A stretch of DNA of 42,302 nucleotides from an uncultured Clostridia bacterium (lineage in GTDB: Bacteria; Bacillota; Clostridia; Christensenellales; Borkfalkiaceae), in NCBI GenBank assembly GCA_945917475.1, contig CAMEHL010000003.1:1-42302 (forward strand). The letters run 5' to 3'. How positions within the stretch are numbered: the first letter of the stretch is position 1; each line of letters opens with the position of its first letter. Below the pieces are notes generated by a model. It had not been told where the DNA came from, did no database searches, and saw only the letters and a list, made by a program, of their open reading frames with translations. Positions 1-42,302 of the stretch are shown in pieces. A program made the position numbers and the translations under genes.

Positions 1-2
1 AC

Positions 3-50
3 GAATTAAGTAAATTTTCGCCCGTTTCGGACGACGTAGCCGAAAAATAA
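3..50 (+). CDS. 3' end of a CDS truncated by the left window edge (C-terminus ...ELSKFSPVSDDVAEK*), product unknown
   Basis: Open frame from the window edge to TAA at 48-50, followed directly by a terminator-like hairpin (59-77). Confidence 0.4.
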   Translation, partial: ELSKFSPVSDDVAEK

Positions 51-58
51 AAATCGAT

Positions 59-77
59 AACGGCTTTCGCCGTTTTT
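59..77 (+). terminator. Rho-independent terminator for the upstream truncated + gene
   Basis: AACGGC-tttc-GCCGTT followed by TTT. Confidence 0.5.
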
Positions 78-87
78 AGAGTCGCAT

Positions 88-136
88 AAACAAACAGCCC
101 GCCGCCTTGCAACGCAAGGCGGCGGGCTGTTTGTTT
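88..136 (-). terminator. Very long hairpin terminator, possibly bidirectional, 3' of thiN
   Basis: 23-bp perfect stem (aaacaaacagcccgccgccttgc / gcaaggcggcgggctgtttgttt) with 3-nt loop aac. Confidence 0.75.
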
Positions 137-163
137 CGGATAAGTATTCGGATAAATTTCTTG

Positions 164-769
164 TTACTTCTTTTGCTCGTAAAACACGAGCGCTTCTCCC
201 GAACGCACCGTAATTACGACCGTATCCGCGGTCGCGAGATTGCTTATTCCGCGCGTGTCGGCGGGCGTAAGCGTAAGTCCGTTAAGCGGATAATAAAGCC
301 CTTCACTTTTAACGAACGAACAGTCACCGCCGTAAGGAATAATCGATAACGCCGCCCCGCGCACCGTCCCGATTGTTTCGTCGCCGCAAATTAAACGGGT
401 TATCAGCCCGTTCTGCTTTATCTTCGCTTTAAGCCCGTGTTCGCGCGCTATTTTAAGAAGCGCAATATTACCGAGAACGTGGTCGGGTCTGCCGCCGTAC
501 GCGCCGTAAACGGTTATTTCGTCCGCGCCGAGTTGTGCGGCGGCGACAACCGCGCGTTCTCCGTCGGTAAAATTCTTTTCGGGATTGAGTTCTATAACGT
601 TTTCGCCTGTCGGCGCGGCTTTAAGGCTGTCAAAATCGCCCACAACCGCAAGAACGTTCTTTTCCCCGATTATATCCTTATGTTTATACGCGCCGTCGGC
701 GTAAATAACGTCCGACTCGTCCACCTTGTCGCAAAAATCGGGACTTTTTAAAATTATCGCTACTTTCAT
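164..769 (-). CDS. thiN: Thiamine diphosphokinase (thiamine pyrophosphokinase)
   Basis: 201 aa; DGAYKH, VVGDFDS, EKNFTDGERAV and GGRPDHVLGNI motifs typical of the family. Confidence 0.88.
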   Translation of the reverse strand: MKVAIILKSPDFCDKVDESDVIYADGAYKHKDIIGEKNVLAVVGDFDSLKAAPTGENVIELNPEKNFTDGERAVVAAAQLGADEITVYGAYGGRPDHVLGNIALLKIAREHGLKAKIKQNGLITRLICGDETIGTVRGAALSIIPYGGDCSFVKSEGLYYPLNGLTLTPADTRGISNLATADTVVITVRSGEALVFYEQKK

Positions 770-1094
770 TTTTTATCCGTATAAGAATTTATTAATCGCC
801 GACGCCCGTTAATTCGTCCGCATTTTTGATTTTATCACCGAAAGCGATTCGCCGTCAAGCACTCTGTCAAGTATAAACCGCAGAAAGCACAAAACCCCGT
901 ACACGACCAAGGTTGAGACCGCACGCACCCGCAAAAACACGCTCGCCGACGATTGCGCTTTTTCGCGGTTTGGAGAAGGGTTGCGGATTGCCGCAACTGC
1001 CGAGCGGGCGCGACGGGCGTGTACAACATAGTACACAACCGAGCCCCCGCGAGAACGTAGCGGCAAGACGCGCCCTTATACAAATCGCGGTTTA

Positions 1095-1129
1095 AAATTC
1101 AAAAAGCAATAAACTAAGGTTTACTGCTT
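1095..1129 (-). terminator. Intrinsic terminator of a candidate minus-strand small RNA
   Basis: Minus strand AAGCAGTAAAC-CTTA-GTTTATTGCTT (11-bp stem, one G.U) followed by TTTGAATTTT; no ORF ends here. Confidence 0.6.
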
Positions 1130-1200
1130 CCTGAATAATATATGATAAGGGGGAAAATGATGAGCGTATTTATTGTTTCAAGGTGTTTTCCCTTTCGACA
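1100..1200 (-). ncRNA. Candidate ~100-nt orphan small RNA
   Basis: Preceded on the minus strand by TTTACA-N17-TATAGT (1229-1234 / 1206-1211), ends in the terminator at 1095-1129; no convincing ORF. Confidence 0.45.
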
Positions 1201-1205
1201 ATGAT

Positions 1206-1234
1206 ACTATACTACTTTCGACATTTTTTGTAAA
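1206..1234 (-). promoter_or_regulatory. Sigma70-type promoter TTTACA-17-TATAGT
   Basis: tgtaaa at 1229-1234 and actata at 1206-1211 on + strand; 17-bp spacer. Confidence 0.6.
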
Positions 1235-1359
1235 GCGTTTTACACGGGTTTTTAAAATTTTTTTGATAAATTTTTTCACATTTTTCCGATAAAAAGATTT
1301 TACTGTTATAAATTAACAAATAATGTGAATTTTGTTCTTATGTTTGTGATAATATATCA

Positions 1360-1507
1360 AACGCCGCAACAGGCGTCGGAAAAGCCGCAAAAAGGGAGCG
1401 AATCGGAGCGGCGGAAAGAAAGAATATCCCTTTCAGGCATTATAAGTCGGAAATAAAAATACAGAACGCTATACTTCGCTATGGCGAAGCGCAATGCGCT
1501 TTTTTTA
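1360..1507 (+). ncRNA. Candidate ~145-nt structured small RNA with potential H-type pseudoknot
   Basis: Extended -10 TGTGATAAT at 1345-1353; GCCGC/GCGGC stem (1384-1388/1408-1412) with loop AAAGGGA (1391-1397) complementary to TCCCTTT (1427-1433); ends AAGCGC-AAT-GCGCTT + T run. Confidence 0.35.
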
Positions 1508-1530
1508 ATAAGTTTTTCGTTTATGAAAAC

Positions 1531-1557
1531 GCCGCCGACGGTCAGTCCGTCGGCGGC
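1531..1557 (-). terminator. Hairpin terminator 3' of the 167-aa membrane protein gene
   Basis: 11-bp perfect stem gccgccgacgg-tcagt-ccgtcggcggc. Confidence 0.6.
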
Positions 1558-1587
1558 GCAAACAAAACGGTATCCGTTTTACGCCGA

Positions 1588-2091
1588 TTATTTCGCTATG
1601 ACTTTAATGAGTTGCGCCGCGCCCGCAACGAACGCCGCGACCGCGCCTACGATAGAACCGACCGCCAAAGAAAGATTTTCTGCGACGTTTCCGCCGAACA
1701 GAGTAATCACCGAACTTACGGTATCGTTTATTATGCAGAAAGAGGGCGATAACAAAAAGAACACGCCGGAAGCGATAAACGCCGCTGCGGCTATAAACGA
1801 TAAAAGTTTACCGCCCCTGCCGAGCGCGCCCGCAACAGCAAACAAAACGCCCGCAACCGCAAGAATATATGTAAGCAAGTTCATAAACGAAAATTTGAAT
1901 ATATCCACTTCGCCGATAACGGGCAATTTCTCGGAATACCCGAAAGCAATCTGCAAGCCCGTGTAAGTGGTTTCCGAGTCTTTGACGGCGACTGCGGGCA
2001 AGAAAAGCATTGCCGCCGCCGCAATTCCCGCAAGAATGGCAACCGCGCCGAGAACGAGACCTGCCGAACTTCTTTTTCTTCTTTTAGCCAT
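1588..2091 (-). CDS. Small multi-pass (about 4 TM) membrane protein of unknown function
   Basis: 167 aa, several hydrophobic segments, RBS-like ggagaaa upstream. Confidence 0.7.
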   Translation of the reverse strand: MAKRRKRSSAGLVLGAVAILAGIAAAAMLFLPAVAVKDSETTYTGLQIAFGYSEKLPVIGEVDIFKFSFMNLLTYILAVAGVLFAVAGALGRGGKLLSFIAAAAFIASGVFFLLSPSFCIINDTVSSVITLFGGNVAENLSLAVGSIVGAVAAFVAGAAQLIKVIAK

Positions 2092-2253
2092 ATATAATAT
2101 TTCTCCCTAAAAATCTTTTATTTTCCGATTTATAAAGCGAACGGATATATTTTATTTCGCAATCGCGCGGCAACGAAAGCGTATGCTTTCAGTTGCTCCT
2201 GCGCCCGAATCGGGAAAACCCTGACTTTATAAGCCGCAATCGATATAAATAAA

Positions 2254-2278
2254 GCGGGGGCGTTATTCGCGCCCCCGC
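2254..2278 (-). terminator. Hairpin terminator 3' of the lipoprotein gene
   Basis: gcgggggcg-ttattcg-cgcccccgc; minus-strand tail tttatttat. Confidence 0.65.
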
Positions 2279-2295
2279 CCGTTTGCCGCGTTCCG

Positions 2296-2745
2296 TTACG
2301 CGTTTTTAACGATGTTGGTTACTTCGTTAACAGACAAGGGATTTATAGTGAATACGAGGCAGTTTCCTTTCGCGTAGCCTGCGTCTTCCATCGCTTTGAG
2401 CCACTCTTTAACGCCCTCGCTGGAAGAAACGTCTTTCACGAATCCTTTAACCGTTTCGCTGTCTTCGTAAAGTTTCTTCATATCTTCCGTCGCCTGAAAT
2501 TCGAGAATCAGAACGACGGTGCTTTTAAGACCGTCAACCTTTTTTAAACCGTGCAAAGTAACCGCAAGTTCGTCTTTTTCCGCTTCTTCTTTGATTTTGT
2601 CGTTATAGCCTTCAAGTTCGGCTGATTCTTCGTACCCTTCTTTCTCGAACGCCTTTTTGAGCGAGCCGTAAGACGAGCAACCCGTCATACCCAAAGCAAG
2701 AACCGCCACTAAAACGAGCGCCACGAGCGTTGCAAATTTTTTCAT
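2296..2745 (-). CDS. Small lipoprotein, unknown function
   Basis: Signal peptide with lipobox ALGMTGC; ATG at 2745 is better spaced from AAGGAG than the GTG at 2751. Confidence 0.75.
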   Translation of the reverse strand: MKKFATLVALVLVAVLALGMTGCSSYGSLKKAFEKEGYEESAELEGYNDKIKEEAEKDELAVTLHGLKKVDGLKSTVVLILEFQATEDMKKLYEDSETVKGFVKDVSSSEGVKEWLKAMEDAGYAKGNCLVFTINPLSVNEVTNIVKNA

Positions 2746-2827
2746 AATCACAATCTCCTTTTAATAAATTATTGTACAGACAATATACCATAAGACGAAA
2801 AGCAAGTCAAGAGAAAAAAAGGAATTT

Positions 2828-2860
2828 AAAAAAAAATAAGTCGGCGTTAATCCGACTTAT
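2828..2860 (-). terminator. Intrinsic terminator of the rpsF-ssb-rpsR operon
   Basis: Minus strand ataagtcgg-attaacg-ccgacttat followed by an uninterrupted T tract. Confidence 0.85.
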
Positions 2861-2897
2861 CCGTTCAGATAACAATAAATTACCCGATTTCGCTTTA

Positions 2898-3224
2898 TTA
2901 TTCGCCCTTAAACGGCAATAAATCGACGAGTCTTGCACGCTTAATCGCCGTGGCGAGAACTCTCTGATGTTTCGCGCAGGTACCCGTCATACGGCGCGGA
3001 AGAATTTTTCCGCCTTCGGTAACGTATTTTTTCAGCGTGTTGACGTCTTTATAATCTATCTCGTCAACTTTCGCCTGGCAGAACGCGCAAACCTTTCTCT
3101 TGGGAATTCTCTTTACGTACTTTTTAACTTCCTTGGCGGGCGCGGCGGTCTCGGCGGCTTCGGTCTGTTCGGGCGCTTTGACTTCTTCGTCCGCGGCGGG
3201 CGTTACGTTTATATTTTCGTCCAT
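2898..3224 (-). CDS. rpsR: 30S ribosomal protein S18 with N-terminal acidic/Ala-rich extension and zinc-ribbon-type Cys/His
   Basis: [50 protein letters not shown] is the S18 core. Confidence 0.97.
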
Positions 3225-3248
3225 ATTCGTTATACTCCTTTATAAATT

Positions 3249-3662
3249 TTAAAACGGAAGTTGATTGTCGTCTATCGCTTCGAGCGGCGGACGCTCTCTT
3301 TTAGCGGAAACGGTTCCGCTTTCCGTATCGTCGGAATTCTGCGCGCTTCTCGGCGTCAGAAATTCCACTTCGTTCGCAACGACGTCGGTAACGTTTCTCT
3401 TTATTCCGTCCTTATCTTCGTAAGAACGGTTCTGCAAACTGCCGACGACGGCGACTTTATTGCCTTTTTTAAGATATTTTCCGCAGTTTTCCGCTCTGCC
3501 GCGCCATACCGTAACGTTGAAAAAATCGGTATCACGCGAGCCGTCCGAGTTGGCGTAATCTCTCGATACCGCGATTGAAAATCTGCATACCGCGATACCG
3601 CTCGGAGTTTCGGAAAGTTCGGGATCTCTCGTAAGATTCCCTACCAAAATTACCTTATTCAT
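3249..3662 (-). CDS. ssb: Single-stranded DNA-binding protein
   Basis: MNKVILVGNLTRDPEL start and DDNQLPF acidic tail; located between rpsF and rpsR. Confidence 0.96.
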   Translation of the reverse strand: MNKVILVGNLTRDPELSETPSGIAVCRFSIAVSRDYANSDGSRDTDFFNVTVWRGRAENCGKYLKKGNKVAVVGSLQNRSYEDKDGIKRNVTDVVANEVEFLTPRSAQNSDDTESGTVSAKRERPPLEAIDDNQLPF

Positions 3663-3671
3663 CTTTTCTCC

Positions 3672-3953
3672 TTATCTTTTCGTAATCAATCTTCTTATGA
3701 TTCCGTCAGTTATTCCGGCAATACGCTTGATTTCTACGACGAGCGTTTTTTCCGCTTCGAACGTCATCAGAACGTAATAGCCTTCGGATTTGTAGTTGAT
3801 GGGGTACTGTAATTTTCTCACGCCCCAACGGTCGGTGCTTTCTACCGTGCCGCCGTTTTTGGTAACCAAATCCTCGAACTTCTTGACGATATTCTCTTTC
3901 GCTTCGTCTGAAAGCGACGCGTCGAGAATATACAACATTTCGTATTTAGTCAT
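3672..3953 (-). CDS. rpsF: 30S ribosomal protein S6
   Basis: MTKYEMLYILDASLSDEAKENIV... DRWGVRKLQYPINYKSEGYYVLM. Confidence 0.96.
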   Translation of the reverse strand: MTKYEMLYILDASLSDEAKENIVKKFEDLVTKNGGTVESTDRWGVRKLQYPINYKSEGYYVLMTFEAEKTLVVEIKRIAGITDGIIRRLITKR

Positions 3954-4040
3954 AAAATTTTACCTCCCGGACTTATTCGGCTCGGAAATTCTTTCCGAGC
4001 AAGGTTTTCCGCCGATTACGCAGGCGGAACGCTTTATAGC
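3954..4040 (-). promoter_or_regulatory. rpsF 5' leader, candidate S6:S18 autoregulatory RNA motif
   Basis: Two consecutive hairpins (4007-4029 and 3980-4000); the second is followed on the mRNA by CCGAATAAG, resembling the CCG bulge of the described S6:S18 leader motif. Confidence 0.4.
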
Positions 4041-4046
4041 TTATCT

Positions 4047-4075
4047 ATATTAACAGATTTAAACGTGTTTGTCAA
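4047..4075 (-). promoter_or_regulatory. Promoter of the rpsF operon, TTGACA-17-TAATAT
   Basis: tgtcaa 4070-4075 and atatta 4047-4052 on + strand; the -35 overlaps the cca stop codon. Confidence 0.65.
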
Positions 4076-5463
4076 TCGTTTTTCGCACTCTCGCCGCCGC
4101 GGTTTTTAGCGATTTTCGCATAATCTTTTTCCGCAAGGCAACCGAGAAGTTTTCCGTCGTTTTTTTTGGGCGATTTTACGCAGACGCCGAAAAGTGCGGC
4201 GAGTTCTGAGCCTATCTCCCGCCCGGAATACCCTATCCTTTTCAGCGCGGCGGCGTTTATTTTAAGGTCTTTATACGAAAAGGGCGTTCCGTCCGTTTTC
4301 ATCGCGTCGTAAAGCGCGCGCCACCTTAAAGCCGTCGGGCATTCGCCGTGGTCGTCTTTACAAGCGGTATGGTCGGCTTGCTTTAACGCGATAAGGTCTT
4401 CCGCGTAATCGCGGTTTGCGACGAGAAACGCGCGGATTTTGCCTTCGCTCTCGTTACATTCCAGATCGCGCATATGTTCGGCGACGAGAAATTCCGTCTC
4501 CGCGACCGTCTTTCTATCCGCTTTAAGCCTTAATAGCGCGGCTTTCGCTATTTTCGCACCGACTGCGGCGTGTCCGTGGTACCTCCCGAACGTTTTCATA
4601 CAATACGGCTTGCCCACGTCGTGCAAAAGCGCGGCGAGCCTGATTTTTTGCGGCGCGTAAAGGGCTGCCCGCAAAGAGTGTTCAAGCACGTCGTGGTCGT
4701 GGAAGTCGCGCCGCTGCGCCATACCTCTGCCTTGGGCGAGTTCGGGGAAAATAACGTCTAACACGCGCGTTCCGTCCAGAATTTTCAACCCCGCGTAATG
4801 CCCGTTTACGGGAGAAAACGGGTACTTGCCGTCGGCGGATAAAATTTTCCCGAGTTCGGAGTAAATCCGTTCCGCCGACACGTCCTTTAAGTTTTGCGAA
4901 TACTTTTCAGCCGCGGCGAGCGTGCTTTCAGTCGGCGCAAACCCCGTTTCGGCGGCAAACCGAGCAAGGCGCATAAGCCTTAATCCGTCCCGCGCGAACA
5001 CTTCTTCCGCGTCTCTCGCGGTGTCTAACACGCGCGCTTTTACGTCCGCCGCCCCGCCGAGCGGGTCGACAAGAACGCCGTTTTTCACGTCGTAATACAG
5101 AGCGTTGCACTTAAAGTCGCGGCGGAGCGCGTCTTCTTTTATATCGGCAGTAGGCTCGACCGAAACGGGCGTATGGCAGCCGCCCGCGCCGTATTTTTCT
5201 CTGCGGAAACCCGCGTATTCGTAACGCCTTTCTCCGTCGGAAAACACCGCCGTACCCGTGGTTTTATAGACGGTTAAAACGGAAAAACCCGCGCGGTTTG
5301 CGAGTTTTATAAAATCGGCGACGGAAAGCGCGGAAGTAATATCCGCGTCCGCCGACTCTTTAAGCCCCGAAAGCGCGTTGCGGACGTACCCGCCTACCAG
5401 GTAGACGGGCGACGGGCATAGTTTTGCCAGCGCATACAGTTTTTCGGGGATTGTTATTTCCAT
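4072..5463 (-). CDS. cca: CCA tRNA nucleotidyltransferase with HD domain
   Basis: VYLVGGYVRNAL, DADITSAL, RRDFKCNALYYD, RLMRLARFAAETGF, LAALLHDVGKP. Confidence 0.93.
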   Translation of the reverse strand: MEITIPEKLYALAKLCPSPVYLVGGYVRNALSGLKESADADITSALSVADFIKLANRAGFSVLTVYKTTGTAVFSDGERRYEYAGFRREKYGAGGCHTPVSVEPTADIKEDALRRDFKCNALYYDVKNGVLVDPLGGAADVKARVLDTARDAEEVFARDGLRLMRLARFAAETGFAPTESTLAAAEKYSQNLKDVSAERIYSELGKILSADGKYPFSPVNGHYAGLKILDGTRVLDVIFPELAQGRGMAQRRDFHDHDVLEHSLRAALYAPQKIRLAALLHDVGKPYCMKTFGRYHGHAAVGAKIAKAALLRLKADRKTVAETEFLVAEHMRDLECNESEGKIRAFLVANRDYAEDLIALKQADHTACKDDHGECPTALRWRALYDAMKTDGTPFSYKDLKINAAALKRIGYSGREIGSELAALFGVCVKSPKKNDGKLLGCLAEKDYAKIAKNRGGESAKND

Positions 5464-5633
5464 TATCTGCCTTTTTCCCGTAAAGTAACGATTGTACCGC
5501 GTTTCGGCAAGTTTTTAACGCGATTTTTCGGGATATTAATAATGCTTATATATATTGTATCATAAAAAGGTTGTTTTTTTGCTTTTTTTGTTGTAAAATA
5601 TTTTGGAACGTTACTTTTTTTACCAAGGATGAA

Positions 5634-6515
5634 ATGTTAAATTTACTCGTAAACCCGATAGCCGGCGGGAAACGCGGCAAAAGAATGATTAAAAATCTCT
5701 CCAGAATAGAAGGGAGACTTAATAAACTCGGCGTCGCTTATACCGTTTACAAGACGGAAAAACGCGGAGACGCGACGGAGATCACTAAAAAGATAATAGC
5801 CGACGGCGCGGACAACGTTATAGTGGTGGGTGGCGACGGAACTCTTCACGAAGTCATAAACGGTTTTTCCGATTTCGAACGCGTAACTCTCGGCATAATT
5901 CCCTGCGGCACGGGCAACGACTTCGCCACGTCGCTAAAAATTCCCGAAGACCCGATAAAGGCGCTCGATATTATTCTGAAAAACACCCCCGCGTTCGTGG
6001 ATTATATGCAGATGCCCACCGTGCGCGGGCTTAACATCGTAGGTATGGGCATAGACGTAGAAGTGCTTAAACTGTACGAAGAGTGTAAGATAAAGACAAA
6101 AATCACCTATACCAAGTGTCTGCTTAAAGCGTTGCTCGGCTTTAAGTGCGTGCAATTCGACGCGTCTTTCGACGGCGGAGAACCGCAACGCTATTCTTCT
6201 TTCACGGCGTGCATTGCGAACGGTTACAGATACGGCGGCGGAATACCCATCTGCCCCGTAGCAGATCCGACGGATAAACAAATGGACTTCGTTGTGGTGA
6301 GCGGTATGGGAAAACTCAAAACCGCGGCTGCCGTCGTCAAACTCAAAGCGGGCAAGATTCTGTCCGTTAAAGAATCCACGCACGGCAATATGAAAACCGT
6401 TACCGTAACCCCCGCTACCGAACACTATACCGTGAACGTAGACGGCGAACTTTACGAAGACATACCGTTCAGCGTAACGCTCGTATCCGATACTTTAAGA
6501 GTGTTTCTGAAATAA
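5634..6515 (+). CDS. Diacylglycerol/lipid kinase family protein
   Basis: LLVNPIAGGKRGKR, VVGGDGTLHEVINGF, GIIPCGTGNDFATSL; ATG at 5634 gives the canonical N-terminus. Confidence 0.9.
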   Translation: MLNLLVNPIAGGKRGKRMIKNLSRIEGRLNKLGVAYTVYKTEKRGDATEITKKIIADGADNVIVVGGDGTLHEVINGFSDFERVTLGIIPCGTGNDFATSLKIPEDPIKALDIILKNTPAFVDYMQMPTVRGLNIVGMGIDVEVLKLYEECKIKTKITYTKCLLKALLGFKCVQFDASFDGGEPQRYSSFTACIANGYRYGGGIPICPVADPTDKQMDFVVVSGMGKLKTAAAVVKLKAGKILSVKESTHGNMKTVTVTPATEHYTVNVDGELYEDIPFSVTLVSDTLRVFLK

Positions 6516-6560
6516 TATAATCTTTAAGGCGATTAAATCGAATTTTACGGTCGTTCCGCT

Positions 6561-7439
6561 ATGAAAACAAATATCCGATTAAAAAAAGAATTATCTGCGC
6601 TCGCGGTAACGCTGTTTGCCGCGTGCGTTTCCGCTTTTACTCTGCATATTTTCGTGTATCCCGCGGATTTTGCTCCGAGCGGGGTGGACGGAATAGCCGC
6701 CATGCTCCAGAAGTTGACGGGGTTGGGCGCGGGCTATTATACGCTTATCTTCAATATTCCCCTTTTAATCGCGAGTTGGTTCGTTCTTAAAAAGCGTTAC
6801 GTCGTTTATACGATCATATTCACGTTGGTTTCTTCCGCGCTTATTCAGGTGCTTGCCGCCGTGGATTTTTACGTTTACGTTACGCAGTCGGATAAACTTC
6901 TGCCCGCCGTCTTTTCGGGTATTCTGCTGGGTATACGGACGGGCGTTATGCTGCGGTTCGGCGGCTCGACGGGCGGAATAGACGTAATCGCCTGTATGAT
7001 ACAGAAGAAAAAACCTTACCTTAATATCGAAAAGTCGATAAGTGTAATCGCTTGTCTCATTATCGGCGTATCTTTCTTCGTGTACGGCAATCTCGAGTGC
7101 ATTATGCTGTCCATAATCCAGACGTTCGTCTTTGAAAAGGCGACGGCTCTGATTATGCGAGACACGCGCAACGCCGTTCAGTTCGTCGTTATCACCGACA
7201 AGCCCGAACAACTGCGCAACGAAATTATCTTCAACTTGAAACACGGCGCGACGGTAACTCAATGCAAAGGAATGTTCACGGACGAAAACAAGTATATGAT
7301 TACCACCGTCGTGAACACGAGACAAGTCCCCGAATTTATGAATATCCTAAAAAAACATCCCGATAATTTCGTCTATTATTCGGACGTAACGGGTGTAAAA
7401 GGCAATTTCCGCCGTTACAGAGACGACGTGGCAAAATAG
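6561..7439 (+). CDS. YitT family membrane protein (DUF161 plus DUF2179-like C-terminus)
   Basis: FGGSTGGIDVIACMIQKK and C-terminal VTQCKGMFTDENKYMITTVVNTRQVPEFMNILKK. Confidence 0.88.
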   Translation: MKTNIRLKKELSALAVTLFAACVSAFTLHIFVYPADFAPSGVDGIAAMLQKLTGLGAGYYTLIFNIPLLIASWFVLKKRYVVYTIIFTLVSSALIQVLAAVDFYVYVTQSDKLLPAVFSGILLGIRTGVMLRFGGSTGGIDVIACMIQKKKPYLNIEKSISVIACLIIGVSFFVYGNLECIMLSIIQTFVFEKATALIMRDTRNAVQFVVITDKPEQLRNEIIFNLKHGATVTQCKGMFTDENKYMITTVVNTRQVPEFMNILKKHPDNFVYYSDVTGVKGNFRRYRDDVAK

Positions 7440-7524
7440 TCGCATCTGCCTTAGCCGCGAAACGGCGACGGTAAAACCGATAATAAACCGCATATTACGG
7501 CATAAACCCTATTATAACCGCTAT

Positions 7525-7556
7525 AAAAGCCCGAAAGACAGTTCTTTCGGGCTTTT
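7525..7556 (+). terminator. Intrinsic terminator 3' of the yitT-like gene
   Basis: 14-bp stem aaaagcccgaaaga-cagt-tctttcgggctttt. Confidence 0.85.
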
Positions 7557-7622
7557 GAGTTTTGGTTTTTACGTTAGGCGCAACGCTTTTCAGGCAACCG
7601 CGCCGCTTTTTCAGGCTTGCGG

Positions 7623-9221
7623 TTATAAAACGTTCGCCGTCGCGTTAAGTATCCAGGAATTATATACGAAACCCGTCGTTCTGTCTTTCAGTCCGAAAGC
7701 GTCTATAAGTTCGTTTTCGAGTTCGGGTATGCGGTCGATTTCGCCTTTTAAGTATTTCTCGATTTTTTCTTTGCAGAATTTCAGGCGTTCCATAAGTCCG
7801 CCGAGCCGTATTATATGCACTTCGAAACCGTTGGGTTTGTTTTCTCTTTCCCAAAGCGATGCAAATTCGTCGTAAAACCCGCGCAAGGCGTCAAGCGCTT
7901 TACCGAAATCTTCCGCCGTCTTTCTAAGCCCGTCTTTGTCTTTCGCGCGGTAATTCTTTCTCGCGTTCGCGCCGAGCGCGTATTTTATCGCGAGCGCGTT
8001 GCAAAGTTTTTTCTCGAATTCAAAAAGATAACCGAAAGATTTGCTCTTTTTTCCGTATTCTTCGAGTTTTTTCGCCGCGTCCGTGTAAAAATCGTATTCG
8101 TTGCCGCGCACGGCTGTATCGAACGCGCCCAGAAACGGGTCGTTATACAGCATATATTTGGACTGATTTTCAAGCAACTCGTCCTCTTTGTTGCACTTGT
8201 TGGGAAGTTCGAGCGCCATAAATGCGTCGAAATCTTCGCCCGTCGCAAGGTTAAAGCCGCGCTTTATGAGTTCGATATCTTCGTTGCCTTCGTAAACCTG
8301 TTTCGCATAATACAGCACGGGCAGGGCGGTATAATACGAACATTCCTTACCGTTGTCGCCCCATACCGTCATAATTATATTTTTAACGCCGCGCTTTCTG
8401 CACACGCGCATTGCGGATTGAGTGGTTTTCAGCGCGAGTCTGAGATTAGGGACGAATCCGCTCCAACTCCACGTTCCGCCGGCAAACCATACGTCTTTGA
8501 AATTTTCGTGCAGTCCGAAGTATTTTTCGTATTCGGCTTCTTCTTTATGGTAATAATCCCAGTACACGGGTATTACGTTGTCGGGCATATCGGCGGCGAT
8601 TTTTTCGGTAACGGGGTTATCCGCGTAATACTCCCCGCCGTTAACCACGCGCAGGAACATATCCGACCACATAAGCGTTTCGAAACCGTATTTTTTCGCA
8701 ATTTCAGCCACCCTGACGAGATGTTCTATCATCACCCCGTATATATTCTGAAAGCCGTGCAGGTCGGCGTATTTGCCCCTGCCCACCATATTCGCCTCGT
8801 CCATTCCTATATGCACGGTGCGGCTTTTAAATTCTTCTTTTAACGTGCGGAACATATTCTCTATGAGCGTATACGTTCTCTCGTCGCCGATAAGCAGAAT
8901 ATCTTTCGTATCGCAGATTCTCGCGTATTCGCCGTAACGGAAAATCCCGTTAAGATGCGCGAGAGTCTGTATGCACGGAATAAGTTCCACTCCCTTTTTG
9001 TCTGCGTAAGCGTCTATATCCTTTATCTCCGCGGCGGTATACGCGCCCCTTAAAAATCCGAACAGTTTTTCGTCCTTTACTTCGTAGGTGTCTTCCGTAT
9101 ACAGCATAAGCGAATTATAGCCTAACGCCGCGATGTAATCTATATATTCTTTAACCTTTTCGGGCAACATTACCCCGTCTCTCGACATATCGAGCATTGC
9201 GCAAAAACGTGTCTTTTCCAT
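7623..9221 (-). CDS. Cytoplasmic GH20-like beta-N-acetylhexosaminidase
   Basis: MEKTRFCAMLDMSRDGVM start; TIM-barrel strands, HIGMDEA motif; no signal peptide; start moved from 9332 to 9221. Confidence 0.75.
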   Translation of the reverse strand: MEKTRFCAMLDMSRDGVMLPEKVKEYIDYIAALGYNSLMLYTEDTYEVKDEKLFGFLRGAYTAAEIKDIDAYADKKGVELIPCIQTLAHLNGIFRYGEYARICDTKDILLIGDERTYTLIENMFRTLKEEFKSRTVHIGMDEANMVGRGKYADLHGFQNIYGVMIEHLVRVAEIAKKYGFETLMWSDMFLRVVNGGEYYADNPVTEKIAADMPDNVIPVYWDYYHKEEAEYEKYFGLHENFKDVWFAGGTWSWSGFVPNLRLALKTTQSAMRVCRKRGVKNIIMTVWGDNGKECSYYTALPVLYYAKQVYEGNEDIELIKRGFNLATGEDFDAFMALELPNKCNKEDELLENQSKYMLYNDPFLGAFDTAVRGNEYDFYTDAAKKLEEYGKKSKSFGYLFEFEKKLCNALAIKYALGANARKNYRAKDKDGLRKTAEDFGKALDALRGFYDEFASLWERENKPNGFEVHIIRLGGLMERLKFCKEKIEKYLKGEIDRIPELENELIDAFGLKDRTTGFVYNSWILNATANVL

Positions 9222-9284
9222 ACGATTCTCCGTCGATTTTTTATTTTGCAACCGCCGCGCCGTATACGCGGAAGTTACTTTAAT

Positions 9285-9313
9285 ATTATACACCGTTACC
9301 GCCCGCTTGTAAA
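9285..9313 (-). promoter_or_regulatory. Promoter TTTACA-17-TATAAT for the GH20-like gene
   Basis: tgtaaa 9308-9313 and attata 9285-9290 on + strand. Confidence 0.7.
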
Positions 9314-9373
9314 GCAAAAAGACGAATCGCAAAAAACTCCCGACAAATAATCCGGTCGCCGCGGCTTATATAA

Positions 9374-10348
9374 TCAGTCGGCGCGTTTTTTCACGGAATT
9401 TCTTAAAATAAGATTGCTTTTCACCGAAACGTGCTGAACGAGAGTATAGCCGCGCCTGTTCATCTTTTTATAAAGTATATCCGTAACTATGCCCGTTATT
9501 TCCGCCGCGTTGGTTTCTATGCTCGAAAGAGAGATGTTGTAATAATCTGCAATCTTTATGTTGTCCATACCAATAAGCGAAATATCGTCGGGGCATTTCA
9601 AACCGTGTTTCTGCAAAGAAGTAATTACCCCCAGCGCAATATAGTCGTAAGAAGCGAGAATTGCCGTCGGCAGATTGCCGCCCGAAAACAGTTTTTCCAT
9701 TCCGTCATAACCCGCTTCTTCGAACCGCTTATCTGATACGACTATGAGAGACGGGTCCACCGTGAGATTTTTTTCTTTCATCGCTTTTTCGAAAAGACGC
9801 TGCTTTCCTATAGTCAGTCTCTCGCCTATAAACCCTATTTTTTCATGCCCCGCTTCTCTCAACACGTAAACCGCTTCTCTTATTCCGCTATAAAAATCGA
9901 TGCTGACCACGTCGGCGTACTTCTGTTCGGACGACGAGCCTATGTACACTATCGGCACGGGATTGTATTTTTTGGCGACTGATTTGCCCGCCATCACTAT
10001 AATCCCGTCCGCCCTGTTGTCAGTCGAATAAAAGCCTATGAGTTCGCTTTCGGTCTTTAACGAAAAATCGGTTACCGAAACGAGCATAACCGAATTTTCG
10101 CGTTCGGTTATTTTTTTCAGTTCTTCTAAAATCACGGTGTAATACGCGCTCGTGATTTCCGGGCAGATTACGGCAATCACCTTTTTCCCGAATTTCTTTT
10201 TGTCATATTTATAAAAACAGCCGAGTTCTTTGGCTTTTTTTATTACCGCGGCTTTGGTTTCGGCACTGACGTCTTTGCCGTCGGAAAAAACTTTGGACAC
10301 GGTTGAAAGCGAATACCCCGTTATTTTCGCAAGTTCTTTAAGGTTCAT
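9374..10348 (-). CDS. LacI family transcriptional regulator
   Basis: MNLKELAKITGYSLSTVSKVFSDGKDVSAETK HTH followed by a periplasmic-binding-like sensor; start at 10348. Confidence 0.92.
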   Translation of the reverse strand: MNLKELAKITGYSLSTVSKVFSDGKDVSAETKAAVIKKAKELGCFYKYDKKKFGKKVIAVICPEITSAYYTVILEELKKITERENSVMLVSVTDFSLKTESELIGFYSTDNRADGIIVMAGKSVAKKYNPVPIVYIGSSSEQKYADVVSIDFYSGIREAVYVLREAGHEKIGFIGERLTIGKQRLFEKAMKEKNLTVDPSLIVVSDKRFEEAGYDGMEKLFSGGNLPTAILASYDYIALGVITSLQKHGLKCPDDISLIGMDNIKIADYYNISLSSIETNAAEITGIVTDILYKKMNRRGYTLVQHVSVKSNLILRNSVKKRAD

Positions 10349-10455
10349 AAACTTCTCACGTCGCTCCTTTCGCGATTTACGGGAAAATGATAACATTTAT
10401 TCGTAAAAATTTCAAGTATTTTAGCAAAAAACCCTTTTATTATATAATGTTTTTA

Positions 10456-10470
10456 ACGAAAACTTTTCGT
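10456..10470. promoter_or_regulatory. Candidate LacI-family operator
   Basis: Perfect inverted repeat ACGAAAA-C-TTTTCGT between lacI-like gene and the divergent operon. Confidence 0.55.
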
Positions 10471-10481
10471 GAGTTTTTGTA

Positions 10482-10511
10482 TTGACAGTATGGCGGACGC
10501 GGGATTATAAT
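10482..10511 (+). promoter_or_regulatory. Promoter TTGACA-18-TATAAT for the + operon
   Basis: Consensus -35 and -10 upstream of RBS caggag and ATG 10544. Confidence 0.8.
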
Positions 10512-10543
10512 ATATATAATAAAAAAAATACAGGAGAATAAAA

Positions 10544-12034
10544 ATGTCGGTTAAAATAGGCTGGGCGGAAGTAGATATAACGCCCGAAAAAGGAACTAAA
10601 ATAGGACTTGCAGGTCAGTTTTTCGAGAGAATTACGGACGAAGTGGAAAGCAGAATAACCATAACGGCGTTCGCGCTGGAAAACGGCGACGACAGGGCGG
10701 TTATAGCGTCGTGCGATTTGGTTGCGATAGGCAAAAATCTCCACGCGCTCGTAAAGCAGAAAGTTACCGCCGTCTATCCCGAATTAAAGGATAAAATAAT
10801 CACGAACGCCATTCACACGCACACTTCTTACGTATATTCGAGAAAGAATACGTTGAGCGATTCTTCTCTTTCGGTATTGAAAGAACTGCTTCCCGCGGAT
10901 ATGCAGTATAAGCCGCTGGTCAGCGACGAAACAATGCTCGACCCCGACGTTGCGCTCGGATTTTTAGCGGATAAAATAGCCGAAGCGGTAAAAAAGGCGT
11001 GGGAGAACAGAACGGACGGTTATTACGCCAACGCGTTCGGCAGAGCGGCGGTCGGTATGAACAGGCGCGTCTGTTATGACGACGGCTCCGCCAAAATGTG
11101 GGGAGACAGCAATCTCGCCAACTTTGAAGAACTCGAAAGCGGCAACGACAGCGGCATAGAAATCATATACACTTTCGATAAGGATAAAAAATTAAACGGC
11201 GTTATCGCCAATATCGCCTGTCCCGCGCAGGTGGTGGAACACAGAAATTTCATATCTTCCGATTACTGGGGAAAGGTAAAGGAAAATTTAAGAAAACGTT
11301 TCGGGGAAAACGTGTTCGTGCTGGGACTGTGTTCTGCGGCGGGCGATTTGTGTCCGAGAGATTTAATACGCTGGGTTAATCCCGAAACGCCGATAGACGA
11401 CCCGAATATCAAGCGCGAAAACTATATTGAACGCCGCGCAGATCCGTCTATGTTCGACGTGTCGGGCTTAAAGGTCGTGGGAAGGAGAATTTCCGACGAA
11501 CTTATCGCCGTCTACGAAGAACTCGATAAAAGCGCGTTGAAAAACGACGGAGAGTTAAAGCACGAAACCGTAACTCTGACCTTGCCGCTCCGCAAAGTTA
11601 CCATAGCCGAATATAACGACGCGGTTGAAAAAATCGACGCGTACATAGAAAAGAACAAAGGCAGGGCTATGACGTTCGACGACAACGCGAAAATGCACGT
11701 TTACGCGGGGACGATAGCGAGATACAGAACGCAACAGAAAATAAACACGTTTACGGAAGAAATCCATATTATAAGATTCGGAGATATAGCGATAGCGACC
11801 AATCCTTTCGAACTGTTCTTAAACTACGGAAACAAGATAAGAGCGAGAAGTAAGGCAAAACAGACTTTTCTCATTCAACTCTCCTGCGGAGCGGACGGGT
11901 ATCTGCCGACCGAAAAAGCGGAAAAAGGCAGCCACTATTCCGCGTACGTTTCGAGCGGATCTACCGGACACGAAGGCGGCGACTTATTAGTCAGAGAAAC
12001 ACTCGAACGTATCAACTCGATGTTCAACGTTTGA
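10544..12034 (+). CDS. Neutral/alkaline non-lysosomal ceramidase-like protein
   Basis: VKIGWAEVDITPEKG, NAIHTHTS, FISSDYWG, AAGDLCPRD; 496 aa, no signal peptide. Confidence 0.7.
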   Translation: MSVKIGWAEVDITPEKGTKIGLAGQFFERITDEVESRITITAFALENGDDRAVIASCDLVAIGKNLHALVKQKVTAVYPELKDKIITNAIHTHTSYVYSRKNTLSDSSLSVLKELLPADMQYKPLVSDETMLDPDVALGFLADKIAEAVKKAWENRTDGYYANAFGRAAVGMNRRVCYDDGSAKMWGDSNLANFEELESGNDSGIEIIYTFDKDKKLNGVIANIACPAQVVEHRNFISSDYWGKVKENLRKRFGENVFVLGLCSAAGDLCPRDLIRWVNPETPIDDPNIKRENYIERRADPSMFDVSGLKVVGRRISDELIAVYEELDKSALKNDGELKHETVTLTLPLRKVTIAEYNDAVEKIDAYIEKNKGRAMTFDDNAKMHVYAGTIARYRTQQKINTFTEEIHIIRFGDIAIATNPFELFLNYGNKIRARSKAKQTFLIQLSCGADGYLPTEKAEKGSHYSAYVSSGSTGHEGGDLLVRETLERINSMFNV

Positions 12035-12047
12035 CAGACAGGTAATA

Positions 12048-13451
12048 ATGAGAAAAAATTACGAACTCGATATGACCGAAGGTCCTATCGTAAAACAACT
12101 GATACGTTTCGCCTTGCCCATTCTTGCGGTAAACATTCTGCAAATTTTGTTTACAACGGCGGACACGGTGGTTCTCGGCAGGTTCGTGCCGGAAGAACGC
12201 TCAACCGTTGCGGTAGCCGCCGTCGGCGCGACAACGAGCCTTATAAATCTGCTTATAGGTTTTTTCGTGGGTATATCGTTGGGCGCAAACGTATTGGTTG
12301 CACGGTGTAAAGGCGGAAACAATCCCGAGCGCGCAAAGAAATACGTCGGGTGTTCGGTTCTGTTAAGTCTGATTTCAGGTATGGCGATTCTGCTTATCGG
12401 TTTTTTCGGAGCGGAAACGTTCCTTTCCTGGATGAATTGCAAAAACGAACTTTTAGCGCTTGCCACGAAATATCTGAAGATTTACTTTCTCGGAATGCCG
12501 TTAATAATGCTCTATAATTTCGCCGCGTCAATACTGCGTGCGGTTGGCGATACCGTAAGACCGCTTATCTTTCTGCTGGCGGGCGGAGTGCTGAACGTGG
12601 GGCTGAATATCTTCTTCGTAACGGCAGTCGGTCTCGACGTGGAAGGCGTTGCGATAGCGACGGTTGCTTCTAACGCTGTTTCCGCGATATGCTGTTTAGT
12701 GGTTATGCTTAAAAGCAAAGGCTTTTGCCGTCTCGATTTGAAATATTTACGTATTTTCGGGAAGGAACTGAAAGACTTGTTATATCTTGGAATCCCCAGC
12801 GGTTTGCAGAAAGTGTTTTTCAGTATTACCAACGTGCTTATTCAGGCAAACGTCAACGCTTTCGGTCCGTTTGCGACTGCAGGAAATTCGGTCAGTAGCG
12901 AAATAGACAAGTATATTTACGAAGTAGGAGAATCACTTGCAATATCGACGCTTTCTTTCACCGGTCAGAATATGGAAGCGAAAAAATACGACCGGGTGAA
13001 AGAAACGATTAAAAAGACCATAATGCTAATCGTATGCACGTCGTTACCGCTCGGCATTCTCGCGTCCGTTTTCTCCGAACCATTGTGTCTGGCGATAAGA
13101 AACGACCTTGCCATTCTCCCCTATGCTCAATCCAGATTATACGTTATGGCGACTACGTATTTTATATGCAGTATAATGGGCGTTTTCGGCTACGTGCTAC
13201 GCGGGATGGGAAAATCTCTTACGTCTATGATAATTTCGCTCGTAGGAAGTTGTCTGCTTCGTATAGTGGTAGTTTACGTTTTAGGCTGGTTTTTCCCCGG
13301 AAATTTCCTCGTGCTTTTCCTGTCCTATCCCATTTCCTGGCTGATAGGAGTGTGTATTCAGATAACGGTACTTTCTAAACTATTCTCGTCGTTACAAAAA
13401 AGTAAAACGGCAGAAATTTCAGAAAACAAAGAAAACGAAAAAGTCGCGTAA
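12048..13451 (+). CDS. MATE family efflux transporter
   Basis: Multi-TM; VKQLIRFALPILAVNILQILFTTADTVVLGRF. Confidence 0.9.
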   Translation: MRKNYELDMTEGPIVKQLIRFALPILAVNILQILFTTADTVVLGRFVPEERSTVAVAAVGATTSLINLLIGFFVGISLGANVLVARCKGGNNPERAKKYVGCSVLLSLISGMAILLIGFFGAETFLSWMNCKNELLALATKYLKIYFLGMPLIMLYNFAASILRAVGDTVRPLIFLLAGGVLNVGLNIFFVTAVGLDVEGVAIATVASNAVSAICCLVVMLKSKGFCRLDLKYLRIFGKELKDLLYLGIPSGLQKVFFSITNVLIQANVNAFGPFATAGNSVSSEIDKYIYEVGESLAISTLSFTGQNMEAKKYDRVKETIKKTIMLIVCTSLPLGILASVFSEPLCLAIRNDLAILPYAQSRLYVMATTYFICSIMGVFGYVLRGMGKSLTSMIISLVGSCLLRIVVVYVLGWFFPGNFLVLFLSYPISWLIGVCIQITVLSKLFSSLQKSKTAEISENKENEKVA

Positions 13452-13504
13452 TCGCCAAAACCCGAGCGTTACGCGGAAACAGTAAAAAAATTTAAGGAGA
13501 AATT

Positions 13505-14851
13505 ATGATAAAGATTGCTTTTGCGGGATTCGGCGAAGTAAACACGCCGATAGAAGTAATAGAAAGAAAATGCAAAAAAGCGTGCGAAGATCTGGTTAAA
13601 GCGGGTGCGGAAGTGTTTCCCTTCTACCCTATCCGCGACGATTACGAAGAAACGTACGTAAACAAGGCTACGGAGTATTTCACGGATAAAGATTTCGACG
13701 CGATGGTTTTGTGCGTTGCGGGTTGGATACCCACGCACGCGATACTTAAAGTCGCCGATAAGTTCAGACACAAACCTATGGTGCTGTGGGGGCTGTGCGG
13801 CTGGTACGAAGACGGGCATCTCGTTACGACGGCGGATCAAGCGGGAACTTCCGCTTGCAGAAAAACGCTCGAAGATTTGGGATATACGTTTAAATACGTT
13901 TACGACGTAGTGGGATTGCCGAGCAAAACGGAAGAAGTATTGTCTTATTGCGCCAGCGCGTCCGCGGCGGCGAAAATCAGAAAAATCAAGATAGGACAGG
14001 TCGGCTACCGCGATATGCAACTGTACGGCACGCAGTTTGACGGAATAGCGGTAAAACGCGAATTCGGCGTGGAAATAGAGTGCGTGGAAATGCTGGAAAT
14101 AGTGCAGCGTGCGGAAAAACTCTCCGAATCGGAAATAGACAAAGTCGTAAACGGCAGAATAAAAAAATGGAAATTTCTGAAAGAACCCGACGCCGACGCG
14201 ATGAAAAACGCCGCTAAATATTATCTTGCGTTCAGAAGCATAATAGCGGAAAGAAACTACGCGGCGGTATCAATAAAAGACGTGGACGGGTTTAAAAAAC
14301 TGCTCGGATTCCCGCCCGCGCCGATTTTTACGCTGCTCGGAGAAGACGGAATAAGCACGATACCCGAAAACGACTGTATGGGCAACGTAACGCAGGTAAT
14401 AGTAAAAGAACTGACGGGGCAAATCGGAGCGTATCTCGAATTTTACGAATTCTTCTCCGACGGAGTGCTGGCGGGCGTGCCCGACTACGTTCCTGCAGAA
14501 ATAACGGACGGAGAGACCGTGTGTTATCCCGCGGCGTTCGGAGAACTATCGCAGAGCCTTTTAAATACTTCTAAAGTAAAAACGGGCTTAATCACTATGT
14601 GCAGACTTACGGTCAAAGACGGAAAGTTCGCTATGCATATAGTAAAGGGCGAAGGCAAAACGCCCGAAACGTGGGAAGAATGCGGCTGGGATAAGCCCGC
14701 GCCGCAGTTGTCGGGGTTGAAAGTAGAACTTGCCGACACGGAGAGATTCGCGCAGAACGTTATGGGGCAGCACTATATAATTTCTTACGGCGACAACGTG
14801 AAGAAAATAGTCGGATTCTGCAAAACTCTCGGAATAGAAACGATACTTTAA
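13505..14851 (+). CDS. L-fucose/L-arabinose isomerase-like protein
   Basis: 448 aa; general architecture and motifs (LWGLCGWYEDGHLVTTADQAGTSACR, ENDCMGNVTQVIVKELTG) of the fucose isomerase-like superfamily. Confidence 0.65.
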   Translation: MIKIAFAGFGEVNTPIEVIERKCKKACEDLVKAGAEVFPFYPIRDDYEETYVNKATEYFTDKDFDAMVLCVAGWIPTHAILKVADKFRHKPMVLWGLCGWYEDGHLVTTADQAGTSACRKTLEDLGYTFKYVYDVVGLPSKTEEVLSYCASASAAAKIRKIKIGQVGYRDMQLYGTQFDGIAVKREFGVEIECVEMLEIVQRAEKLSESEIDKVVNGRIKKWKFLKEPDADAMKNAAKYYLAFRSIIAERNYAAVSIKDVDGFKKLLGFPPAPIFTLLGEDGISTIPENDCMGNVTQVIVKELTGQIGAYLEFYEFFSDGVLAGVPDYVPAEITDGETVCYPAAFGELSQSLLNTSKVKTGLITMCRLTVKDGKFAMHIVKGEGKTPETWEECGWDKPAPQLSGLKVELADTERFAQNVMGQHYIISYGDNVKKIVGFCKTLGIETIL

Positions 14852-14887
14852 CCACCGAAAAACCTCAAAGAAATAAAAGAGAAAAAA

Positions 14888-16228
14888 ATGGACAAGAAAA
14901 CGAAAACCGTAAAGAATACGGACAAAACGGTAACCGTAATAGCGACGGGAGATTCCCTGTTCACTGCGGATTTCCCGAAAGAATATGAAGATATAAGGAA
15001 AACGTTAGACGAATTTATAGGTAGTGCGGACGTTAAAATCACCAATCTGGAAACGAACGTTTCCGATTTTGGGGACTTCCCCAACCAATACTCGGGCGGA
15101 ACGTGGATAAACGTAAGAAAGGAACTGTTTAAGTATCTTAAAACTTTCGGCTTCGATTTTTACGGAACGGCGAACAACCATTGTATGGACTATTCGTATC
15201 ACGGTCTGCTCTCCACCATTGATTTTCTCGACGAAGAAAAGGTTTTGCACGCAGGCACGGGCAGAAGCCTTGAAGAAGCGGGAAAACCCGCGGTATTGTC
15301 GCTCAGCGGCGGCGGGAGTGCGGCGATAATCGCCGTAGATACTTCTTTCGATCCGCCGTCTATGGCGGGAAAAACTTCTAACGTTTTCAAAGCGCGCCCG
15401 GGCGTAAATTATCTGCGGCACGAAACGGCTTATAAGGTAGACGGAAAAGATATAGAAACGCTAAAGAAAATAGCGGAAAAGACGAATATAAATTTTACGC
15501 GAAATCTTTCTGTCGCGACGGGCTTTGCTTTACCCGACAAAGACGGAACGTTCAATTTCGGCGGAAAGTTATTCACAACCGACCGGAACGCGCCTTCGAC
15601 CGTCTGTAATAAAAAAGATCTGGCGCGCATAAAGGAGACCGTGAAAGCGGCGAAGAGCGAGCACGACTACGTTTTCGTGCAGGTTCATTGCCACGATAAC
15701 GACGGGAAATCGCACGCAAATCCGCCCGAATACCTGACGGAATTCTGCCACGCCGTTATAGACGTCGGGGCGGACGCGGTATTCGGCGGCGGGTGCCACG
15801 AACTCCGCGGCGCGGAAATATATAAAAATAAACCCGTGTTTTATTCGCTCGGCGATTTTATTTACCAAGGAATGAGAGTGGAATATCTTCCGCCCGACTT
15901 TATGGAAAAATACGGCGTGGATATAAACGCCACCGCAGCCGAAGGATTAAGCGCAAGATCCAAGGGCGGAAAGATAGGGCTTCAGACGCAGGAAAAGAAT
16001 TTCCTGACCGTTCTCCCGAAATTAACGTTTGAAAAGGGGCAAATCACAGATATAACGCTTATGCCCGTAAAACTCGGATTTAACACGGGCGACGAACGGC
16101 TTGACGGGCTGCCCTATTTCGCGAAAGGCGAAGAAGCGGAAAAAATATACGGCATTTATAAAACACTGTCGTCCGCTTTCGGCACTCGTACGGAACTGAA
16201 AGACGGATACGTAAAAGTAAAAATATAA
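14888..16228 (+). CDS. CapA-like (PGA_cap) metallophosphatase-fold protein, apparently cytosolic
   Basis: ATGDSLFT, ITNLETNVSD, GTANNHCMDYSYHGLLSTIDFL, PVFYSLGDFIYQ; no signal peptide or anchor. Confidence 0.75.
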   Translation: MDKKTKTVKNTDKTVTVIATGDSLFTADFPKEYEDIRKTLDEFIGSADVKITNLETNVSDFGDFPNQYSGGTWINVRKELFKYLKTFGFDFYGTANNHCMDYSYHGLLSTIDFLDEEKVLHAGTGRSLEEAGKPAVLSLSGGGSAAIIAVDTSFDPPSMAGKTSNVFKARPGVNYLRHETAYKVDGKDIETLKKIAEKTNINFTRNLSVATGFALPDKDGTFNFGGKLFTTDRNAPSTVCNKKDLARIKETVKAAKSEHDYVFVQVHCHDNDGKSHANPPEYLTEFCHAVIDVGADAVFGGGCHELRGAEIYKNKPVFYSLGDFIYQGMRVEYLPPDFMEKYGVDINATAAEGLSARSKGGKIGLQTQEKNFLTVLPKLTFEKGQITDITLMPVKLGFNTGDERLDGLPYFAKGEEAEKIYGIYKTLSSAFGTRTELKDGYVKVKI

Positions 16229-16251
16229 ACTAGCGGAAAAACGGAGTTTTT

Positions 16252-17604
16252 ATGGATATAACCACGATAAAAAAACTTATAGAAAAGCACGAGGATTTCA
16301 TATTACGGGCGGAAAGGGATTTATGGAAAATTCCCGAAGTCGGATATAAAGAATATAAAACCGACGCGTATATGAAAGAAAAATTCAGGGAGTTGGGCTA
16401 TACTCTTACGGAAGCGGAAGGCATTACGGGTTTTTATACCGTTTTAGACAGCGGCAAAGACGGTCCTACGGTATTGGTTTTAGCGGAACTCGACGCGCTG
16501 TATTGCGCCCAGCACCCCGAATGCGATAAAGAAACGAAATCCGTTCATGCGTGCGGGCATCACGCACAATGCGCGGCGATGCTGGGGCTTGCCGCGGCGT
16601 TAAAAGAAAAAACCGCGCTTGACGGGCTTTCGGGAAAGATAAAACTCTGTCTCGTTCCCGCGGAAGAAGGTATCGAGATAGAATACCGCATGGACTTAAT
16701 CAAAAAAGGAATAATAAGTTTCGCGTCCGGCAAACAGGAGTTTCTGGCAAGGGGATATTTCGACGACGTGGATCTGGCGTTTATGGTGCATTCGGCGAGT
16801 TGCGACAACCCCGAAATATTGTTCAACAAGCGAAAAGGTTGTAACGGCGTAATAAGAAAGAAAATCGTGATAAAAGGAAAAGCGGCGCACGCAGGCGGAA
16901 AACCGTACGAAGGAATCAACGCGCTTAACGCCGCCGCTCTTGCCGTTCAGGCGGTAAATAATTTAAGGGAAACGTTTAAGGAAAGCGATTACGTCCGCTT
17001 TCACCCGATAATCACAAAAGGCGGAGACGCCGTGAACGCCGTTCCTTCCGAAGTGATTATGCAAAGTTACGTCAGGGCGGCGTCGACTCAGACGCTCGAC
17101 AGCGCAAACAAGCGGATTAACAGAGCGATAAGCGCGGCGGCGGCTTCTAACGGGTGCAGCGTAACGATATCGGACATAGCGGGAAGCGAGCCTTTTACCG
17201 AAGACGTAGCGCTTTCCGACGTCTGCGTGAGCGCGTTTAACGAAATAGGCGGCAAAAACTGTTACGTTAATAGCGGCGAATGGGATGCGTCGTCTACCGA
17301 TATGGGCGATATGTCGGTAAACTTTCCGTCGATACATCCGTACGCCACGGGAGCGACGGGAACGCTTCACGGCAAAGATTATTTTATACAGAACCCCGTA
17401 AAGGCGTGCGTAAATTCGGCGATATTGGAGTTTACGCTTATCCGCAGACTGCTGGAAAACGACGCCGTAAAAGCGAAAGAAGTAATATCGAAGTTTAAAC
17501 CCGTTTTCCCGAGCATATCGGACTACGTTGCGTTCAAAAAGTCCCAGACGAACGAAAGAGAAACGGTAATCTGTAACGCGGACGGGAGCATAACCATATT
17601 ATAA
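16252..17604 (+). CDS. M20 family amidohydrolase/peptidase
   Basis: ELDAL, HACGHHAQCAAMLGLA, PAEEGIE, GKAAHAGGKPYEGINAL. Confidence 0.9.
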   Translation: MDITTIKKLIEKHEDFILRAERDLWKIPEVGYKEYKTDAYMKEKFRELGYTLTEAEGITGFYTVLDSGKDGPTVLVLAELDALYCAQHPECDKETKSVHACGHHAQCAAMLGLAAALKEKTALDGLSGKIKLCLVPAEEGIEIEYRMDLIKKGIISFASGKQEFLARGYFDDVDLAFMVHSASCDNPEILFNKRKGCNGVIRKKIVIKGKAAHAGGKPYEGINALNAAALAVQAVNNLRETFKESDYVRFHPIITKGGDAVNAVPSEVIMQSYVRAASTQTLDSANKRINRAISAAAASNGCSVTISDIAGSEPFTEDVALSDVCVSAFNEIGGKNCYVNSGEWDASSTDMGDMSVNFPSIHPYATGATGTLHGKDYFIQNPVKACVNSAILEFTLIRRLLENDAVKAKEVISKFKPVFPSISDYVAFKKSQTNERETVICNADGSITIL

Positions 17605-17681
17605 AATCTGAAAATCTGTCACTGACGATTACTTTATAGAGTTTAAATAAATATAACGGATTCGTAAAAGGATTTATCGGC

Positions 17682-18947
17682 ATGGACGCCAATTCAAGGC
17701 TAAAAAGGTTTAAAAAAATATATCCCGTATACGCGGGATTTTCTGCGGACTTGCTGTTCTGGATAGCGATAGACACTTTATTTCTCGTAGAAGTCAAAAA
17801 GTTTTCGTCTGCACAGATAGTGTCGCTTACCACAGTCTCGCTCGTCAGTTGTCTTATTCTGCAAATTCCCCTGCTCGCGTTAATGCGGAAAATAGGAAAC
17901 GTACGCTCGGTAAGACTCGGCACTTTCGTTATGCTATGCTCGTCTTTACTTTTAACGTTCGGCGTAAACTATTATTTCGTCGCCGCGGGAAAAATCTGTC
18001 GCGAGATAGGGCTTACGCTCAGAAATATGATAGGCGTAACGCTTAAAAACAATCTCGACAGTTGCGGAGAGAGCGAAAACTATATCAGATACAGAACGAA
18101 AGGTATGTCGGTATATTCGGTTTTAACGATGATAATATCGTTTATAGCGAGTTTTATGTTCAATCTCGACAAGTATCTGCCGATGTACGCCTGCATAGCC
18201 TGTTGTCTTTTTTCTTTCGTGCTGTCGTTGTTCATTACGGAAGAAAAGACCGCGCCTAATCTCGCGACAAACGCCGTGAAAGAAGAAAAGGTCGAAACGG
18301 ATAAAACCGCCACTAAAAACTCCGCGCTTTTCGTGGCTCTGCTGTTTGTTACCTACGCGCTCGGCTACACGGTAGTAAGTTCCGGACAAGCGGAAAGCAA
18401 ACTGTTCATACAGGAATATCTGTACGGATTTTACGATTCCGAAAAAGTTGTTTTGCTTATAGGCGTAATGGTCGCCGTGTCGAGAGTCATCCGCGTTCTG
18501 TCTAATCTGCTTTTCAACAGGATATATCTTAAACTCAGAAAAAACATAGTGTTCTATCTTATGCTGTTGCTCTTTTTCTCGATGGCTTTGCTCGTGTTTG
18601 CGTATTACGTGCCGATAAGCGTAGCGGTGAAATACGTCCTTATGCTTTTATCGTATATAGTAATTCTTTTTATGCGCGATCCTTTTGGCAGTTGCATACA
18701 GGAATTGGTGCTGAACGGTTGCAAAGACAAGGAACAACAGATAAACCGACTCTCTATGCTGGAATTCTATTACAAACTTTTTTACGCCGTGATAAGTTTC
18801 GCATTTTCTATGTTATTGCTGAAATACGCGATGGTATTGATAATAGCAATTTGCGCGGTAGTGGCGGCGATAGGTTCGGTCGGCGCGTTTGCGATATGCA
18901 GACTTAACGCCGCGTTTATAAAAAACAAGCGCGGTGAAACGCGCTGA
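17682..18947 (+). CDS. MFS-like transporter
   Basis: 421 aa, about 12 hydrophobic segments, MFS-like loop spacing. Confidence 0.65.
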   Translation: MDANSRLKRFKKIYPVYAGFSADLLFWIAIDTLFLVEVKKFSSAQIVSLTTVSLVSCLILQIPLLALMRKIGNVRSVRLGTFVMLCSSLLLTFGVNYYFVAAGKICREIGLTLRNMIGVTLKNNLDSCGESENYIRYRTKGMSVYSVLTMIISFIASFMFNLDKYLPMYACIACCLFSFVLSLFITEEKTAPNLATNAVKEEKVETDKTATKNSALFVALLFVTYALGYTVVSSGQAESKLFIQEYLYGFYDSEKVVLLIGVMVAVSRVIRVLSNLLFNRIYLKLRKNIVFYLMLLLFFSMALLVFAYYVPISVAVKYVLMLLSYIVILFMRDPFGSCIQELVLNGCKDKEQQINRLSMLEFYYKLFYAVISFAFSMLLLKYAMVLIIAICAVVAAIGSVGAFAICRLNAAFIKNKRGETR

Positions 18948-19020
18948 TTTTCAGCCGCAGTCGGAACGGCGGTTATTCTACTTAACAAATTAAAAAAGTA
19001 CGGCTTTCAGTCAATAATCA

Positions 19021-19056
19021 AGCGGTAGCGGCGGGGTTATCCCCGCCGCTACCGCT
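19021..19056. terminator. Hairpin between convergent MFS and GH36 genes
   Basis: 16-bp perfect stem agcggtagcggcgggg-ttat-ccccgccgctaccgct. Confidence 0.65.
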
Positions 19057-19099
19057 TTCAAAGTAAACCGCCGTAAATCTCAAAATCGCGGTTTTGCGT

Positions 19100-21172
19100 T
19101 TATTTTTTCATAAGAATAATCATTGCCGAATATTCTTTCTCAAACGACACCGAAAGCACGCCGTCGCTATACAGCGTTTTCTCGCCGAAGTCCGCAGACG
19201 GATAGAATTTTTCCGCACGGGTGAACCCGTACTTTTTCAAATCCACGTCGAATTCTTTCGTTTCGAGCGCCCAGACGAACAGCAGCATATCCGCCCCGTC
19301 TTTATCTATAAGCCCCAGAACGTTCATCGTTTTATCGTCCATATTCTTTAACCCGGACGGGAAAACGGGATAGCGGTCAGGCAGCGTTTTATTGTACGTT
19401 TTATACGCCGCGACGCCTTCTTTTATGAGATTTTTATTCAATTCGTCCGCAAGATGTATTTTACCCGACAGATACAGACTTCCCGCCATACCGTTTACCA
19501 TATTGAACACGGTTTCTCTGCCGTCGGCAAAACTTGCAAGTTCGTCGTCGGGAATAACCTGAGTTTCAATGTCTTTATATAACAACGGATACGGATAAGC
19601 CCAGAACCCCGCTTTTTCGGGCGTGTAATACATCAGCGAACCCGTATGAACGGACGGCATAAGTCTGTAATCTTCCTGGTCGGTAACGGATTGAAGAGAA
19701 ACTCTTTTTAAAACGTCGTAAGTCGCCCTGCCCGCACCGCTCGAACAGCCTTCTATAACGAGATCGGGAAATTCCTTATAAATGTCGTCTATAAACGCGT
19801 AATACGCTTTATTCTTGTCGATAAGTCCCTGAACGGGCGATTCTCCGTTGTAATTTATGCCCCAGCACTCGTCGTTGTTCTGGTCGTTTTTGATATATCT
19901 TACGCCCGCGTCGTAAACGCGTCTTATCTTACTCATAAGCCATTTACGCGCTTTCGGGTTACTAAGGTCTAACCTGGGTCTGTGCGGCATAACCACGTTG
20001 CCGTTTCTGTGCATAAGCACGTCTTCGCCTAATTCTTCCGCCACTTTATATTTCGTGCATTCGAATTCAAACCACACACCGGGTCTCATTCCTTTTTCTT
20101 TTATGTAACGTATTATGCCGTCGAATCCGCCCTTTCCGAACTTTTCGTCCAAAGGATCCCACTCGCCCGTAACCGCCCAGCCGTCGTCAATGCAGAATCC
20201 GTCGCACCCCGCTTCCGCCGCGGCGTCTATAAGCGGAATAAGCCTTTCGTAAGTAGGTTTCGCCCAGTTGCAGTTCATAAAGTCGTTAAAAATCACCTTA
20301 CCGTCCGCGTGAATGTACTCGTACTTTCTTCTGTATGCGTCGAGCGTTCTTATCACTTCGTCTAAACCGCCTTTCACAACCCCGTAAAAACAAGTGTTTG
20401 TAGCGTACTTCTCGCCGGGTTTAAGATCGTATTCCCAACCCGTATTTTCATCCGTGCCGCCGATTGACACGTTTAAGAATCGTGCGTTAAACCCTCCGAA
20501 CGCGGTAACGTCCATATACCAACTCTGAGCGCCTTCTCTTTCGAAAAACCAACTTTCGCCCTTTTCGGTATCTTCTATAACGATAAGCGGATAGTACACT
20601 CTCGACGAATAACTGCCCGTCGATTGAAAACGATGCGTGCTTTTTTCCCATACGTGTTTAGACGCGGGATATACGCCCAACTCTTTCAACGTGCTTTTGT
20701 GCCACTGTCCTTCTCCCTGCCACCTGTTGTAACTGTAATTTACGATAAAGCGTTTATCGTTTTCAAAATATCTGCTTCCGTCTATACCTATACCCGTCAC
20801 GCACGCCGCCGAGAGTTTGGTTATTTTTACGTTTTTGTCGCCGCGGTTTTCAACTTCGGTAACCTGTCTTACGACGTTGAGACCGTCTACGAGTTCCAAC
20901 TTTTCTTTTACGGCTACGTTCTGCGAACTCACGTTATAAGAAATCCCGATTTTATCGCCGTCAAAAACGGTGGACTCGTGTCTGAAAAAGTCGCAAGTCG
21001 GCATAATCATATTGTTTTCGAATTCCGTTTCGTTGCCCGCGCCGCAAATCAGATTGGTGTTTATATACCCGTAAACGTAGTCTTTCTCTTTAGTTTCATC
21101 GCACGAAAGAAAAAAGTGCCCTTTTTCACCGATATTCAGGTACATTTCGTTGTGCTTTATTTTCTTTATCAT
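19100..21172 (-). CDS. GH36 family alpha-galactosidase
   Basis: CIDDGWAVTGEWDPLDEKFGKGGFDGIIRYIKEKGMRPGVWFEFE, YIKNDQNN, VIEGCSSGAGRATYDVL. Confidence 0.88.
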   Translation of the reverse strand: MIKKIKHNEMYLNIGEKGHFFLSCDETKEKDYVYGYINTNLICGAGNETEFENNMIMPTCDFFRHESTVFDGDKIGISYNVSSQNVAVKEKLELVDGLNVVRQVTEVENRGDKNVKITKLSAACVTGIGIDGSRYFENDKRFIVNYSYNRWQGEGQWHKSTLKELGVYPASKHVWEKSTHRFQSTGSYSSRVYYPLIVIEDTEKGESWFFEREGAQSWYMDVTAFGGFNARFLNVSIGGTDENTGWEYDLKPGEKYATNTCFYGVVKGGLDEVIRTLDAYRRKYEYIHADGKVIFNDFMNCNWAKPTYERLIPLIDAAAEAGCDGFCIDDGWAVTGEWDPLDEKFGKGGFDGIIRYIKEKGMRPGVWFEFECTKYKVAEELGEDVLMHRNGNVVMPHRPRLDLSNPKARKWLMSKIRRVYDAGVRYIKNDQNNDECWGINYNGESPVQGLIDKNKAYYAFIDDIYKEFPDLVIEGCSSGAGRATYDVLKRVSLQSVTDQEDYRLMPSVHTGSLMYYTPEKAGFWAYPYPLLYKDIETQVIPDDELASFADGRETVFNMVNGMAGSLYLSGKIHLADELNKNLIKEGVAAYKTYNKTLPDRYPVFPSGLKNMDDKTMNVLGLIDKDGADMLLFVWALETKEFDVDLKKYGFTRAEKFYPSADFGEKTLYSDGVLSVSFEKEYSAMIILMKK

Positions 21173-21200
21173 TTATTCGTTCCGCCTTTCTCTTTGCTTT

Positions 21201-23222
21201 TTATTTAACGAATACCGTCCCTACGCTCCATGCCGGCATACGCGGAACGGTTATCGCATATTCGTTTCCGCTGACCGCCGCTTCCAGTTCGGTTTCGCCG
21301 ACATATTGTCCCTCGAAAACAAACCTGCCGCCGGCGGGTTTCTTTATACGCAGAGTCATCTCTCCGCTTTCTCCTATCGTCATATTCAGAACGGATACGC
21401 TCATTATTCTGCCGTCCGAATCTTCTCTGGGCATAATCATAGCCTGACAGTCGCCGTAAACGGCGGTTTTAACCGCGTCGGGGCAAATACTTTCTATCGC
21501 GCCGAGAAGTTGGTTCCGCCTGTCCGTGCTTATTGTCGGATTGAGCAAATCCGTGCCGCAGACTACCCATTTTACTCCATTTACGGAAGTTACGACCGCG
21601 TCCGATATTCCGTAAGGATACTCGCCGTCGCATACGGCGGTTATGTCTTTCGCGTCGCTATAATAATATGACAACGGCTCTACGCACGGATTGTTTTTAT
21701 AGTCCGTACAACGGTAAAGCGTGGCGTTATAAAAACTCTTGGGATACGTCCTGTTTTTATACTCCCCGTTCTTTTCGCTATCCGTGAAACAGCAGGCGAG
21801 TTTAGCCGCCGTTACCCCGTCAACTCTGCCGAATTCGCAATCGAACGCGTGATATATGCCGTTGATTTTAATAAAGGCTTCCGCGTCGCATATTACGGGG
21901 CGCGTAAGCAGTTCTCTCATTTGTTCTTCAGAAAGGAACGGCGCGTTTTCTTTCGTAATCAGGTATGCTCCGTCCTTTTTCTTTCCGTCGAAAGCGAGCG
22001 GTATTCCCGTTCTTAAAAACTCCGTAACCCCGTCGTATACGCCTATATGGAAATCGTTGACGGCGTTGAACGGGTGTGAGTCCGTTTCACGCATAGTGTC
22101 CCGCGCGAAAACGAAGTTAAGCCCGCTTTGAACAGTCGTTCTGTTTATTTCTACGAGTTTTTCCCAATACGGGCGGTGTCGGGCGAGTTCGCCGAGCACT
22201 TTTCCGTGATAACTCATCGGTTCGTACGTTCTCATCACCATAGCGAAAGTCATATCCGTACTGCTCGCGCCGGCAAAATTGAGAGTAGCGGTAAGGCAAG
22301 TCCCCGCAGGGCTTTTGCCGTAAACGACGTCCGGCAGATTTTCTATCTCCGGCATCGTTTCTTTTACGCTCTCGGGCAGTTGACTGTTAAGAAAATTTGC
22401 GTGTAACGTCCCGCGGACTATCAGATTAGGGTTGTAATCTTCGTATACGCCGCCGCCCGGTCGTGTTTCGGGATTATGCCCCGAAACTTCTTTTAAGGCG
22501 AGCAACACTTTTTTGAAATCTGCGGTAAGGGCGGTTTTCATATCGCCGTATTGCAGCCCGAACACCGTTTCGGGACAGGCTTTATGAAACGGTTCCGTTA
22601 TTTCCCGTACGAAGTCCGCAAGGCTGTCGCCCATAAAAGACGCGTAAAGTTTTCTCACCTTTTCGTCCTTCATAAACAGAACGGCAAGTTCGGCGCGCGT
22701 ATAAGCCGTGCCGTTTTTTCGATTAAACTTTTCTATGCAATTATCGCAGAAACAGCCTATATCCGTAGAACCGTGGTGAAAAAATCTTAAATCGTCGTCA
22801 AGCCACAGCTTTTTCGGTTCTAAATCTTTATACGCAAGCAGAGATTTTTTGACGTATTCTCTGAAAAACCCGTCGTTATAACAAAAACAGTATCTGTTTT
22901 TTCTGCCGCTTATATCCGTCATTTCACCTACGGGCGAACCTTCGTAAACCAACCCGCTGCAGTCACGCGACGACATATATTCGCCGTGCCCGAGAGTATT
23001 TGCAAGTTGCAAAGAAACCATTATGCCGTTCTTACGTAAAAACTCCGCGGTGTTCAACAGTTCTCTTGCAGAACGGATATGCTTTTCTATCGGCGGATAT
23101 CCGTAATCGGTAGTAAGCCATACTTCGTCGCAACACCCGTGGTGCGCTTTTATCTCCCCGACCAGAGAGTTCAGATACTTTCCGTCTTTCTGACCGTCCA
23201 TTCCTAATCGTTGAACAAGCAT
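21201..23222 (-). CDS. Uncharacterised TIM-barrel glycoside-hydrolase-like protein
   Basis: 673 aa; LWLDDDLRFFHHG and CFCDNCIEKFNRKNG typical of GH-like barrels; no signal peptide. Confidence 0.55.
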   Translation of the reverse strand: MLVQRLGMDGQKDGKYLNSLVGEIKAHHGCCDEVWLTTDYGYPPIEKHIRSARELLNTAEFLRKNGIMVSLQLANTLGHGEYMSSRDCSGLVYEGSPVGEMTDISGRKNRYCFCYNDGFFREYVKKSLLAYKDLEPKKLWLDDDLRFFHHGSTDIGCFCDNCIEKFNRKNGTAYTRAELAVLFMKDEKVRKLYASFMGDSLADFVREITEPFHKACPETVFGLQYGDMKTALTADFKKVLLALKEVSGHNPETRPGGGVYEDYNPNLIVRGTLHANFLNSQLPESVKETMPEIENLPDVVYGKSPAGTCLTATLNFAGASSTDMTFAMVMRTYEPMSYHGKVLGELARHRPYWEKLVEINRTTVQSGLNFVFARDTMRETDSHPFNAVNDFHIGVYDGVTEFLRTGIPLAFDGKKKDGAYLITKENAPFLSEEQMRELLTRPVICDAEAFIKINGIYHAFDCEFGRVDGVTAAKLACCFTDSEKNGEYKNRTYPKSFYNATLYRCTDYKNNPCVEPLSYYYSDAKDITAVCDGEYPYGISDAVVTSVNGVKWVVCGTDLLNPTISTDRRNQLLGAIESICPDAVKTAVYGDCQAMIMPREDSDGRIMSVSVLNMTIGESGEMTLRIKKPAGGRFVFEGQYVGETELEAAVSGNEYAITVPRMPAWSVGTVFVK

Positions 23223-23237
23223 TATTTCTCCTTTATT

Positions 23238-23273
23238 ATAGTGATAGGCACACTTATAGTAACAGGTACACTT
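23238..23273. repeat. Two tandem 18-bp direct repeats (operator-like)
   Basis: ATAGTGATAGGCACACTT / ATAGTAACAGGTACACTT, 15/18 identical, directly adjacent. Confidence 0.75.
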
Positions 23274-23275
23274 GT

Positions 23276-23303
23276 ACTATAACAGCATAACACTTTCACA
23301 CAA
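23276..23303 (-). promoter_or_regulatory. Candidate internal promoter TTGTGT-16-TATAGT
   Basis: acacaa 23298-23303 and actata 23276-23281 on + strand; tandem repeats overlap the expected start site. Confidence 0.4.
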
Positions 23304-23322
23304 AAATTTCAAGTATATTTCT

Positions 23323-25230
23323 TTATAACCAGTAATTTAATTTAAGATTGTCCTTAACGTCATCTAAAACGAAACTCTCGCCAATCTTTACCAAACCCGT
23401 CTTTTTAAACATCGCGACGAATTCCGCTTTGTATTTTTCGTAACCGTCTTCGCCGTAATATAGTTTATAATTGAACAGAGTCATAAACCTTACCGTCAAC
23501 TCTACCTTTTCGAGTTCGGCGACAATCCGTGCAGAATCGGGTAAACCGTGCGCTTCGTCTTTTGCGAGTTCCAGCAGTTCCGCCTGTTTTTCAAGTAATT
23601 CCGACGGTTGATTCTCGTACCAGCCGATTTCAGGTCCGTAAACGCCGAAGTAGACGTTTCTGGTCCACTCGGCAGCCGCCTCTTTGTCGAGTTTTTCGCT
23701 TAACTCGGAAGTGGCGGTTTCGTCGCCGTACTTAAAATCTTCGCCGTTGACTTCTCTGTAAATACGCTTTCTCACTTTTTCCGACCGCGCGGCGATAAGC
23801 GCGTAATTTTCGTCGAATATTGCTAAAACACGCTTAACGTATCTCGCGCACGATCCGAACGTCAAATCGAGATATTCGTCCCTTATTTTAAAAACGTCCG
23901 CATTTAAGTTCCACAGTTTTTTTGACGCGACGTATAGTTCCATATTTGCTTTCCAATCAGCCGATTCCAGATGATCAGACTGCATAAACATATATTCCAC
24001 GCCGAGCGATTTATAAAACCGCAGTTCTTCGTCCCACTTCTGCATAGTAGGAAAATACCATAAAAACGCGTGATACTGACAATGATAAGTCCAGACCATT
24101 ACTCTGTCACAAACCGTTTTCCACTCCCTTATTATCCGTTCGAACGGTTGGACGTGCATACCCGAGTTTATGGGAAAATAACAATTAGCGCGGATAGGAC
24201 AAATGCGGACGCACAAGTTCGGGTCGGCTTTAACCAGCGGCGTAACTTTGCCGTTTTCTCTTTTTACCGGTGCAAGCGTAGAATAATTATAGGCAAAGAA
24301 CACGAGATAAATATTCTTTTTAATTCCTGTTTCTTTCATCCACTTGCGCAACTCTCTCAAAAGCAGATTTCCGAAAATGACGTTCAGCCCCGCCCGCGTG
24401 TACTTTTTTGCGCGGCGCACGCACTTTTCACAGGTACATTCGTCCGTATGATCCATCTGCCCGATAGGAAAGTATTCGTCGTCGGTCGTGCTTATCAGTT
24501 CTTTAAGCGCGGACAACACAATCTTAAACGCGCTCGTTTCCATGCTTCCGTCTATTTCGCCATCGTCCGTTATTCCGTCCGACATACATATATCGACGGG
24601 TTCGCCTTTATCGTTTAACTGATAAATATGCGCGTTCTTCTCCCTGACGTCTTCGGCGTAGTAAACGCTTTTGGGCACCATATTCAAAAGCGAGTGACTG
24701 CACCCGTATCTGCCGTTCCAGTGCAACCCGCCGCCGTACTCCGCTTTTATACGGTAATTTTCGCTATACAGCCTTAACCTTGCGGAAAACTTCTCGTTTT
24801 CAACGCTTTTGGCAAGGAATTGCCTTAGCGGGAAATCGGGAACAGACGTATAGGAAACGGGGCTTTCGCAAAACTCGCTTATTTCGGGCGTATAGGTATA
24901 ATCGGGACTTAAAAAGCGCACGCCCAAAAAGCGTTCCGCAAAGTCGTAAACGGCATAAAGAGTCGCCCGCGGACACGCGCCTGTAAAAAACGCGTTGTCC
25001 TTTTCAAATCGCACGGAAAAAGCGTCCTGCGGACAGCCGTCCGGAAGTCCGTCGTCGCCGACGCCGAGACGGAACGCATAGCCGCCGCATATTCCGCTTT
25101 CGGAAACTATCGCGGGGTTAGCGCCCGTAGTATCGGCAATCAGCCTTTTCAGTTCTTCCGCCGCGAACGAAACGCAGGAATCCGCGCAAGTCGTCGTTAT
25201 TTTTGCAGAAAATAAATCGCCGAACTTCAT
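23323..25230 (-). CDS. DUF4838-like protein, no signal peptide
   Basis: 635 aa; collinear paralogue of the upstream gene; ECTCEKCVRRAKKY, WTYHCQYHAFLWYFPTMQKWDEELRFYKSLGVEYMFMQSDH. Confidence 0.75.
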   Translation of the reverse strand: MKFGDLFSAKITTTCADSCVSFAAEELKRLIADTTGANPAIVSESGICGGYAFRLGVGDDGLPDGCPQDAFSVRFEKDNAFFTGACPRATLYAVYDFAERFLGVRFLSPDYTYTPEISEFCESPVSYTSVPDFPLRQFLAKSVENEKFSARLRLYSENYRIKAEYGGGLHWNGRYGCSHSLLNMVPKSVYYAEDVREKNAHIYQLNDKGEPVDICMSDGITDDGEIDGSMETSAFKIVLSALKELISTTDDEYFPIGQMDHTDECTCEKCVRRAKKYTRAGLNVIFGNLLLRELRKWMKETGIKKNIYLVFFAYNYSTLAPVKRENGKVTPLVKADPNLCVRICPIRANCYFPINSGMHVQPFERIIREWKTVCDRVMVWTYHCQYHAFLWYFPTMQKWDEELRFYKSLGVEYMFMQSDHLESADWKANMELYVASKKLWNLNADVFKIRDEYLDLTFGSCARYVKRVLAIFDENYALIAARSEKVRKRIYREVNGEDFKYGDETATSELSEKLDKEAAAEWTRNVYFGVYGPEIGWYENQPSELLEKQAELLELAKDEAHGLPDSARIVAELEKVELTVRFMTLFNYKLYYGEDGYEKYKAEFVAMFKKTGLVKIGESFVLDDVKDNLKLNYWL

Positions 25231-25236
25231 AACCTT

Positions 25237-27171
25237 TTACACTCCGAATTCGTTCTTTAAATCGTCGAGTCTTTTGCCTTCGTCAATATTTTTGAAATCG
25301 AGTTCTTCGGCAATTTCTACGAATTCTTTCACAACATTATTCACAATCTCGCTATCGGCATAGTAGGTCTTGACGTTTTTGACAATCATATACAGCGGGG
25401 TAAGTTTTACCGCTTTGAGCCTTGACACCAGAGCGTCGTCGCCTGCGTCTTTCGCTTTTTCAATCTCCGCGTCGATAATATTCGCCAGCCCTTCGAGAAA
25501 TTCAATCGGGTAATATTTACTGTCGTAAACTTTCGGCTGATATACGCCGAAGTTTACTTCGCCGGTAAGGGAAATCTCGTAAAATTTTTCGTCGAGTCTG
25601 CCCGTAACTTCTTTTACCGCGTCCGCCGACGAACCGTAATAGAGTTCAATAAACTCATTCTGCAACGCCGTTATGTCGCTGTCGGGATTCCACATAACCT
25701 TTGACGCGACGTACAAGTCCATCTTGTCCTGCCAGTCGTTAAGGTTTATATGGTCGCTCTGCATAAGCATGTAAGACGCACCCATCTCCTGATACACTTT
25801 CAAATCGGCAATCCACGCTCTCGAAGTCGGGAAATACCAGCAGAACGACGCGTAAAAAGTGTGATAGTTCCAAATCATTATATTTGGAGTAAGATTTCCC
25901 CACCCTTCTATCGTTTTGCCCAAAGCGAAGTTTTTGTCTTCGGTTATGGAATAATAATGATTCTGATTCATCGTGGCGATACGGATGTGAACGTATTCGT
26001 TGGGAACGCAGGTCGGGTCGAGCGCGTTTCCTTCGTCGTCTACGGGCGCGTATATGGTATTGTTATACGCGAACATAATGAGTTTAATTTCTCTGCCGTC
26101 GTATTCTTTCTTGCTCCATTCGTTTATTTCTTTCGCGAGAAGGTTGGTAAGCCTTACGACGTTACCGCTGCTGAGATATTTTTTCCTTCTTTCCAGACAT
26201 CTCGAGCATTGACACTCTTTAACAGTGTCCTGCATCGTGAAAAAGTAGAAGTTGCTGCCCGTCTTGGAATTTCTAACCTTTTCTTTCAAAGTTTCGAGCG
26301 CGACTTTCGCTACGCTTATTTCCATACTTTCGTCGAGAGAACCGTCTTCCGCAACCCCGTCGGTAAAACATATATCGATAGGATTGCCACTGTCGTCCAG
26401 TGAATACATATGCGCGTTTTTCTCTTTGTTATCTTCCGTATAATACTCGCTCGTAGGAACAAACGATAACGTGTTGTGAATGTATCCGTTAAAAACCGTT
26501 CCTCCGCCGTATTTTTCTTCCGCATTGAAAAATTCCCCTGCGGACAATCTCATTCTCGCATTTAAAAGCGGGTCGTTATACACCTGTTTCGTCAGAAACA
26601 TACGTATAGGAAACGCGGGTATTTCCGTGCTTCTCATAGAGTAAAAATCGAGCCTGTCGAGAGTCGGAACGTAAGTACAATCGCTCGCGAGAAATTTTAC
26701 TCCGACAAACTTTTCGAGATAATCGTAAACCCCGTATAAAGTCGCTCTGTCGCACGCGCCGTTTATGAACAGACAATCCCACTTGGTTCTTACGATAAAT
26801 CCGTCTTCTTTGAGAGCGGAATAGTCCACGTCGCCGTCGATTTCTTCCAAAACGGTCGTCTGACCGATTGAGATAAACCTGCTGTCTTCGTTTAATACAG
26901 CCGCGGTATCGAGCGTTATAGGAAGTTTAACGCCCGTAGCCTGATCGATAAAACTCTGCATTTCCGTCGCCGCAAAATATACCGCTTCGGTATACTTTTT
27001 GCTTATCACTATTTTATAATCGCTCGCGCCGTTCTCCACGATAACGCCCGTAACTTTCGGTGCGTCGGGGTCCTCTTTAGACGGATTATCCGAACACGAA
27101 CAAGCCCCTGAGACGGAGAAAACCATAACGAAGGCGAGCAACACGGTGAAAATCTTCATAAATTTTTTCAT
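25237..27171 (-). CDS. DUF4838-like lipoprotein
   Basis: Lipobox VSGAC; ECQCSRCLERRKKY, WNYHTFYASFCWYFPTSRAWIADLKVYQEMGASYMLMQSDH. Confidence 0.8.
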   Translation of the reverse strand: MKKFMKIFTVLLAFVMVFSVSGACSCSDNPSKEDPDAPKVTGVIVENGASDYKIVISKKYTEAVYFAATEMQSFIDQATGVKLPITLDTAAVLNEDSRFISIGQTTVLEEIDGDVDYSALKEDGFIVRTKWDCLFINGACDRATLYGVYDYLEKFVGVKFLASDCTYVPTLDRLDFYSMRSTEIPAFPIRMFLTKQVYNDPLLNARMRLSAGEFFNAEEKYGGGTVFNGYIHNTLSFVPTSEYYTEDNKEKNAHMYSLDDSGNPIDICFTDGVAEDGSLDESMEISVAKVALETLKEKVRNSKTGSNFYFFTMQDTVKECQCSRCLERRKKYLSSGNVVRLTNLLAKEINEWSKKEYDGREIKLIMFAYNNTIYAPVDDEGNALDPTCVPNEYVHIRIATMNQNHYYSITEDKNFALGKTIEGWGNLTPNIMIWNYHTFYASFCWYFPTSRAWIADLKVYQEMGASYMLMQSDHINLNDWQDKMDLYVASKVMWNPDSDITALQNEFIELYYGSSADAVKEVTGRLDEKFYEISLTGEVNFGVYQPKVYDSKYYPIEFLEGLANIIDAEIEKAKDAGDDALVSRLKAVKLTPLYMIVKNVKTYYADSEIVNNVVKEFVEIAEELDFKNIDEGKRLDDLKNEFGV

Positions 27172-27182
27172 TTCAACACCAC

Positions 27183-30100
27183 CTATTTAACGGTTATTTC
27201 GCAAGTAACTCTTTTTAAGTTTCCGAACTCGTCCTGCGCGGAATAAACGAGAACGTAACAGCCTTTCCGCTCGAATTTATAATTCGTATCCGCCGTAAGC
27301 GTCGTATAATCACTGTCGGGCGTTTTCATATAAATCTTTACGGTAAGATTTTTCGAATAATTGTCCGTTACCGTGCAAGAAGGTATAGTTAATTCCGAGC
27401 CGACTGCGTATTCATTCTTTACCCCGTCGTTAAGAATTATAACGGGCGGCTTATCGTCATACACGACTACGTTGAAGACGTTTGAAGTACCCTTGCCCAG
27501 CGAATCCGTGGCGCGATAGGTAATCGTGTAAGTTCCGTATTTATCGAGAGTGATTTTCCTGCTTTCCGCAAGATAGTCGTCGATTATGGTATTGCCCGAC
27601 GGATCTTTTACAATTACTTTCACTTTCGAACTTTCGCTTTGTATAAAGTCGTAGGCTTCCGCCGCGGAAACGGTTATTTCGGAATTAAACACCACCCTTT
27701 TGTTGACCATCCTGTCTTTATAGAGAATATTCGGACCTTGCGTATCGTTATCTTTATAAGTACTCTCCGATTCTATAAAGTAGTCCATATTCTGATTAGA
27801 AACGGTTTTTACGAGTATCTTGCCGACGTCGGTTACGTCGTTGAATCCGAACTCGACGAACACGAGACCGCTCGGGAATCCCTCGAACGAATGTCCGTTT
27901 GATAGAACGCTTACCGACGCCATCTCCGTACCGTCTTTATAATTCATTTTGTTAAGCGCGCCGTCGTAGTAACATTCGTAAACGTAACAGCCTTTACCTA
28001 TATAAGACGCTCTGTCGGAGTCTCCGTAAGAGTAATTAGCGTATGAATTGAGAGTATACTTCGCGCTGAACGCTCTGCCGTCGCCGTTTACTTCTACTTT
28101 AGACGTGCCGCCCGCGGTTATATCGTAATATCTGAATTCCGCTACGATTGCGGGGTTGAGCGCGTCGGTCAGGCGAACGGTAAATCCACCGAAATTGCCA
28201 ATCGAACCCGCGTCCGCGCCGAACACGAGCGACAATCCGTCCGCGGGAACGGGATTAGGAAATTTTACGGTAGCGTCGTCCTGCGCGACGTATAAGATGC
28301 CGTCTACGAGAGACAAGGGGCTGACCGTTCCTTCGGTAATGACGAAATCGGATATGTTCTTTATGTCGGCGGGCAGGACTTTTATCGTTCTTTCGAGCGT
28401 TTTCTCTCTCGCCGTGCCTTTCCCCGAATAATATTTCAATGTGAGTTCGCCGTAATTCGCGGGAACAGAGTAAGAATACTCGGCGTTGCCGGAGAAAGTT
28501 TTTATAACGCTTCCGTTCGCAATGATTTCCAGCGTTTTAGACGGCGTGGAAGAATCAGAGAAATCGTACGTCTGTATCTGCGGCAGAACAACAGTCTTTC
28601 CCGCTCGGACGGCAAGCACTTCTCTTTCAAGAAGGAGAGAAACGTAATCTCTGTTCACGTTAAGCGGATAAGTCGCCTTAAACGTATAACCTATAAAGTC
28701 GGTTACCTTGATTTCTACGACGTATTCTCCGACCGAATCGATTAAATACGCGTCCGCAAAACTCGCGAGCGGCTTTTCGTTCAGAGTCATGCTTTTTCCC
28801 ACGGTAAGTTTTCCGGAACCGCCGGACACGTCAAAGTCGGGAATCTCATATTCGGTATACATTTCCACGTTCACGGAGTCAGGGATATCCACGTTTATCG
28901 GATTAGGCTTTTGTCTGACGTTTATCACTAAACTCTTTTCTACGGGTTTTCCGTAATTGTCAATCGCGGAATAAACGAGCGTGTATTCTCCCTCAACGGT
29001 CGGCGTAAAGCCGTACTGTCCTTCGGAAACCGTTTCGCCGCCCTTTTTCAGCGTCGTCGTAACTTCGGTATCGAACAGGAAATTCTTTACGATTTTCGGG
29101 AAAGGATAATAATACCCTACCGCGCCGTCGGGAAGTTCGGCGTATTCGCTTTCTACCAGAAAACACGTTTCGTTCGTTTCGTCGGGCAGCAGTTCTTCGT
29201 CGAGCCGTACACCCCCAACGCTCTGAATGTATATACCCGAAACGGGCTGAGTCGAAGTGAATTCCACTTTAAGATACACTTCGCCCGTGGTAAAGCCGCT
29301 CCATATATTTGCGTAACCGAGCTTTTCAGGGTCGTCCATATCGATTATTTTGAACAGTTTGTCGTCGGACGACCAACGGTTTCTGAGATTACTGTACACG
29401 GCGTTTTCCGCATAATCGAAACGCAGGTTGAACGGTCTCGTTTTCTGTCCCTGATTGAAAGCGTTGAAAAAGCAACCCCAGCCGACCGAACCGTAAAATT
29501 TTCGTATATCGCCGTCGTCGGTTTTTTCGTTATTGATTGCGCCGTATTCTTTTCCGTTAAGGTAGACGCTCATATAACTTTCGCCGGAAACGCTCTGCCT
29601 GTACCACCATTTAAGAGTTAGTTGAGTGTTAACGTTATGAACGTCCGTAAGCGTTACCTTGATTTCGTCCTGATTGCCCGAGTTGCCGTCCGAATAGGGA
29701 ATAAATTCGATTAGCGGAATATTTTTATCCAACTGTTTAAGGTCGATTATTTTACTGTAATACATATACGCCGAATTATTGCGAGCCTGAACGAAAAGAC
29801 CTTTTCCTTCTTCTCTCGAATAAGAGGGCAAATCAACCGCCGCCTGCATCTGCGAAACTGCGTAAGTATTCGTAAACAGACCGCTTGAAGAAATAACTAC
29901 TTCTACCGTTTGCGAAAGCGTTTTAACCATGCCGTTTATATTGGACGAAGCGGTGAAAACGTATCTGCCCTGACTCGTCGGCGTATAAACTATATCGTGT
30001 ACGGATTCGGTTTCGCCCGACGGCAGAGTAACCGTCAGTTCTGCGGGATAAAACACCCCGTCGTATAAGCCGTAAATCGCGCCCAGATTGACGGACGAAC

Positions 30101-30746
30101 CGAAAGAAACGCGGGACGGGAGTTCGTTCATAAACAACGCCGCGTCATTGAGCACAACGAAGTTATGCACGTCTTTCGCCGTATAATTCAGCGTTGTATT
30201 ATCCGTGCAGGAATATGTAACCGTATAATTCCCGCCGCGGTCGAGAACGAGTCTGAAATCGTCGAGCGCGCTGCTGTGAACGGTACGCAGTTCTTCTCCG
30301 TCGCAGGCGACGGAAACGCTGTAGTTTTCGTAAACGCCGATAACGCTTTCTATTTTCGCTTTGGGCAGATACAGGCTGTCGCCCGTCGAATACCCGTCGG
30401 AAAAAGCGAACTCGTATTCAAAAGATACGGTCGGATAATCGCGAAGCACGCGCAGCGTTTCGCTCCTGTCGGAGTAGACGATCCGGTATTCGCCCACGCA
30501 TAGCGGCATAAACACGCCGTCTTTATGTTCCACACTGTTTCCGTTCGGGTCGGTAATTCCGGTTAAGCCCGCCGTATTCGCTATCGTATAATCGTTAAGC
30601 ACTATGGCGTAATCGTTCGCTACGGCTGCCGACCCGTTCTGCGCCTGCACGTTGCGGTCGAACACCGTTACCGCGAAAGCGCACAAGCAGCAGGACAACG
30701 CAATTTTCAATATCAGCAACGAGGTTTTTTTGAGTTTATTCGACAT
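27183..30746 (-). CDS. Large secreted multi-domain Ig-like surface protein
   Basis: 1187 aa; signal peptide ending ..VQA; repeated YTLVYSAIDNYGKPVEK / YTITYRATDSLGKG / YVLVYSAQDEFGN strands of bacterial Ig-like domains. Confidence 0.75.
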   Translation of the reverse strand: MSNKLKKTSLLILKIALSCCLCAFAVTVFDRNVQAQNGSAAVANDYAIVLNDYTIANTAGLTGITDPNGNSVEHKDGVFMPLCVGEYRIVYSDRSETLRVLRDYPTVSFEYEFAFSDGYSTGDSLYLPKAKIESVIGVYENYSVSVACDGEELRTVHSSALDDFRLVLDRGGNYTVTYSCTDNTTLNYTAKDVHNFVVLNDAALFMNELPSRVSFGSSVNLGAIYGLYDGVFYPAELTVTLPSGETESVHDIVYTPTSQGRYVFTASSNINGMVKTLSQTVEVVISSSGLFTNTYAVSQMQAAVDLPSYSREEGKGLFVQARNNSAYMYYSKIIDLKQLDKNIPLIEFIPYSDGNSGNQDEIKVTLTDVHNVNTQLTLKWWYRQSVSGESYMSVYLNGKEYGAINNEKTDDGDIRKFYGSVGWGCFFNAFNQGQKTRPFNLRFDYAENAVYSNLRNRWSSDDKLFKIIDMDDPEKLGYANIWSGFTTGEVYLKVEFTSTQPVSGIYIQSVGGVRLDEELLPDETNETCFLVESEYAELPDGAVGYYYPFPKIVKNFLFDTEVTTTLKKGGETVSEGQYGFTPTVEGEYTLVYSAIDNYGKPVEKSLVINVRQKPNPINVDIPDSVNVEMYTEYEIPDFDVSGGSGKLTVGKSMTLNEKPLASFADAYLIDSVGEYVVEIKVTDFIGYTFKATYPLNVNRDYVSLLLEREVLAVRAGKTVVLPQIQTYDFSDSSTPSKTLEIIANGSVIKTFSGNAEYSYSVPANYGELTLKYYSGKGTAREKTLERTIKVLPADIKNISDFVITEGTVSPLSLVDGILYVAQDDATVKFPNPVPADGLSLVFGADAGSIGNFGGFTVRLTDALNPAIVAEFRYYDITAGGTSKVEVNGDGRAFSAKYTLNSYANYSYGDSDRASYIGKGCYVYECYYDGALNKMNYKDGTEMASVSVLSNGHSFEGFPSGLVFVEFGFNDVTDVGKILVKTVSNQNMDYFIESESTYKDNDTQGPNILYKDRMVNKRVVFNSEITVSAAEAYDFIQSESSKVKVIVKDPSGNTIIDDYLAESRKITLDKYGTYTITYRATDSLGKGTSNVFNVVVYDDKPPVIILNDGVKNEYAVGSELTIPSCTVTDNYSKNLTVKIYMKTPDSDYTTLTADTNYKFERKGCYVLVYSAQDEFGNLKRVTCEITVK

Positions 30747-30772
30747 AAAAATCTCCTTTTATTGAATATAAA

Positions 30773-31681
30773 TTAGCCTTTCAGTCCGCCGACATTCATT
30801 TTAGTCATAATGGTTTTCTGCGAAAACAGATAAAGCACGGCAGTAGGTATAGCGGTAATGGTAAAGCCCGCCAGAATTGTCGGCACTCCGAGCCCGTATA
30901 ACTTGATATTATACTGAAACATATACATACCGAGCGCAAGGTTAGGATAACTCGGAAGCCAGGTAAGAAAGGTAAGATAATCGTTCCAGGTGCTTAAAAA
31001 CCCGAGAATAAACGTAACCATAAAGGTGGGAATCATGAGCGGCATCATAACGTGAAAGAAGGTCCTGATGTTGCTGCTGCCGTCAATGAACGACGCTTCC
31101 GCATAAGCCCACGGAATACCTTTCCATGCGCCGTACATAAGAATAAAGTTAAACCCGTAAAACGCGCCGCTACCCGAAATCAGTATCCGCCCCAGAAAGT
31201 TATCGTAAAGACCGAGCGCTTTATGGATTCGCAGACTTGCAGGTCCCGTACCGATAATGGGTATAACCATAAGAAAGATACCCAGCGAATAGATGAAATT
31301 CCTGCCGGGGAATTTGTATTTGCAGACAACGTAAGAAGTCAGCATATTGAAAAAATTTGCGATAAGCGGCGTTGCGATCGACCATACAATCGAATACAGG
31401 AACATATCGCCGAGCCCGTAAACGACGAGCCCTACGCCTTCTTTCGTTCTTCTGTATTCGAGTTTAGAAAGCACTTCTGCGTAGTTTGAAAACTGCAGTT
31501 TTTTAGGGAATGCGTACGGAGAGAGCAGAAACTCGTCCGCAGGCTTTATGGACGAGTAAAGCATCCAGAAAAGCGGGATAAGAAGACTTATCGCATAAAC
31601 AATCATTACGGTGATTGAAAGATATTTGAAGATTCTGTCCACAACCTGAACAGGTCTTAACTTAACGTAACGTTTTTTCAT
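30773..31681 (-). CDS. Carbohydrate ABC transporter permease (MalG/UgpE type)
   Basis: PLFWMLYSSIKPADEFL and EASFIDGSSNIRTFFHVMMPLMIPTFM (EAA loop). Confidence 0.93.
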   Translation of the reverse strand: MKKRYVKLRPVQVVDRIFKYLSITVMIVYAISLLIPLFWMLYSSIKPADEFLLSPYAFPKKLQFSNYAEVLSKLEYRRTKEGVGLVVYGLGDMFLYSIVWSIATPLIANFFNMLTSYVVCKYKFPGRNFIYSLGIFLMVIPIIGTGPASLRIHKALGLYDNFLGRILISGSGAFYGFNFILMYGAWKGIPWAYAEASFIDGSSNIRTFFHVMMPLMIPTFMVTFILGFLSTWNDYLTFLTWLPSYPNLALGMYMFQYNIKLYGLGVPTILAGFTITAIPTAVLYLFSQKTIMTKMNVGGLKG

Positions 31682-31689
31682 TTTTCACC

Positions 31690-32661
31690 TCAATCTTCGC
31701 TCGGTCCGAATTTTTCGAGCGCCCATTTAAGAAGCAGCGTAAGCGGCGCGACGATTAACGTCATAACGAGACCGCCTGCCGAAAGCATCGGATACACCAT
31801 TTCATTCGCCTCGATAAACGTTTTCACGTAGTAATAATAACCGACGTTATACGTTTCGATAGGCGCGGAACCCAACCAGAACGTAACAAGCGAGCCGGCG
31901 TTCATAAGAAAAGCCGCAAAACCCGTTATCAGAAAAGTCGATATGGTAGGATAGATGAGCGGAAGAATAATATAGCGCATTTCACTGAAAAAGTTATCTA
32001 TCCCGTCGAGTTCGGAACTCTCGAAAATCTCCTGCTGAATAGCGTTCATCGCGTTCGGATAAACGATCAGCGATGTGGCAAAGGACAGCCACATAGTATA
32101 AAAGAGAGTCGTGCCGTAAGTATACTTCGGGTCGCTGAACAGATTAGGAAACTGCGAAACGTTGAATACCGTTTTGCACACCTGCGGCAAAGTCGTTTCG
32201 ACGAACAGTTTAAAGACGAGCGAAATAACCATACCGGGGATTATGCTCGGAATCATAGAAACAAACTGAACGAACTTGCTGCCTTTCGTCTTTTTGAAGA
32301 TATAATACGAAAAGATAAGATATAACGGCAGGCAGATGACAAGCGGAATCAGATAGTTTTTAAGCGTGTTTATAAAACTTACTTTAAGGTAATCGCCGTC
32401 TTTAATCACCGTTTCGAAAAACAGCGAGAAATTTTTAAGACCGTTGAACGTTGCGTTTCCGTAATAGTCGATTTTCTGAAAAGCGAGAACAATCGATTGA
32501 ATATTGACGGAGAAGAAAAAGAACGCCCAAAGCCCTACGGGATATAAAAAGCATAAAAACACGAATATATAATTTTTATGTTTCTGCGAAAGAGTAATTT
32601 TACGCTTTCTCGGGGAGACGGAAGGCTCCGTCTCCTTAGATGCTGAAAAGTTATCCGACAT
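31690..32661 (-). CDS. Carbohydrate ABC transporter permease (MalF/UgpA type)
   Basis: Six-TM pattern and EAA-loop region ESSELDGIDNFFSEMRYIILPLIYPTI. Confidence 0.92.
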   Translation of the reverse strand: MSDNFSASKETEPSVSPRKRKITLSQKHKNYIFVFLCFLYPVGLWAFFFFSVNIQSIVLAFQKIDYYGNATFNGLKNFSLFFETVIKDGDYLKVSFINTLKNYLIPLVICLPLYLIFSYYIFKKTKGSKFVQFVSMIPSIIPGMVISLVFKLFVETTLPQVCKTVFNVSQFPNLFSDPKYTYGTTLFYTMWLSFATSLIVYPNAMNAIQQEIFESSELDGIDNFFSEMRYIILPLIYPTISTFLITGFAAFLMNAGSLVTFWLGSAPIETYNVGYYYYVKTFIEANEMVYPMLSAGGLVMTLIVAPLTLLLKWALEKFGPSED

Positions 32662-32669
32662 AATTCACC

Positions 32670-34511
32670 TTAAACGTTTTTATAGAACCCGTTTTCTTTT
32701 GCCATTCTGATAAAATCCGCCCACTGCTCCGCCGAATACGCGGAAGCGATATTGTTAGTCAGCGTGTTGATTTTATATTCCGCAACGTTGCTGACGCCCG
32801 TAGGAACTGAAATCGCGTTGAGCGCCTGCACGCAGGCGACGTAATTCAGACCGTTGGCTTTTATAGGCATAACGGAGAAACCGGAAGTAGCGTAAGAGAC
32901 GGGTTGAGTTTTAATGAGAGTGCTTGCGACGAGCGCGATATTTTCGCTGTCTTTATACATATCCCAGTTGTTGTTGGCAAAAGGCGTCATATTCTGTCTG
33001 TCTTCATCGGTAAGGTTATAGACGTAAGGTCTGATAACGCCCGTTTCGACCGTATATTTTCTGAGATTTTCTTCCTTTAACGTGAACGCGATAAAATCTT
33101 TGATAGCCGCTAATTTTTCGGAATCAGACTGTTTGGTTACGAAAATAGAACTTATTTCCGACAAACCCATAGCCGTACCTTTGCCGTTGCCGAAAGGACC
33201 GACACCGCCGTCGAAGTCGGGCGTGAGCATATAACGGTAATCGCGTTTTCCGTATCCTCTGTTCTCGTCGCCGTTGCTGGCGTTGGAATTGAAGTAAGTG
33301 CGCGCTTCGGCTTCCCACCAGGAACCCTCTATGAGCATAGCGGTTTCGGGGTTGTTAGTGCCGCCGCGGTAACCCATAACGAAGAACCCTTGCGTTGCGG
33401 CGTGATCCCACGCGGTGGAAGTAGCGGCAGGGTGCAGATAATCGGAATTGCAGAGATTGTTATATACGAATTCTATGGTTTTCTTGATACCCATCATAGA
33501 ATAGGATTTATATCCGTCGGCGAGAGTGAAAGCCTGTTTAGAGCCGTCGTTCATTTCGTACTCAACGCCGTCGGAATCGTGGTCGAAAAGGTCAATAACC
33601 GACTGCAAACCCGAATACTGCGCGATAAACGCGTTTTCGAGATGGCTGACGTAATCGTTGAACTGCCCCGTCCACATAAACGCTTTTTTGTTGGCAACCG
33701 TGGTTATTCTGCGAATCATCGAATCCCATTCCGCCATAGTAACGGGCTGACCATCGTCGTAAGTACCGTATACGCCGTCTTTACCCGCGCGCAGAATAAG
33801 CCCGCCCTGTTTATAGTTAGTTTTGCCCGTAGAACTCACGAACAGCAGGTTCTGCCCGTCTTCTTCGAAAGTGATACCTTGCGCGGTAAGCGCGTTTTTG
33901 ACGTCGGCGGTAATTTCCGCTTTGTAAAGCCAGGTATCGTCGTAAAAGCCGTCGCCGTTGGGGTCGAGCGCGGAGTCGTGGTCGTAAACGAAACCGTGCA
34001 CCGCTTCGTTCCATGGCAGCATATAAAGACCGCCTTGCGTGCTGTGCGAAGCGACGCTGCTCCACAACTCGTAGTACCCATCGCGCGAATTGAGCTTTTC
34101 GCGTATAGTAAGACCGTCCGCACCGTCGGGTTTAGCGGTATTTACGAAATCGCTAAGATCTTCGAGTTTGTTTTTTTCGACCAGCCTTTTTATTTCGGAC
34201 GTGCCGATTGAATAGTAAATTGACGGGCTGGTAGCGGACTGGGGCGCTTCGACTTCGGAAACGACCTGCGCCGCGTCGAGTTTCCCTTCGACGGGGATTA
34301 TCTCGTATTTTTCGTTGCCGGCGTTCCATTGATTTTTAAGGTCGTCGAACCAATTCGTGCCGAGTCCGCCGTTATAGAGAGATACGTAAATCTGCGTTTT
34401 GTTGGCGTCAATACCCTCAATGACTTTCGGTCCGCAACCGAACGAAACGACCGTGCTGAACGCCATTAAACCGCATACCGCAAGTGAAAGGATTTTCTTG
34501 GTTTTTTTCAT
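32670..34511 (-). CDS. ABC transporter extracellular solute-binding lipoprotein
   Basis: Lipobox SFGC; directly 5' of two permeases; 613 aa with EF-hand-like Asp-rich loops. Confidence 0.87.
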   Translation of the reverse strand: MKKTKKILSLAVCGLMAFSTVVSFGCGPKVIEGIDANKTQIYVSLYNGGLGTNWFDDLKNQWNAGNEKYEIIPVEGKLDAAQVVSEVEAPQSATSPSIYYSIGTSEIKRLVEKNKLEDLSDFVNTAKPDGADGLTIREKLNSRDGYYELWSSVASHSTQGGLYMLPWNEAVHGFVYDHDSALDPNGDGFYDDTWLYKAEITADVKNALTAQGITFEEDGQNLLFVSSTGKTNYKQGGLILRAGKDGVYGTYDDGQPVTMAEWDSMIRRITTVANKKAFMWTGQFNDYVSHLENAFIAQYSGLQSVIDLFDHDSDGVEYEMNDGSKQAFTLADGYKSYSMMGIKKTIEFVYNNLCNSDYLHPAATSTAWDHAATQGFFVMGYRGGTNNPETAMLIEGSWWEAEARTYFNSNASNGDENRGYGKRDYRYMLTPDFDGGVGPFGNGKGTAMGLSEISSIFVTKQSDSEKLAAIKDFIAFTLKEENLRKYTVETGVIRPYVYNLTDEDRQNMTPFANNNWDMYKDSENIALVASTLIKTQPVSYATSGFSVMPIKANGLNYVACVQALNAISVPTGVSNVAEYKINTLTNNIASAYSAEQWADFIRMAKENGFYKNV

Positions 34512-34556
34512 TTTTTCTTCCTCGTATATGAATTTTTTTGCTTATTTAATATGTTT

Positions 34557-36635
34557 TTACGATTCGGGAACGCAAAATTCGAAGTGTGAGAAAACTACCT
34601 GCGTTTTTTCTCCGCTGCCTGCGGCAAGTCCCGAAATCGCGAGTTTTTTGCCGTTCGCAAAGTCGATGCTCTGCACTTCCTGTTCAGTCAACTGCCAGAC
34701 GATTGTAACGGTTTCGCCTTTTTTGAGACACCCCGTGCTTTCCGCGCAGGAGAACTGCGTAAATTTCTTATTGACGGAATCGTACAGCGCGGGCGCTATT
34801 CTAACCCAGGCGTTCGAATCGATATTGCTTACGTAATAAGTAACTTTAATGCAATACAATCCGTTTTCGAAACACTCTTTCACGAAATCGTCGTCGAAAA
34901 TAATCGCGTTAGCAAGACTCGGGTTGAAACAGTTGAAGTACAACTTGTTTTCCGTGCCGTAATGGAACAGTTGCCCCGTCTGTTGATTATTCGCGAGATA
35001 GCAGTACGCCTTGCCCGAAGATTCAAGCGTAGATGCAAGGTTGCCCGTGCTTACGGGGAGACTCACGTTGACTTTGATTTTCGCGCTGCCGAACCTTAAA
35101 TCTATCATAATCTCGTAAGAACCCGTTACCGAGAAACGGAACGTTTCTTTCGCAAGACCGTCGCTCACGCCGTCGCTGTAAACGAAGTAATTATGTTTTA
35201 TTCCGCTCGCAACGATATTCGGGAAACTGTCTGCAAGCACGGTTTCCGTGTTTGCGATAACCGCGAGTTCAACCGACGCGTTTACGAACACTTTTTCGTT
35301 CGTTTCGTCTGCGATAACGCCCTTATCGACGGCGTAAGAACGGTAGTCGCGGTTGCCGTAATCGATAACGAGCCTGCCGTTTCCTATCCAGAACGATTTA
35401 TTTTCGCCGTTGACCGTGGCAACGCCGTTTTCGCCGAGCGTAATGGTTTCTTCACCGCAGGAATAAGAACCGAGATACTCCGTCGGGTCTCCGTTTCTTC
35501 CCGAAGCCGTTATTTCCGATAAATAGACGGTAAGCGGCTTATTTTTTTTGCTCGCGGAATCGTAATTACGAGTCAAAAAGCCCACGACGAAATTAGAACT
35601 TCTGTCGTTTAAAAGGACGTTAAGGTCTACGATTGTCGAGATATCCGCTTCTTTATAAGTCCAGACGTTTGCGGGGGCAATATCCGTAAACGTCCTACTG
35701 TCGCCGTCGCGGTAAAGCCCGAAAGTTATGCCGCTGTGCAGCGTTTCGTAATCGAGACAATACCAGAACCCGATTTTTGTGTAACCGAGCCTTAATAATT
35801 CAATCAGCCTGTCGCGATTTATACCGATAGTGCGGGTATAATCATCCGCGCTCGAATTTCTTTCAAAATACAATGCGCCGCGCGTGACACCGCTTTTATC
35901 CGTATAATCGCGGTAACCGAACGAGTTTTCGTTCGACTTTACGTACCACATATCGCGGTTTATATCGCCGCCAGTAACGTCAATAACGCCTTCGTAAACT
36001 TCACGCGAGACGACTTTGAACGAATACGACTTATCGATTACGGTCGCGCCGAATCTCGTCGCCTTAACCGAATAAGCGTAATCGCCCGTAGTAACGTTTT
36101 CGAGTTTAATCACGTCGTTTTGCAAAGAAAAACCGACGGGATTGCCGTTATTATCCGTAATAGAATATTCTACCTGTTTTTCCTGAGACGGAACGAAAAA
36201 AGTAACGGCGGAAAGTTCCGCTTCGTCTTCGGGAACGTAAACTTGGTCTATAGCGGGCAGTTCGTAAACAAGCGGTTTACTGTCCGTAATGACGAAATTG
36301 AAATCCAGAGATTTCTTATTGTAGACGATCGTGCAGACGTGATCTCCCACGCCGAGAGTCTGATACCAGTCGTCCGGCATAAGAAGATAATTATTTCTCA
36401 GAATATAATCGGTTTCGGGAACAAGTACGCCGTCTACCGTAACGCTTGTGATTGCGCTTGAACCTATATAAAACGCTTCGATTTTCTCGGCGATATCGTA
36501 ACTTAAAGTAGTGTCTATTCCAGAGTCGCCCGAATCGTAATCCTGCGCTCCGTTTTCTTGCTGACACGCCGCAAATCCGACGGTACAGACAAGCAGACAA
36601 ACGGACAGAATCGTGATAAATATGTTTCGTTTCAC
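34557..36635 (-). CDS. Surface lipoprotein of unknown function with C-terminal domain shared with the 1229-aa phosphoesterase
   Basis: GTG start at 36635 preceded by aaggag; lipobox GFAAC; C-terminus TGNLASTL...FEFCVPES. Confidence 0.75.
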   Translation of the reverse strand: MKRNIFITILSVCLLVCTVGFAACQQENGAQDYDSGDSGIDTTLSYDIAEKIEAFYIGSSAITSVTVDGVLVPETDYILRNNYLLMPDDWYQTLGVGDHVCTIVYNKKSLDFNFVITDSKPLVYELPAIDQVYVPEDEAELSAVTFFVPSQEKQVEYSITDNNGNPVGFSLQNDVIKLENVTTGDYAYSVKATRFGATVIDKSYSFKVVSREVYEGVIDVTGGDINRDMWYVKSNENSFGYRDYTDKSGVTRGALYFERNSSADDYTRTIGINRDRLIELLRLGYTKIGFWYCLDYETLHSGITFGLYRDGDSRTFTDIAPANVWTYKEADISTIVDLNVLLNDRSSNFVVGFLTRNYDSASKKNKPLTVYLSEITASGRNGDPTEYLGSYSCGEETITLGENGVATVNGENKSFWIGNGRLVIDYGNRDYRSYAVDKGVIADETNEKVFVNASVELAVIANTETVLADSFPNIVASGIKHNYFVYSDGVSDGLAKETFRFSVTGSYEIMIDLRFGSAKIKVNVSLPVSTGNLASTLESSGKAYCYLANNQQTGQLFHYGTENKLYFNCFNPSLANAIIFDDDFVKECFENGLYCIKVTYYVSNIDSNAWVRIAPALYDSVNKKFTQFSCAESTGCLKKGETVTIVWQLTEQEVQSIDFANGKKLAISGLAAGSGEKTQVVFSHFEFCVPES

Positions 36636-36866
36636 AAGTTTTCTCCTTCTTATTTTTTCCGTTATATAATACATATAGCGGTTTATTACTTTACATTGTA
36701 TTTTTAACGGTGCTTTTCACGCGGCGTAAAGCGGAAAACGCACGGATATAACACCGCACAATTATTTCATTATTATTTTAGCATTGTTTTCTTCTGCACA
36801 CAATAGTAAAAATATCAAATAACATTGCAAATTATCGCCTATTTGTGGGTTTTACCCCTACAAACA

Positions 36867-36895
36867 TTGACAAAAATTCATTTTTCTTTTATTAT
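36867..36895 (+). promoter_or_regulatory. Promoter TTGACA-17-TATTAT of the AraC-type regulator
   Basis: TTGACA 36867-36872, TATTAT 36890-36895, then RBS ggggag and ATG 36931. Confidence 0.75.
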
Positions 36896-36930
36896 TTTCT
36901 AAAACTAAAATAGGGGGAGTGTTTTTTATT

Positions 36931-37791
36931 ATGGGCAAATTAAGTGAACAGAATATATGTATCGTTTATCAGAATTTTTCTTTCGATATAAGAATTCTGC
37001 ATTGCGGAATAGAAGACGACCCCAACCACGTCATTATAGGAAGCAATATAGACAGATTTGCGCTCGCCTATATTACGGACGGTTCGGGGATTTATTCGGC
37101 GAATTCCCGCGTTTTCGAGATTAAAAAAGGAGACGTTTATCTCCTTTCGCAAAACGTCAGATTTTCGCAACGCACAAACGCACAACACGGCTATAAATAT
37201 ATTTATATCGCATTCTGCGGTTCGAACGCCAAACTGATTCTGGATAAATGCGGCTTTACGGCAAACTCGCCCGTTTTCCACGTCAATGACGACAGAATAG
37301 AAGCATTGTTCAGAAAAGTTTACGATTCGTGCCATAAAAACACCTTTGCTTCCATCGCCAAGGCAAACCTTTACCTTATAGATATTCTGTGCTGTTTTAT
37401 AGAACGCAACGCCGAGAACAACGCGCCCGTGAGAGTAAACAAAAATATCCTTATCGAAAGCGCGCAATCGTATATAGAAGAAAACTATTTCAAAGACCTG
37501 ACCGTAAACGATATCTGCCGTCATACTTTCTGCAACAGAAGTTACTTGTCTAAACTGTTCAAAACCGTTTGCAATACCACTATTATGAAGTATCTTTCAG
37601 ATTATCGCATAGAAAAAGCGATGGAAATGCTTATTCATACCAACCTTCCAATTGTTTCTATTATCGAAAGAATCGGTTTTAACGACTATACTAATTTTTA
37701 CCGACAGTTCGTGAAAAAGACGGGGCGGTCGCCCAAGGTGTATCGACGCGAAAACATGAACACGCTTAATCTTCCTACCGAAAACGAATAA
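36931..37791 (+). CDS. AraC family transcriptional regulator with cupin-like sensor domain
   Basis: C-terminal double HTH (DLTVNDICRHTFCNRSYLSKLFK...IVSIIERIGFNDYTNFYRQFVKKTGRSPKVYRRE); the GTG at 36919 lies in the RBS, so start set to 36931. Confidence 0.93.
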   Translation: MGKLSEQNICIVYQNFSFDIRILHCGIEDDPNHVIIGSNIDRFALAYITDGSGIYSANSRVFEIKKGDVYLLSQNVRFSQRTNAQHGYKYIYIAFCGSNAKLILDKCGFTANSPVFHVNDDRIEALFRKVYDSCHKNTFASIAKANLYLIDILCCFIERNAENNAPVRVNKNILIESAQSYIEENYFKDLTVNDICRHTFCNRSYLSKLFKTVCNTTIMKYLSDYRIEKAMEMLIHTNLPIVSIIERIGFNDYTNFYRQFVKKTGRSPKVYRRENMNTLNLPTENE

Positions 37792-37807
37792 AAAGACTTT
37801 TCTTTTA

Positions 37808-37837
37808 GCGGCGTAGCGGTAATTACCGCTACGCCGC
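37808..37837 (+). terminator. Perfect 30-nt palindrome 3' of the AraC gene
   Basis: GCGGCGTAGCGGTAATTACCGCTACGCCGC followed by gtcttta. Confidence 0.6.
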
Positions 37838-37850
37838 GTCTTTATAAACA

Positions 37851-37900
37851 ACTCTCCCCGAAAAACGTTCCGTTTTTCGGGGAGAGTTTTTGTCTTTTTA
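37851..37900 (+). terminator. Strong intrinsic terminator, second in tandem
   Basis: 17-bp stem actctccccgaaaaacg-ttc-cgtttttcggggagagt followed by ttttgtcttttta. Confidence 0.85.
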
Positions 37901-37997
37901 GCAGTACGGGTTTTATCCGTTTGATTGTTCAGCCGTCTTCCGCTCGCGGCGTTTAGGCGTGTTTTCTCTTTATATTCCGCTTTCGCGGGTTTACCCG

Positions 37998-40900
37998 TTA
38001 TTTGCTGAAAGATATTTCATAAATATACAGTTTTACCGCCAAATTTCCCCCAACGTTTATCGAGAGATGATCGCTTATTTCGATATCTTTCAGGTCGAAG
38101 GTGAACGTAAGCAATTCGCCCGGCTTTACCGCGTCGCTCGCCTTGATCTCCGAAAACGTGCTTTTGGAATTAGACGGCGTATAGTTACAATATCTGACTT
38201 TTGCCGATACACCATTGGTTGCTGTGCCGTCCGTAACCACGGTCAGTTTGGTATAGCCCATGTTGAGCATAGCGTCAAGGAAGTCTTTTTTGAAATAGAT
38301 AAAACTTTCGTCCCAGCCGTGTCTGTATAAGTTAATATATTTACCCGTATAGCCGTATTTTTCCGCCGTCGATGCGCTTATATCTAAATACTGCTGCCAG
38401 CAGTCTCCCGTGGGGCAAACTTCACCCGTCGCCATAACTCCGCTCGTCTCGTTGAAAAGGTTGACGTCGGAAAGAAGATTATATGCTTTATTCGGCTGAC
38501 AGAATTCGATATGCGTTATTACGATCTGAGTTTTTGTCGAGCCTGCTCCGAGATCCCCGATTGCCAACTTGTCGCCGTTATCGAAGTCGATGCAAGACAG
38601 TTCGTAGGGGGTTATCTCCCATATCGTTTCTACCATATTGTCTATCGTATAAGACATAGACAACCAAGGCTGAGAACTTCTTGCGCTTAAATAGTTAAAG
38701 GTCGTTCCGTTCTTTATCTGCGGGCCTATCTTTATCCACGCGCCGTCGGCAAGCGCACTGACGTAATATTTGATTTTTATGTTAGTATAACCCTGCGCAA
38801 AACACTGTTTAACAAACTCGGAATCGAACACTATCCTGTTTGCGTAAGACGGGTTTTTACAATTAAATATAAGAGTCTCTCCGTTTACAAACAATTCGCC
38901 TTTATCGGACGACAGATAACTCGTCGCGTTTCCGTCGGATAAGAGCGTGGTTACAAGATTGCCTGTTCCGACAACGGGTTCTTCTACGTAAGTGTAATAC
39001 GCAACCACGAAATCTATGCTGCCGCTCTCGGGAACGGTTACCGACAGTACGCTGTTCGATACGTCGAGTCTGTAACCCGCAGGCGTATACTTCCTTGCGT
39101 AATCTTTTATATCGAGAACGTCTCCCGCAGTATAATACGTCGCGGCGAGTTCGCTCTTAACGCCGTCTGTTACAGCCGTCTCCGCAGCGTCTTCTACGCC
39201 GTCCTTTTTAACGGTTATATTTACGGGCAGGTCGGATTTTTCGGGTAAATCCGTGAACGATACGTCTTTTATATAAATCGCGTTGCCGGGTGCGATTACC
39301 CAGCCGAACACTTCGGAACAACGCTCGTCGTTTACCTTTAAGTCCACCGTTACCGTAGTCCATTCGTCGTAGTTATAGTTTACGTTGCGGCTATCGTTCG
39401 AAGTTTCCGTTCCCGTTTCGGAATACGGTTGATAATAATAAGTTGATCCGCTTCCCCTTTGCATTACCGCGAACGCGCTTATCGGCCAGCCCAGCCGCGC
39501 CGTCGACGAAGACGGTACGTAGAACGAGAACGTTACGCTCTGTTTATCCGCAATCAGGCTCTTGTCTATGTACACGTATCCCTGCACGACGGAATCTATT
39601 CTGTACGCGCCGTATCCCGCTATATATTCCTTGACTACGCCCGTTCTCTGCGGAGTTTGCGGGTATATCAGTTGGTCTTTGCCCGCTATAACCGCGCCGC
39701 CGAACGTTACGTTCTGCGGAAGTTCGTCGCGATATGCCTGATAATCTTCGTCGTAATATACGTGTTTTACGCTGACGGCGGCGTCGTTTTCGCCTACCGT
39801 TATAAGCGTGCCGCCTAAATTCTGTCTATTGGTTACGTCGTATATGCCCGTTTTAAGCCCGAACGTCCAGCGTATACCTTCGTAAACCATACTGAGACTT
39901 ATATCGTGCTGGTGCCCTACGAACGTGCTGTCCACGTTGGCTGCCTTGAATATTTCAACGAGCGTTTTACCGCCGTATGTTTTTACCGCATTGTCCACGT
40001 AGTCTATCACTCCGCCCGCATTGTTATAACCCATCAGGTTAGAAGATCCGAAATCTCCGTCCCTTGCCGCTACGTCCAGCCCGAGCGTGTAATAATACGT
40101 GCCGTTCAGAGACGCGTCGTATTGCTGCATTGCCTGCGTGTACGCGTAATTAGGAACATGATAAGCCATACTTACCTTAACGCCGGCGTCCGCGGCAAGT
40201 ATCGCCGCCGAAGTCCTTTCAAACCAATTCACCTGTCCGTCGGTAAAGCCCATTGTCGTGGTAACGTGGTTTACCTCAGGCTCGAACGCTCCGCTGCAAA
40301 GGTTCGTGTCCATCATAAAGAAAACGCGTTTTACTTTGCCGCCCTGTTTAAGTCCGACGGTATAGTTGCCGTTTCCATCGGTTACGCCGCGAAGAAACAG
40401 TCCGTTCTCGGAAAACTGATATTGCTCGTTCTGCCATATTGCGCCTTTCTCGCTTTCGTTGTCGTGATTGCCGTATACCGCCGCCCACGGAATACCAAAA
40501 CCGTCCAGAACGCCGATGAGTGCGGTCAGCGCGCTTCCGTTGTCATCGAAACTTCCCCACACGTTATCGCCCGTCATTATTATTAAATCGGGATTTGTCC
40601 TGTTAACCGCTTCGCGGATATACTTAAAACAGTTTTCTTCAAACTTTTCAGGCTTATACAAATCGTTAAGACCGCTCATACTAGCCTGCGTACTGTCAAC
40701 CAACTGCGTGTCGGTTATCTGCAACACCTTTATATCGCGCCCCGTCGGCACTTCTACCACGAAGTCAACCGCTTCTTCTACTGTCGCCGCGGGTCTGCAT
40801 TCGAGTTTTACCGAATACGTATCGCCTCCGTTCGCCGTCGCTTCCAATACGGCGGTTCCGCTCCTTACAGCCTGAACGTTGTCACCGCCGTCGGAAAGGC

Positions 40901-41612
40901 TTACCAGGTCCGAACCGCGGGTTATCTGCCACGTTACGTCTTTACCAAGCGTTACGTCGGTAAACAGCGAACCTAAATCAATCGTCTTGCCTATCGCCAA
41001 AGTCGTCTCCGCGTCGGTTACGATTACTTCTCTCCATATCGCGACTATCGTTACGTTCGCGGAAACGGTTATCTTGTCGCCCGCCTGCTTTTTCGCGGTT
41101 TCAGGATTGCCTATCTGCCAATAATCGAATTCGTATTCCGCCGCAGGCGAGGTAAAGTTTACTTCCGTATATGTAGGCAGAGTATATTCTCCCGCCGCAA
41201 CGGTAACGGACGAAATCGTCCCGCTTCCTTCGCCTGGCTGATACGTAACAACGTATTCCTGTTGCGACGGCGGCGTTTCTCCCGTATTTTTCCATATCGC
41301 GATTATCGTTACGTTCGCGGAAACGGTTATCTTGTCGCCAGCCTGCTTTTTCGCGGTTTCAGGATTACCTATCTGCCAGTAGTCGAATTCCTTGCCGTCG
41401 GGCGCGGTAAAATTAAGTTCGGTATACGTCAATAGCGTATGTTCACCCGCGTCGGTTTCGACAGAATAAGCCCTGCCCGTACCCTCGCCCGACTGGTAAG
41501 TTATGGTGAACTTTCCTTCGGTTTCGGCAGGGTCACCTTTACAGGCTATCGCGCCCGCTACCGCGCAAAACGCCGCAATAAGACACAACACCCTTAACAA
41601 TATTTTTCTCAT
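37998..41612 (-). CDS. Metallophosphoesterase lipoprotein with two N-terminal InlB/Listeria-Bacteroides-type repeats and C-terminal beta-rich domains
   Basis: Start MRKILLRVLCL at 41612, lipobox GAIAC; KVLQITDTQ, IIMTGDNVW, AVYGNHDNES, FVGHQHD; two DYWQIGNPETAKKQAGDKITVSANVTI repeats. Confidence 0.87.
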   Translation of the reverse strand: MRKILLRVLCLIAAFCAVAGAIACKGDPAETEGKFTITYQSGEGTGRAYSVETDAGEHTLLTYTELNFTAPDGKEFDYWQIGNPETAKKQAGDKITVSANVTIIAIWKNTGETPPSQQEYVVTYQPGEGSGTISSVTVAAGEYTLPTYTEVNFTSPAAEYEFDYWQIGNPETAKKQAGDKITVSANVTIVAIWREVIVTDAETTLAIGKTIDLGSLFTDVTLGKDVTWQITRGSDLVSLSDGGDNVQAVRSGTAVLEATANGGDTYSVKLECRPAATVEEAVDFVVEVPTGRDIKVLQITDTQLVDSTQASMSGLNDLYKPEKFEENCFKYIREAVNRTNPDLIIMTGDNVWGSFDDNGSALTALIGVLDGFGIPWAAVYGNHDNESEKGAIWQNEQYQFSENGLFLRGVTDGNGNYTVGLKQGGKVKRVFFMMDTNLCSGAFEPEVNHVTTTMGFTDGQVNWFERTSAAILAADAGVKVSMAYHVPNYAYTQAMQQYDASLNGTYYYTLGLDVAARDGDFGSSNLMGYNNAGGVIDYVDNAVKTYGGKTLVEIFKAANVDSTFVGHQHDISLSMVYEGIRWTFGLKTGIYDVTNRQNLGGTLITVGENDAAVSVKHVYYDEDYQAYRDELPQNVTFGGAVIAGKDQLIYPQTPQRTGVVKEYIAGYGAYRIDSVVQGYVYIDKSLIADKQSVTFSFYVPSSSTARLGWPISAFAVMQRGSGSTYYYQPYSETGTETSNDSRNVNYNYDEWTTVTVDLKVNDERCSEVFGWVIAPGNAIYIKDVSFTDLPEKSDLPVNITVKKDGVEDAAETAVTDGVKSELAATYYTAGDVLDIKDYARKYTPAGYRLDVSNSVLSVTVPESGSIDFVVAYYTYVEEPVVGTGNLVTTLLSDGNATSYLSSDKGELFVNGETLIFNCKNPSYANRIVFDSEFVKQCFAQGYTNIKIKYYVSALADGAWIKIGPQIKNGTTFNYLSARSSQPWLSMSYTIDNMVETIWEITPYELSCIDFDNGDKLAIGDLGAGSTKTQIVITHIEFCQPNKAYNLLSDVNLFNETSGVMATGEVCPTGDCWQQYLDISASTAEKYGYTGKYINLYRHGWDESFIYFKKDFLDAMLNMGYTKLTVVTDGTATNGVSAKVRYCNYTPSNSKSTFSEIKASDAVKPGELLTFTFDLKDIEISDHLSINVGGNLAVKLYIYEISFSK
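41041..41390 (-). repeat. Two near-identical coding repeats, 258-bp (86-codon) period
   Basis: gcga[c/t]tatcgttacgttcgcggaaacggttatcttgtcgcc... starts at 41041 and at 41299, roughly 90 bp nearly identical. Confidence 0.85.
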
Positions 41613-41652
41613 AAAAAAACTCCTTTTCCCGAGAAATCTCATTTTTTTGAAC

Positions 41653-41681
41653 ATTATATTATCAAGTTTTTCCCGTGTCAA
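41653..41681 (-). promoter_or_regulatory. Perfect consensus promoter TTGACA-17-TATAAT of the phosphoesterase gene
   Basis: tgtcaa 41676-41681, attata 41653-41658 on + strand. Confidence 0.85.
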
Positions 41682-41702
41682 TATCAAAACTTAAACTGAC
41701 TA

Positions 41703-41716
41703 TTTATTGCAATAAA
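41703..41716. promoter_or_regulatory. Perfect 14-bp palindrome upstream of the -35, candidate operator
   Basis: TTTATTGCAATAAA. Confidence 0.4.
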
Positions 41717-41786
41717 CAAGCGATTCCGAGCAATCTTTTATCGGTATTTTCGGGATATAGTCGCGCGGAAGCCGTCGAGTTTTTTG

Positions 41787-41890
41787 AACACGATAAGTAA
41801 AAAAAACGAGCATACAGGATACGAATTCAGATAATCTCATACCCCTGCTCGCCGTATCGGTTTTTCAACCGTGTTCCCGTTTATCGTGTT
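41787..41890 (-). other. Candidate structured RNA/small inverted-repeat element
   Basis: Outer 10-bp inverted repeat AACACGATAA/TTATCGTGTT enclosing CGGTT-GAAA-AACCG and a CGAGCA...TGCTCG hairpin plus U8. Confidence 0.4.
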
Positions 41891-41972
41891 TGACTCTTAA
41901 AAAATATCCGAAAGATAAAAAGGCAGCACGAAAAATGCCGTCTGACCGTTTTTCTAAAATAAATTTTCATTT

Positions 41973-42008
41973 GTAAAAGCCGTAGTACAAGTTAATTACG
42001 GCTTTTAC
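41973..42008 (-). terminator. Hairpin 3' of the ADP-ribosylglycohydrolase gene
   Basis: 12-bp perfect stem gtaaaagccgta / tacggcttttac. Confidence 0.6.
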
Positions 42009-42011
42009 GAA

Positions 42012-42302
42012 TTAAAACGCTTTTTCGCAAAGTTCTTCAATATATTCTCTTTTAATTAACGCATTTCGCCATTCTTCAGGAATAGCGTCGTAACCGTAAA
42101 CCGCGCCTGCCAATCCGCCTGCAATCGCTCCGACAGTATCCGTATCTTCACCAAGATTTACTGCTTTCAACACGCAATCTTTATAACTGCTCGTCGTTAA
42201 TAAACACCATAACGACGCTTCTAACGTATCAACAACGTAACCGCTGCTTTTTATATCGTTCCTTTTAGTAATTATAAACGTTCTGCTAAAAATTCTGGCG
42301 TA
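42012..42302 (-). CDS. ADP-ribosylglycohydrolase family protein, C-terminal fragment cut by the window edge
   Basis: Translation from edge: YARIFSRTFIITKRNDIKSSGYVVDTLEASLWCLLTTSSYKDCVLKAVNLGEDTDTVGAIAGGLAGAVYGYDAIPEEWRNALIKREYIEELCEKAF*; GEDTDTVGAIAGGLAGA is the family signature. Not in the supplied ORF track. Confidence 0.88.
   Translation of the reverse strand, partial: YARIFSRTFIITKRNDIKSSGYVVDTLEASLWCLLTTSSYKDCVLKAVNLGEDTDTVGAIAGGLAGAVYGYDAIPEEWRNALIKREYIEELCEKAF

Follow-up and report, generated by a model that had tools for sequence, protein, structure and literature searches.

A predicted small RNA gene with a core complementary to ribosome-binding sites, conserved in Borkfalkia, Pumilibacter and related Clostridia

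In the 42,302-nt stretch of DNA from an uncultured Clostridia bacterium analyzed here (the window), we found on the minus strand a promoter, a predicted transcript of about 100 nt and an intrinsic terminator, with no ORF of note inside. We consider it probable that this is the gene of a trans-acting small RNA (sRNA), of a family absent from Rfam, that pairs over the Shine-Dalgarno (SD) sequence and the AUG and thereby keeps translation from starting. A housekeeping-type promoter would yield an RNA of very roughly 75 to 130 nt, made of a usually self-folding leader, a core that would form an exposed C-rich stretch of about 25 nt, and the terminator hairpin. In this core, CCCCCUU would pair with a G-rich SD (AAGGGGG) and CAU with the start codon, at their natural spacing; this pairing would block translation initiation, and decay of the mRNA might ensue. 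The sequences directly support the anatomy of the gene, its conservation, its strand, the covariation of its terminator, the predicted exposure of its core and the occurrence of near-copies of the core complement as gene starts elsewhere in Clostridia; what we infer is that the gene is transcribed, that the RNA pairs in the cell and represses, and which mRNAs it targets. As in other sRNAs of this functional class, the gene has its own promoter and intrinsic terminator and is noncoding, no reading frame being conserved through the core, and an exposed C-rich motif complementary to the SD is predicted, although in the window's own sequence this motif is partly paired.

The promoter, TTTACA-N17-TATAGT (1206 to 1234; all features lie on the minus strand), is of the sigma-70 type and matches the consensus at 10 of 12 positions; in the genus alignment it reads GCTTTACAAA...TATATTA. 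Judging from promoter and terminator, the sRNA (1094 to 1200) would start around 1200 and end around 1094 to 1101. Its 5' leader (1175 to 1199) contains a weak hairpin, in which AAGG (1194 to 1191) pairs, by eye, with CCTT (1183 to 1180). The ultraconserved core GCTCATCATTTTCCCCCTTATCATA (1141 to 1165) is the reverse complement of TATGATAAGGGGGAAAATGATGAGC, an SD-spacer-start codon sequence, and is the presumed mRNA-pairing region; written with its variable position, it is GCTCAT[C/A]ATTTTCCCCCTTATCATA (1165 to 1141). A TATTATTCAG segment (1131 to 1140) is kept in the genus and, beyond it, in just a few close relatives. The intrinsic terminator, CAGGAAGCAGTAAAC-CTTA-GTTTATTGCTTTTTG (1100 to 1133), has a 15-bp stem (1133 to 1119 with 1114 to 1100) and is followed by GAATTTT. 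An earlier note on this DNA had proposed an orphan minus-strand sRNA gene of about 100 nt here, running from this promoter to a clean intrinsic terminator some 100 nt away with no ORF between, and we found these elements as described. The 101-nt RNA folded with -22.3 kcal/mol (z = -4.2), and none of 200 shuffles was equally good; the fold of the plus strand of the same region was unremarkable (z = -1.6). In the predicted fold of the window's own sequence, the core is partly buried by pairing. The gene downstream of the sRNA encodes a thiamine pyrophosphokinase. Upstream, at 2296 to 2751 (minus strand), lies a gene for a small lipoprotein-like protein with a sub-threshold match to DUF4179.

We searched 44 genomes of the same genus with the whole 146-nt region as the query. 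The sRNA was present in 42 of them and, as a single copy each, in 18 of the 18 near-complete ones; the two genomes without it (G024 and G039) are 58% complete, and the reversed-pattern control gave no match. This conservation of the region lends support to the orphan sRNA gene. In the genus alignments, the promoter elements are conserved and the start is ATTGTCGAAAG, followed by a leader of varying sequence. After the leader, the 33-sequence alignment holds 32 invariant bases (CTCATCATTTTCCCCCTTATCATATATTATTC). All 495 cells of the 15 terminator pairs are paired (100%), and six pairs covary, with 23 cells changed on both sides, a level that none of 500 shuffles reached (slid controls, 0 to 2 cells). 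The conservation of the sRNA unit is far beyond chance.

The earlier note had also drawn a second stem in the 5' half (GGGAAAA/TTTTCCC) and had asked whether both stems would be kept in relatives. The terminator stem is conserved and the 5' stem is not: it is present in the window's predicted fold, but only 73.6% of its cells are paired in the genus, with no double-sided change. Two of its three G-C pairs are broken in about half of the genus sequences, and the pattern that we used for a complement of the GGGAAAA type matched only 2 of 42 genus leaders. Half of the proposed structure is thus real (the terminator) and half is peculiar to the window's sequence (the 5' stem). TTTTCCC is part of the ultraconserved, normally exposed core and not of a 5' stem, which would hide the invariant C-run in a duplex.

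Across the order, the 21-nt core was found with up to two mismatches in 79 of 297 genomes and 34 of 125 genera, while the reversed pattern gave no match. A sequence-only model (R1) matched 176 of 396 genomes and 62 of 142 genera at E <= 0.01; RNAalifold predicted no consensus pair for the alignment of the whole order, probably owing to the unequal lengths of the terminators. Most R1 matches lie below 1e-7, in about 11 families by our own count, and a few of about 1e-3 that fall in other families could be chance matches. The promoter-leader-core-terminator unit is thus spread over the order, in Borkfalkia, Pumilibacter and their relatives, with Pumilibacter intestinalis (strain CLA-AA-M10), Candidatus Borkfalkia and Candidatus Ornithoclostridium among the named carriers. 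In the NCBI taxonomy, Borkfalkia belongs to Christensenellales and Pumilibacter to Eubacteriales, both of them within Clostridia. Since many of the order loci were found via the core, its conservation there is partly a product of selection; less affected are the genus set, for which the query was the whole region, as well as the GC and TA beside the core, which are absent from some search patterns.

Behind the core lies, in 214 of 215 instances, a stable hairpin of -16.6 kcal/mol or lower. The exception, in Ruminococcus bicirculans (L203), has no hairpin there and was taken as a chance match. Promoters with at least 10 of 12 consensus positions precede the sRNA at 172 of 212 loci, compared to 6 of 212 in shuffled upstream DNA and 2 of 210 on the opposite strand, and 31 loci have a perfect promoter (12/12). 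The leaders are mostly 13 to 62 nt long, and in those of at least 25 nt the self-folding is stronger than in shuffles (mean z of -2.3). This self-folding is kept in most relatives despite sequence change and is absent where the leader is only about 16 nt. The predicted unpaired probability of CCCCC averaged 0.85, versus 0.74 with shuffled leaders. Between genera, the leader, the terminator sequence and the flanking genes all differ and the core is constant; because the flanking genes differ, we favor action in trans. The sRNA is mostly single copy in the order, and some genomes carry 2 to 6 copies (six in G072; three in G324, two of these 214 nt apart). Within such multicopy sets (G072, L082 to L085; G324, L106 and L107; L143; L217), leaders or terminators diverge and the core is nearly the same. 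One genome shows, near 1575 of L039 (minus strand), a partial tandem duplication of the leader and the start of the core (GGTTCATAAATTCGCTCATCATTTTATTATTAAAATGATGGTTCATAAATTCGCTCATCATTTTCCCCC).

The surroundings of the gene hold further elements. Upstream of the promoter, for example at 1240 to 1345 of the window (minus strand), many genus loci carry TGTTA-N5-TAACA and TTGTGAAAAATTTTCA-like repeats, and other genera have A-tract and T-tract runs. Regulation by Rex, considered on account of TGTTA/TAACA and the TTGTGAAAAATTTTCA repeats, was not supported: the Rex consensus itself occurred in only 4 of 41 genus and 7 of 111 other upstream regions (1.0 and 1.4 in shuffled sequences). The genus repeats may reflect shared ancestry or A-tract UP elements, and repeats and runs alike may mark UP elements or the site of a regulator. 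Just downstream of the sRNA, L007 (1074 to 1500, minus strand), L005, L014, L025, L026, L029 and L041 carry a second element, TGCTTCCTTCTCCTCCGCT...CTACGGAGCACTAGNCCGTCAAGG...AAAGTCGTGCAGNNCGCAG, whose last part copies the terminator of the sRNA. This element is found in tandem in G004 (three copies, with a unit of about 142 nt), G002 and G023, the terminator copies being alike within a genome. Its core pattern occurs in 12 of the 44 genus genomes, mostly adjoining the sRNA; it gave no Rfam match and no match in the window's genome.

The reverse complement of the core, TATGATAAGGGGGAAAATNATGAGC, reads as an idealized SD separated by 6 nt from a start codon. In a class-wide search, about 15 genomes from outside the order matched the core with one or two mismatches. 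Most of these matches run antisense to an SD and an ATG with which an open frame begins, and a comparable terminator hairpin follows none of them. Because they lie mostly antisense to real gene starts, we read the core as an antisense ribosome-binding site (RBS). The sequence AAGGGGG is still able to pair with the 3' end of 16S rRNA via one G-U, so mRNAs carrying it should be translatable and yet fully complementary to the sRNA.

We then turned to possible targets. In the window's own genome, the sole match to the 24-nt complement with up to three mismatches was the sRNA gene itself, leaving no perfect dedicated target, and a 16-nt complement showed no clear excess over the control in six genomes. 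Starts of the type ATAAGGGGG-N4-8-ATG outnumbered the reversed control, an excess that SD function alone explains. Two kinds of gene, CotF-like (Pfam Coat_F) and SigG-like, come up repeatedly with ATAAGGGGG starts, their orthologues often having GGAG instead, and no RBS complementarity conserved across the genus was found among the candidates. Many species of the genus, though not all, have a G-rich SD at the CotF-like gene, and the window's own genome has none there; we regard this gene as a candidate target whose complementarity was gained and lost. At L350 to L379, this gene of about 95 codons alternates between TATAAGGGGG and TATAAGGAG types of SD among genus species. A G-rich SD precedes SigG in a minority only, and the SigG-like gene of G008 has the candidate RBS ATAAGGGGGAAAATATGAG. 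By mean pairing energy with RBS regions, the core bound best at -5, and shuffled cores bound equally well. A baseline of SD types drawn from chosen loci is biased by that choice and was left out.

On average, RBS regions are bound equally well by dinucleotide-shuffled cores, so generic anti-SD pairing alone is an insufficient explanation for the freezing of the full core. One tentative answer, which we consider possible but clearly less likely than not, is that the core is a single antisense ribosome site frozen order-wide as the rest of the gene drifts, and the RNA a global translation regulator, the full 25 nt being constrained either by pairing with many start sites held in common or through recognition by an as yet undescribed RNA chaperone.

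A different and rather unlikely answer is that the core binds a protein instead of mRNA, the RNA acting as a sequestering or scaffold RNA, as CsrB and 6S RNA do. Such a role would fit the freezing of the full core, which at 25 nt goes beyond the need of SD pairing, and the average RBS pairing, in which shuffled cores equal it; that a dedicated conserved target was not found also fits it. However, the core matches an RBS whose SD and AUG are naturally spaced, and its near-copies in genomes outside the order are mostly antisense to real starts. Single-stranded C-rich motifs of Firmicutes sRNAs are, moreover, mRNA-pairing sites (PMC4132741, PMC9410917), and each RNA here has a single motif with no repeats.

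We hold it improbable that the element acts in cis on the gene downstream, as a leader or attenuator, and is not an independent sRNA. In the genus, the sRNA is often followed, at 29 loci and in the same orientation, by a gene for a cysteine-rich protein, which we take to be of the C_GCAxxG_C_C type, and terminator-like units are sometimes repeated between it and the sRNA. This gene does not, however, recur downstream in other genera, and in the window the gene there is that of thiamine pyrophosphokinase; no antiterminator pairing is conserved, and the core would have no partner in cis. It is very improbable that the conserved element is the translation start (RBS and initiation codon) of a leader peptide or small protein on the opposite strand: the plus strand does read as a textbook SD-AAAATN-ATGAGC, but the ORFs there are short, variable and close to shuffled ones (median of 15 versus 12.5 aa), promoters are found on the sRNA strand (172/212 versus 2/210), and so are most T-rich tails past the hairpin (110 versus 21 of 214). 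A DNA-level element (operator or other intergenic motif) with no RNA function is equally hard to credit, for although sequence conservation alone would fit DNA or RNA, a promoter and a covarying terminator flank the core in fixed order and orientation at more than 200 loci.

The earlier note had recognized no family in this gene, and Rfam 15 (4227 models) gave no match at the gathering threshold for the window and nine related loci. Nothing credible turned up below the threshold either, the best such match being that of the terminator to a plastid 3' UTR (27.4 versus 55.8 bits). Stretches of the core had no text match in a bacterial context in the text of 5.39 million open-access papers, the four matches being in tea-plant and wasp papers, and the main text of a microbiome RNA catalogue (PMC8040213) held no mention that we could find. 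Few base-pairing sRNAs of Firmicutes are known to be widely conserved, and an uncatalogued one in some 60 genera would be unusual; in 2015, RsaE was described as the only known trans-acting sRNA besides 6S RNA common to Staphylococcus aureus and Bacillus subtilis (PMC4409812). The fixed 25-nt sequence as a probe and the named carrier P. intestinalis CLA-AA-M10 offer a handle on post-transcriptional control in these mostly uncultured gut bacteria.

The proposed trans-acting, anti-SD sRNA has clear parallels. In Firmicutes sRNAs, the binding of SDs by C-rich single-stranded motifs is a documented mode (PMC4132741, PMC4409812, PMC9410917). RsaE/RoxS of Staphylococcus and Bacillus is a conserved trans-acting sRNA whose C-rich regions bind the SD and block initiation (PMC4409812). 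The sRNA described here resembles it in its predicted C-rich anti-SD pairing, but RsaE/RoxS has several C-rich regions (CRR1-4), whereas the conserved part here has one C-rich run, and no Rfam covariance-model match of any kind links the two. RoxS is also induced through ResD; a Rex site upstream of the new sRNA is unsupported. In IsrR (Staphylococcus) and FsrA (Bacillus), C-rich regions likewise pair with the SD and, in models of IsrR, also with the AUG (PMC9410917). IsrR is under the control of Fur and has three C-rich regions and stem-loops whose sequence is conserved, whereas here one long core stands between freely varying flanks. The closest analogue in layout is LhrC1-5 of Listeria, multicopy sRNAs of 111 to 114 nt in which a single-stranded UCCC motif between two stem-loops blocks the SD (PMC4132741). 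LhrC1-5, which are described as conserved among Listeria species, have three redundant short motifs and a different sequence, whereas the sRNA described here has one 25-nt motif per RNA in some 60 genera and one copy per genus genome. This raises the question of why 25 bases are fixed when a much shorter C-rich stretch suffices in other anti-SD sRNAs. The best explanation is a mechanism like that of RoxS/RsaE, FsrA, IsrR and LhrC without detectable homology to them: the mechanism would be of a known kind, and the family appears to be new.
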